Positions 1 through 64,000 of a stretch of 64,000 nt of DNA are shown piece by piece. The stretch is from an uncultured SAR116 cluster alpha proteobacterium (GTDB taxonomy: Bacteria > Pseudomonadota > Alphaproteobacteria > Puniceispirillales > Puniceispirillaceae): assembly GCA_902596655.1 (NCBI GenBank), contig CACJUX010000001.1, forward strand, positions 1-64,000, read 5' to 3'. Made by a program: the position numbers and the translations under genes. Numbering within the stretch: the stretch's first letter is position 1; each line of letters starts with the position of its first letter. Below the pieces are notes generated by a model. That model ran no database searches. It had not been told where the DNA came from and worked only from the letters and a program-made list of their open reading frames with translations.

Positions 1-408
1 GCTGGTATCGAGATCAATTTCGATGGTCCGAGCCAACCGACTCCGGTCGAAAAGGATGGTTTCCTGCGGCATCCAGTGCAATGAAGCACCATTCCTGGCC
101 GACAGATGAATGTTCATGCTGGCGATATCGCTCGTGCTACTGGCATAGGCGCGTTCGGCGGCCTGAGTGGTGACGAGCATTTGGCTGGAATCAGAAGAAC
201 ATTGATACCGATAGACGTCGCCTCCAATGATGCCACCGGCGGTATTCACCAGAACGACTTCATGTGCTTGGCCGAAACTGCGCGGCATCAACGCCTTGGC
301 AGCACCCGATTGGTAAAGCCGATCAAGCGTACCTGCGCGAAACGCGACATCTACCACGCCGCGCGATCGCTGAAGTGCAGTTGCAAATATGTTGGGTCCG
401 ACCATCAT
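1..408 (-). CDS. ureD: Urease accessory protein UreD, 5' part (runs off window)
   Basis: Codes for the N-terminal 136 residues of UreD (UreH), the cytoplasmic scaffold that works with UreF and UreG to load nickel into apo-urease. Visible family motifs on the minus strand are RLYQSGAAKALMPR, VVLVNTAGGIIGGD, TTQAAERAY and WMPQETILFDRSRL, all in family order with no stop. I chose the ATG at 408-406 (followed by a second ATG); the frame is open back to a stop near 472, so a somewhat earlier start is possible. The 3' end lies beyond base 1, where ureABC would be expected. It follows a truncated urtE with a 28-bp gap, the usual urt-ure order. Its original upstream operon has been cut away, so its present promoter is unclear. 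Confidence 0.85.
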   Translation of the reverse strand, partial: MMVGPNIFATALQRSRGVVDVAFRAGTLDRLYQSGAAKALMPRSFGQAHEVVLVNTAGGIIGGDVYRYQCSSDSSQMLVTTQAAERAYASSTSDIASMNIHLSARNGASLHWMPQETILFDRSRLARTIEIDLDTS

Positions 409-436
409 CTTGATAATTGATATACCAATTTGCTGC

Positions 437-591
437 TCATACGCCAACCGACTGGCACATTCTTGGCTTGTCTAAACCTGCATTGGGGCTGGTATAGACG
501 ATCTCACCGCGCGCCATCGCAAAAATCTGATCGCAAATCACGAGGCAATATCTAAATATTGCTCGACAAGAACAACCGCCAAAGGATGCAT
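437..591 (-). pseudogene. urtE: urtE remnant: C-terminal end of urea ABC transporter ATPase, truncated and frameshifted
   Basis: Minus-strand translation gives HPLAVVLVEQYLDIAS and then, after a one-base shift near 541, ICDQIFAMARGEIVY followed by about 18 residues and a TGA at 437. This matches the last 50 or so residues of UrtE/LivF-type ABC ATPases (the LLVEQYxDFA and MxRGEIV segments). The Walker A, signature and Walker B regions are absent: upstream of about 597 the frame hits stops and the sequence becomes unrelated. It is therefore a 5'-truncated gene with an added frameshift. Its place directly before ureD fits the known urtABCDE-ureD order. Confidence 0.75.
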
Positions 592-641
592 GGGAATGGG
601 AAAAAGCTATTTCCCTCGAATAAAAGAAATGGGATGCTAAC

Positions 642-694
642 ATTGAAATCTGTGCTCCTTACGATGTCAAAGTAGCGCTATCCCGCTGAACTAA
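642..694 (-). pseudogene. Degenerate tRNA-Val copy (internal part only)
   Basis: The stretch aligns without large gaps to the T-loop, anticodon arm and D-arm of the intact tRNA-Val at 3792-3866, in the same orientation, at roughly 80% identity by eye. It includes the anticodon-loop core ACGATGTCAA and the D-arm core TCCCGCTGA. Both acceptor strands and the outer T-stem are missing and the anticodon stem no longer pairs properly, so it is not a functional tRNA. It lies between the truncated urtE and the cysNC 3' end, marking a recombination or insertion boundary. Confidence 0.65.
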
Positions 695-762
695 ATTCTC
701 TATTTAATTTTTAGCATTAGTATAACGAGCTTAGTATCTTTCGGCCAACATTTAACCTTCAT

Positions 763-2673
763 TTAATTTCCAAATTTCAAAATTGCTTCAAAAATGATTT
801 GAGCAGCTTCATCAATTGTTGTTTGCGTGGTGTCGATGCGGATTTCTGGGTTTTCTGGCGCCTCATATGGACTATCAATACCGGTGAAGTTTGCAAGTTG
901 TCCTGCGCGGGCTTTGGCGTACAAACCTTTGACATCTCTTTTCTCCACGGCAGAGAGTGGAGCATCGATGAACACTTCGATAAATTCGCCATCCTCCATC
1001 ATGTTCCGCACCATTTCACGTTCGGATTTAAACGGCGAGATGAAAGCAGTAATGACGATCAGGCCCGCATCCGTCATCAATTTTGCTACTTCGCCCACAC
1101 GGCGAATATTTTCAATCCGATCAGCTTCGGTAAAACCCAAATCCTTATTCAAACCGTGTCGTACATTATCCCCGTCAAGGAGAAAGGTATGGCGATTTAT
1201 TTGTGTTAATTTTAATTCAACCGCATTGGCAATTGTAGATTTTCCTGACCCAGATAGGCCCGTCATCCAAAGCACAATTGCCTTCTGTTTCTTTAATTGG
1301 GCGCGATGATCACGGGTAACGTCAGTTGGTTGCCAATGGATATTCTGTGCGCGACGCAAAGCAAATTTGATTAACCCCGCACCCACTGTTGCATTAGTCA
1401 TCTTGTCAATCAGTATAAATCCTCCAAGCGTGCGGTTCTTGGCAAAGGGCGCGAAGGGTATAGGCCTTTCCGTGGTCAGAGTAGTCACACCGATTTCGTT
1501 CAACTCCAACGTCTTGGTGGCCGTATGGCCTAAAGTATTTACATTTACCTGATATTTGGGCTCTGCCAACGAGGCAGAGACCATTTGTGTGCCAATCTTC
1601 AAATAATAGGAGCGACCGGGGAGCAGTGCCTTTTCATCCATCCAAATCAGAGTTATTTCAAACTGATCCGCGACCTCAAGTGGCGGAGCAGCAGCGGTAA
1701 TGATTTGACCACGAGAACAATCAACCTCCTCATTGAGCGTTAGGGTAATGGATTGGCCCGCGCTTGCTTTATTGAGGTCTCCATCGAATGTGACAATACG
1801 ATCCACCTTGCTGGTTCTAGCCGATGGCAGAATGCGAACTTCATCTCCCGGCTCAATTGTGCCTGAAGCAATCCTACCACTAAACCCGCGAAATCCCGAA
1901 TGCGGACTATTGATCCATTGCACAGGCATACAGAAATCTTGAGGCATCCCCGAACGATGCTCCAATTCCAATGCCTCCAGATGTGCAAGAAGGGGCAACC
2001 CAGTGTACCAAGCCATGCTATCCGAACAAGCTACGATGTTGTCGCCCCTGAAACCAGAAATTGGGATCGCGATATGTTCTGAAATCCCAACAATAGTCGC
2101 AAATTCAGTATAATCAGAAACAATCGCCTCAAAAACACTTTGATCGTAGCCAATCAAATCCATCTTGTTCACTGCAAGGACGATGTTTCTGATGCCTAGC
2201 AGATGACACAGATAGATGTGGCGGCGTGATTGTTCTAATACACCTTTGCAAGCATCAATAACGATGACCGCTAGTTGTGCCGTCGACGCACCGGTAATCA
2301 TGTTACGTGTATATTGTTCATGACCGGGCGTATCTGCAACAATGAATCTGCGCTTTTGGGTGGCAAAAAAATGATATGTCACATCAATGGTGATGCCCTG
2401 ATCGCGTTGAGCCGACAGCCCGTCAACCAGCAAGGCAAAGTCGATATCTTGTCCCCGCGTTCCAAGCTTTTTGCTGTCCTCCTCAAGCTGCGTCAACTGG
2501 TCCTGAAAAAGCATTTTGCTTTCATAGAGTAAACGCCCAACCAGTGTTGATTTTCCGTCACCCACAGAACCGCAGGTGATAAACCGCAAAACTGATTTAT
2601 TCTGATTGCGGTCAAGGTATACATCAATATCCTCATTGGCTTGGCTGCCGGCTTTGTACATCTGATTTTTCAT
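763..2673 (-). CDS. cysNC: Bifunctional sulfate adenylyltransferase subunit 1 / adenylylsulfate kinase (CysNC)
   Basis: A 636-residue fusion. The N-terminal GTPase part is the CysN subunit that with CysD makes adenosine 5'-phosphosulfate (APS) from sulfate and ATP; the C-terminal part phosphorylates APS to PAPS. Visible motifs: P-loop GSVGDGKST (about 35-43), [25 protein letters not shown] (G3) and NKMD (G4), EF-Tu-like beta-barrels in the middle, then the APS-kinase P-loop GLSGSGKST (about 470), [21 protein letters not shown] and [12 protein letters not shown]. The usual CysN P-loop is GSVDDGKST, so one conserved Asp is Gly here. Lies 58 bp downstream of cysD, presumably one transcript. PAPS could serve sulfation and APS could lead to sulfite for the sqdB-like enzyme at 62659; that link is inference. 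Confidence 0.93.
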
Positions 2674-2731
2674 ATCATTTACCAGCTCAGAAATACCTAT
2701 GTTGTGTTTTTACTTCTATCGATGCGCCCTG

Positions 2732-3598
2732 CTAATTGCCAATCGCTCGACCTTGACGTTCAGAGGTTGTGGTCAAAAACATCTCCTGAATGACTTCTAT
2801 CAGCGTTGCGGCCTCAGACTCAAGCGCACCCGTCAACGGATAACATCCTAGCGTGCGAAAGCGTATAGAACGCATTACAGGGATCTCCCCTTGCTCAAGC
2901 GGAAACCGTTCATCATCCACCATCAGGAGCATGCCATCACGCTCTACAGTCGGACGCAGTGCGGCAAAATACAGTGGTACGACGTCGATTCTTTCAATGT
3001 AGATGTATTGCCAAATGTCCAATTCTGTCCAATTTGCCAGTGGAAAAACACGGATGCTCTCTCCGGCGGCAATGCGCGCATTGTAAAGCGACCATAGCTC
3101 TGGTCTTTGCGCCCTTGAGGCCAAACGGTGTTGCGCCGAACGAAAGGAAAGTATGCGATCTGATACGCGGGATGTTACGTCGTTCCGCCGAGCTCCATCA
3201 AATGTGGCATCAAACCCATAGTTATCAGGTGCCTGTTTTAACTCCTCGGCCTTCCAAATTTCTGTGTGGAGCACCCCGTGTTCAAACGGATTAATACCTA
3301 TTTCCATGGCCTCGGAATTTTGATGTATAATTAGCTCCATACCCGCATCTTGGGCGGCTTTATCGCGCAGCTTATAAATCTCTTGAAATTCCCAAGTGGT
3401 ATCCACGTGCATCAGTGGAAAGGGAGGTGAAGACGGGAAAAATGCCTTTTTTGCCAAATGCAGCATCACAGCGCTGGTTTTGCCAACAGAATACAGCATA
3501 ACCGGATTCTTTGCCTCAGATACAACCTCGCGCATGATCTCAATAGCATCAGATTCCAATTCTGAAAGATTGTTTTGAGAGGGAGCCATCTGCGTCAT
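2732..3598 (-). CDS. cysD: Sulfate adenylyltransferase subunit 2 (CysD), divergent
   Basis: Small subunit of ATP sulfurylase, a PP-loop ATP pyrophosphatase that adenylylates sulfate with the CysN GTPase. Recognised by [79 protein letters not shown] and TTSERQGR. Several normally fixed positions differ: SxGKDS is SVGKTS; the usual GGARRDEEKSRAKER is [15 protein letters not shown]; the WDPK before NQRPELW is changed; and the protein stops about 17 residues early compared with typical CysD. There is no frameshift. I use the ATG at 3598 instead of the TTG at 3613. The gene may be functional but relaxed, or altered in activity. Confidence 0.85.
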
Positions 3599-3791
3599 AA
3601 TAACTTTAATCAACCGTGATATTTGAGGGAGGTGATGAGTAGCCCGCTGCGGCGGCGTCCTAAGAACTGATTGAAAAATTCATATTTCTGAAACAATAAT
3701 TTACACGGCAAATGATTAAACCAAACCTCACAAATACACGAAAACTTATTCACCAAAGTCAGCACTCTAAGGAGTAAGAATAGCGACGAAA

Positions 3792-3866
<75 letters not shown>

Positions 3867-4095
3867 CATTTCATTGTGAGCAGATTATGGACATACTCCA
3901 ACGAGGTCGGCTTTAAGTCGCTATAACTGCACCAACCTCCATAGTTTCGCAAGCCTTTTTTCTCAAATTGGCGGGCTTTGTGGGCGGCTACCCGCAAGCG
4001 GCCTACCGCCTGACAACAATTGCCTGTTGATACTTATTACCGCAGGGCTAGCTTGGTGATTGTGGGGGCAAAAACAACCGTGTTAGATTAATTTG

Positions 4096-5058
4096 ATGAT
4101 GGACTCGATCGACATTGCAGGCAATCAGCAATCGCAAGAAAAAACCGCGCAGATAGGTCCCGACGGTTCTATTGACATTTATGTTGTTCCGACTGAAACA
4201 CTAAATAGTCCAAGCTATAGTTCGCTGACGGTCCATCAGGGTATCAACCGGGTTCTAGCGCCCGTCGTCGCCTCCTGCCCGCATGCCGGGCGGGATTATC
4301 CTGCCACCTTGACCGAGGCAGCGACGCTGCCAGTTGGGCAGATGCGCGGGCTGGAGGATTTTGGCGTTGACCACCTGATTACTAGTCTTGCAGCGCATGG
4401 CATCACCACGGTAATCAACAAGATTGCGAGGGCCTACATCGATGTCAACCGGCCGATTGGAGACGTTGATACGACAATGTTTGACACCCCGGTTGAAGCT
4501 GACAAGCCCTCTCGACATGTTAGCGCAGGCTATGGGCTGATACCGCGCCTCTCGGCCATGCGCCAGCCGCTCTATGCCTGCCCACTTCCCGCCGGTGAGG
4601 TCAAACACAGGCTTGGCTTCGCCCATCTGCCTTATCACAGCATGTTAAGCGCCCAGATTGCCGCCGCAATGACCGAACATGGCCATTGCCTTCTGGTGGA
4701 TTTCCATTCGATGCCCCCCATTGACCGAAGCAACCGGCAATTGGCCGACATCATTCTGGGGGACTGTCGTGGCAGGACGCTTGATCCTGAGCTTGGGAAC
4801 GCTATTGCCAGTTTTTTCATCGATGAGGGGCTGAGCGTAGCCTGGAACGAGCCTTACTCTGGCGGTTTTATTACCCGTGAACATGGCCTGATCGGCACGC
4901 CAAATCAGTCTATACAGATTGAAATCAACAGGGCGTTATATATGCGTGATTCTCGTCTTTCCGCGCGCGAACCACACGCCGTTCCTGAACGGATCAAACA
5001 TATTGCGGCAGTGATCAATCGCTTTGGCGCTTTTTTGGTTAAACTGCAGCAGAGTTAA
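4096..5058 (+). CDS. N-formylglutamate amidohydrolase family protein
   Basis: A 320-residue cytoplasmic hydrolase of the N-formylglutamate amidohydrolase family, which in histidine breakdown releases formate from N-formyl-L-glutamate (HutG-type). Family features: PVVASCPHAGRDYP near the N-terminus, the ARAYIDVNRP segment with its Asp-x-Asn-Arg, LLVDFHSMPP with a probable metal-binding His, ITREHG, and IQIEINRALYM near the C-terminus. Start taken at the first ATG (4096); an adjacent ATG follows. No other hut genes are near, so the physiological substrate is not fixed by context. It converges on der with only 7 bp between the stop codons and no clear terminator. Confidence 0.8.
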   Translation: MMDSIDIAGNQQSQEKTAQIGPDGSIDIYVVPTETLNSPSYSSLTVHQGINRVLAPVVASCPHAGRDYPATLTEAATLPVGQMRGLEDFGVDHLITSLAAHGITTVINKIARAYIDVNRPIGDVDTTMFDTPVEADKPSRHVSAGYGLIPRLSAMRQPLYACPLPAGEVKHRLGFAHLPYHSMLSAQIAAAMTEHGHCLLVDFHSMPPIDRSNRQLADIILGDCRGRTLDPELGNAIASFFIDEGLSVAWNEPYSGGFITREHGLIGTPNQSIQIEINRALYMRDSRLSAREPHAVPERIKHIAAVINRFGAFLVKLQQS

Positions 5059-5065
5059 AGACGTT

Positions 5066-6517
5066 TTAATGGCCCTTATTGACATAGGGATTTTCGCCCT
5101 TGCGCATTACCATCCTGATCGGAATGCCGTGCAGACCAAAATCCTGGCGCAGACCTGTCGTCAGATAGCGTAGGTAGCTCTCTGGTAAATCAGCAGGCCG
5201 ACTCGCAAACAGGGCAAAAGTTGGAGGCCGAACCTTGATCTGAGTCATGTAGCGAATTCGCAGGCGACGCCCCCCAACAATCGGCGGTGGGTGCGCTTCC
5301 AACATGAGATCGAGCCAACGGTTCAGCCGACCCGTTGAGATCCGAGTGTTCCACAGACCATAAATCTCATCTGCCGCAGCCATTAGCCTGCCAAGCCCAC
5401 GTTTGTAGAGACCGGACATCTGAATCACCGGTACACCACGCAGCTGCGCCAGCGATGTCTGCAGGCGGTCAGCTATCTTGCTGGCAGCGACCTGTTTGTT
5501 GCCAACTGCATCCCATTTGTTGGCACCAATTACAACGGCGCGGCCCTCGTCAGCAATCATCCGCGCAATTGCGAGATCCTGCTTGTTCAGCTCGTCGGTA
5601 GAATCAACAAGCAGCACACAAAGATGGGCAAATTTAATCGCCCGCAACGCATCGCCAATCATCAGTTTTTCAACCTTGTCAGTGACCCGCGCCCGGCGAC
5701 GCATTCCAGCCGTATCAATCAATCTATAGGGCTGGCCACGCCACTCGAATGGCACCTCGATGGCGTCGCGCGTAATGCCCGCCTCCGGCCCAGTCAATAA
5801 CCTGTCTTCGCTGATGAGGCTGTTGATCAGAGTGGACTTGCCCATGTTCGGACGGCCGACAATGGCGATACGCATTGGCTCGCGCACACTATCATCCTGC
5901 CATACATCAATTGGATTGCCACCCTCGTCGAAGCGCTCCTCTTCGTTGATAGGTTCCTCGCTGTCCTCCTCGGCACCGAATAGCAGATCATCCTCTCCAG
6001 TCAGAATGCCGCCAAGCCCCAGCTCCTCAGCAGCAGACAATAGCGCATCATGCAGATCAACCATGCCCTCCCCATGCGCCGCGGAAATCGGCACCGGCTC
6101 GCCAAGCCCTAGACGCCAAGCCTCGGCCAGCCCTGCTACGCCGGCCTTACCCTCACATTTATTGGCTACGAGTATCACCTTTGCTCCCGATTTGCGAATT
6201 TTCCCTGCAAAGAAATTGTCGACAGGTGTTACTCCCACCTTAGCATCGACCACCAGCATTGTGATGTCCGCGTCGCGAATGGCCAGTTCCGTCTGTTGGC
6301 GCATGCGGTCCTCGAGAGAGCCGTTGCTTGCCTCCTCAAGACCGGCCGTATCAATCACCCGAAACTGCAATGTAGCAAGGGTACCATCACCCTCGCGCCA
6401 GTCGCGAGTGACACCGGGCTGATCGTCGACGATCGCGTGTTGGCTACCGATCAGCCTGTTAAACAGCGTGGATTTACCAACATTTGGTCGCCCAACAATG
6501 GCGTAGGTAACAGTCAT
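5066..6517 (-). CDS. der: GTPase Der (EngA), ribosome assembly
   Basis: Essential tandem GTPase needed for 50S ribosomal subunit maturation. The 483 residues carry two complete G domains: first GRPNVGKSTLFNRL (about 8-21), DTAGLEE and NKCE; second GRPNMGKSTLINSL (about 222), DTAGMRRR and NKWD. They are followed by a C-terminal KH-like domain with RRLRIRYMTQIKVRPPTF and the family ending of the type GIPIRMVMRKGENPY. Length and order are normal. It is the last gene of a minus-strand group TPR-bamB-der (88 bp from bamB), an arrangement common in proteobacteria. Confidence 0.97.
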   Translation of the reverse strand: MTVTYAIVGRPNVGKSTLFNRLIGSQHAIVDDQPGVTRDWREGDGTLATLQFRVIDTAGLEEASNGSLEDRMRQQTELAIRDADITMLVVDAKVGVTPVDNFFAGKIRKSGAKVILVANKCEGKAGVAGLAEAWRLGLGEPVPISAAHGEGMVDLHDALLSAAEELGLGGILTGEDDLLFGAEEDSEEPINEEERFDEGGNPIDVWQDDSVREPMRIAIVGRPNMGKSTLINSLISEDRLLTGPEAGITRDAIEVPFEWRGQPYRLIDTAGMRRRARVTDKVEKLMIGDALRAIKFAHLCVLLVDSTDELNKQDLAIARMIADEGRAVVIGANKWDAVGNKQVAASKIADRLQTSLAQLRGVPVIQMSGLYKRGLGRLMAAADEIYGLWNTRISTGRLNRWLDLMLEAHPPPIVGGRRLRIRYMTQIKVRPPTFALFASRPADLPESYLRYLTTGLRQDFGLHGIPIRMVMRKGENPYVNKGH

Positions 6518-6605
6518 ATCTAAATTACCACTTCATAGGCCGCCATCCAAAACTGAACGGGACGCACCATTATCATGTAGGCAAGCACCTTTTGAAACTC
6601 AAAAT

Positions 6606-7979
6606 TTATTCAAACGCACTCAGCGTTCCATTGACACTAAGGACGAGGAGCTTGCCAGCGGCCATCTGCGGGGGTGTTAGCACGGACAAACCGAGGCGTT
6701 TCGTGCCAATCTCTGCACCGTTTTCCGGGTCAAACATATGGATTTGCCCCGCTTTGCTAATCACCATAACTTTGTTGCCGGCAACAATAGGTCCGACATA
6801 GCGCGGCGGGTTCTCAGTTACAACAACATCCGGCGGTGTGGCGTCGGGGAGCGCGGCAAACCAACGAACCGCTCCATCAGACCGCCGAAGGGCGTAAAGA
6901 CGGCCATCGTGCCCCATCACAAAAATTGTCTTACCGGCTAGCCATGGCATTTCAATACCGCCAATACGCTGTTCCCAGACAAGCAGACCATTTCTACCGC
7001 TGAAAGCGGCTAATCTTCCTGCCTGGCTGACGACAAAAATCAAGCCACCATCGTGAATGGGGTGCGCCCTGATATCGCCAATACCCTCAATCGAGGTGCG
7101 TGGACTTAAGGTCGCCACCGAATCCGTCCACAGTAATTCGCCGTCATCCGCGTTGAAATATGTCACCTCACCACGGGCCCCAACAACAACCAAACCACCA
7201 TCCGCGTAGGCTGGTGATGGTGCACCGAACATTACTGTCTCACGCGAGAGGCCGACACGGTCCCAGACAAGCTCGCCAGTTTCCAGCTGATAAACGTGAA
7301 TATTCGCATCAAGATCGGTGACAACCACAGCTTGGTCCTCGATTATCGTCGGTCCAGCGCGCAGTGGCAATTCACTTACCAGACTCCAGATGATACTGCC
7401 GTCGCCAGCATCCAGCAAAGCCAGATTGCTTCCACCAGCATGCACCACAACGCCTCTCGGGGAGACCACAATGCCACCGCCAACGCCCGGGAGCGGGTCA
7501 TCTGCTACCTCTTCAATACTGACCGACCAAATGACAGTACCGGTCTCCAGATCGAAAGCCGTTACTAAACCATTTGGCGCGACCGCGAAGACCCTATTCT
7601 CCGAAACCACAGGTGTCGCAAGATCGACGAGGGCACTTCCCTCGCCACCGATCGATACGGACCAGACGCGCGCCAGAGTCCCCTCAAACTGTAAGTGTCC
7701 ACCAGCATGTCCCGGCCCAAGTCCGACAGTAGGCGCCGCCATCATATTTACCAACGGCGGCAAACCCGCGCCCTCGGCAAAGGCTTCGGGGTCACTGGCA
7801 ACCAGCGTCCGGCTTGGCAAAACTGAAATGCGCTCCCCTTCGAGGATCAGCTCATCATTCGCGCACCCTGACAGCATGACGATTGTCCCCACCAAAAACG
7901 TTGCCAGCGGAAAGCGTATGCGATGCGTCAGGCTGTGGTTCGTGTTTGCGTTAAATTCTTGACTGGATGCTGTCATCAT
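6606..7979 (-). CDS. bamB: BamB-like PQQ/beta-propeller outer-membrane assembly lipoprotein
   Basis: A 457-residue protein with a lipoprotein signal peptide: basic N-region, hydrophobic stretch and lipobox LSGC with the lipidated Cys at about residue 39. The mature part is a WD/PQQ-like beta-propeller with repeated blades such as VFAVAPNGLVTAFDLETGTVIW, NIHVYQLETGELVWD and EVTYFNADDGELLW. This fits BamB, the accessory lipoprotein of the BAM complex that inserts beta-barrel proteins in the outer membrane. The position between the TPR gene and der supports it. Start is the first of two ATGs. Confidence 0.88.
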   Translation of the reverse strand: MMTASSQEFNANTNHSLTHRIRFPLATFLVGTIVMLSGCANDELILEGERISVLPSRTLVASDPEAFAEGAGLPPLVNMMAAPTVGLGPGHAGGHLQFEGTLARVWSVSIGGEGSALVDLATPVVSENRVFAVAPNGLVTAFDLETGTVIWSVSIEEVADDPLPGVGGGIVVSPRGVVVHAGGSNLALLDAGDGSIIWSLVSELPLRAGPTIIEDQAVVVTDLDANIHVYQLETGELVWDRVGLSRETVMFGAPSPAYADGGLVVVGARGEVTYFNADDGELLWTDSVATLSPRTSIEGIGDIRAHPIHDGGLIFVVSQAGRLAAFSGRNGLLVWEQRIGGIEMPWLAGKTIFVMGHDGRLYALRRSDGAVRWFAALPDATPPDVVVTENPPRYVGPIVAGNKVMVISKAGQIHMFDPENGAEIGTKRLGLSVLTPPQMAAGKLLVLSVNGTLSAFE

Positions 7980-8021
7980 ATCTTCCGCTTGGGCGTATCA
8001 TATTTTGGTCAGATATAGATA

Positions 8022-8657
8022 TCATTCTGCTGCTGATTTAAGGATTGGCAGAAACTGGCTCGCGCGCTGGCGCAGTTCAGGCGAGAGTTCGACAAGACCT
8101 AGAATAGACTCAAATTTTTCGAGCGCTGCGGCAGGATCATTGTTTTCAAGGTCGAGAGCAGCGCTTTGTTCTAGCGCTAACCCCTGCCACGGTCCCGGTG
8201 TCGCTGTCAAAGGGAAAAGCTGGTCTTGCGATTGTTTCGGATCGGTACCTTCAGGCGCGTTCATCACCGCTAGTAATAGCGCCGCCTGTTGATACAGTGG
8301 CTTGATGGCCTTGTTTTCAGCCAGCATCATATAATCGCTGACAGCCCCTTCGCTGTCACCATTGGCTGCTTTTGCTGCCGCCATGCGAAAATGGGCAAGC
8401 ATCTCGTAGCCATCGGTCAAATCAGCCATTGCCTCGCGGATCGATATAACAAGATCACTAGAGTCCAAGGCACGGTGATAGGAATTGGCCGCGGTTTCCG
8501 CTTGCTTAGTTTTCCAAGTCTTTAAGCCTTGAGCGGAGCCAACGCCCAGAATGACAGCTGTCACCGTTGCAATGACAAATTTGCCATAACGCGCCCACAG
8601 CAACCGGGCTTTGTCTTTCTTCAGCTCTTCGTCAATTTCATCAAAAATATCAGCCAT
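8022..8657 (-). CDS. YfgM-like tetratricopeptide membrane protein
   Basis: A 211-residue single-pass inner-membrane protein: acidic start MADIFDEIDEELKKDKARLL, one transmembrane helix at about residues 28-46, then a periplasmic alpha-helical, Ala-rich TPR-like region. This is the YfgM/TPR_21 architecture, a periplasmic chaperone-network partner of SecYEG and PpiD in E. coli. It heads the YfgM-BamB-Der group with 42 bp to bamB, matching the E. coli yfgM-bamB-der order. Confidence 0.85.
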   Translation of the reverse strand: MADIFDEIDEELKKDKARLLWARYGKFVIATVTAVILGVGSAQGLKTWKTKQAETAANSYHRALDSSDLVISIREAMADLTDGYEMLAHFRMAAAKAANGDSEGAVSDYMMLAENKAIKPLYQQAALLLAVMNAPEGTDPKQSQDQLFPLTATPGPWQGLALEQSAALDLENNDPAAALEKFESILGLVELSPELRQRASQFLPILKSAAE

Positions 8658-8799
8658 GGCATTTTCTTCGGTTCATATCAGTCAGGGATTTTTCGCAGAG
8701 GCCTCTCACAAATGCATCATTGACGCCAAAGCAAAGCTGCCTCAACATAAACAAATTGGTAGCAAACAGCCAACTGAAAAACGTAGGTACAACTATCCC

Positions 8800-9129
8800 G
8801 TGTCCAGCATAAGCAATCCCAAGAAGTCAAGACGACAATTATATTTTTCACGGGCAGAACTTGGTGCAATCCTATCTGCCTACAGTGCGCGAGTGGCGGC
8901 CGGTGAATGGCGGGACTACGCGCTAGATCACCAAAACGGCGTGGTCATGTTTTCAATTTTCCGCCACACTCTTGAAACACCCCTTTTTGTCATCGAAAAA
9001 CGGCAGCGCTATCCAAAGGAGACTGCGCAGTTTCTTTTGCGTGACCGGAAACGTGTTCTTTGTAAATCTGGCCAGCTTGCCAATCTGATCAACCATTTTA
9101 GCAAACTGCCGCGCCTTGTCAGCGGCTAG
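8800..9129 (+). CDS. DUF2794 family protein
   Basis: Recognised as the alphaproteobacterial DUF2794 family by FSRAELGAILSAYSARVAAG, EWRDYALDH, VMFSIFRHTLETPLFVIEK and the C-terminal LLRDRKRVLCKSGQLANLI. No function is established for the family. No ATG is available in the right place: the frame stays open upstream into the divergent TPR gene, but homology begins only near 8820. I propose the GTG at 8800 with a weak TAGGT element upstream; the start is uncertain. It is transcribed divergently from the TPR-bamB-der group. Confidence 0.75.
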   Translation: MSSISNPKKSRRQLYFSRAELGAILSAYSARVAAGEWRDYALDHQNGVVMFSIFRHTLETPLFVIEKRQRYPKETAQFLLRDRKRVLCKSGQLANLINHFSKLPRLVSG

Positions 9130-9275
9130 GCCAAAGATCCTCGCAAGCATCTCCCCGGCATCGAGGGCCTAGCAGGCTCATTTATGAAAGTCTAAACCAT
9201 TGCCTATTTCATTATGTTTTATTAAATTAGAACAAATCATGAACAAGATGATGGGAAATTAGTAGTGGTGGTGAC

Positions 9276-9557
9276 ATGGGTGGCTTTAAAAATCGGAATA
9301 TTGAACGTAGTGAACCCAGAAACCCAATCACCCTTGCGGATCTTGCCGCTAAAAATATTGGGGTTTTCTGCTGGTGCAACCGATGTAACCACAATGCGGA
9401 GGTAACAGCCTCATCATTAATTGACAGCTTGGGTCCGCTGTTTCCTGTTCCCGAACTTGGCAGCCTTATGCGGTGTTCGGCATGCAACGCCCGGGATGTC
9501 TCAACGCGCCCTGCCTGGCCAAGCCATGGGGGCGGCGCGATCGCCCGTCATGATTGA
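9276..9557 (+). CDS. Small Cys-pair (putative zinc-binding) protein, conserved in alphaproteobacteria
   Basis: A 93-residue protein with two cysteine pairs, CWCNRC (about 32-37) and CSACNARD (about 67), spaced like a zinc ribbon. Between them is a family-like segment AEVTASSLIDSLGPLFPVPEL, and DVSTRPAW follows. I recognise this layout from unnamed short alphaproteobacterial proteins (roughly: role unknown, CxxC...CxxC, ending in RPAW). Preceded by GGTGGTGAC as a modest ribosome site. It lies between two other small alphaproteobacterial families of unknown function. Nothing more can be said about its job. Confidence 0.6.
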   Translation: MGGFKNRNIERSEPRNPITLADLAAKNIGVFCWCNRCNHNAEVTASSLIDSLGPLFPVPELGSLMRCSACNARDVSTRPAWPSHGGGAIARHD

Positions 9558-9737
9558 TCCCAAAATAATCGTGATTTGCCACCGGCCAACCAACAGCCCA
9601 GTAAGGGGACCAGCACCACGGCAAAAGGACATGGACAGTTGCCGCTGAATGCGATACTTCTTTGGAGGCTAAAATACTAGTGGTTAGAAAACTCGCTAAG
9701 CTGTAATCCAATAGGTACACTAAGGAAAAGACAGATT

Positions 9738-9953
9738 ATGAACGCAAGCGATACTGCCAAAATTCAGCGATACCTCAGGCAGCGTTTTGGCAATCACAAG
9801 CTAAGCATTGCCCGCCGTGAGACTAAGGAAGACTCAGCTGAACTGTTGTTGGAAGATGAATTCATCGGCGTTGTATTCCAAGATGATGAGGATGGTGAGA
9901 CCTGCTTTCACGTGCAGATATCAATCCTCAAAGAGGATTTGGAAGACGTTTGA
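9738..9953 (+). CDS. DUF3126 family protein
   Basis: A 71-residue soluble protein matching the alphaproteobacterial DUF3126 family: IQRYLRQRFGN at the start, DSAELLLEDEFIGVVFQDDEDGE in the middle and FHVQISILKEDLE at the end. Role unknown. Start at the ATG preceded by TAAGGAAAAG, a good ribosome site. It converges on the exporter gene at 9980, with 26 bp between stops. Confidence 0.85.
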   Translation: MNASDTAKIQRYLRQRFGNHKLSIARRETKEDSAELLLEDEFIGVVFQDDEDGETCFHVQISILKEDLEDV

Positions 9954-9979
9954 CTCTGGTCACCCAGTGTCCTACCGCG

Positions 9980-10621
9980 CTAAATCAACCCGCCTGCTCG
10001 CAGCATTGATATTGCAAGTGCAAACATGATAAGGGCAATGCCGGCATCCAAAATACGCCAGGCATTTCGCCGGTCCATGTAACTGGCTAGGTATCTCGCG
10101 CCATAGGCCAGCGAGAAGAAGAATACAAAGCTGGAAAACGCCGCGCCGCAACCGTAATAGACCTTGTTCATCGCCTTAAACTGTAGCGAGACAGCGCCAA
10201 TCAGCACAACAGTATCCAGATAGACATGCGGATTGCCAAAGGTCAACATGGCCGTGATTGCCAGCGTTGGAACAAGTCCTGTCTGCGCACCATTGTGATG
10301 CGCAATATGGCTATCGTCGCTAATCGCATCGCGTAATCGCAAAGCCCCATAGGCACCGAGCCACAGGCTTGCAAAGCCAAACATCAGAGCTGAATGTTGG
10401 GCGGCAAATTCTGCAACAAAAAACGAAATACCGCTAACACCGACAGCAATCAACAGCGAATCAGTTCCAGCGCAGAACAGCGCAACGGCAAAGATATGAC
10501 GGCGCATCAGCCCCTGGCGCAGTACAAAGGCATTCTGTGCGCCAATCGCCATGATTAACGAAAAGCCAATGGCAAAGCCAGTTCCAAAAGCGGACATGGC
10601 AGACGTCATCAAGCCAGACAT
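9980..10621 (-). CDS. LysE/ArgO family amino-acid exporter
   Basis: A 213-residue inner-membrane protein with about six hydrophobic helices and the LysE/ArgO signature near the N-terminus: GFSLIMAIGAQNAFVLRQGL, the family's conserved G-A-Q-N-x-x-V. Members export basic amino acids such as lysine or arginine and their analogues. Length is normal (about 200-210). It abuts the upstream small membrane gene (10622), so the two are probably co-transcribed. No LysR-type regulator is adjacent, so the substrate cannot be narrowed from context. Confidence 0.88.
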   Translation of the reverse strand: MSGLMTSAMSAFGTGFAIGFSLIMAIGAQNAFVLRQGLMRRHIFAVALFCAGTDSLLIAVGVSGISFFVAEFAAQHSALMFGFASLWLGAYGALRLRDAISDDSHIAHHNGAQTGLVPTLAITAMLTFGNPHVYLDTVVLIGAVSLQFKAMNKVYYGCGAAFSSFVFFFSLAYGARYLASYMDRRNAWRILDAGIALIMFALAISMLRAGGLI

Positions 10622-10906
10622 CTAGAACCAGCGCAGCATGCCAATAATGCCGGCAAGTGCATAGAAAAACTGCAGGAATAAAATGCCTCGATGCTGGCCA
10701 AGGTAGGCCCAGAACCCGATGGCCATAGCGGAGATCAAAAGCAACGAGAAGCCAACAAACTCTGCACCGATATTGAAGGCGACAAGAAGCGAATAGATAA
10801 TTGCGGTGACCACCCCGAACCATTCCAAATGTTTAGATTTCAACAACAAAAGCCAAATACCCGTTCTGTCCATTACAATGATGTCCATCGACACTAAATG
10901 TGGCAT
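10622..10906 (-). CDS. Small membrane protein, PnuC-like
   Basis: A 94-residue protein with three to four hydrophobic helices and the pattern HLEWFGVVTAIIYSLLVAFN ... ISAMAIGFWAYLGQHRGILF ... FYALAGIIGMLRWF, resembling short PnuC-like (nicotinamide mononucleotide transporter-related) membrane proteins. It is far shorter than a full PnuC transporter (about 230 residues), so transport by itself is doubtful. Met7 (10888) is an alternative start. It abuts the LysE-type exporter and is the last ordinary-composition gene before the AT-rich glycan region. Confidence 0.6.
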   Translation of the reverse strand: MPHLVSMDIIVMDRTGIWLLLLKSKHLEWFGVVTAIIYSLLVAFNIGAEFVGFSLLLISAMAIGFWAYLGQHRGILFLQFFYALAGIIGMLRWF

Positions 10907-11360
10907 GGAATTTCGACGAATTAGCCACCCTTCAAAAATAACTTAATATCGCATTATATCTGGCCAGAATCTAACACTTCGGTATACGAGAGCTGCGTTA
11001 TCGTAGTTTTAAAATTATGTAAATGATTATTGCCTAATAAATGATTTTCCATCTGTCGATTAATTTATCAACTAAGAGCTTTTAGATCTATTCGCGTTGA
11101 AAATATCAGCTAGTCACAACATTAAAGTCAAATTTAAGCAGCACGCCTGTTGCAAGATGAAGTTTATAAGTTTTTATATAAAAATTATGGTCAACTGTGC
11201 CCTGTGAGAGAGTCAAAAATTGGAGCAATCAATCAGACACCGGGTATTAAGAGGAACTAAAGGTAAAAGGTTTTCTCAACCCAGTTCCAGTAAAGAAATG
11301 GTGGCGCGAAAGACAAAACTTTTATATCAACTTTTATAAATTGTCCTGAGGATTTTTGAA
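10907..11360. other. AT-rich gap at the left border of the glycan region
   Basis: No credible gene on either strand. Composition changes here from balanced to clearly AT-rich and stays so to the end of the window. It must contain the divergent promoters for the PnuC-like/LysE pair and for wecB. I see no tRNA, integrase or insertion-sequence end, and no JUMPStart/ops element (GGCGGTAG) of the kind found before many enterobacterial polysaccharide operons. Confidence 0.6.
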
Positions 11361-12491
11361 TTGGCAAAAAAAAAGAGAGTTTTAATCGCTTTCGGCACAA
11401 GGCCAGAGGCTATTAAGATGGCGCCAGTAGTAAAAGCACTGGAGAAAAAAAGGAATTTGACCATCGGTGTTTGTCTGACTGGCCAACATCGTGGACTAGT
11501 TGACGATTTAATTAGGTTTTTTCAAATTCACGTCGATTACGATTTGGATGTATTAGCAAGAGGTAAAGGTCTGGTGTTCCTAACAAGCGAAATTTTGGCT
11601 TGTTCTAGTAATGTTCTCCAAGACTTCAAGCCAAACATCGTTCTTGTTCACGGCGACACAACCAGTAGTTTTGCGATGGCACTTGCAGCATTTTATCAAA
11701 AAATTCCTGTCGGCCACGTGGAGGCTGGGTTACGCACCGGACGTACATACTCTCCATGGCCAGAGGAAATGAATAGGAAATTGGTAGCAAATTTATGCAA
11801 ATTTCATTTTGCACCAACCAAGGCCGCTATGAAAAATTTGACTCTTGAGGGGATTCAAAAAAGCAAAATACTTGTCACGGGCAATACTGTTATCGACGCG
11901 TTGCTTATGACAACACGCATTGTCAGTAATTTAGATAAAAACCACGTCATCCAAAGACTGAATTTGGGAGATATTTGGGATGCAAAGAAAATAATTATGG
12001 TCACCAGCCACCGCAGAGAAAATCTTGGTCAGAACTTTGACCAGATTTGTTTGGCTTTGAAAAAAATCGCGAGATCTTATGACGAATACCAAATTGTATT
12101 TCCACTACATCCTAACCCCGACATCCAAAAGACCGCCAATGAGATACTTTCGCGAGAGCAAAATATTACTTTGCTATCACCTCTAGTCTACTCTGACTTT
12201 GTGTTTCTAATGAAAGAGTCATTTGTAATACTGACCGACTCAGGCGGTGTCCAAGAAGAAGCTCCCTCATTAGGTAAGCCTGTTCTTGTTCTTAGAGATG
12301 CTACAGAACGACCTGAAGGTGTTAATGCAGGAACGTTAAAAATAGTTGGAACAAAAAAAGAAACGATTTTTGATGAGTTTAAGTTTCTGCACGATAACCC
12401 CTCAGTATACCAAGATATGGCAAATAAACGAAATCCTTATGGCGATGGCAATGCCTCAAAACGTATTGCGAATTTCATAGCTGAACTTTAG
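11361..12491 (+). CDS. wecB: UDP-N-acetylglucosamine 2-epimerase (non-hydrolysing)
   Basis: Converts UDP-GlcNAc to UDP-ManNAc in the cytoplasm. The 376 residues carry the family motifs FGTRPEAIKMAPVV, LTGQHRGLV, VHGDTTSSFAMALAA, VGHVEAGLRT, PEEMNRKL, TSHRRENLG, PLHPNP and LTDSGGVQEEAPSLGKPVLV. The start is a TTG (11361) after a GAGGA ribosome site. It is 29 bp from the following dehydrogenase, and the pair makes UDP-ManNAc uronic acid. It is the first gene of the AT-rich glycan region. Confidence 0.92.
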   Translation: MAKKKRVLIAFGTRPEAIKMAPVVKALEKKRNLTIGVCLTGQHRGLVDDLIRFFQIHVDYDLDVLARGKGLVFLTSEILACSSNVLQDFKPNIVLVHGDTTSSFAMALAAFYQKIPVGHVEAGLRTGRTYSPWPEEMNRKLVANLCKFHFAPTKAAMKNLTLEGIQKSKILVTGNTVIDALLMTTRIVSNLDKNHVIQRLNLGDIWDAKKIIMVTSHRRENLGQNFDQICLALKKIARSYDEYQIVFPLHPNPDIQKTANEILSREQNITLLSPLVYSDFVFLMKESFVILTDSGGVQEEAPSLGKPVLVLRDATERPEGVNAGTLKIVGTKKETIFDEFKFLHDNPSVYQDMANKRNPYGDGNASKRIANFIAEL

Positions 12492-12520
12492 CAGGGCAAA
12501 TTTCTAGGAAAAGAGAAACA

Positions 12521-13783
12521 ATGGATAATTTAAGTATTAATGTAATCGGTCTTGGTTACATTGGGCTGCCAACTGCTGCTATGTTTGCCGATCAGGGTGT
12601 TGATGTCCATGGAGTCGATATTAACAAAAATTTGATTAATCAAGTCAATATGGCGGCAATTGATTTGTCAGAGCCTGGCTTAGCAGATCTGGTCAATAAG
12701 TCGGTTAATAATGGGTTTTTAGTAGCTGGTGTGGAGCCCACAAAGGCTGACGTTTTTATTGTTGCGGTTCCGACACCTTTGCTTCATGGAGAAAAAATCC
12801 CTGACATAAGCTATGTAAAAGATGCGATTGCAAAAATAGCTCCATTTCTTGAAATAAATAATTTGATTATTGTTGAGTCCACCTGCCCTGTTGGAACCAC
12901 AGAGGAAATCGCTCGCTATCTCTCGGCGCTTCGCCCCGATTTAACTTTCCCACAAAGCCGGAACGACGAAGCAGAGATCATGATTGCTTACTGCCCTGAG
13001 CGCGTTATTCCCGGAGATGTCATTGCTGAGTTCAAATGGAATAGTCGGATTATTGGTGGCATTACAGATAGATGTAGTGTTCGTGCCAAAGAAATTTATG
13101 AAATGGTTGTATCCTCTGATTGTAACATCTCTGACAGCAAAACAGCAGAAATGACGAAGCTTGTTGAAAATAGCTTTAGGGACGTGAATTTGGCGTTTGC
13201 GAACGAGATATCAATAATTTGTGATAATTTGGATGTAGACGTTGACGAGGTAATTCAATTAGCCAACAAGCATCCGAGAGTGAATGTTCTCCGTCCCGGA
13301 GCCGGTGTCGGCGGACACTGTATCGCTGTAGACCCGTGGTTTATTGTAGACAAAGACAAGAAAAATTCGAAATTAATTAGGTGCGCACGTGAAGTGAATT
13401 CGTTTAAACCGAAGTGGGTTTCGCAAAAAATACTCAAGGCTCTTAATGAACTGAAGAATATTGATCCAACTGATAAAAATGTTGCTATTTTTGGTCTAGC
13501 TTTCAAACCAAACACCTCCGACTTTAGGGGAAGCCCCGCTATTCAGATTTTGTATGATCTGGTTGATTCATCTGATTACTATTTCAATATCGTTGAGCCG
13601 AACTTCAATACGCTACCTCTCTCTCAAAAACGAGGTCAATTAACTACAATGGAAAAAGCAATCCACCATTGTAACGTAATCATATTTTTGGTTGCTCATA
13701 ACGAATTTAAGTCGCTGAAATTTACTTCGATAAAAGATAAAATTGTATTGGATTTTTGTGGATCGTTGTCCGACCGAGCATGA
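12521..13783 (+). CDS. wecC: UDP-N-acetyl-D-mannosamine dehydrogenase (WecC-like)
   Basis: NAD-dependent four-electron dehydrogenase oxidising UDP-ManNAc to UDP-ManNAcA. Visible: N-terminal NAD site IGLGYIGLPTAAMFA, VAVPTPL, ESTCPVGTTEE, YCPERVIPGD, KLVENSFRDVNLAFANEI with the catalytic Lys, and RPGAGVGGHCIAVDP with the catalytic Cys. Length 420 is normal. Context with wecB favours ManNAc over GlcNAc as substrate, but a WbpA-like role (UDP-GlcNAc 6-dehydrogenase) feeding the diacetamido-sugar set at 57.5-61.4 kb cannot be excluded. A 16-bp perfect palindrome covers its stop codon. Confidence 0.88.
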   Translation: MDNLSINVIGLGYIGLPTAAMFADQGVDVHGVDINKNLINQVNMAAIDLSEPGLADLVNKSVNNGFLVAGVEPTKADVFIVAVPTPLLHGEKIPDISYVKDAIAKIAPFLEINNLIIVESTCPVGTTEEIARYLSALRPDLTFPQSRNDEAEIMIAYCPERVIPGDVIAEFKWNSRIIGGITDRCSVRAKEIYEMVVSSDCNISDSKTAEMTKLVENSFRDVNLAFANEISIICDNLDVDVDEVIQLANKHPRVNVLRPGAGVGGHCIAVDPWFIVDKDKKNSKLIRCAREVNSFKPKWVSQKILKALNELKNIDPTDKNVAIFGLAFKPNTSDFRGSPAIQILYDLVDSSDYYFNIVEPNFNTLPLSQKRGQLTTMEKAIHHCNVIIFLVAHNEFKSLKFTSIKDKIVLDFCGSLSDRA

Positions 13784-13792
13784 ATTCATGCT
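13777..13792. repeat. 16-bp perfect palindrome over the wecC stop codon
   Basis: AGCATGAATTCATGCT is fully self-complementary and includes the wecC TGA. It could form a short hairpin after wecC, which converges with the capD-like gene. The stem is short and no T-run follows, so it is a weak candidate terminator at best. Confidence 0.4.
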
Positions 13793-13890
13793 TAAAATCC
13801 GGACAATGATTTGGCGCGGCATATAACTAAAACGCCTTAAACTTATCAACCAAAACACACATTGGCGCCTCAGTTACAGACCATCCTAAA

Positions 13891-15945
13891 TCAATTACTT
13901 GTGGAGAACTCAGGCACGATATCTCTAAGAGCAGCTTTTATCAAATCCGGGTCTCCCTCATCAACACAATTCTCTAACCTAACCAGCATTGGCCCGAGCG
14001 TATCCCAATCCTTGTACACCTCTTTTGCCCTAATAATTCGGTCATGCTCAGTTGGTATGGTGTGCTTGCCAATTAATAGTTCCTCAAATAGCTTCTCACC
14101 AGGCCGCAAGCCGACAATCTTAATCTCGATGTCACCCTCTGGATTTCCTGAATTCAACAAAGTATTACCAGAGAGCCTTACCATTCTTTTAGCAAGGTCA
14201 GCAATTCTTATGGGCTCTCCCATATCTAGGACAAAAACGTCCGCTTCCTTTTTCTGCAGTGGCGTTCTCTGTTTTTCATAATTTTGCATGGCTGCAGCTT
14301 GAGTTACCAGCGAGACAGCTTCATCTATCAACATAAAATAACGAGACACATTTTCGTGTGTGAGAGTGATTGGTCCACCATTTGCAATTTGTCTTGCAAA
14401 CAAAGGAACCACTGAACCGGAAGATCCTAACACGTTACCAAACCTTACTATCGAAAAATTTGTTCGGTTTTTAGATGCAGGCTCTTCAAGTTCTTCTGTG
14501 TTGAAGTTAACGTTATTTTTGGGAGATAAAGCTTGCAGTATTAGCTCAGAGAGTCGTTTTGTTGCTCCCATCACATTAGTGGGCCTGACTGCTTTATCAG
14601 AACTAATTAACACAAAATTTTGCACTTGATATTTCATACATGCTTTTGCAACGACTAAGGTGCCAAAAACATTATTTCTTACACCTTCCGCAATGTTTGC
14701 CTCCACCATCGGTACGTGCTTATGGGCAGCAGAGTGGAAAAAAGCAAATGGTTTCCAATCCTCAACTAAGCGTTCCACGAGTTTGTCTTGACAAACTGAG
14801 CCAAGCACTGGAATGACTCCAATTTTATGTTTCTGGTTATTTTCAGGTTGGTTTTGCAACTCTTCTGCAATAGAAAATTTAGATAGAAGTTTCTGGTGAG
14901 TGCGGTATAGCGCGTATTCATTTTGCTCGAGTAGAATTAGCGCCTTAGGTGTAAACGCCATTAAATGTTCACAAAGTTTTCTCCCAATACTTCCACCCGC
15001 TCCAGATACGATAATCACTCGATCTTTGGCAAACTCCCTAATCAAATCATCATTGGTTTCAACTGGTTCACGACCGAGTAAATCAAAAAGATCAATGTCG
15101 TCTGCAAGACCGTTTTGAGCATTCGGTTCATAAAGTGAACTGATTGGAGGAAGTGTCCTAATTTTTATATTTGTTGATCGTAAGTTTTCTAAAACACGTC
15201 TACGCTCGTCAGTCGTAGCAGAGGGAATTGCAAGAAGTATTTCACTTATAGCATATCTTTTGATGATCGACTCTAAAAACTCAGGATTGAATACTCTTAG
15301 TCCGTCTATTTCTCTTGAATGCTTTGTTTTGTCGTCGTCCAAAAAACCTACCAAAAAAAGATTTGGATTTCCCTCAATGTGTCTAGCAAAATCTTGGCCA
15401 CAAGACCCTGCTCCATAAATCAACACCCCAGTTGGGTCTGGCGAACGCCGTTGTTTGAGATAAGCTCTAAAAAAAAGATATCTCATTGTAATTCTTGAGC
15501 CACCAACCGAAAGTAGCAAAAAAACCCAGGTTAAAATGATGACACTTAATGAGTAGGTTGCGTCTGCGAGGAGCAGGAGGCAAAAAGTGACAAAGCAAAG
15601 AAAAAAAGTGCCAAATAAAATCACAAGAATGGCTTTGTAGCCAATGAACCGCATAACAGCTCGGTACAGTCCAATTCTAATAAAAATAATTGTTGATAAT
15701 ACGATGGAGAAACCGATAATCCAAAGTATGTCAGGTATTTGTGATACTCTTGGTTCTGATAAACCCAGCTTTTGTGAAATGGAATTAGTACTGAATTCAG
15801 CTATAACTGATATGTCAATAGTTTCTAGTCGCACTGCGTAAGCTAGAAATATTGACAAGGGTACTAGCAAAAGGTCGAGTGATAGGATTAGTGCTTGCTT
15901 TGCATATTTTGGTAGCAAAGCCAACTTGTATAATCTGGACGTCAT
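13891..15945 (-). CDS. Membrane-bound nucleoside-diphosphate-sugar 4,6-dehydratase (CapD/WbpM/FlaA1 type)
   Basis: About 684 residues. An N-terminal membrane part with four to five helices is followed by a CoA-binding-like Rossmann domain (YGAGSCGQDFARHIEGNP) and a C-terminal extended SDR domain with VSGAGGSIGRKLCEHL, HSAAHKHVPMVE, ISSDKAVRPTNVMGATKRLSE and FGNVLGSSGSVVPLF. Members such as WbpM and PglF make UDP-4-keto-6-deoxy-GlcNAc, the precursor of bacillosamine-, QuiNAc- or FucNAc-type sugars. The M-x3-K form of the catalytic site is normal for large CapD proteins. I start at the ATG 15945, which overlaps the upstream stop as ATGA; a TTG at 15960 is alternative. It forms an operon with the initiating transferase and aminotransferase. 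Confidence 0.9.
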   Translation of the reverse strand: MTSRLYKLALLPKYAKQALILSLDLLLVPLSIFLAYAVRLETIDISVIAEFSTNSISQKLGLSEPRVSQIPDILWIIGFSIVLSTIIFIRIGLYRAVMRFIGYKAILVILFGTFFLCFVTFCLLLLADATYSLSVIILTWVFLLLSVGGSRITMRYLFFRAYLKQRRSPDPTGVLIYGAGSCGQDFARHIEGNPNLFLVGFLDDDKTKHSREIDGLRVFNPEFLESIIKRYAISEILLAIPSATTDERRRVLENLRSTNIKIRTLPPISSLYEPNAQNGLADDIDLFDLLGREPVETNDDLIREFAKDRVIIVSGAGGSIGRKLCEHLMAFTPKALILLEQNEYALYRTHQKLLSKFSIAEELQNQPENNQKHKIGVIPVLGSVCQDKLVERLVEDWKPFAFFHSAAHKHVPMVEANIAEGVRNNVFGTLVVAKACMKYQVQNFVLISSDKAVRPTNVMGATKRLSELILQALSPKNNVNFNTEELEEPASKNRTNFSIVRFGNVLGSSGSVVPLFARQIANGGPITLTHENVSRYFMLIDEAVSLVTQAAAMQNYEKQRTPLQKKEADVFVLDMGEPIRIADLAKRMVRLSGNTLLNSGNPEGDIEIKIVGLRPGEKLFEELLIGKHTIPTEHDRIIRAKEVYKDWDTLGPMLVRLENCVDEGDPDLIKAALRDIVPEFSTSN

Positions 15946-16550
15946 CGATTTTGTTTCCAAATCAAATGCGCTAAAGTTTTAAAGATTATTTTTAGATCAA
16001 GGTAATTTGTCCGACTTTCTATGTACTCCACTGAATAAGCTAATTTCTTTGGAATTATATCATTGATATATAATTCCTCACGATTTTTAACTCCTTTGAG
16101 TAGACTTTCCTCATCAATAAATTTGAGGGTCCCAAGGTCTGTTATGCCAGGCCTGACTGAAAGCACAATCTTTTTCAGCGCCGCGGGGTATGTATCTACA
16201 AATTTCTGTACCTCAGGTCTTGGCCCAACGAGACTCATATCTCCGAGTAGGACATTTAAGAGTTGAGGTAATTCATCAAGCTTATATTTACGCAAGAATT
16301 TACCGACCTTCGTTATTCTCTCATCGTCACTAGATGTGACTAGTGGCGCTTTTTTACTTTGCTGATCATGCATTGTTCGGAATTTCATCAAAGGAAAATG
16401 AATGCCATTTTTCCCGACACGCCTCTGGATAAATAGGACAGAACCGGGGGACTCGAATTTTACAAAAACAGCAATTACCAAAAAAAATGGTATGAGCAAT
16501 ACCAGCGCTAGAAAAGAGGTGGCGATATCGAAAAGACGCTTTAGTCTCAC
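15942..16550 (-). CDS. Initiating sugar-phosphate transferase (PglC/WcaJ-type)
   Basis: A 202-residue polyprenol-phosphate phosphoglycosyltransferase, which starts glycan assembly by moving a sugar-1-phosphate to undecaprenyl phosphate at the inner membrane. It is the small, PglC-like form: one hydrophobic N-terminal segment (re-entrant helix) and the catalytic core with PGSVLFIQRRVGKNG, FPLMKFRTM, KYKLDELPQLLNVLLGDMSLVGPRPE and SVRPGITDLG. The GTG start overlaps the preceding aminotransferase stop by 4 bp. It is very probably the priming enzyme of the polysaccharide made here; the neighbouring dehydratase and aminotransferase suggest a diamino-6-deoxy or bacillosamine-type first sugar. Confidence 0.93.
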   Translation of the reverse strand: MRLKRLFDIATSFLALVLLIPFFLVIAVFVKFESPGSVLFIQRRVGKNGIHFPLMKFRTMHDQQSKKAPLVTSSDDERITKVGKFLRKYKLDELPQLLNVLLGDMSLVGPRPEVQKFVDTYPAALKKIVLSVRPGITDLGTLKFIDEESLLKGVKNREELYINDIIPKKLAYSVEYIESRTNYLDLKIIFKTLAHLIWKQNR

Positions 16551-17725
16551 TCGAGTACACTCTCAATGGAAGATGCTACGTACTCCATGTCATCGGTGCT
16601 CATTTTATTATAAATTGGTAATGAGATACAATTTTGGTAGATCTTCTCACTGTTGGGAAACATTTTTGGGGATAAGTTGAAAGCTTCACGCCAGTAGGTT
16701 TGGTGGTGGAGTGGGATATAGTGGACACTACACGAGACCCCCATCGCAAACATTTCTTCAATAAATTTATCTCTATCTATTGGGGCGTTCGGAGATAACT
16801 GGATTACAAATAGATGCCAGGAGTGCAAATCATTATTTTTAGGCCAGGGTGGGAGAATTATTGGAAACCTTGAGAACCTTTTGCGATAAAATGACGCAAT
16901 TTTCTCGCGCTTCTGAGCAAAGAAATCAACTTTTTTGAGTTGATGTATACCTATGGATGCAGCCAAATCAGTCATATTGTATTTGAAGCCTGGCGCCATA
17001 ATTTGGTAATACCACGCAGGCGTTTCAGATTTATAACGATTAAACGGCTGCCGGTCGATACCATGGATTTGCATCATTCGGGCCCGATTAGCAATTTTCT
17101 GGTTTTTTGTGACTAACATTCCTCCTTCGCCGGTAGTGATTGTCTTATTTGCATAAAAACTAAACACAGCCACATCGCTGTCTAACGTGCCAATTTTTTT
17201 TCCTTGATGGGTGGTAGGTAAGGCATGTGCGGCGTCCTCAATAACAAAGAAATTATGAGTTTTTGCCATTGATAAAATGTTTTCCATGTCTGCCGATAAA
17301 CCAGCAAAATGCACTGGAATAACGGCTTTTGTTTTCTTTGTTATTGCTGCCTCAATTTTTGCAGGGTCAATACAAAACGTCTTATCGTCAATATCTACAA
17401 AAACTGGTGTTGCACCAAGGTAACGAATAACCTCGGCGGTGGCGGTAAATGTATGGGTTGTTGTAATCACCTCATCACCAGGGCCCACACCAACGGCCTC
17501 AAGACCCAAATGAAGTCCAGCTGTAGCGGAATTCACTGCGACGGCATAAACACTACCACCTAAATAATTAACGAAGTCGATCTCGAAGTTACTCACTTTT
17601 TGCCCTGTGGTAAGCCACCCGGATTTTAATGTATCAATTACTTCGTCGACTTCCTCATCTCCAATATCTGGATCAGAGAAAGGGATTTTTTTAGTAAATG
17701 ATGGAAGCATTAATTTTTTCCACAT
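16547..17725 (-). CDS. DegT/DnrJ/EryC1 (sugar) aminotransferase
   Basis: A 392-residue PLP-dependent nucleotide-sugar aminotransferase. Motifs: FSDPDIGDEEVDEVIDTLKSGWLTTG at the N-terminus (shown in part in the family as x-SGW-x-TTG), AVAVNSATAGLHLGLEA, VIEDAAHALP and VFSFYANKTITTGEGGM, in which Lys is the PLP lysine. It most likely transaminates the 4-keto sugar produced by the CapD-type gene two places downstream. Translationally coupled to the sugar transferase (GTGA overlap). Met6 is an alternative start. Confidence 0.9.
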   Translation of the reverse strand: MWKKLMLPSFTKKIPFSDPDIGDEEVDEVIDTLKSGWLTTGQKVSNFEIDFVNYLGGSVYAVAVNSATAGLHLGLEAVGVGPGDEVITTTHTFTATAEVIRYLGATPVFVDIDDKTFCIDPAKIEAAITKKTKAVIPVHFAGLSADMENILSMAKTHNFFVIEDAAHALPTTHQGKKIGTLDSDVAVFSFYANKTITTGEGGMLVTKNQKIANRARMMQIHGIDRQPFNRYKSETPAWYYQIMAPGFKYNMTDLAASIGIHQLKKVDFFAQKREKIASFYRKRFSRFPIILPPWPKNNDLHSWHLFVIQLSPNAPIDRDKFIEEMFAMGVSCSVHYIPLHHQTYWREAFNLSPKMFPNSEKIYQNCISLPIYNKMSTDDMEYVASSIESVLE

Positions 17726-17905
17726 TAGAACCTGAACGATAACGATGGAATACTTTATATATTATGAAGCGACGCTAATAGGATTTACTACGGTCAACGA
17801 CGTTACAGACTTAATTCTAGAATCGCACGATAAAAGGAAGGCTAACAGAAACTAAAAATATAGAGCAAAATAACTTTTTGTTTAGTTTTTCGAAGTTGAG
17901 ATCAA

Positions 17906-19138
17906 ATGGTACAACCAGTGACAAAAAAAAACCTAAATATATTATTTTTAACTTATCACTTTCCAAAAGATAATGAACCGGGAGCTTTTCGACCATGGAT
18001 CACAGCAAAACTTTTAAAACAGTCGGGGTTTAATATCACTGTAATTACATCTGGTGTTCACTATATGACGGGAGAAAATATCCGGCCTAACAAAAGTTTG
18101 ATCACAGAAGAATTTGTTGATGGCATTCGAATTCTAAAGACATGGGCTCCTACTAATTACCGGCGAAATATTCTTTGGAGACTTACTAACTACCTTTGTT
18201 TTGCAATAATGGTGTGCATTGCGAGCTTGGTAAAAACAAAAAATGTTGATAAAATTTTAGCAGGTACTGATCCTTTTTTTGTTCTTCCAGTTGTTTTTAT
18301 TCTTTCAATTGTAAAAAAAGCCCAGTTTGTTTTGGATGAACGAGACCTATATCCAGAAACGGCAATTTACTTAGGAGTGATTAGCGATGGCAAAATAGCA
18401 GCTGCATTAAAAAAAATTGCGCGCCTCATCAGAAAAAAGGCCAGCGGTATAATCGCAGCAACACCGGGAATTTTTGATCACTTAATCAAAGAGGGTTTAC
18501 CAGAGGAAAAATTGTTTTTGATGTATAATGCTGATCCTTTCATTAACAGATTTGAATATGAAAGTAAGATAGAAATTAAAAAGCTAATAAATAAAAAATT
18601 TATAGTTGGTTATTTTGGCGGACTTGGTCGATTTCACGATATTTTCACACTTTTAAAAGCTGGGAAATTGATGGAGAACGATCATGATATTGGAATAATT
18701 ATTGTAGGTAATGGCGAGCAGAGAAAAGACTACCAAGCTATTTGTGAAGAACAGAAAATTAACAATGTGTTCTTCTTCAATAGCGTGGCAAGAAATGAGG
18801 CAAGAGCTTTAATCAAACAAATTGACATCGGCGTGCATCTGTTCAGAGGCGGAGAGTTTGCCCGAATAGCTCTAGGCAGCAAAATTTTTGACTATATTGG
18901 GATGGGGACACCAGTGCTTTTTTGCGGGGAAGGTAATACTCGTGATCTGTTAAACGAAAGTGGTGCTGGACTCTCTGTTTCACCTTCTGACCCAGAATCT
19001 CTAGCGGATCTTATACAGCAGATAAAGAAGGATCCGCAAGAACTTGACAATTTATCAAGATCAGCCATCGCCTGGTATGAAAAAAACATTACAGTTTTGC
19101 TACAAGCGGATATTCTCTGCCGGGCAATTGAGCGTTAG
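17906..19138 (+). CDS. Glycosyltransferase family 4 (GT-B)
   Basis: A 410-residue cytoplasmic or membrane-associated glycosyltransferase with the N-terminal pattern NILFLTYHFPKDNEPGAFRP of WbuB-like GT4 enzymes, a hydrophobic stretch around residues 100-135, VLDERDLYPETA, then the C-terminal donor domain with VGYFGGLGRFHDIFTLLKA and a degenerate ExxxxxxxE segment around GEFARIALGSKIFDYIGMGTPVLFC. Donor and acceptor cannot be read from sequence. It is divergent from the aminotransferase operon and stands alone on the plus strand. Confidence 0.85.
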   Translation: MVQPVTKKNLNILFLTYHFPKDNEPGAFRPWITAKLLKQSGFNITVITSGVHYMTGENIRPNKSLITEEFVDGIRILKTWAPTNYRRNILWRLTNYLCFAIMVCIASLVKTKNVDKILAGTDPFFVLPVVFILSIVKKAQFVLDERDLYPETAIYLGVISDGKIAAALKKIARLIRKKASGIIAATPGIFDHLIKEGLPEEKLFLMYNADPFINRFEYESKIEIKKLINKKFIVGYFGGLGRFHDIFTLLKAGKLMENDHDIGIIIVGNGEQRKDYQAICEEQKINNVFFFNSVARNEARALIKQIDIGVHLFRGGEFARIALGSKIFDYIGMGTPVLFCGEGNTRDLLNESGAGLSVSPSDPESLADLIQQIKKDPQELDNLSRSAIAWYEKNITVLLQADILCRAIER

Positions 19139-19318
19139 GTAATTCAAAATTTGCAACTTCATATTTAATGGAATGCCAAAATGCAACTCAAAGCAAGAGT
19201 CCTGGACATCTCAAGTATAATCGCGCAACTAAACTAAAGATCAATTTCCTTAGGACAAGACAGTATCATAGTTTTATTCCCTGAAGCACTTGTCGCTATT
19301 TAGCTAACTGAAAAAAGC

Positions 19319-20512
19319 CTACAACAAATTTAAGTATTTCAGCGTCCGTTGAATTTTTGGAATCTCATGTTTCCAGTTATATTGGGATTTGATTGCGTTA
19401 AGACCATTACTACCAAATAGCCGCGCCTTTTTTTTGTTTTGTAAAAGAAATATAACGGCATTTAGAATTTCTTCACGGTCATTGGTATTAACTAATAACC
19501 CACAATTTACTTCTTTTACAATAAGACCAATCTCACCAAAATTAGGCGCTACGATTGGCAAACCAGCTTCCATGTATGAGAAAAACTTTCTACCATTTCC
19601 TCTCGACACTAACCCAAAAGTGCCTAATTCTTGATTAAGTGACAAACTAACATCAGTTTTTTTCAAACAAGAAATCATCACGGGATAATTGAGCCACCCC
19701 GAAATAATTACATCATCTGTTATTCCAAGTTCGGTCAAAGTATCTTGAAATTTAATTTTGTCTCCATGAAATTCACCGGCTAAAAATAACGAAACTTTTG
19801 GAACAATTAATTTAATATCTCGCAGAAGGTGCAACATTTTGATTGCACCTTTGTTCTCGTAAATTCCACCTGCATAGCTAATCACAGGCCCTCTACTTAA
19901 CTTCTCCTCCAAACTTTTAGGCAGTGTTTCAGCAGGTGTGCTTGTCAAACTGGGAACATTGTAAAGCACTTCAACGCTTTTACAGTGACGAGCATATCGT
20001 TGAATGAGAAAATTCTCCACGGAATCAACGGTAAAAACTGCGTGCACACGTCTGACCAAAATATCTTCAATTTTTTCAAATAAAAATCGGGTTAATTTTT
20101 TTAATCGACCAAAATACCAAATAGTGAAGTCGTAAGAGTAAAATTCAAAAGCATCATATATGATTTTGCTTTTGTGGAAACGGCTAGCACCAATGCATGC
20201 GAGTAACCCATGTGGATGTGCACAGTAAATATAATCAGGTTTGATCGCTCTGATTTTCATGAAAACAGCAATAAGAAAAAACAAAAGTTTTACCAGACTT
20301 CTCATTCTTCCATATTCACTTTTAATATTTATTGGAATCAAGCGCACATGATTTTCCACCGGCATCCTGTCACCATATGCATTCCTCTGCCAATAAATAA
20401 TGTCGACATCAAATCCAAAATCCACAAAAGTGTGAACAATGTTCACCACTCTCTCTTGCAACCTTTGGTATGGAAAAACAATGCAAATTTTTTTATCATT
20501 TTGAAAATTCAT
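19319..20512 (-). CDS. Glycosyltransferase family 4 (GT-B)
   Basis: About 397 residues. N-terminal domain KICIVFPYQRLQERVVNIVH, IDII-YWQRNAYGDRMP, a hydrophobic patch, YIYCAHPHGLLACIGA; C-terminal domain with VISYAGGIYENKGAIKMLHL, LFLAGEF, and FGLVSRGNGRKFFSYMEAGLPIVAPNFGE. This is the GT4 layout. I use the ATG at 20512, which directly starts the first beta strand; a start at 20539 is also open. Donor and acceptor are unknown. It converges with the plus-strand GT (180 bp between stops, no clear terminator). Confidence 0.82.
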   Translation of the reverse strand: MNFQNDKKICIVFPYQRLQERVVNIVHTFVDFGFDVDIIYWQRNAYGDRMPVENHVRLIPINIKSEYGRMRSLVKLLFFLIAVFMKIRAIKPDYIYCAHPHGLLACIGASRFHKSKIIYDAFEFYSYDFTIWYFGRLKKLTRFLFEKIEDILVRRVHAVFTVDSVENFLIQRYARHCKSVEVLYNVPSLTSTPAETLPKSLEEKLSRGPVISYAGGIYENKGAIKMLHLLRDIKLIVPKVSLFLAGEFHGDKIKFQDTLTELGITDDVIISGWLNYPVMISCLKKTDVSLSLNQELGTFGLVSRGNGRKFFSYMEAGLPIVAPNFGEIGLIVKEVNCGLLVNTNDREEILNAVIFLLQNKKKARLFGSNGLNAIKSQYNWKHEIPKIQRTLKYLNLL

Positions 20513-20994
20513 TGTGTTCTTCCATAGGTGTTGAGCCACTAACGATCAAAAAATAATCTAACTTATTTTGCTAAATTTAATAGGTCGGGAATTTTGAAGA
20601 TTTTTTCCTGTTTGACTAAAAGCACAAGGCGTTCAGAACATGTATTCTACAAGCAAATTTTTATTAATTTTCCCAACCGCCAATGAATTGAGTTTTATTA
20701 AATGAAAAGCACTGAGCTAACCGAAAAGTGCGAAGGAAGTGGCGACCCCAAAATACACTTGCCGTTTATCAAGCTGCCATCAAATGAAAAAGTTCTATGC
20801 GAAATCTAAGCCGCTGTTTACTGGAAAAGGGTACTAAATCGTAATAATAGCATTTTAAATCTACAGCGTGCATTTGGCCTAATTCAATTTAATTTTTCTC
20901 AACTTTATATTTAGTTTTACTAGCCGCTGCAAAAAAAATTTTGAGTAATTATAGGTCAGCTAAATTGATGTTTTTTTCCAATACAACTTTAGTA
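20513..20994. other. AT-rich gap without recognised gene
   Basis: No frame with family resemblance and many stops on both strands. Only regulatory sequence for the leftward glycosyltransferase would be expected. I see no repeat or RNA gene. Confidence 0.5.
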
Positions 20995-21873
20995 CTAAGG
21001 TAACTTTTGCCCTATGCAAATTAACGTGTCTCCAAACCCAGCCTTGCAAAGAGCATTTGCGTACGCCTCGTCAACACTTGAGTCAAAAATATTGTTATAT
21101 ATTGACTTATGGCCACCAGGTCTACCATCGACCATCCATTGAATATGATTCGAAATCCCATAACGTTGGATATCTTTAATAAGCAAAATGTCAAATCCTG
21201 AAAAAAACATGAATTTTTCGATACTTTGACGATTGTGCATGATCATAGCTTCGCTACTGAATGTAAACTCCCTAAATTTCTGTGAGTTTAAACCTTGAAG
21301 TAAAAAATCGTTTGCATTCGGTACTTCAATAACAATATGCCCATCGGGTCTCAAAGCGTTATGTAATGCTTTCAGAACTTTGTCAGGTTTTGTAAGATAG
21401 TGAAAGGAATGAAAAAGAAACACTGTGTCGAGCGATAATGGTTCAAGTTCACCAGCAGTCTCAAAAACGTCGATGTTTTTTTTCGCAAGCAAAAGTCTCT
21501 GTTCTTGATTGAGTTCGACACCGACAGCACTTTTAGTAAATGGTGATACAGCTTTCAAAAAGGTCCCATCACCACAGCCGAAGTCCAAAATATTTTTCTC
21601 TAAATATAACCAGCGGAATACATCTTGCCGCCTATTAGTGTCCATTATTTTTTCAGAGCTATCTTTACTTCTGTATACTTTGTTGTCATCCATCCAACCC
21701 GATTTAACATACTTGGTATCGTCATCAACGGTTTTATTGAGAAAAAAAATACCACTTTTGGTATCGACAAACACGTCTGTGTTTGAATCGTCTCTTACAC
21801 CACTTTGGTATAATTTGGCGCTTAATTTGCTAGTCAATCCGTAGCTTTCCAAAAGATTGAAGAGTGACGTCAT
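20995..21873 (-). CDS. Class I SAM-dependent methyltransferase
   Basis: About 292 residues with the SAM-binding motif I ILDFGCGDGTFLKAV at about residue 95, GVELNQEQ acidic loop, LDTVFLFHSFHYLTKPDKVL (motif IV/V region) and HIVIEVPNANDF. The preceding 90 residues look like a small accessory domain. The ATG at 21873 follows GGTGGG; a TTG at 21921 is in frame upstream. Similar enzymes methylate sugars or nucleotide sugars in polysaccharide loci. The gene is isolated, with long gaps on both sides. Confidence 0.8.
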   Translation of the reverse strand: MTSLFNLLESYGLTSKLSAKLYQSGVRDDSNTDVFVDTKSGIFFLNKTVDDDTKYVKSGWMDDNKVYRSKDSSEKIMDTNRRQDVFRWLYLEKNILDFGCGDGTFLKAVSPFTKSAVGVELNQEQRLLLAKKNIDVFETAGELEPLSLDTVFLFHSFHYLTKPDKVLKALHNALRPDGHIVIEVPNANDFLLQGLNSQKFREFTFSSEAMIMHNRQSIEKFMFFSGFDILLIKDIQRYGISNHIQWMVDGRPGGHKSIYNNIFDSSVDEAYANALCKAGFGDTLICIGQKLP

Positions 21874-22070
21874 TTTAAAAACCCACCAAAAGTTAAAAAA
21901 ATTATCGCAAAATTTCTGCAATACAAAGATTAACTTGAGAGCTCGAAACTAGAATGTTTATGATAACTGTCAAGTTTCTAATTTTGATAAATGCGATTTC
22001 CACTTTTGGCTTGGAAAAGCTTTAAAAAAATTCAACGACAAAGTGCTGGTTTTTCGATCTTTAAAAAAGC

Positions 22071-22087
22071 TGTAAACGAAGTTTACA
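22071..22087. repeat. Short inverted repeat, 7-bp arms, upstream of the carbamoyltransferase fusion
   Basis: TGTAAAC-GAA-GTTTACA lies in the 568-bp gap between the divergent methyltransferase (start 21873) and carbamoyltransferase (start 22442) genes. It could be an operator or a chance palindrome in AT-rich DNA. The rest of the gap shows no recognisable gene. Confidence 0.25.
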
Positions 22088-22441
22088 AATAAATGCCGCG
22101 CGATATTTTTAAATAAAATCTGGGACCTTGCACTTCTCGAAAATATTTCTGACTATAAGTAAAATACTTGAATATTGCTAGCAGCCGCTGCGATCATTTT
22201 ATCGACGTGGCATCTCAAAAATCGCTAAACTATTTTTAAATACGAGATTTATCTTAATTTCGTTGACGGGCTTTGGGTAAAGGGTTAGTTGGTTTATGAA
22301 ACGTATCCCAAGCTAATTTGGACTCAAAATTTGAAACGTGTCGAAATTGAAATTTTATTTTTCAAAACATTTTTGTGATAAGAATTGTCTTAAATCGTAA
22401 TTTGAAAGTGCACTTATCACTTAGAGGATTGTATAAGCGAT

Positions 22442-25400
22442 ATGTCCAAGGAATATACTTATATACTCGGAGCACCAAATTTTTTAACCTACGAAAGTAG
22501 TGCCTCTTTACTGCGAATACCAAAGGGAGGGGGCGATATTGATTACGTGTGTATCGGTGAAGATAGATTAACGAGAATAAAGCATACTTATAATTTTCCG
22601 TTGAGAGGTATTGACTATTGTTTAAATCACTTTGGGTTAGATGATGTTGAACAAGTAGACTATTTAGCAACGGATTATGCGCGTGTCCCTAGATGGACGA
22701 ATAGCGGTCCTGGTTACAGGAAACTTGAAAGTGACTATTTAAAACTGAAGTTTAAGTTTCCACGTGAAAAAATTTTGATTATGGATCATCACGATGCTCA
22801 CGCTGCATCTTGCTACTATCCCTCTGGCTTCGAAGAAGCGGGAGTTCTCATTGTAGATGGAATGGGATCTAATCTTAATACTCAAACTGGATATCATTTT
22901 GATAAAAACGAAATCACGTGGTCAGAGCGGGGTTATGACTGGGGTATTGGCCGATTATACTCCATGGTAACTGGAGCTTTACTCCCCTACGGACCAGAAA
23001 AAGGTTATGGGAAAGTGATGGGATTAGCAGCTTATGGACAAAACCTCCCTCCAAGCGGCTTAAATTTTCGAGGCATTATTGATGGAATGCGTTCAGATTA
23101 CAGTGAGTTTTTTAGCCGCTTTCCTATTTCGAGGCTGGTCGCGGATGATGTCCCTAGATGTCAAGATAGACAAAGGGTAATGGAAGCGCCCTTTCCTGCG
23201 ATAGCTCATGAGGTACAACAAGAGTGTGAGCGCGTGTTAATCGAATTTGCGAATTATATTCATAACAAAACTGGCACAACGAACCTCTGTATTGCTGGTG
23301 GGGTGGCCCTAAATGGTCGCGCAAACTACAAAATATTGAAAGAGACGCCAATCCAAGACATCTGGGTTCAGCCTGCTTGTTCTGACGTCGGACTGAGCTT
23401 TGGCCTAGCTTTATGGGCGGCGTATAATCTAATTGGAGAGAAAGAGGTTTTTTATAAAAATAGAATTTCAATGCCTCATGCCTATTGTGGCACGACATAT
23501 CCCAGTGTGGAAGTGGAAGCGACTTTAAACAAATACGGCATAGAAAATAGAACTGTTGTTCCTTACGAAATAGCTAAGTTAATCTCAGAAAAAAATGTGG
23601 TGGCGATTTTTGATGGTGCATGCGAATTTGGGCCACGAGCATTGGGGCATCGGTCGATTCTGGCGGACGCGCGAGATCCTCACATGAAAGACAAACTGAA
23701 TAGCTCTGTAAAATTTCGAGAAGAGTACAGGCCTTACGCACCGGTAATTCTAAGGGAAAGGTTATCAGAGTATTTTGACTTGGAATATGACAGTCCATTC
23801 ATGCTCATTGTGGCGGATGTCAAGAGAGACAAATATGACATCATTCCAGCCGTTAACCATGTGGATGGAACAGCAAGGGTACAAACTGTGACCGAGCAAG
23901 AAAATGGTACTTACTACAAAATTGTAAAGTGTTTTGATGAAATCACTGGAGTACCAGTATTGCTAAACACGTCATTCAATGTAAATCGGGAGCCAATAGT
24001 CGAAACACCTACGGATGCCTTGATATGTGCATTTGGTACTTCTATTGATTATTTGGTTATAGATGGAAGGATTATTGACTGTGGTAAATACAGAAATCCC
24101 GAAATTTGCGCAAAAATTACCAAAGATCGTGATGAAAGTAATGACTTAAAATATCAAGAAATATTAGAAAAATACTTGTACGGTTACAACGTATCGGAGC
24201 GAGACCATTATTTAAAAGAAGAGAGTGCTATTGCAGATTGGCATAGAAACTATAGTGCGAAATATGAACTGGATAAAAAAATCTCATTATGGAATGAAAA
24301 CCAAAATGAGCGTATTTTGATTGTGGGAACACGAGCACATACAAAATGCCTATATATGTACATCGGTGGTTTTCCCGAATTAAAGATAGAGGCTTTTGTG
24401 CCTTGGGACACACGACCCGGTGAAAAAGGTGATTTTGAGCACGTATACACCGAGTGGGAACTTGGAAATGTAAAATGGGACATGATCGACAGCGTGCTGA
24501 TATCATCCCATGAGTATCAGCGTGAAATTTATCAGTGGTTGAAAGACAGAGCACCTGATCACATAAAATTAAATAAACTTTATGATGATGCTTGTGACAA
24601 TTTACTTTTTACATTGCCAGGAAATTGGCCGGTGATAAATGAATACCAGACGCGTTTTCATAATTTAAAAATTAAATTAAAAAAACAAATTACAGCGTCA
24701 AACATTGATTTTGATTTTGAACCCTCCGCTATAAACATAAATGATCGCTACGCCGTTATAATAAACTATCATTATTTACGGGACGAAAATAATGATAACT
24801 TTGGGGTTTTAAATTTCACTTCACCAGGAAATTTTGAATCACAATTGCGGGCTTTAAACGAGAACTTCTCTTTTTGTAGATGTGAGGATCTGGTTGACGA
24901 AAAAATACCATTAGCTGAATCTAATATTGTGATTTGCTTTAATGATGGTCTTAAGGACATTGTCACGTCGGCAACAAAAATACTAAGAAGTTATGATGTG
25001 CCAGCTACTGTGTTCATCAATTCCAGCCCATATATAGACAATAGGGTGCTCCATGTGCACAAGGTGCAACTCCTCATGAAGAAGCTGGGAAGCAAAATTT
25101 TTGCCAAGCAGTTTTATGAACTTTTGCAGTCTCAATCGTTAAATATTAAGTCAGATAAATCAACCGACTACGCTGAGGGCTATCAGTTCTATCGTTATGA
25201 CAACGACACCATCAAAGATTTTAAGATGGATGTGAATCACAAAGTACCCTACATTTATGCAGAGTCTATCGTAGAGAAGATTTTCAAGCGGTCCTTTTTT
25301 GATATTGCTGAATCAGAAATCGTGAAAGTCTTATATCTCGGTAAGGATGATTTAAATACACTTCTTGACCAAGGTCATGAAATAGCAATTCACGGACATA

Positions 25401-25717
25401 GCAACCGAGTTTTGCCTCTTTTGTCTTACGATCAGCAAATAGATGAACTACAATCATCAGCGAAATTTCTTCGCTCCATAACAGGAAGGGATACTTACTC
25501 TGTTGCTTACCCGTTTGGATTATCGGACAATAATACGAAGCGTGCAATGAAACAACTGGGCATGAAAGCTGGTTTTGATTTAGGTCGGGAAATGCTCACT
25601 CCAGAACACATAAAAAGCAGATGGAACCTTCCTAGATTTGATGTAAATGATTGTTTTGATAAGCAATCCAATACGTTAAATTATAAAGTTTTTTCAAACC
25701 TATCAACTGGTGACTAA
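22442..25717 (+). CDS. Carbamoyltransferase (NodU/CmcH) fused to a Rossmann-like domain and a NodB-like deacetylase domain
   Basis: A 1091-residue, three-part protein. Residues 1-555 form a NodU/CmcH O-carbamoyltransferase: IMDHHDAHAASCYYPSGF (114-130), VDGMGSN, GKVMGLAAYG, IAGGVALNGRANYK and CEFGPRALGHRSILADAR (393-411). These enzymes move carbamoyl from carbamoyl phosphate to a sugar hydroxyl. Residues about 622-715 resemble the sugar-sensing Rossmann modules with ILIVGTRAHTKCLY and VLISSHEYQREIYQWL. Residues about 770-1075 match NodB polysaccharide deacetylases (INYHYLR, ICFNDGLKD at 832, VAYPFG at 1022, LPRFDVND). The usual TFDDG is CFNDG and the usual HxxxH reads HGHSNRVLPL, so metal ligands appear lost. 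It is closest in layout to the intact deacetylase at 43340. Confidence 0.88.
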   Translation: MSKEYTYILGAPNFLTYESSASLLRIPKGGGDIDYVCIGEDRLTRIKHTYNFPLRGIDYCLNHFGLDDVEQVDYLATDYARVPRWTNSGPGYRKLESDYLKLKFKFPREKILIMDHHDAHAASCYYPSGFEEAGVLIVDGMGSNLNTQTGYHFDKNEITWSERGYDWGIGRLYSMVTGALLPYGPEKGYGKVMGLAAYGQNLPPSGLNFRGIIDGMRSDYSEFFSRFPISRLVADDVPRCQDRQRVMEAPFPAIAHEVQQECERVLIEFANYIHNKTGTTNLCIAGGVALNGRANYKILKETPIQDIWVQPACSDVGLSFGLALWAAYNLIGEKEVFYKNRISMPHAYCGTTYPSVEVEATLNKYGIENRTVVPYEIAKLISEKNVVAIFDGACEFGPRALGHRSILADARDPHMKDKLNSSVKFREEYRPYAPVILRERLSEYFDLEYDSPFMLIVADVKRDKYDIIPAVNHVDGTARVQTVTEQENGTYYKIVKCFDEITGVPVLLNTSFNVNREPIVETPTDALICAFGTSIDYLVIDGRIIDCGKYRNPEICAKITKDRDESNDLKYQEILEKYLYGYNVSERDHYLKEESAIADWHRNYSAKYELDKKISLWNENQNERILIVGTRAHTKCLYMYIGGFPELKIEAFVPWDTRPGEKGDFEHVYTEWELGNVKWDMIDSVLISSHEYQREIYQWLKDRAPDHIKLNKLYDDACDNLLFTLPGNWPVINEYQTRFHNLKIKLKKQITASNIDFDFEPSAININDRYAVIINYHYLRDENNDNFGVLNFTSPGNFESQLRALNENFSFCRCEDLVDEKIPLAESNIVICFNDGLKDIVTSATKILRSYDVPATVFINSSPYIDNRVLHVHKVQLLMKKLGSKIFAKQFYELLQSQSLNIKSDKSTDYAEGYQFYRYDNDTIKDFKMDVNHKVPYIYAESIVEKIFKRSFFDIAESEIVKVLYLGKDDLNTLLDQGHEIAIHGHSNRVLPLLSYDQQIDELQSSAKFLRSITGRDTYSVAYPFGLSDNNTKRAMKQLGMKAGFDLGREMLTPEHIKSRWNLPRFDVNDCFDKQSNTLNYKVFSNLSTGD

Positions 25718-26460
25718 AACTTTCTCGTTAACTTAAAGGCTTTCTTTTAAATGTTTAGCTCAAGCTAAGGTTTAATGCTAAGAACTTAAATTAACAACCA
25801 ATGCTTTTTCTGGTTGCCATATCAGTTGTCCCGAAAATCATTTTTATGAAATTTGTCAATCAATTTAGTTCCTTTAAATTGTTGCTTGCTAGTTTATATG
25901 AACGACAACTTGATTAGAAAAATTTTTACTTTTACCACCTTTTTTACAAGGATTATTCTCAACTAATTATAATAAACGGACGGGTAGATAATCACTCTTT
26001 ATTATATTTTCAACATATGTTTTTTCGCACTTTACCAAAAAATCAAATATTGCAGGATCCGCAAAATTATCATCGGGTCAAGTTACCCGAATTTCTTTAC
26101 ATAAATCTAGTCTACGCAGATACATACGCTTCGAATTCAAATCTCCAAATAAATATCCTTCACAAAATTGGACTGTCCGTCTTAAGCTTTGTTGTAAACA
26201 AAAAGGTAATCTTCTTTCACAGAGATAAAAAATATTTTAAAGATTAGAGAATAAAACTTTTTGCCAATGTAACTCTTGCGTGACCGCAGTAAAGGTATTG
26301 AACCATAATTGGTTATAATAAAGTTCAAAAATTTGACACATGATTAAAAGCACAAAATTAACAACCACTGTTAAACTTTATTTATTCTTCACGAGGCTAA
26401 TGTGATTACTTTCACATTCACTTCAAATACTTTCTTCTAAATTTAATACTGGGCGAAAAC
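25718..26460. other. 743-bp AT-rich gap
   Basis: Contains only a 76-codon open frame (26017-26247, plus) with no family resemblance and no convincing ribosome site. Several TATAAT-like and one TTGACA-like hexamer occur (for example near 26314 and 26333) but not at a convincing spacing. It presumably holds the promoter of the downstream asparagine-synthase-like gene. Confidence 0.5.
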
Positions 26461-28431
26461 ATGTGTGGCATTGCGGGTTTTATAAGCAAAGATAAAGAAA
26501 TCATAAGAAATAGTGAAAAACTTATAAAAAAAATGCTGTCGACGCTAGAACACCGGGGGCCAGACGCTAAAGGTTTTTGGACTCAGAAAAACTTTGGTGT
26601 GGCAATGGGTAATACTAGATTGTCGATACAGGATGTCTCGAGCAATGGAAGACAACCGGTAGCATCGCAGTCGGGCAGGTATACACTAGTTTTTAATGGT
26701 GAGATTTATAATCATGGAGCGTTACGTAAGATTATTGAAACTGACTACGCTTATTTTTCTTGGCGTGGAAGTTCCGATACTGAAACACTAGTGGCTTGTA
26801 TTAATTACTGGGGTTTAGAAAAAACACTTGAAAATCTCGTCGGAATGTTCGCATTCGCTCTGTGGGATGATGAATTGAAGAAAATGTTTCTTGCAAGAGA
26901 TAGATTAGGCGAAAAACCTCTTTACTATGGGGTATTTAATGGAGACTTCTTTTTTGCTTCTGAGCTAAAGGCTCTCAAAATTTACCCTAAACTCAATTTG
27001 ACACTTTCTGAAAAAGCTATACGGAGTTACCTCGCAACTAATTATATTCCTGCTCCCTTAAGCATCTATAATGAAATTCTTAAGCTCAAGCCAGGCACAT
27101 TCGTTGAGTTGATTAACTTTTCTGAACCTAAATCCTTTTGGTCTATTGATGACTTTTTTAAACCTAAAACCGTTAAACCAATTGGCCTAGAGGAAAAGAG
27201 AGACTTTCTTAAAACCAAACTAGTTCAGACGATATCAAAACAGATAGAAGCAGATGTCCCAGTTGGTGTCTTTCTTTCAGGTGGGGTGGATTCCAGTTTA
27301 GTAACATCAATAGCCCAGGATTGCGTAGTTGGCAAACTCAACACCTTCTGCATTGGCTTTGAAAATAAGAAGTTCGATGAGGCTCCATTTGCTCGTGACA
27401 TCGCTTCGCATTTGAAGACTGACCACCACGAATTGTATTTAAATGGAACCGATGCCAAACAGATTGTTGCTGACATTAGTAATATATACGATGAACCGTT
27501 CGCCGATATCTCACAAATTCCAACAATTTACCTATCTCGATTAACTGCGAAAAGTGTGAAAGTGGCGTTAACTGGTGACGGTGGAGATGAACTTTTTGGA
27601 GGTTACCCAAGATATTTGGCTATTGAGAGACTTTGGAAAATCCGTGCATATCATCCCAAGATCTTTAAACATATTTGGTCTTTCGCCAGCAGACTTTTGT
27701 TGGCCAACCGACAAGAAAATGCAATGGATGCGGATACTGGTTTTTTAAAAACATTTCACGATTACAGGACCATCCTCGCGCAAAAATTGGAGCGACTTTC
27801 CTATTTAATAGACATAGATAATCCTCGTTTACTTTACGAAGAAACCATGATGCAGTGGACCTTGGAGTCTGGTATTTTCCGTCCAATTTTAAAGGAATTT
27901 GAGACTAGTTTTACTTTTTCAAAAAATGTTTCTGATTTAGATGTCTTCCAAATGATGATGTATCACGATCTCATTAACTACCTACCAGATGATCTGCTAG
28001 TCAAAGTAGATAGGGCCTCAATGGCATCATCCTTAGAGTGTAGGGCGCCATTTCTTGATCATACTTTTGTATCAGAAGCATTAAGGTTATCGCGCAATCA
28101 ATTGACCCAAAACGGTGAATCAAAATGGCCACTACGGGCTATGCTTCAAAAGCGTGTACCAAGTAAACTCGTTAATAGACCAAAGATGGGTTTTGGATGT
28201 CCTATTGGAGACTGGTTAATGGGACCCTTGAAAGAATGGGCAGACAACTTGTTAACACCTAAAAATCTGAGAGCAAACAAATTTGTTAACGAAAAGCCGA
28301 TTATTTTGAAGTGGGAAGAGCATCAAAGTGGGGAGAAGGATTGGTCAACTCACCTTTGGAATGTTTTAATACTGCAAGATTGGATGGATCGTAATGGTTA
28401 TCTTAGAAACGCAGATAATAGGCTTTCCTAG
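26461..28431 (+). CDS. Asparagine synthase-like amidotransferase (AsnB family)
   Basis: A 656-residue glutamine-dependent amidotransferase. The N-terminal class-II glutaminase starts MCGIAGF with Cys2 as nucleophile and has LEHRGPDAKG and FNGEIYNH. The C-terminal synthetase domain has the PP-loop GVFLSGGVDSSLVTS (about 270), ALTGDGGDELFGGYPRY and DLLVKVDRASMASSLECRAPFLDH. In glycan loci such proteins (WbpS, and relatives in capsule clusters) often amidate the carboxylate of a uronic acid; that is a likely role here given WecC and nonulosonic acids, but free asparagine synthesis cannot be excluded. It is a stand-alone plus-strand unit. Confidence 0.88.
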   Translation: MCGIAGFISKDKEIIRNSEKLIKKMLSTLEHRGPDAKGFWTQKNFGVAMGNTRLSIQDVSSNGRQPVASQSGRYTLVFNGEIYNHGALRKIIETDYAYFSWRGSSDTETLVACINYWGLEKTLENLVGMFAFALWDDELKKMFLARDRLGEKPLYYGVFNGDFFFASELKALKIYPKLNLTLSEKAIRSYLATNYIPAPLSIYNEILKLKPGTFVELINFSEPKSFWSIDDFFKPKTVKPIGLEEKRDFLKTKLVQTISKQIEADVPVGVFLSGGVDSSLVTSIAQDCVVGKLNTFCIGFENKKFDEAPFARDIASHLKTDHHELYLNGTDAKQIVADISNIYDEPFADISQIPTIYLSRLTAKSVKVALTGDGGDELFGGYPRYLAIERLWKIRAYHPKIFKHIWSFASRLLLANRQENAMDADTGFLKTFHDYRTILAQKLERLSYLIDIDNPRLLYEETMMQWTLESGIFRPILKEFETSFTFSKNVSDLDVFQMMMYHDLINYLPDDLLVKVDRASMASSLECRAPFLDHTFVSEALRLSRNQLTQNGESKWPLRAMLQKRVPSKLVNRPKMGFGCPIGDWLMGPLKEWADNLLTPKNLRANKFVNEKPIILKWEEHQSGEKDWSTHLWNVLILQDWMDRNGYLRNADNRLS

Positions 28432-28773
28432 GAAAAAGTTACGCCATAACAATCACCAGCACGGTCAGTTTTAGGGAAAGCGTTGCTCAAATATTTACGT
28501 TAATTTTAAACTAGAGTTATCGCATAAACCTAAACGCCAGGTAATTTTGTATCAGACCTCCAGCAAAAACAAACAACTCACACTACTGCCATTGAATACT
28601 CATGTTACTGACTCAGGCCCTCATCTATTATTTCTTTTAATGATGTTTTAAAAAAATAGTGTGCTCAAAATTTAGATATTCGTTTTACGAGATGCTTTTT
28701 CTTTATTTACTCTCAAATCATAGCGGATCCTTTTTACAAGTATTTTGCGGTGTCCCACTAAACTTCGCAGGTT
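28432..28773. other. Gap between convergent genes
   Basis: 342 bp between the stops of the AsnB-like gene and the polymerase gene. No gene-like frame and no strong hairpin with a T-run seen. Confidence 0.5.
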
Positions 28774-30063
28774 TTATAAGCCGGAATTTTTGATTTTTGA
28801 TTTGTTCGTTAGATGGATTTTTTCGAAAGCAATAATCAATAAAATAACAATCCAAGTTTCTTTGTAACGATAAAAAGTATTGAAAAAATTCGCAAAAACT
28901 ATAGCAAGCATGAAAATATAAAGTGCTTGGCCGAGATATATCTCCGAAAAACTTTTTACATTTTTTAAAAGTTTTCTGTGACGATTAATGAATGCAAAAA
29001 CACCTATTATCAAGAAAACAAACCCGAAAACTCCGGCCTCGGCCATAAAATTCAGATAGCTGTTATGGGCGTCAACATTACCATGATCATAGGCTATGTG
29101 GTTCAGTACTTTCTCACCAATCAAATCCAATGCCTGCACTGGGCCCACACCAAAAGGGTGTTCTAGTCCTATCTGAATCGCTGAAATACCCAGTCCGACT
29201 CTTTGAGACCCCCAGTAGTAGTAGTAATAATCACCATAGAAATCTTGCCACTCAAAAATTTGTGCCCACTTGATCGAAATTCGACTTACCAAGTTATCTG
29301 ATGAAATACTAAGGAGAAGAATTACGAGAAGAACCGTAAAAGAAACCAATACTTTAAGATCTAACTTGAAGAATCTCGATTGTTGACAAACAAGAACAAT
29401 ACCCAGACTAATCAGAACTAAAGTAACGTAGCCCGTTATTGAAATTGTTTTCATTAACGCAAAAACGATTGCAACATATGCTAAAAGGCGTATCAACCGA
29501 TACTTTGTATCTTTCTCTAGCAAGCGGAATAGACTAAAACCAGCCCCAATCGATAGCATATAAGCTATAGAATTTGGGCCTCCAACAAAATTTTGGTGTC
29601 TGACCCATCCCGTATCGTCGATCGTGTAAATTTCTCTGCTGCCGAACCCGATAATGTCACTTAAAATAAAGGTTAAAGCCATTAGGAATACACCAAATCC
29701 AAAATAATCCATCACACGTCTTATGTGGCTCATATCATTCAGTGCAGCGACCATTATGTACGTGAACAAAATCAAATTAACAAGGCTTAACACTTGCCTT
29801 GGAAAACGACCATCATACCATACGATGGCACTCGCTGAATAAATTCCAAGTAGTAATGCCATATAAACAAACGCTGGACTCAGTACGGGCAGTCGGTTGC
29901 GCATTAGAGTTTCAAGGAAGAAGAGTAGAAAAGCTATAGCACCAATAAAAAAACCAAAGGTACTAGAAGCACCCGTCTCAAAACCGAAGGAGACCAATTG
30001 ACCAGCGGGGATCAAAATTGTGTAGAGGTACAATAAAATTCTTTGTACGGATGCAAAGTTCAT
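28774..30063 (-). CDS. O-antigen polymerase/ligase family membrane protein (Wzy/WaaL-like)
   Basis: A 429-residue inner-membrane protein with about ten to twelve hydrophobic helices and the large periplasmic loop and motif of the Wzy_C family near the C-terminus: FGVGPVQALD, then DAHNSYLNFMAEAGVFGFVF, whose His-Asn-x-x-Leu and following Glu-x-Gly are family hallmarks. It would polymerise lipid-linked repeat units in the periplasm or ligate them to a carrier. With the Wzx-like flippase at 40279 it supports a Wzx/Wzy-dependent route. It is the last gene of the minus-strand block that also contains the phosphonate set, 66 bp after ppd. Confidence 0.87.
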   Translation of the reverse strand: MNFASVQRILLYLYTILIPAGQLVSFGFETGASSTFGFFIGAIAFLLFFLETLMRNRLPVLSPAFVYMALLLGIYSASAIVWYDGRFPRQVLSLVNLILFTYIMVAALNDMSHIRRVMDYFGFGVFLMALTFILSDIIGFGSREIYTIDDTGWVRHQNFVGGPNSIAYMLSIGAGFSLFRLLEKDTKYRLIRLLAYVAIVFALMKTISITGYVTLVLISLGIVLVCQQSRFFKLDLKVLVSFTVLLVILLLSISSDNLVSRISIKWAQIFEWQDFYGDYYYYYWGSQRVGLGISAIQIGLEHPFGVGPVQALDLIGEKVLNHIAYDHGNVDAHNSYLNFMAEAGVFGFVFLIIGVFAFINRHRKLLKNVKSFSEIYLGQALYIFMLAIVFANFFNTFYRYKETWIVILLIIAFEKIHLTNKSKIKNSGL

Positions 30064-30129
30064 CTAATGATCATTGCCTTATTGAATGTTGGCCAGCTCA
30101 TCATTTGGGGAAGGCTCTCTTAATGAAAA

Positions 30130-31209
30130 TCAGAGGACTTTTATAGAGTTTTTTATTACACTCTCTATTGGCGGTCTACTAGCAATCTCATCATACGAAC
30201 ATTTGACGTGGAGAAACAAAGCCCCCTTTTTTTCGTCAAAGAACTTAAGAGCGGTGGCAAAGTCTGCAACTTCAGTCACTATATTCTCAAAACATTCAAA
30301 TCCAGAGCCCCGTGCAATACTGAGGTAGTCAACATGACCTTGTTGTGTGGCCTGACCACCAGTACTTTTGTTAGATTCATTATCAAAATTGATATAACAA
30401 AGGTTAATGGCTGTTGCCTCCCTTCCACAAGTTGTCATCCCGCCCATATGCATCACAAACTCTGCATCACCACCGCAAACTATAACGTTATTGACACCGC
30501 TCTGAGCTATTCCGGAGGCCATACTCAATACCCCTCCCATATTTCCTGCCATGTAGAAATTTTTCGTATTGTTCATAAAAGAGTACATTTCTCGACAGGT
30601 ATGGCCTGTTGTACCAATAAAAATAGTGCTTGAGTGTTTGTAGAGGTCGTCGAGTTGAACTAAATATTCGCTTCGCCTCGGGTATTTTTTCAGATTTATC
30701 TGAAATTTTTTATCGAGACGTACCTCACTGAACGTACCTTTATTTAAAATTAAAATCGTGTCTTCTGTTTGACACAAATTTATTTGCTCTATCGAGTCTA
30801 GGAGGTTTTGAGAGAGCCTTTGTGGATTGTATCCATAGGCTTGAATTAAGTTTGGCAACTCCGTAGCTAAATGGGCATGTTGGATTTCGCTATCACCGTG
30901 CTTGTAACCGCGCCAGCTTATTATTATTGGGAATCTTATACTGTAAGGCTTTAAGAGACTGGTGATGCAACTTCCCATATTGGTGAGACCTGAAGATTGG
31001 GCGATCACTATGGGTTTACTACCACCTAGTGCCAAACCAGCGGCGTACGAGCATGCTACTGCCTCATTTGCACATGGTATATATTGTATCTCTCCGTTTG
31101 AATTGATAGCTGCATTTATCAGTGAGCTTGCAAAACTGCATGGAACTGTACAAAAGTGCGTGTAGCCCCGTTTTACCAAACATGAGATGAACTCCATTGT
31201 GTCGATCAT
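30130..31209 (-). CDS. ppd: Phosphonopyruvate decarboxylase (TPP-dependent)
   Basis: About 359 residues. Decarboxylates phosphonopyruvate to phosphonoacetaldehyde, the step that makes the PEP mutase reaction run forward. Features of the Ppd/sulfopyruvate decarboxylase group: N-terminal pyrimidine-binding part with GYTHFCTVPCSFASSL, IPCANEAVACSYAAGLALGG (the catalytic Glu) and QSSGLTNMGSCITSLL; C-terminal TPP-binding part with AGNMGGVLSMASGIA, CGGDAEFVMHMGGMTTCG and NFDNESNKSTGGQAT. The ATG at 31209 is preferred (upstream AGAGCAGG); a TTG at 31230 abuts the preceding stop. It sits directly after the cytidylyltransferase/transaminase fusion and PEP mutase, which fixes phosphonopyruvate and not sulfopyruvate as substrate. 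Confidence 0.9.
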   Translation of the reverse strand: MIDTMEFISCLVKRGYTHFCTVPCSFASSLINAAINSNGEIQYIPCANEAVACSYAAGLALGGSKPIVIAQSSGLTNMGSCITSLLKPYSIRFPIIISWRGYKHGDSEIQHAHLATELPNLIQAYGYNPQRLSQNLLDSIEQINLCQTEDTILILNKGTFSEVRLDKKFQINLKKYPRRSEYLVQLDDLYKHSSTIFIGTTGHTCREMYSFMNNTKNFYMAGNMGGVLSMASGIAQSGVNNVIVCGGDAEFVMHMGGMTTCGREATAINLCYINFDNESNKSTGGQATQQGHVDYLSIARGSGFECFENIVTEVADFATALKFFDEKKGALFLHVKCSYDEIASRPPIESVIKNSIKVL

Positions 31210-31230
31210 TAAACAGACCTGCTCTTGCAA

Positions 31231-32538
31231 TTACAGGGTGTGTACACTTATTCGTTGATCCAAATAATTAATTTCTTGGTGTATTTCGCCAAAATGACAA
31301 ATGACAGATCCAGGTAAAATAGAACGAGGTGAATACAGGACAATATCATCGTCATTTTTCGATACCAAGCCATTCAAATAAGTACAGAGCAATGGTTGAC
31401 CTTCCTCTCTTTCAATGAAGGCTCCAAATTTATTCATTACTAGGTCTTTACTAGTTTTTACGCGTTTTCTTAGAACTGGGTGTATGTCTATGACGTTATA
31501 AAGCGAAGCGATCGCGTGGTAGGGTCCGGTGACTAGGGAATTTTTGTGCGTTTCGATGTTGAAATAAAAGCTATCACTTTTTTTCGTCTCTAAACCTTCT
31601 TTATGAGCAATAAAACAACCACCAGTCAAACCAAATAAACCTTTGCATGAACTAAATGCTGTGAGGTCAGCTAGATGGTGATTATTTTCCAAACCAATTG
31701 ATCCAGTGGCATCAACAAACAATTTAGCGCCCAAATCATAAGTTAAATTTTTAATTGCCTTCAAGTCACTCAAAAATGCTGTACTCGTCTCGGTGTAGGC
31801 GCACGCAACCCAGTCAAAATTTCCGCTTACACTGAACGCATCTTTATATTCAACAACAGTAACATGACAACACGATGGCAGTAATTTCTGTATCCTATCA
31901 CTATAATACCCTGTGTTAATCAGAAGCACTTTGCCCGATAAGAAGCTATGGGCCGCAAGTTCAATAGCAAAAGTTGCAGATCCTTGAGCTGCGATGACAT
32001 GATCTTGACCGCTAATTTTTTTTATCCAGTCTTTCACTATATTTGACACCAAAGTGAATTCATCGTCACCCCGACCGAAATATGGTTTAAGACCTTGAAG
32101 GTTTTCGTGCAATATGACTGCCGGGCCTGGTGTAAGCATCAGCTTTTTGTTATTGGTATTTGTGTAAGCTCTTATAGCTTCTGCTCTGATAGAGGAGCTA
32201 CTTATGTTCTTGGTCCTTGGCAGCACTATAACCTTTTCCGATGAGACAGAGTTATTGTTGTCTTCACCATGGACTAAAAAATCTATATTGTTTGACGCAA
32301 GGACCTCGTCCGTTATTAACCATGGTGTTGGGACAACTTCTACAACGTCTTGAATTGCAAGCAAAATTTCTCTTCTGGCGGCAAAATCAATTTCAGGTGT
32401 ATAGCCCTTTACCTTCAAGACTTCGTTATCAGTAGTCAATCCAATAACAACATCTCCATATTCTGCAGCTTTTTTAATTAACCTTATGTGACCATGGTGG
32501 ATCAACGTAGCTGACATGTCGAGCATTACCCTAGCCAA
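31231..32538 (-). CDS. Fusion: TagD-type cytidylyltransferase + 2-aminoethylphosphonate transaminase
   Basis: About 435 residues with two enzyme domains. Residues 1-125 are a glycerol-3-phosphate-cytidylyltransferase-like domain: HHGH at 14-17 (the HxGH motif), GLTTDNEV, and PRTKNISSSSIR at 107-118, equivalent to the RTxGISTT signature of TagD. Residues from about 135 are a class V aminotransferase of the PhnW type: LTPGPAVILHENL, AAQGSATFAIELAAH, FVDATGSIG and FSSCKGLFGLTGG with Lys about 299 as the PLP lysine. Predicted role: phosphonoacetaldehyde to 2-aminoethylphosphonate, then CMP-activation with CTP. The TTG start at 32538 follows AAAGGA at good spacing and lies 4 bp after the PEP mutase stop; Met5 is an alternative. 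Confidence 0.85.
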   Translation of the reverse strand: MARVMLDMSATLIHHGHIRLIKKAAEYGDVVIGLTTDNEVLKVKGYTPEIDFAARREILLAIQDVVEVVPTPWLITDEVLASNNIDFLVHGEDNNNSVSSEKVIVLPRTKNISSSSIRAEAIRAYTNTNNKKLMLTPGPAVILHENLQGLKPYFGRGDDEFTLVSNIVKDWIKKISGQDHVIAAQGSATFAIELAAHSFLSGKVLLINTGYYSDRIQKLLPSCCHVTVVEYKDAFSVSGNFDWVACAYTETSTAFLSDLKAIKNLTYDLGAKLFVDATGSIGLENNHHLADLTAFSSCKGLFGLTGGCFIAHKEGLETKKSDSFYFNIETHKNSLVTGPYHAIASLYNVIDIHPVLRKRVKTSKDLVMNKFGAFIEREEGQPLLCTYLNGLVSKNDDDIVLYSPRSILPGSVICHFGEIHQEINYLDQRISVHTL

Positions 32539-32542
32539 AACT

Positions 32543-33778
32543 CTAATCCTTTGAAGTGATTGCTGTGTAGGGGATTTTGGCTTGAGATACCATCTCCAAA
32601 AGACTCGCATCTGGGTTGGCTTTTTCCAGCAGAGACAATAATAAATCGGCCTGTAAATTTATTATCCCAGCAAATTGGTCATCTAAAAAAAGCAATCCGC
32701 CTGCATCAAGATTTTGGAACACAATGTTTTCTATGTCCGCATATGCAACAGTGACATGTTCTGTATGAATGTGCGGCAAGGCCGCCATCAATGAATGGGT
32801 CTCGCCAAGTGAAGAAGTAATCTCAACACGATTAGCTTTATCAAAACTACTAGCGTCAAGTAAACATTCTGCATCAACTACAAAAATCATAGAAAAAAAA
32901 TCATCTCGTCGATCAATGAAGCGTTTTGTTACCAGATCGTCATCAAGTAAAAAATTTCCATTCTTGTCAGGTTTTGCCCCTAAAACGACTAATGTCTTGT
33001 GGCCCTGGGGCTCATAGTCCCCAACTCTCTCAAGTATTGGTTGAAATTCACATGGCTCACTCAATAAGTCAGCTAAACTTTTCTGGCTGAATGACTTTCT
33101 TATAAAGGAAGAACAAATGTTGCCTAGAATGCTGAAATCTGCGAGTGAGTCAAAGTCACCTCGAACTACCTGGTCAAGATATTTTGTCGGAATAATACCT
33201 GTATGAAGCTCATCCTTTTTCAGTATTTCGAGAGACTCCTTTAATAGTGAAGTGTCTGAATTGCCACCCCAATGAATAACAACACCATCCGCGCCCGCCT
33301 CTGAGGAACGTCTTGCAATATCACATGTTACCGCAACGTCTTTAGAAGTAGCTAAATATTCATTCCTCGCGATTACCTCTAGTTCAGGCACTTCTTTTTT
33401 GACTTTATTGATTAAACGGCAAAACTCCTCTGGCGTGCTAAGGACCATAGTATCTGGTGTTAAGCTATTTACTTTTGGAAAACGTTTAGATTCCACCACT
33501 ATTGTATTACAACCTGCATAAAAAAGTTCTTTTGCAACCACGGCCGCTATGCTTGGCTCGTTAAAAAGCATATCGACATCTACAATAATTTTTTTCTGAC
33601 TTTGCAATCTTAAACGGCGAACAAAATCAACATAAACAGTCCACGGTAATGTGCAATTATCAGCATAGCCGCGTTGCCAGGACTGAGTTAAACTACTTAC
33701 CCAATAACCAGCGCAGTCCGGGTCTAATTCGAGAAACTCGGTTGCCCAAACTTCAGGGATTTCAGTGTAGTAGATCAT
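32543..33778 (-). CDS. Phosphoenolpyruvate phosphomutase with an extra C-terminal NTase-like domain
   Basis: About 411 residues. PEP mutase forms the C-P bond by rearranging phosphoenolpyruvate to phosphonopyruvate. The N-terminal isocitrate-lyase-like barrel has YWVSSLTQS (25-33), RGYADN with Asp40, IIVDVDM with Asp67 and Asp69, and VESKRFPKVNSL with Glu96, Lys102, Asn104; this matches the diagnostic EDKxFPKxNS except that Asp is Ser. VIARNEYLATS and SEAGADGVVIHWGG follow. Residues about 240-411 look like a worn nucleotidyltransferase: LVVLGAKPDKNG, GETHSLMAALPHI and VAYADIENIVF. The ATG at 33778 has a near-perfect GAGGTG site. It starts the phosphonate genes, 16 bp after the CDP-alcohol transferase. 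Confidence 0.88.
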   Translation of the reverse strand: MIYYTEIPEVWATEFLELDPDCAGYWVSSLTQSWQRGYADNCTLPWTVYVDFVRRLRLQSQKKIIVDVDMLFNEPSIAAVVAKELFYAGCNTIVVESKRFPKVNSLTPDTMVLSTPEEFCRLINKVKKEVPELEVIARNEYLATSKDVAVTCDIARRSSEAGADGVVIHWGGNSDTSLLKESLEILKKDELHTGIIPTKYLDQVVRGDFDSLADFSILGNICSSFIRKSFSQKSLADLLSEPCEFQPILERVGDYEPQGHKTLVVLGAKPDKNGNFLLDDDLVTKRFIDRRDDFFSMIFVVDAECLLDASSFDKANRVEITSSLGETHSLMAALPHIHTEHVTVAYADIENIVFQNLDAGGLLFLDDQFAGIINLQADLLLSLLEKANPDASLLEMVSQAKIPYTAITSKD

Positions 33779-33794
33779 GTGACACCTCAGTATT

Positions 33795-34583
33795 CTAATC
33801 GTATCGAATAGCACGCCTAGATAGAACAAAAATTTTCAAAAAGAGATCTAGGATATGCACATATAAACCTAAAAATAGAAAAATGGTTACTTTGTCTACT
33901 AGGATAAAAATAAAGAAAAATGGAATCTGAAAACCAACGAGAGAAGATAAATTTGTCCGCAAAAACCAGAGGAACGCCCGTATTTTGAGCCAATAAGTAG
34001 GCAGTGCCTCTCTATCACTAACATTCACCGATTTTCTAGAGCCTGTCTCGCCGTTGTTAACACTTAGCAAAAGGCCAAAGATATCTCGAAGTAGTAACGC
34101 AAGCAGAATACACATACCGATATTTAAATAATTCATTGAGGTGATTTTCATTATGACATCGTAAAAGTTTCCGGGGTTTCCGGATGTCGCCTCCAGAGAA
34201 GCTAAGACCGCTACTGACAGCCAAAAGCAAACACACGCAAAATAATAGCCCATGTCATCAAGCAAGGCTCCAAATGTACTAGATATGCGAAAATGGCGAG
34301 CAACAATTCCATCAACACAATCACCCAAAAGCCAAAGATGAAAACAAAAAGCACAAACCAACGAAAACCCAATACCATTTCCAAATGAAAGGAAAAATCC
34401 CAACAAAGCAAAAGCTATAGATATCAATGTGATAATGTTTGGGGGCACTCGAAAACAAATCATTAACTTGGCTATCACAAAAAATTGTTTCCTAGATACC
34501 CATCCCATCCAGAAATATTGGTCATCATGAATATGTTTCTGTTCGGGATAAGCATTAACAAAATCTTCTTTATTAAATTCCAT
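33795..34583 (-). CDS. CDP-alcohol phosphatidyltransferase family protein, variant catalytic motif
   Basis: A 262-residue membrane protein with about six helices and the CDP-alcohol phosphotransferase motif in GDCVDGIVARHF...FGALLDDMGYY. The expected D-x2-DG-x2-AR-x8-G-x3-D-x3-D is present except that the last Asp, the usual general base, is Tyr. Members transfer a phospho-alcohol from a CDP- or CMP-activated donor to a lipid or sugar hydroxyl. Its position next to PEP mutase and the CyT-transaminase fusion suggests transfer of 2-aminoethylphosphonate from CMP-AEP to a glycan or diacylglycerol-like acceptor. ATG 34583 chosen over the TTG at 34595. Confidence 0.82.
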   Translation of the reverse strand: MEFNKEDFVNAYPEQKHIHDDQYFWMGWVSRKQFFVIAKLMICFRVPPNIITLISIAFALLGFFLSFGNGIGFSLVCAFCFHLWLLGDCVDGIVARHFRISSTFGALLDDMGYYFACVCFWLSVAVLASLEATSGNPGNFYDVIMKITSMNYLNIGMCILLALLLRDIFGLLLSVNNGETGSRKSVNVSDREALPTYWLKIRAFLWFLRTNLSSLVGFQIPFFFIFILVDKVTIFLFLGLYVHILDLFLKIFVLSRRAIRYD

Positions 34584-34622
34584 GTGGATTCCCAAACTTT
34601 GGATTCAGAAATATTTGACCCG

Positions 34623-35807
34623 CTATAAGTATATATTATCGCAAAGCCAGTCACATTGATTTTCAAAATTATGGCTCTTGTGAATTAAAGCGGACGCATT
34701 ACTTCCGAGTAAATGCATTCGATTTTTGTTTTCGAGCAACTCGCAAACAGCTGCGGAATATTGATGGGCATCGTAGCGATCAACTATTATAGCTGTCCGA
34801 TTATTTTTCCAAACTCTACAGTCGACCCACTCTTGTGACACTAATATTGGCACAGCATTAAAGGCCATGGCCTCCAAGCAAGCGCTGGGCATACCCTCAC
34901 GTCGCGACGGAAATGCAAAGACGTCGGCAACATGGTAAATCTCAAATACTTTTTCATGTTCAAGGTTCCCAGTAAAAAACACACGCTTAATTGAATTTGA
35001 TGTTAAGAAATTTTTCATATGAGAAATGAAAAGATCATTTTCAGGAAAATCTGGGAGATGCAAAGGTCCAACGATTATAAGAGAGGCATTATTACTTTGT
35101 TTTTCAATGAGGCGCCAGCTTTCAAGTAAGAAGTCAACGCCTTTACGCGAGCAAACAAACCCAGAAAAACAAACTATCGGTCCCGTCAGCGGAATATTAA
35201 ATCGGTTCTCCAAAGATTTCCTTACTTTCCGTTTATTCTTCTGTTTTATTTGACCAATAACGGATGGCAAAACTGCATTTGGGAAATAGTGCTGCTCAAT
35301 GCCCAAACTATTTGCGACATGGATGGAAGATTTTTCTATTTCATTTGACAAAGCTAAATAGGCGTCAGCTTTTTTGACTATAAATTTTCTTAATCGTGAC
35401 GAAGTAGCTGTCTGTAAATCGTCTTGCCCCATAAGGGACGAATGAAGTACCATTTTTTTGAAAAAAAGAAATCCTAATAAAATTACGACAAGAGTCCGCT
35501 TTTGGATTCCAATGAAATGAATATTTTTCCATTTTTTGAAATTTTTTAGAAAAAAAATAAATAATTTGCAGAGTGCAAATAAAAAAATAGACGGGTTGCC
35601 AGTAGGTAAAAATATTCTGGTAACTGTGCCAACAGGAGTGGTTGTCGGCGAGATAACTTTGTTATCTAAAATAAGCATCTGCACATCTACATTTTTGGCG
35701 CTAAGGCAATCTCGGTAAACTTTCGCCTTCTTCGCGGGGCCACCGTATTCTGGATAGTATTGACCCGCAACTATTAGCACCCCTTTTTTTGTTTGTGGTG
35801 TCGTCAT
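34623..35807 (-). CDS. Glycosyltransferase family 4 (GT-B)
   Basis: A 394-residue GT4 enzyme: GVLIVAGQYYPEYGGPAKKA at the N-terminus, a hydrophobic patch near residues 80-115, IVCFSGFVCSRKGVDFLLES, SLIIVGPLHLPD, VFFTGNLEHEKVFEIYHVAD and FAFPSRREGMPSACLEAMAF with the E-x7-E type motif. Donor and acceptor unknown. Its ATG overlaps the stop of the upstream gene (ATGA), so the two are translationally coupled. It is 39 bp before the CDP-alcohol transferase and is likely part of the same transcript. Confidence 0.88.
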   Translation of the reverse strand: MTTPQTKKGVLIVAGQYYPEYGGPAKKAKVYRDCLSAKNVDVQMLILDNKVISPTTTPVGTVTRIFLPTGNPSIFLFALCKLFIFFLKNFKKWKNIHFIGIQKRTLVVILLGFLFFKKMVLHSSLMGQDDLQTATSSRLRKFIVKKADAYLALSNEIEKSSIHVANSLGIEQHYFPNAVLPSVIGQIKQKNKRKVRKSLENRFNIPLTGPIVCFSGFVCSRKGVDFLLESWRLIEKQSNNASLIIVGPLHLPDFPENDLFISHMKNFLTSNSIKRVFFTGNLEHEKVFEIYHVADVFAFPSRREGMPSACLEAMAFNAVPILVSQEWVDCRVWKNNRTAIIVDRYDAHQYSAAVCELLENKNRMHLLGSNASALIHKSHNFENQCDWLCDNIYL

Positions 35808-37195
35808 GCGGTTTTTGACAAAAAAGCTACTATTTCGCTAGCTGTTCGTCGAAAAGCATTACCATCGACATCGCCACATTCAAATTTGACCGCTTTTCGT
35901 CTTCGGTTAGCATGAAGGTTTGGTTTTACAAAATAATCAACACACAAACTAACCAAGCTATCCATGTCTGGTGGCACTGGTAAATTACTCTCAGCCAATA
36001 GTTTCTGTTGATGTAAAAAACGTATAACCTCCTTACTGTTAATGCTTCTTTTTGAGAAGCAGGAATTAGGGTCATCAAAACCAACCAAAATAACCGGCGT
36101 TTCACTCAAGCATGCGTCTATGGTTAAGGTGGATAAAAAACTAATCACCACATCAGAGTGGTAAATTAATTCGGCTAGATTAGTAACATCTGATTTATCA
36201 ACACTCACTGGTAAAGTCTGGGATACAGTCTCCGGCACGTGAAAGTATAGTTGCGGGTATTTCGACTGTAGACGATTCAGTTTTTCAAAAGAGGGCCCTT
36301 CACTATATCCACTAATCACCTGGGGATGTGGTCTGACAACAAATTGAATATCACCAACTTCTTGTGACTGAAGTTTTTCCATAAATTCTTCTAAAAACCA
36401 CTCAAAATCAGGATAATAACTATCGGTAGAGCCGCCCAAAAACACTGTCTTCTTGCTTTCACAAAGGCCAAATTTATTTAACACGGATTTTCTGCCCTTG
36501 AAGGTTTTTTTCCCAGCATATATGTCGTGATAAGCGGATCCTGTTACCTTAATTTTTTCTTCCGAAATATTGTGATATTTTATCAACTCTTTTTTGTTTT
36601 CATCGTTCCATACCAAAAAAAGGTCAGGATGTTTTAACAGGCAGATGGTTTTAGAACTCGGATGATCCCAACTTTCAATGATAACAATTACTCGTTTTTT
36701 TAGCTTTTGGGCCGCACGGATTAACATCTGCGGCTCTTGGTGAATTGTACTTAAAACCAAAATAGCATCGAAGTTGTGTCTTTTAATTAGATCGACATAA
36801 TTTTTGTCAAAGAAAATAAGATAATCCAACAGAAGGAATAGCTTCTTTAGAATGGAATATTTCTTACACAACGTTTCAACCAGGCATACTAAATTATATC
36901 GCCACTTTGAATCTTTTTTTAATCTTGCCATACGGACCTCGTCAGACACTGTTTTAGCAGCGTAAAAGGAAACGTTACGGCGTAAAAAATCTGTCTTTGC
37001 GAAAGCCTTTCTATAGATTTCGTTTGATTTGAAAGCAGTAAATTTGCCTGCCATTTTTTCCTTGAAATAAGGTTCTTCAGCATTTGGCGAAATTACGCTA
37101 ACGTCGACGCTACTATTCCGTAACTCTTCCATCACACCACAATGCAGCATTTTTCGCATGTGCCAGCCATGGCTTAAACAAATCAGCAATTTCAT
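35804..37195 (-). CDS. GT-B type glycosyl/glycerophosphotransferase-like protein
   Basis: A 463-residue soluble protein whose C-terminal half resembles surface-carbohydrate GT-B enzymes and CDP-glycerol glycerophosphotransferases: VFLGGSTDSYYPDFEW, IQFVVRPHPQVISG, and HSDVVISFLSTLTIDACLSETPVILV. The N-terminal half starts MKLLICLSHGWHMRKML and contains VIVIIESWDHPSSK. The exact reaction cannot be assigned. The context (neuABC upstream, GT and phosphonate genes downstream) suggests addition of a nonulosonic acid or another repeat-unit sugar. Confidence 0.65.
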   Translation of the reverse strand: MKLLICLSHGWHMRKMLHCGVMEELRNSSVDVSVISPNAEEPYFKEKMAGKFTAFKSNEIYRKAFAKTDFLRRNVSFYAAKTVSDEVRMARLKKDSKWRYNLVCLVETLCKKYSILKKLFLLLDYLIFFDKNYVDLIKRHNFDAILVLSTIHQEPQMLIRAAQKLKKRVIVIIESWDHPSSKTICLLKHPDLFLVWNDENKKELIKYHNISEEKIKVTGSAYHDIYAGKKTFKGRKSVLNKFGLCESKKTVFLGGSTDSYYPDFEWFLEEFMEKLQSQEVGDIQFVVRPHPQVISGYSEGPSFEKLNRLQSKYPQLYFHVPETVSQTLPVSVDKSDVTNLAELIYHSDVVISFLSTLTIDACLSETPVILVGFDDPNSCFSKRSINSKEVIRFLHQQKLLAESNLPVPPDMDSLVSLCVDYFVKPNLHANRRRKAVKFECGDVDGNAFRRTASEIVAFLSKTA

Positions 37196-37245
37196 ATCTG
37201 AATTCCTTAGTAGACCGATGCCGCCATAATTTTGAGACTTATCCT

Positions 37246-37968
37246 TCAGCTGCGAGTCAAATCTTCCGGAACTACTAATTTGTTATTTAATTGGTATTCC
37301 AAATAGCGTAAGTTCTCCATGGTATCTAAGTTTAGACTGCGCGATTCCGGCATTACGTATGGCATAGTAGCTGTTGAAAAAAAAGTATTATATTTGTAAA
37401 TGCTTTCGACCTTTGTGATATAAAAAGCTCCATTAAGCCTGTACAGTTTTTGGAGTTGTTGCCTTGGCACGTGTGAATTTTTATTCAAGTAGCTTTTTAG
37501 CCAACCGCCTTCAATTGTCTGGAGTTTTTCCGGATGTTCGCCTGTGTATTCACATACGCTGACCATTGACATGGCGCGTTGACTATTATTTGCGAAGGCT
37601 TCAATAAATTTTTTTAGATCTTTAGATGTCCTTAGTGGTGTTGAGACTTGCACAAGAATAACGTAGCCAGTTCTTAAATTCATTTCGTCGAGACAGTGCT
37701 TAATTACGTCAATGGAAGACGCATTGTCTGTGGCAAGTTCCTTAGGTCTGAGACTCTTCGATGAAACATCGAATTGTTTCGCCAACCGTTGCATCTCCTC
37801 GTCGTCAGTGGAAACCATAATCCTATCTATCAGAGGACATTTCTTACAAACCCTGATAGCTCTCTCCAACAGACTTATGCCATCAAGCTTATAAAGGTTT
37901 TTCTTTGGAATACCTTTTGATCCTGACCTAGCGGGAATGACTGCTACGACATTCTTATTATGTATCAT
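37246..37968 (-). CDS. neuA: CMP-nonulosonic acid synthetase (NeuA/LegF/PseF family), copy 1
   Basis: A 240-residue cytidylyltransferase that activates a sialic-type nine-carbon acid with CTP. Motifs: VVAVIPARSGSKGIPKKNL, DRIMVSTDDEEMQRLA, RPKELATDNASSIDVI, a VQVSTPLRTSKDL segment in place of the common LQPTSPLR, and RLNGAFYI. The last gene of neuC-neuB-neuA (47 bp after neuB). Whether the product is CMP-Neu5Ac, -legionaminic or -pseudaminic acid cannot be told from the sequence. Confidence 0.88.
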   Translation of the reverse strand: MIHNKNVVAVIPARSGSKGIPKKNLYKLDGISLLERAIRVCKKCPLIDRIMVSTDDEEMQRLAKQFDVSSKSLRPKELATDNASSIDVIKHCLDEMNLRTGYVILVQVSTPLRTSKDLKKFIEAFANNSQRAMSMVSVCEYTGEHPEKLQTIEGGWLKSYLNKNSHVPRQQLQKLYRLNGAFYITKVESIYKYNTFFSTATMPYVMPESRSLNLDTMENLRYLEYQLNNKLVVPEDLTRS

Positions 37969-38015
37969 GGTTGAACTTCATTTCAACAAAGCTTCTTGGC
38001 AACACTAAACTAACT

Positions 38016-39074
38016 CTATTTTTCAATGTCATTGTGCTGTAAAAATTGTCCGTTGTTGAGGTCAACTAGTGTCTTTTTACCAATAAGTGATTTGTATTCT
38101 CTGGCGGGGATGCCAGCGCAAGGTTTCTTACAGCTTAAATGTTCTAACGCTAGCAAAGTTCCCGCTGGTATAAATCGTGATGCTGTTAATGCCTGCCCAA
38201 AAAGGGTTTTTAAATCTGCGGCATTTGTAGCGAATAAGTTTTTTTGGACCGGGTTACATAACATCTCGCTAATCATTCGGACGCCCTCAGTTAAAAATTT
38301 GAGTTCGTCCAAAGTTAATGACGCGACACAATCTGGCCCGAACATTTCTTTACTGAAAGTAACGTGCACTTCTAACAATCTAGCGCCTAACGTAGTAGCG
38401 CTAAGACCAGGGAATATAAATGAAGAATGATCTGAAAGCCCAACGGGACAACCATACCTTTGTTTAAATTCTGATATCAAATTAAGACCAACAGAAGTGG
38501 GTGGGCAAGGGTAAGATGTTGTGCATTGCATTATCGCAAAACGATCCATCTTTGCTCTAATATGCGCAACAGTGAGGTCCAAATCTTCGAAACTGCTCAT
38601 CCCACTCGATAAAATAATGGGATTGCCTTTCGATAAAATGTTGTCAATCAACAGGTCGTTTGTAACTTCACCTGAGGCAATTTTCCACAAAGGCATTCCA
38701 ATGGCATCCAATAATTCAACAGCTTGCAGTGAGAATGGCGAACTAAGAAAAATTAATCCTAGGTCCTCAGCGTGAAGTTTTAAACCAATCCATTGCTCCT
38801 TAGTAAACTCCATTCGCCGCCAATAATCGGTTCTTGTTTTGTCCTGGTGACTAAATTTCGTCCGCCAGTCCTCTAGATCAGAACTCTCCGCTGCGGCTAT
38901 GTGAGTTTGAAACTTGATAGCATCAACCCCAGTCTTGGCAACTGCGTCTATGTAGGAATGAGCAATTCCAAGACTACCGTCGTGAGCCTGCCCAACCTCA
39001 GCAATTATGAAACAGTAGCCAGAATCATCAAAAATGTTATCGATTTTTTTTTTAAAAATTGGCTCGTATCCCAT
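38016..39074 (-). CDS. neuB: Nonulosonic (sialic-type) acid synthase with SAF domain, copy 1
   Basis: About 352 residues. Condenses PEP with ManNAc or a related 6-carbon sugar to a nine-carbon acid. The NeuB barrel is visible as CFIIAEVGQAHDGSLGIAH, DAIKFQTHIAAAES, WKIASGEVTNDLLI, ILSSGMSSFEDLDL, QCTTSYPCPP and VGLSDHSS; the C-terminal antifreeze-like SAF domain (about 290-350) has AGTLLALEHLSCKKPCAGIP. The ATG at 39074 follows AAGAGG. Lies 21 bp after neuC, forming one unit neuC-neuB-neuA. The unusual EVGQAHDG start (instead of E-x-G-x-N-H) is seen in Leg/Pse-like and divergent synthases. Confidence 0.88.
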   Translation of the reverse strand: MGYEPIFKKKIDNIFDDSGYCFIIAEVGQAHDGSLGIAHSYIDAVAKTGVDAIKFQTHIAAAESSDLEDWRTKFSHQDKTRTDYWRRMEFTKEQWIGLKLHAEDLGLIFLSSPFSLQAVELLDAIGMPLWKIASGEVTNDLLIDNILSKGNPIILSSGMSSFEDLDLTVAHIRAKMDRFAIMQCTTSYPCPPTSVGLNLISEFKQRYGCPVGLSDHSSFIFPGLSATTLGARLLEVHVTFSKEMFGPDCVASLTLDELKFLTEGVRMISEMLCNPVQKNLFATNAADLKTLFGQALTASRFIPAGTLLALEHLSCKKPCAGIPAREYKSLIGKKTLVDLNNGQFLQHNDIEK

Positions 39075-39095
39075 TAACAAACCTCTTGGCTTTTG

Positions 39096-40268
39096 CTACC
39101 CAAAATTTTCTTCTGGTACGTGCATTGATGGGAAACAGAGCTGTTTCTGAGAATATACATCAAGTTCTGTAATTTTTTTTGCGATTTTTACTGCAGCATC
39201 ACCTTTGCCGTACAAATTTGACGATTTGTAAGGCCCGTGTTTAATTTGTGCATCAACACAACGTACAATTTCAGTAACGTGTGTCTTGCAGTTAATTACG
39301 TTCCCAGCAGTTTCCCTGCCCTTTTGTCGATTACCAATTAAAACAACTGGGGTGCCCCAAAAAGAGGAGTCTCTGACAAAACTACTTGAATTCCCCAGTG
39401 CACAGGCTGCGTTACCCAAAAGATATTGGAAGTCTTCCGGCACGAAGTTTTTGACCACAGTGAGCCAATCAGTTAGTTCTGTAGACAGAAATCGCCGGAT
39501 AATTTTGCTTGTGCTATCTGATCCTGCGTCAATATTTGGCCACAACATAATCGCTGGTAACTTCAGCCTTTTGAGCGCCTTCAAAATTTCCTCCATCTCC
39601 AACTCTGCGGCTTTAATGTCTGTTGTTGTCGGGTGATGAATTACTAGCAGATAACTATCCGCAAAATTAAAATTTTTTGAAAAAATTGTGGGAAGACAAG
39701 ATTGATAGTTCTGCTTTTTTAGAGATAAAATCAGGTCTCCCACTGGGCACCCAAAGTTAAACACGGTGCTTGGTGCTTCACCCATATTAATAATATTTTT
39801 TCGAGCGGCATCAGTTGAAGGAAAATGGTAATGAGAAAATTTTGTTATAGCATGCCGAGTTGATTCATCAATGGAGCCGCTAATTTCACCGCCCTGAATG
39901 TGGACAACGCAAAAGTTTTGAAAAGCTGCCGCAAGTGCTGCCGCAAGCGCTTCAAATCTATCACCAATGATTAACACAACGTCAGGCTTCAGTTTATTCA
40001 GCGAGTTTGAAAATTCAATGACAGCCAATCCAAGAGATTTAGCCATAGTCAAGGGGATTGAACCCTCAACTTCAAAATATAATTCATCGGTGATTTTAAA
40101 ATTATCAGCTTGCGCTACTTCTGACGTCTGCTGAAATCGCCGAAGAACCATGCTGCCAGCGCAAATAATGTCAAGATTGACATTATCATTTTTTTTTAAC
40201 TCGAGAAGTATCGGTTTCATGCGCCCGTAATTTGCGCGATCAACTAATACAGACACGACATTGAGCAT
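39096..40268 (-). CDS. neuC: Hydrolysing UDP-GlcNAc-type 2-epimerase (NeuC/LegG)
   Basis: A 390-residue enzyme making free ManNAc (or a diacetamido analogue) from the UDP-sugar for the following synthase. NeuC features: VVSVLVDRANYGRMKPILLEL in place of GTRPE, VVLIIGDRFEALAAALAAA (DRxE), IQGGEISGSIDESTRHAITK, HHPTT, GNSSSFVRDSSFWGTPVVLIGNRQKGRE with its R-Q-x-G-R. ATG with an AGAGGTG site. Only 10 bp after the flippase gene stop. The GGE-x-x-G-x-x-D-E-x-x-R-H-x-I-T-K segment is typical of hydrolysing epimerases. Confidence 0.9.
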   Translation of the reverse strand: MLNVVSVLVDRANYGRMKPILLELKKNDNVNLDIICAGSMVLRRFQQTSEVAQADNFKITDELYFEVEGSIPLTMAKSLGLAVIEFSNSLNKLKPDVVLIIGDRFEALAAALAAAFQNFCVVHIQGGEISGSIDESTRHAITKFSHYHFPSTDAARKNIINMGEAPSTVFNFGCPVGDLILSLKKQNYQSCLPTIFSKNFNFADSYLLVIHHPTTTDIKAAELEMEEILKALKRLKLPAIMLWPNIDAGSDSTSKIIRRFLSTELTDWLTVVKNFVPEDFQYLLGNAACALGNSSSFVRDSSFWGTPVVLIGNRQKGRETAGNVINCKTHVTEIVRCVDAQIKHGPYKSSNLYGKGDAAVKIAKKITELDVYSQKQLCFPSMHVPEENFG

Positions 40269-40278
40269 CTGTTCACCT

Positions 40279-41826
40279 CTACAGTCTATTTTTTCTAGAT
40301 AAGTTCAAAAGTTTTGTTGTCTGACCGAAGGCTTTAAGGCATATCACATGAAACTTTTCTCTCCAAAAAATGATAACATAAATCGCCATCAGGCTTGCTG
40401 AAAAAATTATGACTTGGCAAGTAACAATCAAAACGCCAAGCACGATGTTCTCAAACGTCGTATATGATACGAGCTCGTCCAATGTTAAAAATTTATCAAT
40501 AAACAACATCAAGCTGTAACCAATACATTGTGAGAGTGCTAGCTTGGTCAGAGCTCGACCTACGTCTATCCAATTATTGAAAATCTGGAGTAAGACAAAT
40601 CCTAAAATCCAGAATGAAAAAAGAGTGAAAACTAAAGTTGCTGTTAGAGAAACAAATCTCATATCACCAGTTTGATGAATTGCAAAATAGCCGAACCCCA
40701 ACAAAACACAAATCGCAATAGCTTGAGATAAGTGTCCAAACCTAAACTGATTTGTTGCCATCAGATATGCAAATGTTATTCCGCGAGCCCTGAGAAAAAA
40801 AAATCCAAAAGCTAATATTTTTAGATGTATGAGCGCTTCGAGGAACTCGGTAAGTATGACCTCAACAAGGAAGGTAAATGCAAAGTAACCACTGGCAAAA
40901 ATTGTTCCAGACAAATACAAATACGCCCAGAACATACTTCCAAAGTATTTACTAAAGCTAACCCTGTTTTCGTCCTCCAAATTATTATTTAAGACCATGT
41001 CACGAATTAACACTTTATTAATACTATCTACTATGTTCGCGGCTATCTCCAACAGAGACATAGCGAGTGCGAAAACACCTGCTAATTGCATAGAAAAATT
41101 AGTAAATACGAGTGCGGAAGTACTTTTTCTAAAAAGTGAACCTCCAAAATTATGCAAACTTATTGAGAAGCCTAATGTGATAGATTTAAATAAAACCGTT
41201 TTGTTTATCTTTGGTATAATCTTCACATTCATTACGTTAAAGATTGAAATTGCAGTCGCAAGTTCAACCAACAACATGGAGTAAAAGACGCCAGCTAGCT
41301 TAAAAAATATAATCGAAGGCAGTACCAAGACAGGGAAAGCTACGCTCACATAGAACTCACGCTTAGCCATAAGTGAAAACATACCATAACCAAAGGCTAT
41401 TTGTGATAGGTCTTCATTAACACGAGATATTAAAATAAGAATTGATACGGCAATTAATACATCGAGTGTTATGAACTCTTTGAATTCAAAATCAAATTGA
41501 TAAATTATCCAAGCGAGCAGCACAGTCAGTAATCTTGTGAAAAAATCAAAAGTTACAACTGTGCCAATTAAATTTTCCGGGCTTCCATTATTCCCTGCCT
41601 TAAGTATTTTTGGAATTTCAAGATTAAGCGAAATGTGAGCGCCCAGATTGTCAAACCTTGCAAAAGAAATGGCCAAATTTACAAATTTGTATGCACCAAA
41701 AAGGGCCGGCCCCAAGAGATATGGAAGTAAAAATGAAACTGGCATTGATACAAGCTTTGAAAATAACTTTGAGCCAAATATTTTTATGATATCGTCATAA
41801 ATTGTTAATTTTTGATCTTTGGACAA
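40279..41826 (-). CDS. Polysaccharide flippase-like membrane protein (Wzx/MATE-like)
   Basis: A 515-residue protein with twelve or more hydrophobic helices spread over the whole length, starting with FGSKLFSKLVSMPVSFLLPYLLGPALFGAYKFVNLA, of the kind (L-G-P-x-x-F-G-x-Y/A) seen in Wzx flippases. It would move undecaprenyl-linked repeat units across the inner membrane. The start is a TTG at 41826. It is the first gene of a long minus-strand block Wzx-neuC-neuB-neuA-GT-GT-phosphonate-Wzy. Confidence 0.82.
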   Translation of the reverse strand: MSKDQKLTIYDDIIKIFGSKLFSKLVSMPVSFLLPYLLGPALFGAYKFVNLAISFARFDNLGAHISLNLEIPKILKAGNNGSPENLIGTVVTFDFFTRLLTVLLAWIIYQFDFEFKEFITLDVLIAVSILILISRVNEDLSQIAFGYGMFSLMAKREFYVSVAFPVLVLPSIIFFKLAGVFYSMLLVELATAISIFNVMNVKIIPKINKTVLFKSITLGFSISLHNFGGSLFRKSTSALVFTNFSMQLAGVFALAMSLLEIAANIVDSINKVLIRDMVLNNNLEDENRVSFSKYFGSMFWAYLYLSGTIFASGYFAFTFLVEVILTEFLEALIHLKILAFGFFFLRARGITFAYLMATNQFRFGHLSQAIAICVLLGFGYFAIHQTGDMRFVSLTATLVFTLFSFWILGFVLLQIFNNWIDVGRALTKLALSQCIGYSLMLFIDKFLTLDELVSYTTFENIVLGVLIVTCQVIIFSASLMAIYVIIFWREKFHVICLKAFGQTTKLLNLSRKNRL

Positions 41827-42263
41827 TTCGTTTTTCCAAGCTTTCCTAACTGTAATTTGTCGTGCATTGTAGCTTCAATTTGAAAGGCTTACAAATAACC
41901 AAGAACAAGATCTCAACACCTTTTTGTAGGTTGGTTAGAAAGTTCGTCAGATATGAATGAAAAAGAAAGAAAAAATTTTTTCTTCTGACATCACCAACGA
42001 CCATTAAAACTTCAATACCTAATTAATTCCACTTTTTTGCGCTGTGGAGTAGTTTGGCAGGGCATATATTCCAAATTTATTACCAATTATTTGTCTGCTT
42101 AAAAAAATGCCTTCAAAGCCAAAGAGACTAGTCATGGCCTTTTTTTCTACAATTTTATGTTGTAGATATCTAAATATTATTGGATGGAAATCTTCTAAAT
42201 TATGCTGGTCAGAAACTGTCACCCGAACTTAAATGTCTAAAAATTTTTGTCGAGGATAATTAA
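41827..42263. other. Gap between divergent genes
   Basis: 437 bp between the flippase and the plus-strand methyltransferase-like gene. It contains a 67-codon frame starting with GTG (42019-42222, minus) with no family resemblance; I do not call it a gene. Promoters for both directions are expected here. Confidence 0.45.
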
Positions 42264-43094
42264 GTGGAAAAGATTTTTGAGGGATTGGTTGATTATAAGG
42301 AATATTTAACGAAGAACCCTTTTTACAAAAAGCTAGGAATTAACTTACAAGATTACGAAGCATCAAATGGGAAAGAACCAACTTCACCATACCGAAATAT
42401 TGATCCCTCAATGATGGAGCCAATTTCAGCAGATTTAGATGACCTGGTAAGATTACATTTTTTAGCAACAAGCCGAAAAGCTACAACAATTTTGGAGTTT
42501 GGTGTCGGTAAAAGCACAGTTGTACTCGACGATGCGTTAACACTTAATAAGCAAAGATATGAGAAATATGTTAAAAATGAATTGAGAAGAAGTAACGCCT
42601 TTGAGTGTCATTCAGTCGATAACATCAAACATTGGATAGACGTCTGCAAAGCAACAGCGGAAACAGACAATGTCAGTTATCACTTCACTAAATGTTCTGT
42701 TTCGTCATTTAATGGTAGAGTTTGCACGTTCTATGACTCACTACCCAACATTTGTCCTGATTTAATTTACGTAGATGCTCCCGATCAGTTTTCTCCAGAA
42801 GGAGATGTTAGAGGCATAAATACGAATCATCGTGATAGGTGGAGCATGGCGGCAGACCTCCTCGCTATTGAATATTTTTTATTACCAGGAGCCTTAATCA
42901 TAGTCGATGGGCGAACCACAAATGCCAGATTTCTTAGGCAAAACCTACAAAGAAATTGGTCCTACCAGCATATCGTTGAAATGGACCAACATTTTTTTGA
43001 ACTCTTGGAAGAACCGATTGGCATTTATAATAAAAAACAAATCGATTTCTGCTTGGGTGACGAATTTTATATCAGGTTGAAAAATAGTAATTGA
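42264..43094 (+). CDS. Methyltransferase-like protein of unknown specificity
   Basis: A 276-residue soluble protein. A SAM-binding-like motif TILEFGVGKSTVVLDDAL lies near residue 75, CPDLIYVDAPDQFSPEGDV near 165-180 and GALIIVDGRTTNARFLRQNL near 215, the sequence of strands seen in class I methyltransferase folds (including the FkbM-like and macrocin-like enzymes). The acidic Asp-Ala-Pro-Asp and late Asp-Gly-Arg are suggestive of metal-dependent O-methyltransfer but this is not certain. GTG start with a GAGGATAA ribosome site. Probably in one unit with the deacetylase gene 245 bp downstream. Confidence 0.55.
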   Translation: MEKIFEGLVDYKEYLTKNPFYKKLGINLQDYEASNGKEPTSPYRNIDPSMMEPISADLDDLVRLHFLATSRKATTILEFGVGKSTVVLDDALTLNKQRYEKYVKNELRRSNAFECHSVDNIKHWIDVCKATAETDNVSYHFTKCSVSSFNGRVCTFYDSLPNICPDLIYVDAPDQFSPEGDVRGINTNHRDRWSMAADLLAIEYFLLPGALIIVDGRTTNARFLRQNLQRNWSYQHIVEMDQHFFELLEEPIGIYNKKQIDFCLGDEFYIRLKNSN

Positions 43095-43339
43095 GGGCTT
43101 TGCTTGTAATTTCAGCCTCAAAAAAGAAAATCGTTTACATACAGTTTGTACTTTAACAAAGAGTTTAAAAAACGCATTTAGTTTACCCCTTTTTATTAAA
43201 TCGGCTTTAATCAAATTATTATGAGGCTACACATAATCTACTAATGGCGTTTACCCTTATATTGAATAACAAGTTTTAATTCTTGGCATAAACTCAACCC
43301 AACATTCAGATCTCTATTGCGCCAACAAGGTTTTTAAAA

Positions 43340-44266
43340 ATGAAAGCTATAATGTATCACTATGTTCAAGAATACAGTTCTGATCTTCCCTACTTCAGAT
43401 ATTTAGACATAAGGAATTTTGTTAAACAACTTGATCTTTTTGAAAAAAAATTTGGATTTGTTAGTAAAACAGAATGGATGCTTGCGATTGAACGGAAAAG
43501 GCTCGGTGACGCCAAAGGGAAGGTGTTACTAACATTTGATGATGCGATGAGTTGCCATTATCAGTACGTATATACTGAATTAAAAAGGCGCAACCTATGG
43601 GGAATTTTTTATGTTCCAACACAACCTTACATCACTAACAAAATGCTCAACGTACACAGGATCCATTTACTGTGCGGTGCCATTAACGGTGTAGAACTAC
43701 TGGAAAGGTTACTTTATTTTTTAGAAGAAAAAATGATCCCTGATAAAAAAATAAGGGCATTTAAGGAAGATACTTACACAAACCAAAGCAATTATGAGGG
43801 TATTTCTCAGTTCAAGAGAATACTGAATTATTTTGTTAGCTATCATTATAGAGAAGCTCTGATTGACAAGGTTGCCAATTTTTTTGATTACAAGTTTGAG
43901 GCGCCAACTTTTTATTTATCAGTTGAAGAACTTCAGGAAATGCATGCTTATGGAAACATTATAGGCGCTCATACCGTCTCACATCCCGTGATGAGCAAAT
44001 TAAGCGCAGGAGCTCAATTGTCAGAAATTGTGAATTCTTTTAATTTTTTGGATAATATTAATTGTCAAACATCTAAGACTTATTGTCATCCATATGGCGG
44101 GTTCCACTCCTTTGACGATCTCACTATTGATATTCTCTATTCTCAGAACGTTCAGTATTCGTTCAATGTAGAACACCGTGATATCATAGATGCAGATTTG
44201 ATTTCATCGGTCCAATGTCTTCCTAGGTTTGATTGTAATAAATTTCCATTCGGGAAAGCTTCCTAA
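43340..44266 (+). CDS. Polysaccharide deacetylase (NodB fold)
   Basis: A 308-residue carbohydrate esterase family 4-type protein: AIMYHYVQEY at the N-terminus, VLLTFDDAMS (about 67-76, catalytic and metal Asp), an inserted region after PTQPYITNKMLNVHRIHLL, IIGAHTVSHPVMSKL (about 210, the two metal His) and CHPYGGFHSFDD. All catalytic motifs are intact. No signal peptide, so it may act on a cytoplasmic lipid-linked or nucleotide sugar. It is the same subfamily as the deacetylase-like C-terminus of the 1091-residue fusion at 22442: both have a VHKVQLL/VHRIHLL segment and LPRFD near the end. Confidence 0.85.
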   Translation: MKAIMYHYVQEYSSDLPYFRYLDIRNFVKQLDLFEKKFGFVSKTEWMLAIERKRLGDAKGKVLLTFDDAMSCHYQYVYTELKRRNLWGIFYVPTQPYITNKMLNVHRIHLLCGAINGVELLERLLYFLEEKMIPDKKIRAFKEDTYTNQSNYEGISQFKRILNYFVSYHYREALIDKVANFFDYKFEAPTFYLSVEELQEMHAYGNIIGAHTVSHPVMSKLSAGAQLSEIVNSFNFLDNINCQTSKTYCHPYGGFHSFDDLTIDILYSQNVQYSFNVEHRDIIDADLISSVQCLPRFDCNKFPFGKAS

Positions 44267-44396
44267 TTTTATTTCGCCACGGATACTTAGGTGAACAACA
44301 ACAATGGATAGATTTCTGAAAAACAATTTGGGGGGAAGTTATATTTAGTAGACGAGACGAAGTTTAATAAAAATTAACGGACTAAATTGTCGTAAA

Positions 44397-44573
44397 TTAC
44401 AATTGAGGAAATTTAAAAGCCTCATCCAAGTACACTGTGTATTCGTAAAGAGACAAAATAACCAATATGTTGTTGATGACGAGAAATGTTTTCCTTATTG
44501 AGTTTTCCAAGTGTTCAGTTGGTACGCAGTTTTGTATGTATCGATCTATCAACGAGAATCCAATTAGTTTCAT
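44397..44573 (-). CDS. Hypothetical 58-residue protein coupled to the FAD oxidoreductase gene
   Basis: An open frame of 58 codons whose ATG overlaps the stop of the upstream oxidoreductase gene as ATGA, the same coupling used elsewhere in this locus. It has a hydrophobic stretch TFLVINNILVILSL at about 29-42 and acidic surroundings, so a small membrane-associated protein is possible. I recognise no family. It could equally be chance or the 5' stub of a decayed gene; the following DNA to 44267 shows no continuation. Confidence 0.35.
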   Translation of the reverse strand: MKLIGFSLIDRYIQNCVPTEHLENSIRKTFLVINNILVILSLYEYTVYLDEAFKFPQL

Positions 44574-46129
44574 AAATTAAGTTTGGCGAGTCTCTCTTCG
44601 TCACCCAAATAAACTCCATCTTTTAAAAGAGATTTCTGCAAATTTTTGACGTTTATCGTTGTTGGGTTGCATTTTTCTTTAACACATAGCGCTGCGGCAG
44701 CACCCGCAGCTTGGCCTAAAATCATGCAACCACCCTTGGTGCGATATCTTATAAAATAGTCAGTAGAGACAGTTGGGCCTGTGGCAACCAATAAATTTTT
44801 TCCTTTTGCGGGGACCATGCAAAAGAAAGGCAATTCATAATTTTGATCCTCCTTTCTCGACAACATCCCCACAACATCATCATATTCCAAATATTTGAAA
44901 ATTTCCTCTATTGTAATTACCCTTTCTCCAATGATTTGCGCAGCACGTCGGACCCCTAGTAACGATGGAGTAGCGGCAATAAAAGAATTTTCAAACCCAG
45001 CAACATGATTTTTCAAAAAACGCCAAATTTCTATAACTGCAAGATGGCCGTCAATCATACAATTTGAATAATCAAAAGGATCAAAGGGATTCATCATCAC
45101 CCTAGTTGCGTTAATAGATGCGATGCTACTTAATCTGCTTCCATCAATGTTGCAACCAACACCATCCAGCAGAATTTGGAATTTACCAACTCTGGTTGAG
45201 AATTCCTGTTTTTCAATTAACTCATTTAATTTAGACGAGAAATGTTCCTCATGGGGAAGAGAAAAGATACCTTTTTCGTCCCAGACATTTCTTACTTGGG
45301 CCAAGTCTTCTTTTAACTCACCTCGCTTGGATTCTTTGAATTCGCTGGGGTTGCTCTCAAGGTATCTTAAAAGCCCTTCAAAATTTACATTGCCAATTGA
45401 AAACTGAATTGCAGAATTTTGTTCTGTCGGCCTTACCCAGCCTTTGTCTCGAAGAATTTGTTTAACACCATCAACAACATTTTTATTTTCAGACACTGCA
45501 ATATTGACGGGGGCACCTATAAATCTAGCCACATCAGCTTTGTTCGTGCAATCAACAAAAATTTTTGCATTTATAGCGCGCAAGCCGTTGGGAGAACTAA
45601 CGAGAATACTTGTAATTACATTTTCTTCTAAATTCGCTTCGACCATTGTGGTATCAAGCAAAACATGGACACCCGCCTCTTTAATCATCTGGTTTACAAC
45701 GTATTTAAAAATTTCAATGTCTATAGGAATTTTGCCAATATTCCAGTCCCGCCAACTGTCAACCAACCCACCTTCTCTGACAAGACGAGACATCATTTCG
45801 TCCATGATGCCAAACGTGATCTGTTTACCTTTAATATCAAAAAATTGGTTTGACCAAGCTACATTGACACCTGATGTAACCTGACCTCCAAGAATACCAT
45901 TTTTTTCTATCAATAATGTCCTTACTCCATTTCGAGCACAAGCTATTGCAGCGGTGATGCCACTTACGCCACCACCGACTACCACCACGTCCGTTTGAGC
46001 TAGAATAGAAAAGCGCTTTTTTTGTTGAATAACGTAACCAAGTGATTTGTCTAAGGTCTTAGTTGCTATCAGAGTTGAATAAAGCTTAAAGACTCGACTG
46101 TATATCTTTGAAAACAAGAGCCTCCTCAT
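44570..46129 (-). CDS. FAD-dependent oxidoreductase (FAD_oxidored family)
   Basis: A 519-residue flavoprotein. After about 45 residues of N-terminal extension comes the dinucleotide-binding motif VVVVGGGVSGITAAIACARNG (48-68, shown in part: GGGVSG) with the acidic end LIEKNGILGGQVTSG. Later: IFVDCTNKADVARFIGAP, and the C-terminal TKGGCMILGQAAGAAAALCV with ending GVYLGDEE, typical of FAD_oxidored proteins that oxidise alcohols or sugars. No signal peptide seen. In a glycan locus it may oxidise a sugar hydroxyl. It follows the formyltransferase-like gene by 54 bp. Confidence 0.75.
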   Translation of the reverse strand: MRRLLFSKIYSRVFKLYSTLIATKTLDKSLGYVIQQKKRFSILAQTDVVVVGGGVSGITAAIACARNGVRTLLIEKNGILGGQVTSGVNVAWSNQFFDIKGKQITFGIMDEMMSRLVREGGLVDSWRDWNIGKIPIDIEIFKYVVNQMIKEAGVHVLLDTTMVEANLEENVITSILVSSPNGLRAINAKIFVDCTNKADVARFIGAPVNIAVSENKNVVDGVKQILRDKGWVRPTEQNSAIQFSIGNVNFEGLLRYLESNPSEFKESKRGELKEDLAQVRNVWDEKGIFSLPHEEHFSSKLNELIEKQEFSTRVGKFQILLDGVGCNIDGSRLSSIASINATRVMMNPFDPFDYSNCMIDGHLAVIEIWRFLKNHVAGFENSFIAATPSLLGVRRAAQIIGERVITIEEIFKYLEYDDVVGMLSRKEDQNYELPFFCMVPAKGKNLLVATGPTVSTDYFIRYRTKGGCMILGQAAGAAAALCVKEKCNPTTINVKNLQKSLLKDGVYLGDEERLAKLNL

Positions 46130-46183
46130 ATTGATTCCTTATGTTGGCTTGCCAAACATACCACTTAAAATGCATTTTTTTAA

Positions 46184-46945
46184 TTATTTGGCTTCGATGG
46201 TTCCGATTGCTCTTTTTATCATTTCAAAAGAGACAATTGAGTTTGTGTTATCGGTTAAGTTAATTTCATCAGGCCTTAATGGTTTGGCGTCAGCAAACTT
46301 GTCTCTTATGTTATTCAAAATATTTTCAGCGGTTAAATGTTCAAGCCTTCTCTGTAACTCCTCAAAAGTATCAGTTGGACAGACTGCTAATTCCTTAGAC
46401 GAAAATACTACATCGAATGCGCTGTTTCCATTAATAACTATAGTTGAAGTTCCAATTGTTTTTTTATTTAGAATACTCCAAACCAACCCGTTAACAGTGA
46501 CTCGATTTGTGGTCGGTTCTCTGTTACCCAAAATAATCTTACCCCTCGTAGCTGCTATTAGATCCTTGGATAAAATGCTAGGCTCAGCAAGAACTACTAA
46601 ACAATCTTTGATGCTGAAAATATGTGCAAGGAATTCCCCCGATTTTGGATTGTCAAATAGGTGAATCGGAATTTTGTTGGATTTGGCAAGTTTGTGAACC
46701 TGGTTATTCTCAGAAGTGTCGAAGTAAGGTTCATTATTGAATTTTCCAAGGCTTAAAATTAGAGAAGCTAGGCCATATTTTTTCAGATATTCGAATTTTG
46801 TTTCTAGCCTCCTTGTGATACGAGCTACCCTTGACTCTAAAAAAATGGCTGTGGGTTTAGGGCCTTCCTGAATCAATCCTTGCAGTATTTCTTTTGTAAT
46901 AAGAGTATTTTTATCCCCTACAAGGATAATTTTTCCATCAGACAA
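46184..46945 (-). CDS. Formyltransferase-like protein without the usual active site
   Basis: A 253-residue protein. Residues 95-235 follow the formyltransferase fold seen in Fmt and sugar N-formyltransferases: IKDCLVVLAEPSILSKDLI, then RVTVNGLVWSILNKKTIGTSTIVI, AFDVVFSSKELAV and PTDTFEELQRRLEHLTAENIL. The normally conserved N-x-H of the family (in INLHPSLLPxYRG) is replaced by ILGNREPTT, so the catalytic Asn-His pair is missing or altered; the later Asp may be kept. The N-terminal part ILVGDKNTLITKEILQGLI is Rossmann-like. TTG start overlapping the preceding stop by 8 bp. The assignment rests on pattern only. Confidence 0.5.
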   Translation of the reverse strand: MSDGKIILVGDKNTLITKEILQGLIQEGPKPTAIFLESRVARITRRLETKFEYLKKYGLASLILSLGKFNNEPYFDTSENNQVHKLAKSNKIPIHLFDNPKSGEFLAHIFSIKDCLVVLAEPSILSKDLIAATRGKIILGNREPTTNRVTVNGLVWSILNKKTIGTSTIVINGNSAFDVVFSSKELAVCPTDTFEELQRRLEHLTAENILNNIRDKFADAKPLRPDEINLTDNTNSIVSFEMIKRAIGTIEAK

Positions 46946-48362
46946 AATAAGGTCTTTCTAAAACATTTTTTTCTATATGTTGTTGCCACTGCTGTGTTGC
47001 CTCAATACCAGTCAAAAATATAGTATCAGAATTCTCCAACAACCTTTTTAGCGTGAGAAAAAGTGGTGTAGCCATACCCTCATATACCCCCACATTAGCA
47101 AGTGATCTTACGTGCCAATCCAATACTAAAGCTCCACAATTGTCTTGAGTGTTTTTTATTACATTTTCCAATTCTATTGATACTTCAGCAGAACTTGCAG
47201 CGCCCCACCTATGATGTAGATACGCGTCCATAACAGCAGTTGGAAAAACAACAAATGGTTTTTTACACGTGTCTTGCCAAAATAGCGAAGGTGTCGTTGG
47301 GTATGTTGTTCCAGACCTGAACCCAAGCGCTTGGTTAGAACAACTTGTGTCATAATGAAACCCAGCGTCGCACATCGCCTGCCAATCAGACATAGGATTT
47401 TTCCAACATTTCGCCCAATAGTGCGCTCTTGAGCCGAATAATTTACTATTTGACAATTCTTCAAGCTTCAACTTCACCGCCTCAAAATCTTTTGTCGAAT
47501 GATCGTTAATTCCGTAGTGAGCTCCAATTTCCCAGCCATCATTAGCGAGGCGTTTGAGCATTTCAGGAAATGGATGCTTTGAAGGATTGTAGTGCGGATC
47601 ATTGATGTGGGTTGGAACATGTTTTATTGGGCCCGGATATACAAAAAAAGTTGACTTGGCTCCTATAGCTGCTTCGATTTTCATAAAATCGTCAAACCTC
47701 CAATAAGGATCCTTGGCCTTAAGCATTAATGTTAATAATCCGTGCCACGCTGAATTAGCTTCAAATTTATTGTTTTTAAATAGGAATTTTGCAAACGCCC
47801 GTGCAAGGTCGAAGGGGGTGTGTAGTTGCGGGCCATCAACATCATGGGTCAAAATCACGCATGTTTTTTTACCCCAAACCGACGGGCCACGTTTCCAATG
47901 GTATCCCTTTTTATTTAATAGACGCTGAATGTATTGAACGTTGTTCTCTACCAGCGGTTTTGTAGACAGGCCCAGTTTAACGAGCGGGTGTTCTTTTGCA
48001 GGTAGCACTCCTTTGTTATCAAGTTTCGCATTGACTGCTTGAACCTCATGGTTAAACAGAAGAAGATTTGCTACGCCAGAAACACAATCGACACCCCTGT
48101 CTGTTTGTTGACCCCACAGCGAAACCTTTCCATCGACTAAGTGCCCAATTTTTGTGCCTTTTCCAAATGGCAGATTTAATCCTAGAAATTTTTTACTCTC
48201 ATTTTCACCGTATCGTATTTTAATGCTTGTAGACGGGGCTACAGCTTCATCATTAAAAATTGCAAATTTAGTATTCAGCCGTAAACCAATCTCAGATAGC
48301 GCATATACTACTTTCCTATATGATGGAGATCGTCTCGGTAAATCGACAATAAAACTTATCAA
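46938..48362 (-). CDS. Polysaccharide deacetylase-like protein with N-terminal extra domain
   Basis: A 474-residue protein. The C-terminal two thirds have the deacetylase fold: CVILTHDVDGPQLHTP (about 172, the HDVD variant seen in family members with a domain of the DUF7033 type), STFFVYPGP, WEIGAHYGINDHSTKDF (about 280) and VVFPTAVMDAYLHHRW, LVLDWHVRSL near the end. The first 150 residues (IKIRYGENESKKFLGLNLPF, HEVQAVNAKLDNKGVLPAKEHPLV) fit the small domain usually attached to this group. TTG start preceded by GGAGGAGTTCTAA. It is downstream of the second neuB-neuA pair in one unit. Confidence 0.75.
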   Translation of the reverse strand: MISFIVDLPRRSPSYRKVVYALSEIGLRLNTKFAIFNDEAVAPSTSIKIRYGENESKKFLGLNLPFGKGTKIGHLVDGKVSLWGQQTDRGVDCVSGVANLLLFNHEVQAVNAKLDNKGVLPAKEHPLVKLGLSTKPLVENNVQYIQRLLNKKGYHWKRGPSVWGKKTCVILTHDVDGPQLHTPFDLARAFAKFLFKNNKFEANSAWHGLLTLMLKAKDPYWRFDDFMKIEAAIGAKSTFFVYPGPIKHVPTHINDPHYNPSKHPFPEMLKRLANDGWEIGAHYGINDHSTKDFEAVKLKLEELSNSKLFGSRAHYWAKCWKNPMSDWQAMCDAGFHYDTSCSNQALGFRSGTTYPTTPSLFWQDTCKKPFVVFPTAVMDAYLHHRWGAASSAEVSIELENVIKNTQDNCGALVLDWHVRSLANVGVYEGMATPLFLTLKRLLENSDTIFLTGIEATQQWQQHIEKNVLERPYFV

Positions 48363-48384
48363 TTAGAACTCCTCCAAACTAAGG

Positions 48385-49107
48385 CTATTTAATTGGGAAA
48401 GTATCAAAGCGGCTTCTTAAAATAGCCTCTGCTAGACATAGGTCTTCTTCGGTGTCTATTGAGATATGTTTTTCCTCAAGAAGGATATAGGAAGAGTTAT
48501 CCCCCAAGAGACTTTTCTGCTCAAGCAGACAACGTCTAGTGAATGCATATGCCACTCCGTTCCTATGATAAAGCGATTGAAGTTGTTGCCGAGCAACCAC
48601 TCGCTCACCACTAGGATCCCAGAGTTCAAGCCTTCCATCCACGTCTTTTAATTGTTTAAGTGGATGGTATTTCACATCGGTTGTTGAAACAGTCCAGCAA
48701 CTAGTAAGGTTTTGGAAGGTTAATTTATTTAATACGTTTTTTACTTGGTCCGGTCTTCTAAGGGGTGACGTAGGCTGAAGCATCAAAACCATGTCATATG
48801 TCATCTTGTCCAAGTTCTCTATTTCCATTAGAGCGTGCGTCAATACGGCGAGATCCCCAACTAAATCTCCTGATAAAGTATCTGGACGCCAAAATGGGGT
48901 TGGGACACCGTATTTTTCCCCTTCCGCTGCAATGAGTGGATGGTCGGTAGAGATTATCGCGCGGTCTATTTCAACAAGCGCATTAACACAATTACACACA
49001 TGTCCAATTAATGACACTCCATTTATTTTCCTTAGATTTTTTAATTTTATACCTTTTGAACCACCACGTGCTGGAATAATAGCTAGTACTGATTTACCGT
49101 TGATCAT
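48385..49107 (-). CDS. CMP-nonulosonic acid synthetase family, copy 2
   Basis: A 240-residue cytidylyltransferase with SVLAIIPARGGSKGIKLKNL, DRAIISTDHPLIAAEGEKYG, FWRPDTLSGD, LMLQPTSPLRRPDQV and YHRNGVAYAF. It activates a sialic-type acid with CTP. It is clearly different from the copy at 37246 (low identity by eye) and has the more standard LQPTSPLR. It follows the second synthase (49130) by 22 bp, so this pair likely makes a second, different nonulosonic acid. Confidence 0.88.
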   Translation of the reverse strand: MINGKSVLAIIPARGGSKGIKLKNLRKINGVSLIGHVCNCVNALVEIDRAIISTDHPLIAAEGEKYGVPTPFWRPDTLSGDLVGDLAVLTHALMEIENLDKMTYDMVLMLQPTSPLRRPDQVKNVLNKLTFQNLTSCWTVSTTDVKYHPLKQLKDVDGRLELWDPSGERVVARQQLQSLYHRNGVAYAFTRRCLLEQKSLLGDNSSYILLEEKHISIDTEEDLCLAEAILRSRFDTFPIK

Positions 49108-49129
49108 TAGATTTTTTTACCGTGGGATT

Positions 49130-50683
49130 TTAAAGTTTTTCAATATCTAACAATTGCTTATCAATTTGAAAGCGACCCCAGTTATCAACGATAGTTTTCC
49201 TTTGTGAAGTAGTTAAATCATTTATCCTACTATCTCGATACACCGAATCATTCTCGTAAAGTCGTGAAGACACCTCCTCAAAAACACATCCACTAGTAGT
49301 ATTAAAACTGTGGAACACGCCGGGAGCGACCGTAATGATATCGCCTTTTTCGAGAACGTATTTTTTGCCATCTAGGAAAATTTTTAGAGTTCCCCAAATA
49401 ACAATAAATGACTCTTCTTTATATTTATGATAATGCGCCGGATGACTTTGTCCTGGCAATTGAACCAATATCTTTTTTGCGTACTCCCGGTCGATAATAT
49501 TTATTAATACTACACCAGTTTTGGGAAAATTTCTGACTCCATAATGATGTGAGTATTCTGTTTTAAAATCTTTGTTAAGGGTAATATCTGCATATGAGAG
49601 TAAGGCTTTCACCTCATGGATAGAGGCTTTTAGTATTTGACTAGGTTCGGCTTGCATGACTGGCAAAGCATCAAGATATATCGGTGAGTTTTTTGCTACG
49701 TCTTGAAGCAACTTGACATTTTTTTTGAACTGTCCGGAGGGCAATTGCCCTCCACGAATAGGAAATGCAAAATATGTATTGGCTTGTGTTAGTTCGGTTC
49801 CAGCTTTGAGATTAGTTTTTGCAAATACACCTCTTGATAAACTAGCTAGGCTGTTTTTTTCTTCTTCTGATATTGAGTCTCGTTTTTCTGACCCAAGAAT
49901 TTTTTTTGATTTCCGAAAGGCGTTTATCCAATCTCTAGCCTGCGCTGGGGTTGATGAATAAGCGTTGAGCTTTATTTCTTTATTTTCAAGTCCAACATGT
50001 CTCTCAAACATTTCTGCACCAACGGCGGCCGCAAGTCCCACATGCGACGTTTCGTTGGGTGCTTCGTGTGTAGACCACCCAATAGTTCTACCGCGATATC
50101 TCCTCTTAAAATCACCGATGTTCATCAGGTGACAATTTTCGTCTGGAGTAGGGTAAATGGAAACGCAATGCATCAGCGCAAAATCTACACCGCGGTGTTC
50201 GAAAAAAGTTACTAGATTGTCAACCTCATTTATGCTCAGTCCGCCAGTAGATGCTATTACTGGTAAATTTGAATCTGATATCTTTTCAAGGAGTGGCCAG
50301 TCCTTTGCTGAACAACTCGCCACCTTAATTACATCAAAATTCATTTCACAAATCTTATTGACCGAAAATTCGTCAAAAGGTGTACAAATGGTAACAAACC
50401 CTCTTTGTTTTGCTGCGTTTTTTAATTCTTCGTAGTCTCCCCACTCTAGTTTTGTTGAGAGAAACCGAGGGACATGCTTGTTTTTTGAATTTTTTCTCTC
50501 ATCCACGTGTATAAAGTTCGGTATGTCACGGAACTGAAATTTAAAACCGGCACGAACATCGCACTCCTCCACTACATCCCCAAAAGCATCAACGATAGCA
50601 AGGCCATGCTGGAGTGAACCTTGATGGTTGTTCGCAAGGTCCAAAACAAAAAGATCCGCAAAATTGAAATTTTGATCCAACAA
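49130..50683 (-). CDS. Nonulosonic acid synthase (NeuB) fused to a cupin domain, copy 2
   Basis: A 517-residue fusion. Residues 1-270 are a NeuB-type barrel: LFVLDLANNHQGSLQHGLAI, VRAGFKFQFRDIP, FDVIKVASCSAKDWPLLE, VIASTGGLSINEVDNL, MHCVSIYPTP and IGWSTHEAP; about 280-345 is an SAF-like part (LSRGVFAKTNLKAGTEL). Residues about 380-500 are a cupin with GQSHPAHYHKYKEESFIV (about 408-425) and PGVFHSFNT (about 455), giving the His-x-His...Glu...His metal set, as in D-lyxose-isomerase-like cupins. A cupin could isomerise or epimerise the sugar, or bind it. TTG start with a GGAG site. Confidence 0.85.
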   Translation of the reverse strand: MLDQNFNFADLFVLDLANNHQGSLQHGLAIVDAFGDVVEECDVRAGFKFQFRDIPNFIHVDERKNSKNKHVPRFLSTKLEWGDYEELKNAAKQRGFVTICTPFDEFSVNKICEMNFDVIKVASCSAKDWPLLEKISDSNLPVIASTGGLSINEVDNLVTFFEHRGVDFALMHCVSIYPTPDENCHLMNIGDFKRRYRGRTIGWSTHEAPNETSHVGLAAAVGAEMFERHVGLENKEIKLNAYSSTPAQARDWINAFRKSKKILGSEKRDSISEEEKNSLASLSRGVFAKTNLKAGTELTQANTYFAFPIRGGQLPSGQFKKNVKLLQDVAKNSPIYLDALPVMQAEPSQILKASIHEVKALLSYADITLNKDFKTEYSHHYGVRNFPKTGVVLINIIDREYAKKILVQLPGQSHPAHYHKYKEESFIVIWGTLKIFLDGKKYVLEKGDIITVAPGVFHSFNTTSGCVFEEVSSRLYENDSVYRDSRINDLTTSQRKTIVDNWGRFQIDKQLLDIEKL

Positions 50684-50695
50684 GTTGTTTCTCCG

Positions 50696-51787
50696 TTACC
50701 AAATAGCGTCCTGGTTAAAACCTTTAGTGTAGTCAATTTTGACGGTGTTTCGGCTCTTTGCTGATTTATATGCAGCGGCAACAACGAGCATCGTCTCTAA
50801 ACCTCTTTTTAATGAGATAGGTGAGGTGACGTTTCCCCTATTAACAACTGAAACGATATGTTCTAGTTCACAAATAAAATCTATCGGCCTCGTTTTTTCG
50901 AAATTTTCTATTTGAATTTTCTGACATTCAACGCTGTGGATAACTTTATCGAGCTCCGGCTCAGCATTGCAATGCCATTCAATAAAATCATCAGGCAATT
51001 GAATACGTGCAAACTTCCTCGCTGGACGAGTTATTACGTCTTGGACGCATCTCCCTAAAAGGCCTGTTTCTGTTTTGAATGTCATTACACTTAAATCATC
51101 ATAATCTACCTCGTTACTGTAAACAAAATTCATTGTAGCTTGGACTTCAACAATCCGTCCGGCGCCGATCAAGTAACTCAAAAATTGCCAGAAATTTATG
51201 GCATGGGAATGTTCTCCTGTCGCTCCTCCACCTAGGTCAGAAAAACCTAGATATGTGTCGTTTGGTCCTTTCAACCAGGGATGCGCGTTGAATATACCGC
51301 CCCAGTGTTCCCGGAATTCAACATCGAGTGTAGTTGTCTCTGTAGCTATAATTGGCTGGCATAATTCAGATAAAAACCTCGCTGCATGACCAACAACATG
51401 GTTGTAGCCAGTGAACACGGGTATGTTTAATGATTTGGAAAGCTCATAAACCTCACTGGCGCCAGCTAAATTTGGAGTGCAAAGTGGCTTTTCGATTAGC
51501 ATTGCACCGGGCTTTTCTTTTAGCGCTTTCATTGCCAATTCCATGTGAGTATTTGGAGGTGTGCCAATAATGATTAAGTCAAAACCACCAGTCGGGACAT
51601 CAGAGTAACTGGTTAATTGGATACCATCATCCCATCGACCATATCTCTTTGGGTAAATATCCACTTTCGTTCGATTAAGTGCCGCTGGGTCGATATCACA
51701 CATTACTACGTCCCAACCGAGATGCCTTGCGGCGTGAGCAAGGTGGTTGCCAATTGATCCGGCGCCATAAATCTTAACTCTCTGCAT
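50696..51787 (-). CDS. Gfo/Idh/MocA family NAD(P)-dependent oxidoreductase, copy 1
   Basis: About 363 residues: Rossmann motif VKIYGAGSIGNHLAHAARHL at the N-terminus, IGTPPNTHMELAMKAL, GAMLIEKPLCTPNLAG (the EKP motif), and the catalytic-domain segment GFSDLGGGATGEHSHAINFWQF with the conserved Gly-Gly-...-His. Such enzymes oxidise or reduce sugars or nucleotide sugars. The ATG at 51787 is preferred; an in-frame TTG at 51856 would overlap the upstream gene. It lies 12 bp before the synthase-cupin gene, so it may prepare that sugar precursor. Confidence 0.82.
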   Translation of the reverse strand: MQRVKIYGAGSIGNHLAHAARHLGWDVVMCDIDPAALNRTKVDIYPKRYGRWDDGIQLTSYSDVPTGGFDLIIIGTPPNTHMELAMKALKEKPGAMLIEKPLCTPNLAGASEVYELSKSLNIPVFTGYNHVVGHAARFLSELCQPIIATETTTLDVEFREHWGGIFNAHPWLKGPNDTYLGFSDLGGGATGEHSHAINFWQFLSYLIGAGRIVEVQATMNFVYSNEVDYDDLSVMTFKTETGLLGRCVQDVITRPARKFARIQLPDDFIEWHCNAEPELDKVIHSVECQKIQIENFEKTRPIDFICELEHIVSVVNRGNVTSPISLKRGLETMLVVAAAYKSAKSRNTVKIDYTKGFNQDAIW

Positions 51788-51852
51788 TAAATCAATTCTT
51801 TCAAACAAAACAGACAAAAAAAAACATTCAACAACTCTTAATTCAGCGTCAT

Positions 51853-53046
51853 TCAACCCAGCAACCTGTCATATACCGCACTCACTTTATCATGTTGTCT
51901 GCCAAATTGCTTTTGCGCATCTAAAGCTATTGACTTGCGGTCAAAAGCCAAATCAATTGATTGCCCTAAGACATTGAGAATCGAGGCTCTATCAGCAGGC
52001 TCATGTAGAAGACCATTCTTTTTTGGATCTACAAATTGTTCAATAGATGGTATTTTTGAACCTATAACCGGCGTACCACAAGCCAATGCTTCTATAACGG
52101 CATTCGGGGACCCCTCAAGTAGCGACGGAAGAGCCAAATAGTCTGCAGCGTTCAAATAATCTGGAAGAGTTTTTTGTTCTACAGCTCCAACATATTTGAT
52201 CACATTTGGGTAGTTGTGTTCTAGCAGGAGTATTTTATCCAAGTCCGGACCTTCCTGACCAATAATTAATAATTGGATGGGTTCGCTCGTAATCTGCCAA
52301 TATTCGACAAATATTTTTGCAAATTCTGCGATATTTTTCCGAGGGATCACTGAACCAACAAATACGTAAAGTTTGGTCGAACTATCAATTCCCATTGATT
52401 TTTTCAAATTATTTTGATTTTTTGGATAAAAGGTTGCTGTGTCGACGCCATTCGATATCACTAAAAGCTTACTGTCGCGATTAAAACCAAGTTGTTCAAA
52501 ATATTCGTCATAATGTGGGGCCATTGAGATTATCTCGTCTGCTCCATCCAGAGCTTCAAGCATCCGGTTTCTTGTCCTAAGCCCCCTATTTATTTCTTTG
52601 TATAAATCTCCAGCTCTGACGGTTACCAGCGTTTTAATTCCTAATTTTTTTCCTGCTCTGACAGCAGCTACTCCCGAAGGCAACAAACACTGAGCATGAA
52701 TTAAATTAGGTTGAAATACTCTAGAATAGCTATGAATCAATCGACTGTATTGAAAGTCTGAAAACAAGCTGATTTTTGGTATTTTCAGCATGGGAGGTCT
52801 ACTAACCTCAAGACAATGAGGTTCGTTAAAACTCCCTTTGTTTTTTACCATTCGGGCTTCACTGACATAGCCATCTAGAAACTTCTCAGGAACAAACGGC
52901 AACCACGGTTTAGGATTAAGGATTGATATTTTGTATGATTCAGCGAGCTTTTTAGCTTCTCGCTGAACATAGATTCCCCGCTCTGGTTGATAGCTATTCG
53001 GCCAGAGATGTGAAACGATCAGGACTCTTTTTTGATTTCTTTCCAT
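51853..53046 (-). CDS. Glycosyltransferase family 4 (GT-B)
   Basis: A 397-residue GT4: VLIVSHLWPNSYQPERGIYV, HAQCLLPSGVAAVRAGKKLG, LVTVRAGDLYKEINR, LLVISNGVDTATFYP, YVFVGSVIPRKNIAEFAKIF and LPSLLEGSPNAVIEALACGTPVIGS (E-x7-E motif). A standard retaining GT-B enzyme of the SAM- and wall-glycan type. Donor and acceptor are not deducible. It is 4 bp after the amidotransferase gene stop, in one operon. Confidence 0.9.
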   Translation of the reverse strand: MERNQKRVLIVSHLWPNSYQPERGIYVQREAKKLAESYKISILNPKPWLPFVPEKFLDGYVSEARMVKNKGSFNEPHCLEVSRPPMLKIPKISLFSDFQYSRLIHSYSRVFQPNLIHAQCLLPSGVAAVRAGKKLGIKTLVTVRAGDLYKEINRGLRTRNRMLEALDGADEIISMAPHYDEYFEQLGFNRDSKLLVISNGVDTATFYPKNQNNLKKSMGIDSSTKLYVFVGSVIPRKNIAEFAKIFVEYWQITSEPIQLLIIGQEGPDLDKILLLEHNYPNVIKYVGAVEQKTLPDYLNAADYLALPSLLEGSPNAVIEALACGTPVIGSKIPSIEQFVDPKKNGLLHEPADRASILNVLGQSIDLAFDRKSIALDAQKQFGRQHDKVSAVYDRLLG

Positions 53047-53049
53047 GCC

Positions 53050-54930
53050 TTAGTTAATTCTCAAATTGGGAACCGTTTTTCGCCAAATTTGAAAACAAAA
53101 AATAGCCCAAATCCATTTTGAAAAATCCTCACCTGCCCTATGCCGTTTAAATATTGAGTGCACACCACTATAGTTGAAAATTTCACATGTTTTTAAATTT
53201 TCCTCAGAGAGTGTGTCCTCAACTTTATTGCTAAGCGCGCCTTGGCGCAACCACTGAGCCACAGGTATTTCAAATCCTACTTTTGGAGCATCAATCAACT
53301 CACGGCTAATTCCTTGCCGCTCAAGCAAAGCCTTATATAAATGCTTCGTTCTCATATTTTTTAATTTGAGACCTTCTGGCAGTTTGGCCAAGTACTCAAA
53401 CAATGTAGGGTCCATTAATGGTGACCTCGGTTCAATTGAATTAGCCATGCATGTCATATCTAATTTTACTAATATATCATCGTGGAGAAAAGTTGTGACA
53501 TCCTCAAACATATGCTGATCCATGGTGCCTTCAATTACCTTAGAGGCTTCACTCATCAAATTGTTTTTGTGAGATTCATTGTATTGTTCTTCAAAGTTTG
53601 GCGTAAAGATTTCAATACCACGTATTTGTCGGAATGTTCTGCTCGCATGCATATTTTTCCGGCTATCCTCTAAGCCAAAAAATCGGGCTAGCTTTCCAAA
53701 TTTTCCTGAGTTATGCGTCGCATAATGATGTAGACTTTTTGCGAGAACGTTCCGCAAAAATTTTGATGGAATAAATTTTTTGTAAATGGTGTGAAGGCGA
53801 CTAACGTAGTATTTCTGATACCCAGCTGCTGATTCGTCCCCCCCATCCCCAGTGAGTGCTACAGTAATACCTTTTCTGGCTAACTTTGCCACGTAATATG
53901 ATGGGATTGCAGATATATCACAAAAAGGCATCCCAAAGTGGTGTTGTAACTTCACCGCAGTATCAAAAATGTCAGATGAAAGGGTTAGATTATGGTGCTC
54001 ACAATCATACTTTTTCACGAGTTGGTCAGTCATAAGGGAAAAAACCGAAGTTTTTTCACCCTCGTTATACAGCGTGTATGTGCTGAGCTTTTCAATTTTT
54101 GCTGCAGCGTAAGACAACACTAAAGACGAGTCGACCCCGCCACTGAGAAAAACGCCAAGAGGGACATCCGAAACTAGCCTTTTTGTAACAGCTTCGTTAA
54201 CAAGAAAGTCAAGTTCTTCAATGGCTGCTTGCTCACTAACCACTTGTTTGGGATTATATTTCAGTTGCCAGTATCTTTTGGTGCTCTCTCTACCAAACCG
54301 GTCTACAACCGTGTAGCTTGCTGCTGGAACACTCTGGATATCGTCAATAATCAGTGTGTCGTTCGGAATCCAAAAATTCGTGAAATAAGAAGCTATGGCC
54401 TCACTGTTTGCTGTTATTTGGGGCATGAAAGGATAAAGAGCTTGAATCTCCGATGCAAAGATTAGCCGGCCTTTTTGTATTGTATAATAAAGTGGTTTTT
54501 TGCCTAATCGGTCTCGGGCCAATATGAGTTTTTGCTCATGTTTATCCCAAATTGCAGCTGCAAACATACCATCAAACCTTTGAAAGGCATTAAAACCCCA
54601 ATGATTGATTGCGTTTGGTACGACTTCACTGTCACCGTTTGAAAAAAATCTTTGTCCATTGCTTTCAAGAGTTTTTCGCAACGATTTGTAATTATATAAT
54701 TCCCCGTTGAACACAGATACAAAGCGTCCGGAACAGTCTGCTATTGGTTGCTGAGCTTTTATGCTTAAGTCAATAATAGACAGCCTCGTATGCGCTAGGC
54801 CGACATTATTTTTTGTCCACGTGTCCTCACCGTCTGGCCCTCGGTGACGCTGATGGTTTATAAGTGGTTGCAGTTGTCGTTTAGTGACTTCACACCCATC
54901 AAAACTAAGTATCCCTCCAATTCCACACAT
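53050..54930 (-). CDS. Asparagine synthase-like amidotransferase (AsnB family), copy 2
   Basis: A 626-residue amidotransferase. I start at the ATG 54930 because the mature protein must begin MCGIGG with Cys as N-terminal nucleophile; it follows AGAGG. Motifs: NHQRHRGPDGED, FNGELYNYK, LGVFLSGGVDSSLVLSY, VALTGDGGDESAAGYQKYYV and DDILVKLDMTCMANSIEPRSPLMDP. It is distinct from the copy at 26461. The tight link with a GT4 and nucleotide-sugar genes suggests amidation of a uronic or nonulosonic acid carboxylate; this is inference from the WbpS-type precedent. Confidence 0.87.
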   Translation of the reverse strand: MCGIGGILSFDGCEVTKRQLQPLINHQRHRGPDGEDTWTKNNVGLAHTRLSIIDLSIKAQQPIADCSGRFVSVFNGELYNYKSLRKTLESNGQRFFSNGDSEVVPNAINHWGFNAFQRFDGMFAAAIWDKHEQKLILARDRLGKKPLYYTIQKGRLIFASEIQALYPFMPQITANSEAIASYFTNFWIPNDTLIIDDIQSVPAASYTVVDRFGRESTKRYWQLKYNPKQVVSEQAAIEELDFLVNEAVTKRLVSDVPLGVFLSGGVDSSLVLSYAAAKIEKLSTYTLYNEGEKTSVFSLMTDQLVKKYDCEHHNLTLSSDIFDTAVKLQHHFGMPFCDISAIPSYYVAKLARKGITVALTGDGGDESAAGYQKYYVSRLHTIYKKFIPSKFLRNVLAKSLHHYATHNSGKFGKLARFFGLEDSRKNMHASRTFRQIRGIEIFTPNFEEQYNESHKNNLMSEASKVIEGTMDQHMFEDVTTFLHDDILVKLDMTCMANSIEPRSPLMDPTLFEYLAKLPEGLKLKNMRTKHLYKALLERQGISRELIDAPKVGFEIPVAQWLRQGALSNKVEDTLSEENLKTCEIFNYSGVHSIFKRHRAGEDFSKWIWAIFCFQIWRKTVPNLRIN

Positions 54931-54982
54931 CTTGGTAATCTTGCCTCTGGTAAGCAAAGTCAAAGCTTCGCGTTAGTTTTAT

Positions 54983-55711
54983 TTATTGGCAATCCTCAAT
55001 TGAAACTAGGAAGACACCGTGAGTTCTAAGTAAAGGGAAAAAGACCTCCAGCACGTGGACTAGCAATGGTGAAAATGGAGCTAGACATCTTGAAAGAGGG
55101 GGCGCTAACGTTAGACTACTCCATCGTATACGGAAATTTGGAAACAATCTTTTTATTTCACTTAAATTAATGCCAATCGTGTTTTTATTCAAAGGATGAC
55201 TAATTCTAAAATCCGATACTAATATTATCCCATCATTTTTTAAAACACGGATCATTTCGTTAGCTAAAGTGGTCCGCAAATCGCTGCTTCTAATAGATGA
55301 AAAGACGGTATTGGCTGTCACCATAGACATACTTTTCTCTCCAAATGGAATGGACAAGCCATCACAAACTTGAAAGTCTAGATGAGGAGAAAGGCTTTTT
55401 GCTAAACCTATACGATCTTCAAGGATGTCAATACCGTGAAGCATTTTGGGGTTCCCTCCCCACTCGAGAACTTGCCTGAGCCAGGCACCTGAGCCACAAC
55501 CAACATCTAACATTTCAACGCTGCTAAAATCAGAAAAATTTATATTCTTCAATAACTGACAGACTTTTGCCTGAAAACGGTAGTCATCAAATCGCACTTC
55601 TGGCCTAGACCACGTGTACAGGAGATGCTTTTTTTCCTCATCCCTTTTTGCGTAAACACTGCATATTTCTGTAACGGCGTCTTTATTTTTATTTGACAAA
55701 TCTTGCTCCAA
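54983..55711 (-). CDS. Class I SAM-dependent methyltransferase
   Basis: A 242-residue methyltransferase: VEMLDVGCGSGAWLRQVLEW (motif I, about 65-84), LHGIDILEDRIGLAKSL (acidic loop), QVCDGLSIPFGEKSMSMVTA and MIRVLKNDGIILVSDFRISHPL. An in-frame stop directly precedes a TTG at 55711, so TTG is the earliest possible start; no ATG occurs before motif I. Substrate unknown, probably a sugar. It lies just downstream of the broken rmlB and upstream of the AsnB-like gene. Confidence 0.78.
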   Translation of the reverse strand: MEQDLSNKNKDAVTEICSVYAKRDEEKKHLLYTWSRPEVRFDDYRFQAKVCQLLKNINFSDFSSVEMLDVGCGSGAWLRQVLEWGGNPKMLHGIDILEDRIGLAKSLSPHLDFQVCDGLSIPFGEKSMSMVTANTVFSSIRSSDLRTTLANEMIRVLKNDGIILVSDFRISHPLNKNTIGINLSEIKRLFPNFRIRWSSLTLAPPLSRCLAPFSPLLVHVLEVFFPLLRTHGVFLVSIEDCQ

Positions 55712-55790
55712 TCAGGCCATTAGAACGAGCACTTTCTGAGTCCGTAAATTCCAATCAAAAACTTCTGCGAGTGGCCCTACAAATAATGAA

Positions 55791-56744
55791 TTAGCGTTGA
55801 ACTTTAATTTTATCAACTGTTGAAAAGTAAGCTCCCCCAGCAATAACTTGCTCCAGACCACTTTCCAATTCAATAAACGGTTTCCAACCCAATGACGCAA
55901 GCCTCTGCGAGTTACTTCTGTAATGTTTATCGTTGTATGGAAGGTCTTCCACAGACCTTTTTTTATTTTTTTTCCTATTTTTTGTTCAACTATTCCAACT
56001 ACCAGGTTGACTGAATATTCTGCGAGAGCACCAACGTTATAAATCTTATTTTTATCCATAGCCCAATTTTGCAAAATTATATCAACAGCACTATTTAACT
56101 CGTACAAGTAAAGGAAGTGTCGTTTTAATTCGCCAGTGCCGTGGATTGAAAATTCCAACTCATGGTCTTGAAAATAAAATAAACGGGGGATGAGCATTTC
56201 TATAAACTGACGGGAGCCAAATATATTGTTTGATCTTATATTTTTAGTATTAAGGCGGTAACAAGTCATATAGGTTTGGACAAGCATACCCGCCGTTTCT
56301 TTTGATGAGGAATAGGGATTTGTAGGCGCTAATCTGGATAATTCAGTACTTTCTTCGATAGAAAAGTCTCCGTAAACTTCGTCTGTTCTTATATGCAAAA
56401 ATCGAATATCTTTTTATATTGTTTTTCGACAGTTCTCTAGAAAGTAGTGAAGATCTTATCGCTATTTCTCGTGAATTCGACAGAGTTTAAGAAAGAGTTG
56501 TCTGCGTGACTTTCGGCGGCAGAGTTGAGAACAGTTAAACAATCTTTCACGAATTTAGTTGTTCTAAATTTAAATCTTTCATGTTGGCGGTCATTAAGTG
56601 CAGTTCTGTCAGATTTTCATCATAAAAGCCTGTACCTCTAGCACTAGTAATTTTGTCTAGCAAAGCGCATTCTTTACCGCAGTCCAAGAAATTTTCGGCA
56701 AAATATTTTACGATAAAGCCTAACATTCCAGTGATGATATACAA
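55791..56744 (-). pseudogene. Decayed dTDP-glucose 4,6-dehydratase-like gene (rmlB family)
   Basis: Pieces of an RmlB-type SDR lie in family order in different frames. N-terminus: MYIITGMLGFIVKYFAENFL with GxxGFIG already spoiled, and LLDKITSA. Middle: SAAESHADNSFLNSVEF. Then LHIRTDEVYGDFS, YSSSKETAGMLVQTY, SNNIFGSRQF and EFSIHGTGELKRHFLYLYE. C-terminus, after a shift in a poly-A run at about 55957-55975: SVEDLPYNDKHYRSNSQRLA, SLGWKPFIELESGLEQVI and a TAA at 55791. At least two frameshifts and an in-frame TAG (about 56438) break it. The substrate could be dTDP-glucose or a UDP/GDP analogue. Confidence 0.8.
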
Positions 56745-56748
56745 TTCC

Positions 56749-57450
56749 TTACGCGCCTACCAAATCCTGATATGAGATTTTTGAGTCATCTAAATAGATA
56801 AGATCAGTCTTGATCGGCATTTTTAATTTTATATCCCTATTTTCATTATAAGATTCATGATCAATTTTATGGTGCATTTTAATTATATTCGCTATCTCTC
56901 TCGCAGAAATATTGTATTTATTTGCAAGATTATAGTCACCCTCGAAACATGCGCCTTGGTTAATCAGCCACTTTTTGATTTTTTGATTAGTAAGAAAATT
57001 AAATTTTGACTTTGCCGAAATGTCGAAATTGATTTCGCGGCGAATCAAGTTTTTCAGCAGGATTTGTTGAAAACGACTTTGATAGTAACGAGATCGATCA
57101 ATTATATTGGGCAGCCTTAAAATAGACACGTGAGAACAGTATTCACGTGCCAAAAACTCAATTCGTTTCTTGTTTTGTACATATGTTCTTATACTTTTAT
57201 CGGTGTCGATTTCTAGCGTCCTTAATGACGAAACATATAACACGTGCTTCGCAACCTTAAGTTTTTCAAATAAATTTTTTTCGTATTTGAAATTAGCGGG
57301 AGTTGTTTTATCTGTTGGACTAAATGCACTAATGGATACGTACCTCTGGTCTAATTGCTCATCGTCAAAATTTTCATCGTGGCCAAAGCATTGCCAACCT
57401 GCGTCGCTAAATATTTTTGCCACAACATTGTTTTTCCCAATGTGTATCAT
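56749..57450 (-). CDS. Divergent SDR-type (epimerase/reductase-like) protein
   Basis: About 233 residues. It has SDR-like elements: IHIGKNNVVAKIFSDAGWQC at the N-terminus in place of GxxGxxG, HVLYVSSLRTLE (strand 5 with Ser-Ser), then a Y-x3-K-like YVQNKKRIEFLA, ILRLPNIID, and a late CFEGDYNLANKYNISAREIA resembling the C-terminal part of dTDP-4-keto-sugar epimerase/reductases. The glycine-rich nucleotide motif is not standard, so the protein may be inactive or use a different substrate. The ATG at 57450 is preferred to a TTG at 57507. It lies 4 bp before the broken rmlB and could be the partner reductase of a lost rhamnose-like pathway. Confidence 0.55.
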   Translation of the reverse strand: MIHIGKNNVVAKIFSDAGWQCFGHDENFDDEQLDQRYVSISAFSPTDKTTPANFKYEKNLFEKLKVAKHVLYVSSLRTLEIDTDKSIRTYVQNKKRIEFLAREYCSHVSILRLPNIIDRSRYYQSRFQQILLKNLIRREINFDISAKSKFNFLTNQKIKKWLINQGACFEGDYNLANKYNISAREIANIIKMHHKIDHESYNENRDIKLKMPIKTDLIYLDDSKISYQDLVGA

Positions 57451-57522
57451 GAGTGTTTTCAGCCTGAGCCTTTGATTGTCAGAAAATAGATAAGATGTTG
57501 ACAACACCGAAAGTAAATAATT

Positions 57523-58668
57523 TCACGCTACAACAGTTTTGACCACCTCAACAATCCGTTTGGCGGCCTTGCCATCTCCAAAAGGAATTTCCCAGTCGTT
57601 ATTAAAGCCCGCTAATATTTTTTCAGTAGCAGTGACTATGCCATCGACTGTGGTGCCTGCCAGGACATTCGCACCTATATCAAGTGTCTCTGTCCATTCA
57701 GTGTTTTCTCGCAATGTAACACAGGGTATTTTTTGGATACATGCCTCTTGTTGCACTCCACCAGAGTCAGTAAAGATCATTTTAGAACTCGCCACAACGT
57801 GCAGGAAATCTAAATAACCAAGACCTTGGCGGATTGGAATTCCTAGATCTTTTTCAACCCATGACCTAAGTCCAAACTCATTTATTCTCTTTATAGTACG
57901 GGGATGCGAAAGAAAAATCACCTCACAATTCAAGCTTTGTGCAGCCATCGCAACACCCTCGAGGGTTGATTTGAGGATATTCGGGAAATCTACATTTTCT
58001 TCTCTATGGGTTGTGAGAACACAAAAGCAATTTTCATTTAGGCTCCATTCTTCTAGGATTTTCGACTTATCTTGCGAAATTAGTCGATGTTGGTTTGTCG
58101 CATCTACGATTGGGTTACCAGTTATGTGGATTGTCCCTTGAACGGATTCTTTTTTTAATAGTTCAGCACCTTTTTCGTTAGTTGTGAAAAGGTGATCAGA
58201 AATGTGATCAATCATTCGCCTATTGTGCTCTTCAGGCATTCTCCAATCGTAAGACCTTTCTCCCGCTTCAACGTGACCAACTTGAATTCTAAGTTTTCTT
58301 GCTGCTAAAGCCGAGGCGAGGTGAGTGTTTGCATCGCCACCAACAAGAATTAATTTTGGTCTCTCCAATAACAATATTTCTTCCACACCAGACAACATCG
58401 CTGCTGTCTGCTTTCCATGTGTGGTATAGGTTTTCACATTATTTAGTTTATAATCCGGCTTCGGTAATTTTAAGTCGACAAAAAATTGGCTATCCATATT
58501 GGGTGAGTAATGTTGACCTGTATGTATGAGAATAAATTCAACATTTTTCTCAGCCATTTCTTTAATGACTGGGGCAAACATGATGATACCGGGCCGCGTT
58601 CCAACAACAATCGCTACTTTGTTCTGCAGTTGGGACTTATCTAAAAATTTAGCTTCGTTTGGCATCAT
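57523..58668 (-). CDS. UDP-GlcNAc-type 2-epimerase (WbpI/WlbD-like)
   Basis: A 381-residue non-hydrolysing 2-epimerase: AIVVGTRPGIIMFAPVIKEM, HTGQHYSPNMDSQFFVDLKL, VGGDANTHLASALAARKL, VGHVEAGERSYDWRMPEEHN, VLTTHREENVD and FTDSGGVQQEACIQKIPCVTLRENTEW. The HYSxxMxxxFFxxLxLPxPD segment is typical of the group acting on diacetamido-glucuronic acid (WbpI, WlbD) as well as WecB. It overlaps the aminotransferase by 4 bp. Together with the next three genes it suggests synthesis of a UDP-2,3-diacetamido sugar, perhaps the mannuronic acid form. Confidence 0.85.
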   Translation of the reverse strand: MMPNEAKFLDKSQLQNKVAIVVGTRPGIIMFAPVIKEMAEKNVEFILIHTGQHYSPNMDSQFFVDLKLPKPDYKLNNVKTYTTHGKQTAAMLSGVEEILLLERPKLILVGGDANTHLASALAARKLRIQVGHVEAGERSYDWRMPEEHNRRMIDHISDHLFTTNEKGAELLKKESVQGTIHITGNPIVDATNQHRLISQDKSKILEEWSLNENCFCVLTTHREENVDFPNILKSTLEGVAMAAQSLNCEVIFLSHPRTIKRINEFGLRSWVEKDLGIPIRQGLGYLDFLHVVASSKMIFTDSGGVQQEACIQKIPCVTLRENTEWTETLDIGANVLAGTTVDGIVTATEKILAGFNNDWEIPFGDGKAAKRIVEVVKTVVA

Positions 58669-59777
58669 TGTTTACGCTTTACGCGTTCATGAATTCTGAA
58701 CACCGAATCAATAATATGCGAGGCATCTTTTTGTGAAATCCCGTGGTGAATTGGAAGGGCTAATATGTTTTGGGAAATCCACTCCGTGATAGGGAGGCTA
58801 GTGATTCCATATTTTTCTTGATACACCGGCTGCTGGTGGAGGCCTCTTGGGTAATGAATGCCCGTTAAGACACCACTTTCGTGTAGCATAGAAGCAAGAG
58901 TATCTCGATCACAACCAAATAAATTTTCGTCAATTGCAACGCAATACAAGTGATAAGCATGCTCCACGTTTGACGATTTTTTTTGAGGCGTTAACCCCTC
59001 TAATTTCTCAAAAGCTTGGTTGTAAATCTCCGCATTTCTTCTTCGAACTTCGAGCATGCAATCCAGCCTTTTTAACTGTTCTCTTCCAATTGCAGCCTCA
59101 ACATCAGTCATCCTAGCGTTGAGACCAATACTTGTATGGTAATATTTTCCAGTTTGTCCATGACTTCTGAAGTCTCGCATTTTTTCAAAATCATGCTCTA
59201 ACCCGCAACACGTCATCCCTCCTTCTCCAACAAACATGTTCTTTGATGGATAGAATGAATAACAAACAAAATCTCCAAAAGATCCTATATCTTTTCCCTT
59301 ATATCTTGCCCCATGTGCTTGTGCGGCATCCCAAACGATTTTAAGTTTGTGTAACTTTGCAAAAGCGATGACCTCGTCAACATCACAAGCGTTTCCAAAA
59401 AGATGAACAGGGCCGATAGCCTTTGTCTTGGCCGTAATTTTTTTTTCAGCATCTTTAAGACACATCAAAAAACTCTGTGGGTTGATATCACAAAAAATTG
59501 GTGTTCCTCCAGATAAAGACACCATGCTCGCAGTCGCGATAAACGAAAAAGAAGGTATTAAAACCTCATCTCCTTTTTCCAAGAATGTTGAGTATGCGAG
59601 TTGAAGCGCAGCAGTTCCACTTGAGTTAGTTAAGGCAAATTTACTTCCAACTTTTTGTGAAAATTCGTGTTCAAATGCCTCACATTCTTTCCCTTGGCGA
59701 AGCCCTCCAGAGCGCAGAACTTCTGTCGCTGCTGCAATTTCCTTATCACTCAATTTGATTTCTGCCATCTGGATCAT
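58665..59777 (-). CDS. DegT/DnrJ/EryC1 aminotransferase (WbpE-like)
   Basis: A 370-residue PLP enzyme: IKLSDKEIAAATEVLRSGGL, ALTNSSGTAALQLAYSTF, VLIPSFSFIATASMVSLSGG, IVWDAAQAHGARYKGKDIGS and CYSFYPSKNMFVGEGGMTCC with the PLP Lys, then SIGLNARMTDVEAAIGREQL. Transfers an amino group to a keto-sugar nucleotide. In the WbpA-B-E-D-I scheme it would aminate the 3-keto intermediate made by the Gfo/Idh partner. ATG with TAGGTG. Overlaps the epimerase (ATGA type); 10 bp from the Gfo/Idh gene. Confidence 0.87.
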   Translation of the reverse strand: MIQMAEIKLSDKEIAAATEVLRSGGLRQGKECEAFEHEFSQKVGSKFALTNSSGTAALQLAYSTFLEKGDEVLIPSFSFIATASMVSLSGGTPIFCDINPQSFLMCLKDAEKKITAKTKAIGPVHLFGNACDVDEVIAFAKLHKLKIVWDAAQAHGARYKGKDIGSFGDFVCYSFYPSKNMFVGEGGMTCCGLEHDFEKMRDFRSHGQTGKYYHTSIGLNARMTDVEAAIGREQLKRLDCMLEVRRRNAEIYNQAFEKLEGLTPQKKSSNVEHAYHLYCVAIDENLFGCDRDTLASMLHESGVLTGIHYPRGLHQQPVYQEKYGITSLPITEWISQNILALPIHHGISQKDASHIIDSVFRIHERVKRKQ

Positions 59778-59787
59778 TTTTCTACAC

Positions 59788-60795
59788 CTATTTTAATTTT
59801 TGAATAAGGTCCACCAAGTTAAGCGCTTCAAAGATCGAACAACCAAAAACAGGGTCATTGCCAAGAATGAGTTGGATAAATTCGGCCATCTGAGCGTCGA
59901 ATAATTTTTCATTTGATACCTCTAGGGTTGTCTTACCAATTTCAAAACTATCAGTTGGCTTGTTGCAAAAAATCCAAGACGGCAAATCGTCCTGTATAGA
60001 CCCCATTAAGGTACCGTTATCTCCTTGGACTTCTAAATACTGCGTAAAGGCTGGTGTCAAAAGATCTGCTTGACAAAAAAGGGTTAACCCTCTTTTTGTG
60101 CACAGCCGAGTTAAAATGTAGTCCTCCGCATCGACCGATTCTGGGTTACCATTAATAACTCTTGTTGGCCTGATTAAGTCCTTGTATAGCAGCTCAATAT
60201 CAATAATTTCTCCAAAAAGCCATTGTGAAAGGTCGATCATATGGACAAGCATTTCGTTTATAGCACCACCGCCAAGGTCTTTTCTGTGCTTCCAAACTGC
60301 ATGCGATCCTCGTCCACCAATTCTAAAGTGAGCAAAACTAATCTTGCCCAAAGTTTCACAGGTCAAGTTAACCTCTGATCCCTGGAGTATTTTTTTGAAC
60401 CGCTGGAAAACAGGCGAAAATCTATAAATGTAGCCAACTAGTCCGAGTGGCTCATGCAGTTTTGCAATGTCTCGAATTACTTTGGCTTCTTCTAAAGTCT
60501 CGCAAATTGGCTTTTCAACAAAAAAATATTTATTATGTTGAATCGCCGACACGACTAAGCTTGTATGGCTGGGTGTTGGAGTGCAGATATCCACAGCAAT
60601 AATTGATGGATCTTCAAAAATCTTTGAGGCCGAGCTAATAAACTCCAGTCCCGTCTGACTGCTAAACAGTTGGCCAACTTGCTTGTTATTATCGTGTAAA
60701 ACTAACTCGAAATCTTTAAATTTTCTCAGGCTCTCTATGTGTTTAAAAGCCTGTTTGCCGCAACCAATTATTGCAATTTTTTTATTTTTTGACAT
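59788..60795 (-). CDS. Gfo/Idh/MocA family oxidoreductase, copy 2
   Basis: About 335 residues: KIAIIGCGKQAFKHIESLRK at the N-terminus, DICTPTPSHTSLVVSAI, KYFFVEKPICETLEEAKVI (EKP motif) and GGGAINEMLVHMIDLSQWLFG in the catalytic domain. It would form the 3-keto sugar nucleotide in a WbpB/WlbA-like role, judged from its neighbours; its sequence is not obviously of the WlbA type, so this is inference. I use the ATG at 60795, 22 bp after the acetyltransferase stop; a longer form from 60882 would overlap that gene and has no ribosome site. Confidence 0.82.
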   Translation of the reverse strand: MSKNKKIAIIGCGKQAFKHIESLRKFKDFELVLHDNNKQVGQLFSSQTGLEFISSASKIFEDPSIIAVDICTPTPSHTSLVVSAIQHNKYFFVEKPICETLEEAKVIRDIAKLHEPLGLVGYIYRFSPVFQRFKKILQGSEVNLTCETLGKISFAHFRIGGRGSHAVWKHRKDLGGGAINEMLVHMIDLSQWLFGEIIDIELLYKDLIRPTRVINGNPESVDAEDYILTRLCTKRGLTLFCQADLLTPAFTQYLEVQGDNGTLMGSIQDDLPSWIFCNKPTDSFEIGKTTLEVSNEKLFDAQMAEFIQLILGNDPVFGCSIFEALNLVDLIQKLK

Positions 60796-60817
60796 GTCAG
60801 CCTGTCTAATAATTAGC

Positions 60818-61432
60818 TCAGAGGTATGGTTGCCAAGAGATCGCTCGATTTTCTTCGCAAAGTTTGCTGGGAAGCGGCTCACATTTTGCAGGGTTTCCTT
60901 TCGCCAGGGAGTCTGCTGGAACGCTGCGAGTAACTACTGCGCCAGCTGCAATAAAAGATCCGTGACCAATCTCGACGCCAGGACAGATAGTCACCCCCGC
61001 GCCAATAGTAACACCATCTCTAACTGTCGGACCATCAGCGACATACCTACTCCTATCTTTTAGGGGATATTTATCGTTGGTCATTACAACATTAGGTCCA
61101 ATAAAGACCTTACTGCCAATTTTCACGTGCGTAGGGATGTAACAGTTAGATTCAATTTTTACAAAATCTCCAACCTGAATGTTCCCATCCAAAACTGATC
61201 CAGTGCCAACCACAACGTGGTTTCCGATCAACGTGTGCTCTCTAATCACAACGTTATGCCCACACTGAAAATATGAGCCAAGTTCTACATCTGCATAAAT
61301 CACGGATCCGCTGCGAATAACCGAATTCGACCCTAATAGCGAAGGCTTACAATGGTCTCGATACTTTAATCCAAGCACAACATTTATCTGTATCTGACAA
61401 CTGTCTTGAATTTTTGCAAAGTATTCGACCAT
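60818..61432 (-). CDS. Hexapeptide-repeat (left-handed beta-helix) acyltransferase, WbpD/WlbB-like
   Basis: A 204-residue LbH-fold acyltransferase with many I/V-G-x4 hexapeptides: VIRSGSVIYADVELGSYFQC, VVIREHTLIGNHVVVGTGSV, VKIGSKVFIGPNVVMTND, VTIGAGVTICPGVEIGHGSF and FIAAGAVVTRSVPADSLAKG NPAK. The GPNVVMTNDKYP segment is like the loop of WbpD/WlbB, which acetylate the 3-amino group of a UDP-sugar with acetyl-CoA. It heads the tight set acetyltransferase, Gfo/Idh, aminotransferase, epimerase. Confidence 0.85.
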   Translation of the reverse strand: MVEYFAKIQDSCQIQINVVLGLKYRDHCKPSLLGSNSVIRSGSVIYADVELGSYFQCGHNVVIREHTLIGNHVVVGTGSVLDGNIQVGDFVKIESNCYIPTHVKIGSKVFIGPNVVMTNDKYPLKDRSRYVADGPTVRDGVTIGAGVTICPGVEIGHGSFIAAGAVVTRSVPADSLAKGNPAKCEPLPSKLCEENRAISWQPYL

Positions 61433-61475
61433 TTTATTAGCGCTTCATATTTACTGTACATTTGGAGGAAAAAGA

Positions 61476-62528
61476 TTACGTATTGTTCGCTTTCATAAGG
61501 CCAAATTTTTGAAGATAAAGCCTCAGTTCCTGCTTGCTCATTGGTTTTTCGATCGATGAATTGTATTCAAAAAATTCCTCAGGCAACGGATTCCCCAACC
61601 CATTGTAATCAATTTTTTCATACAGGCTTTGAAAAGCTGGCAACACAGCAAAAAAGTTTTTTGTTTCAACAGTTCTTCGGGTTTCCTCATGACTTAGAAG
61701 TTCTTCGTACAATTTTTCTCCAGCTAAAGCTCCAATCTGTTCGATTTCAATGTCTTTCGCGTCAAAGTTATACTTAGGGGCTAAATCCTCGACCATTACT
61801 TCTGCTAAATCGATGATTTTTATCACTGGCATCTTTGTAACAAAAACTTCACCACCTCTCGCTAAGGACAATGTTTGGATTACCAGAGAGACGGCGTCCT
61901 CTAAGGTCATTATGAATCTTGTCATTAAACTATCGGTAACCGTCAGAGGGCCACCGTTAGCGATTTGATTTTGAAAAACAGGGATTACCGAGCCACTAGA
62001 CCCAAGAACATTTCCAAATCGAGTTGAAAAAAATATTGGGTCACCGTCTCTCCTGTGGGCGTTGCTCGCAGTCATCAAACGCTCACACATTAGCTTTGAT
62101 GTTCCCATCACGTTTGTAGGATTAACAGCCTTATCAGTTGACGTCAGCAATACCTTTGACACGCCGTTAGCTAAAGCGGCGTCAATGACATGTTGAGTTC
62201 CCATTATATTTGTTTGGATAGCTTCCGAAGGATCGTTTTCACAAACAAACACATGTTTTAATGCTCCAGCGTGAAGAACGATATCAATTCCTTGCATCGT
62301 ACGACAAATCTTTGAAAAGTCTCTAAGGTCAGCGAGGAAAATATGTACATTAGGTTGTTTTGAGTACTCCACTCCAAGAAAAAAAACCTCAGCTTCATTA
62401 TGGTCGATACCGATGACTTTTTTTGGTGATTGCAGATTGACTTGCTTGAGGAGTTCTTTACCAACGGTGCCACAAACACCAGTGATTAGAACGTTTTGGC
62501 CTTGAAAAGCACTTTTTTCAATTATCAT
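61476..62528 (-). CDS. UDP-GlcNAc 4,6-dehydratase-like (short CapD/PseB/LegB type)
   Basis: A 350-residue soluble SDR: NVLITGVCGTVGKELLKQV, IGIDHNEAEVFFLGVE, DIVLHAGALKHVFVCENDP, KVLLTSTDKAVNPTNVMGTS K (catalytic S-x-D-K and M-x3-K), STRFGNVLGSSGSVIPVFQN and RFIMTLEDAVSLVI. Enzymes of this type dehydrate UDP- (or GDP-) GlcNAc to the 4-keto-6-deoxy form, with or without C5 inversion, as the first step of pseudaminic/legionaminic acid or of FucNAc/QuiNAc-type sugars. It could feed either nonulosonic acid set or the adjoining diacetamido set. It is clearly a different protein from the large membrane form at 13891. Confidence 0.85.
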   Translation of the reverse strand: MIIEKSAFQGQNVLITGVCGTVGKELLKQVNLQSPKKVIGIDHNEAEVFFLGVEYSKQPNVHIFLADLRDFSKICRTMQGIDIVLHAGALKHVFVCENDPSEAIQTNIMGTQHVIDAALANGVSKVLLTSTDKAVNPTNVMGTSKLMCERLMTASNAHRRDGDPIFFSTRFGNVLGSSGSVIPVFQNQIANGGPLTVTDSLMTRFIMTLEDAVSLVIQTLSLARGGEVFVTKMPVIKIIDLAEVMVEDLAPKYNFDAKDIEIEQIGALAGEKLYEELLSHEETRRTVETKNFFAVLPAFQSLYEKIDYNGLGNPLPEEFFEYNSSIEKPMSKQELRLYLQKFGLMKANNT

Positions 62529-62658
62529 GATTTTTTCCGTTGAGGGCGCTTTGTAAAAACTTTAACCGTCTAGTGATTTAAATATTGTCTCATCATTTGA
62601 TCGCCCTATTACTTAGACATTAAGCTTCAGAGCAACGCGACGACACGGTAACCCAGCC

Positions 62659-63816
62659 TCATGATGTTTTCCATTGAACGCGTGGTAAAGCTCGCTTCCT
62701 CGAAATTTCGTCTTTTTTAACCACCACTTTGGACATGATCTCACAGATCACATCACTGTCCATCAGCTTCGGCACCAAACCAAGATCGGATAATCCAGTG
62801 TGCTTTGCGTTATAATAATGATTTTCTTGTTCCACTCTCGGGTTTGGGATATTTTGCATTTCCACGGGAATATTTAATAGTTCACAAGCACGCCTTACTT
62901 TCATCGCCAATTGGTTAACAGAAAATTGTTCTGTAAATTGGTTGTAAATTAAGAGTTCTCCATTTTTTGGTGGATTTGACGCAGCCAGAGCGATGCACTT
63001 CATTGTATCTTCGATATTCAGATACCCTCTAGTTTGCCCCCCCGCACCGAAAACTGTAAGTGGTATACCAGCGACCGCTTGACATATAAATCGATTAACA
63101 ACAGTGCCAAAAATATCATCATAATGGAAATTGGGGAGGAGCCTATCGTCTGCACGAGACTCGTCGGTGAAAATGCCATATACCGGGCCTTGCATAAGAT
63201 CTGTAACTCTCAAATTGTAATGTCTAGCATAGAACCAAAGGAGATCTGTGTCTAGAATTTTAGTAGTATGGTAAAGAGATGACGCTTGCCTAGGGTATAG
63301 AAATTTCTGCGTTCTACCGTTATGCTCGATGTCAATCCACCCCTCCTCAATGTCAATGTTGGGAGTGCCATACTCCCCCATCGTCCCGAGTTTTATGATG
63401 TGGGTATTCGGAGAATATTTAACAATGGACCAGATTAAATTAAAAGTTGAATTAAGATTATTATTAAATGTGGTTGTTGCTTCTGAACGCCCCATCATCG
63501 AATACGGCGCAGAAGGTTGCTCAGCAAAGTGAACGACTGCATCTGGTTGAAGTCGTTCGATTAATGGATCCATGAAGTTAGCATCAGCGCAATCGCCTTC
63601 GTTGACCTCAATATTGAAATTAAAAAGCGACTGAAATATTTCTGAACGCTCTTTCAGCCTTGGCCCCTCAATCAATGCAGTGGAGTCAGTATCCGCGACT
63701 ATTTTTCGCTTTAAATAATTGTCAACTACAGTAACGCGATAGTTCTCACAGGCAAACTTCATTGCCATAGGCCAACCCAAGTAACCGTCAGCACCTAAAA
63801 TTATTACATTTTTCAT
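62659..63816 (-). CDS. sqdB: UDP-sulfoquinovose synthase (SqdB-like)
   Basis: A 385-residue SDR that joins sulfite to UDP-glucose to give UDP-sulfoquinovose. Diagnostic SqdB segments: VIILGADGYLGWPMAMKFA, VDNYLKRK, VHFAEQPSAPYSMM, IIKLGTMGEYGTPNIDIEEG, SSLYHTTKILDTDLLWFYAR with the catalytic Tyr and Lys, QGPVYG, DDIFGTVVNRFICQAVAGIP, GAGGQTRGYLNIEDT, YNQFTEQFSVNQLA and NPRVEQENHYYNAKHT. The Thr-Met-Gly-Glu-Tyr region with the sulfite/sugar-binding residues is intact. Sulfoquinovosyl lipid genes (sqdC/D/X) are not in view; the product may enter the glycan. ATG preceded by GAGAG. Confidence 0.92.
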   Translation of the reverse strand: MKNVIILGADGYLGWPMAMKFACENYRVTVVDNYLKRKIVADTDSTALIEGPRLKERSEIFQSLFNFNIEVNEGDCADANFMDPLIERLQPDAVVHFAEQPSAPYSMMGRSEATTTFNNNLNSTFNLIWSIVKYSPNTHIIKLGTMGEYGTPNIDIEEGWIDIEHNGRTQKFLYPRQASSLYHTTKILDTDLLWFYARHYNLRVTDLMQGPVYGIFTDESRADDRLLPNFHYDDIFGTVVNRFICQAVAGIPLTVFGAGGQTRGYLNIEDTMKCIALAASNPPKNGELLIYNQFTEQFSVNQLAMKVRRACELLNIPVEMQNIPNPRVEQENHYYNAKHTGLSDLGLVPKLMDSDVICEIMSKVVVKKDEISRKRALPRVQWKTS

Positions 63817-64000
63817 GAGCTCTCTCGCAATCGTTTTTGTTTGATAGCTTAGTAGTGGGTACTGAGCGATAAGATAAAAAAACAGCTAGCGTTTTTCGCC
63901 TCTCATTTAATTGTTTGGCATTCTTTGTTTCCGCGCCCCTGCGCAAAGACTAATGGCTACGGCGCTCCAAAGAAATATATTGTTCATCTGCCCAAAAAAA
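63817..64000. other. Right-edge AT-rich sequence upstream of sqdB
   Basis: The last 184 bp. No gene-like frame; likely holds the promoter for the long leftward operon that starts with sqdB. Confidence 0.4.

Follow-up and report, generated by a model that had tools for sequence, protein, structure and literature searches.

A cytidylyltransferase of the HxGH fold, fused to a divergent AEP transaminase in a SAR116 phosphonate operon, as a candidate for CMP-AEP formation

The locus described here raises the question whether 2-aminoethylphosphonate (AEP) can be activated with CTP by an enzyme other than PntC, the MobA-fold nucleotidyltransferase that forms CMP-AEP and for which the structure of a fusion with the AEP transaminase (AEPT) has been solved (Rice et al. 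2019, PMC6697681). In the window, i.e. the whole stretch of 64 kb that was analysed, a phosphonate operon sits in a surface-polysaccharide region of low G+C, on the minus strand from 34583 to 30130. It is transcribed in the order CDP-alcohol phosphotransferase-like gene, PEP mutase (Ppm), cytidylyltransferase (CyT)-AEPT fusion and phosphonopyruvate decarboxylase (Ppd). All four genes were confirmed there, and the re-derived ORF coordinates reproduced the four adjacent phosphonate genes of the initial annotation with their gaps of 16, 4 and 21 bp, for starts at ATG 34583, ATG 33778, TTG 32538 and ATG 31209. The TTG is the presumed start of the fusion, with ATG 32526 as an alternative. The set had also been placed between a polymerase and glycosyltransferase/neuABC genes, and a Wzy-like gene was indeed present downstream and glycosyltransferases with neuA, neuB and neuC upstream. 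The features are as follows.

28774..30063, minus strand: Wzy/O-antigen ligase-like membrane protein, downstream context (PF04932, 37 bits)
30130..31209, minus strand: divergent Ppd (TIGR03297, TPP_enzyme_N, TPP_enzyme_C)
31231..32163, minus strand: class V aminotransferase domain, C-terminal in the fusion, divergent AEPT (TIGR03301, PDB 7e7g, AF2 model)
32164..32538, minus strand: HxGH-fold CyT domain, N-terminal in the fusion (PF01467; subfamily alignments)
32543..33097, minus strand: extra C-terminal domain of Ppm (local hhalign match to MobA domains; order of the model)
33098..33778, minus strand: catalytic domain of the divergent Ppm (PF13714; boundary with the C-terminal domain approximate)
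33795..34583, minus strand: CDP-alcohol phosphotransferase-like membrane protein (PF01066, Pfam 33 bits, cut-off 22)
34623..37195, minus strand: two glycosyltransferase-like genes, upstream context (PF00534; NF046086 domain match below cut-off)
37246..40268, minus strand: neuA, neuB and neuC-type genes for CMP-nonulosonic acid, context (family matches to TIGR03584/03569/03568)

All enzymes of the window scored far below the NCBIfam equivalog cut-offs and are therefore all divergent; Pfam and NCBIfam back each of them at family level. No match to the CyT-AEPT fusion was detected in the four same-genus genomes searched, and the operon is accessory on that ground; the G000 assembly comprises 2.24 Mb and is 73% complete. 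In locus L041, whose Ppm is the closest to that of the window, neuC, neuA and neuB follow directly after Ppd. Since neu genes adjoin phosphonate genes in both loci, the coupling of AEP and nonulosonic-acid polysaccharide recurs.

The first ~125 residues of the fusion constitute an HxGH-superfamily cytidylyltransferase domain with the motifs HHGH and RTKNISSS. PF01467 (CTP_transf_like, 43.6 bits, cut-off 21) was the sole Pfam match of the whole protein, and PF12804, the LicC-like, MobA-fold family of PntC, was not found. The transaminase half gave no Pfam match; it carries its PLP lysine in the motif SSCKG, matched the PhnW-AepZ family TIGR03301 with E 2e-17 (63 bits, below the equivalog cut-off of 360.8) and solved AEP transaminases with E 8e-11 (PDB 7e7g), and aligned by profile with canonical PhnW (E 1e-15), PLP lysine and Asp included. 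An AlphaFold (AF2) model of the fusion had a pLDDT of 81. Its best PDB fold matches included AEPT structures and PntC-AEPT (PDB 6pd1), and the comparison with the MobA-fold PntC-AEPT drawn in the initial annotation was thus apt. Pfam, TIGR03301 and fold matches agree that an HxGH cytidylyltransferase is fused to an AEP transaminase in a phosphonate operon, as had been proposed. The label "TagD-type", given to the CyT at the same time, fits only loosely: the nearest solved structure was an ethanolamine-phosphate (PCYT2-type) cytidylyltransferase (9e-16), followed by 5x3d (9e-13), which we take to be the CyTase of Fom1, and by TagD (6e-9), and the CyT reached 46.6 bits against the TagD equivalog TIGR01518 with its cut-off of 165.4. 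We therefore dropped "TagD" as a family name.

Twelve homologous fusions could be aligned with the one of the window from end to end at 43-61% identity. They retain the HxGH and RTxxISS motifs as well as the PLP lysine, and the fusion is therefore no ORF accident. A scan of viral contigs yielded no relatives of it. No plasmid record spanned most of the fusion; among the matches listed, those to plasmids were transaminase-only, at ~25% identity.

A scan for the CyT domain covered 84,980 species genomes and returned 228 relatives, 80 of which were fetched; the locus counts given here refer to these and the earlier loci. CyT and a divergent AEPT were fused in 13 of the loci examined (the window, L041, L042, L060, L074, L077, L078, L083, L096, L098, L107, L109 and L112), distributed over several phyla with SAR86, Prochlorococcus, Thiotrichaceae, Flavobacteriaceae, Dehalococcoidia, Terasakiella pusilla and others as carriers. 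The search of public genomes that had been suggested as a check thus recovered the fusion in at least 12 other genomes. In a further 7 loci, from Campylobacterota, Aquificota and Methylophilaceae, the CyT was fused to a canonical PhnW/AepZ (406-425 bits against TIGR03301, the two tested both being above the cut-off). The two kinds of transaminase partner point to at least two fusion events; we did not count such events from the CyT tree because it is short and poorly resolved. As a separate gene, the CyT occurred inside a Ppm cluster in 26 loci, mostly adjoining AEPT, and these unfused neighbors include L025/L102, which come from the taxonomic order to which the window belongs, that of the SAR116 cluster. 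The HxGH and RTxxISS-type motifs were kept in all 83 subfamily members. The CyT domain is a distinct HxGH subfamily linked to AEP by fusion, adjacency and transporter neighborhood. We did not find a description of this subfamily in open-access full texts, and one may exist elsewhere.

The transporter neighborhood concerns loci without Ppm. In 15 of 36 such loci, the gene directly downstream of the CyT encodes the substrate-binding protein of an AEP ABC transporter (TIGR03261); the one of L104 scored 415 bits (cut-off 392.75), with matches to PhnT2 and PhnU2 below cut-off. TIGR03261 probably corresponds to AepX, and AEP specificity has been shown for AepXVW-type transporters (PMC8316502). A genome-wide search detected a Ppm above cut-off in none of the 15 transporter-linked genomes and in all three positive controls, in a search that a very divergent Ppm could escape, the window's own Ppm being below the same cut-off. 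PhnW/AepZ was missing as well in 8 of these 15 genomes. The simple reading of this arrangement is that AEP would be imported and then activated with CTP. A LicD gene adjoins the CyT in some of the Ppm-less loci, and some CyT loci are devoid of both Ppm and transporter, in part due to contig ends.

Another observation concerned the older CyTase domains, those that are fused to Ppm itself. Under strict motifs (HxGH and ISS[ST]), they were intact in 3 of 36 clusters that also have a separate CyT versus 4 of 4 that have none, a comparison with a small control set (n=4) and non-independent related rows, in which decay is not universal. Relaxed motifs were kept in 17 of the 36, and in 83 of 83 separate CyTs. 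G619 is an exception, with a decayed Ppm-CyTase domain and no detectable separate CyT. The motif decay is consistent with the separate CyT having taken over the activity.

The Ppm of the window belongs to the PEP-mutase superfamily (PF13714, 58 bits, cut-off 31.5) and stays below the equivalog TIGR02320 (79 bits, cut-off 319.55). Its motif reads ESKRFPKVNS and not EDKxxxxxNS, the D of EDK being absent. Foldseek with the Ppm model mostly retrieved barrels of the PEP-mutase superfamily. The window Ppm groups with those of L041, L042 and L060 in one rare clade of four members, whose branch is very long and falls on the Ppm-MobA fusion side. All four have ESK for EDK and keep FPKVNSL, and their catalytic regions are strongly conserved. 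No further Ppm of this type was found in the sample of Gammaproteobacteria searched.

This Ppm also bears an extra C-terminal domain of ~180 residues that was absent from the initial annotation. Pfam returned no relevant match for it at E up to 10, which speaks against its being a known domain, and Foldseek on the low-confidence Ppm model gave nothing for this part among the matches listed. A local hhalign comparison with Ppm-fused MobA domains reached E 6e-4 over 44 columns (decoys 0.045 or worse), and the succession of alpha and beta elements in the model fits a MobA/PntC-like domain from which the CTP-binding signature is missing. The tail is probably a decayed MobA/PntC-like nucleotidyltransferase domain without that signature; this proposal is tentative since profiles could not be aligned globally with the MobA domain and the local match alone survived the decoys.

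Ppd matched TPP_enzyme_N (43.7 bits, cut-off 26.8) and TPP_enzyme_C (42.1 bits, cut-off 21.9) and scored 192 bits against TIGR03297, below the equivalog cut-off of 312.5, the next-best families being sulfopyruvate decarboxylase subunits with 85 and 67 bits. The CDP-alcohol phosphotransferase-like protein is a natural candidate for the transfer of AEP from CMP-AEP to an acceptor. In its motif, DGIVARHFRISSTFGALLDDMGY, the fourth Asp of DGx2ARx8Gx3Dx3D is replaced by Tyr, and the final transfer step is unsure because of this missing residue. Similar genes near L086, L090, L080 and L060 are altered at this position too; those near L098 and L107 have it intact.

These departures from canonical motifs might also mean that the operon is decaying and that phosphonate production has been lost. 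The long Ppm branch, the ESK motif, the putatively decayed PntC-like tail and the exchange of Asp for Tyr would all fit such a loss. Every frame is intact, however, as are the motifs of CyT and AEPT, and three other genomes carry the same type of Ppm with an identical motif and strongly conserved catalytic regions; we consider decay quite improbable. It is about equally improbable that the CyT has phosphoethanolamine (or glycerol-3-phosphate) as its substrate and was joined to a transaminase as part of general membrane-lipid or teichoic-type chemistry. An ethanolamine-phosphate enzyme is indeed its closest solved structure, and in L028, a locus in which Ppm was not found, a CDP-alcohol phosphotransferase is the fusion partner of the CyT. 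Against this reading stand the missed cut-off of the TagD equivalog and the fact that the CyT is repeatedly fused or adjacent to AEP importers and to two lineages of AEP transaminases.

A somewhat less remote option, still unlikely, is that the CyT acts on a modified phosphonate such as N-methylated or hydroxylated AEP and not on AEP. Methyltransferase genes with Pfam support directly follow the CyT in L042 and L086, and similar genes, judged by position, do so in L043 and L053; no methyltransferase-type gene, however, adjoins the fusion in the window, and the transporter-linked CyTs have AEP importers as neighbors. Most likely, the cytidylyltransferase of the fusion activates AEP, as the initial annotation had it.

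We infer the following pathway from the gene content. Ppm would convert PEP to phosphonopyruvate and Ppd would decarboxylate it to phosphonoacetaldehyde, from which the AEPT half of the fusion would form AEP by transamination. The HxGH half would then combine CTP and AEP to CMP-AEP, and a transferase would pass the AEP phosphonate on to the surface polysaccharide encoded by the locus, with a lipid or a glycan as acceptor. We regard it as probable that the operon produces AEP and activates it in this way for surface decoration, with the HxGH CyT as a non-homologous replacement of PntC, and that this enzyme acts on imported AEP in bacteria devoid of Ppm. The broader proposal, which we favor with less assurance, is that this widespread HxGH-fold family represents a second class of AEP cytidylyltransferases, one not homologous to PntC, and that it was fused to AEPT at least two times. 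It would serve AEP producers, including SAR11, SAR86, Prochlorococcus and SAR116 relatives, as well as non-producers that take up environmental AEP via AepXVW/PhnSTU2-like transporters and use it for the decoration of their surfaces, in a form of anabolic salvage. Nucleotidyl activation of AEP would then have evolved more than once, some bacteria would import AEP for building and not as food, and the CyT could be used as a marker of phosphonate-decorated surfaces in abundant marine bacteria. A Ppm of the ESK type would escape surveys filtered on EDKxxxxxNS.

As to novelty, a role of HxGH domains in phosphonate activation, presented as new in the initial annotation, turned out to be known: PF01467 is fused to 23.6% of Ppm enzymes (PMC6697681), Fom1 acts on hydroxyethylphosphonate (HEP) and PhpF on phosphonoformate (cited in PMC6697681), and AEP is an artificial substrate of mammalian PCYT2, an HxGH enzyme (PMC8776951). 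Fom1 and PhpF in PMC6697681 exclude any claim to a first HxGH enzyme in phosphonate activation. What appears to be new, as far as open-access full texts show, is the CyT subfamily linked to AEP. In open-access full texts, no bacterial enzyme of a fold other than MobA was found to form CMP-AEP; the term "CMP-AEP" appeared among them solely in PMC6697681, and cytidylyltransferase terms were not found in the marine phosphonate surveys checked.

Among known enzymes, TagD glycerol-3-phosphate cytidylyltransferase shares superfamily and domain size with the CyT of the window and differs by a weaker match than PCYT2 and by its genomic context. PCYT2 of the Kennedy pathway has the same HxGH fold, and a PCYT2-type enzyme is the nearest solved relative. 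It is, however, eukaryotic, has phosphoethanolamine as natural substrate and lacks a transaminase fusion. The Fom1-type CyTase-Ppm fusions (HEP, fosfomycin) and PhpF share the HxGH fold too, and theirs acts on phosphonates, but the substrates are HEP and phosphonoformate and not AEP, and in the CyT tree the Fom1-type CyTases stand apart on a long branch of their own. Unlike in these fusions, the CyT of the window resides on AEPT and its Ppm has no N-terminal CyTase. Closest in design is the PntC-AEPT of Treponema denticola (Tde1415, PDB 6PD1/6PD2), likewise an N-terminal cytidylyltransferase with a C-terminal AEPT in a ppm cluster. Linkage to genes for Ppm and AEPT, a feature of PntC, is shared by the window operon and its relatives, and both fusions are predicted to carry out the same reaction, although the nucleotidyltransferase of the Treponema enzyme belongs to PF12804/MobA and the one of the window to the non-homologous PF01467/HxGH family.

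In CDP-alcohol phosphotransferase-like proteins near phosphonate clusters, the fourth and last Asp of the motif DGx2ARx8Gx3Dx3D was kept in loci L098 and L107 and replaced in the window and four other loci (L-numbers denote loci of other genomes with relatives of CyT, the HxGH-fold cytidylyltransferase predicted to activate 2-aminoethylphosphonate, AEP):

window 33795-34583, minus strand, Asp to Tyr
L086 11163-12032, Asp to Ala
L090 9041-9892, Asp to Ala
L080 7866-8627, Asp to Ser
L060 4366-5121, Asp to His

Elsewhere in the window, a single 1091-aa ORF (22442-25717, plus strand) combined carbamoyltransferase N and C domains with a polysaccharide deacetylase domain.

Other genes accompanied or extended CyT:

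L042 11331-12044, methyltransferase, directly 3' of CyT
L086 10402-11088, methyltransferase, directly 3' of CyT
L084 10380-10901, APS-kinase-like, directly 3' of CyT in a SAR11 phosphonate cluster
L043 11101-12492, PF04464 CDP-glycerol glycerophosphotransferase-like, near a Methylophilus phosphonate cluster
L028 4984-6438 (genome G041), CDP-alcohol phosphotransferase with CyT fused at its C-terminus

The methyltransferase genes directly following CyT hint at N-methyl-AEP in some lineages. By position, L043 and L053 also carry a similar gene there. In the SAR11 clusters L113 and L105, the gene directly following CyT has a start similar to that of the L084 gene. The PF04464 protein is a possible AEP transferase. 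The L028 fusion resembles the Kennedy pathway, with two steps in one protein.
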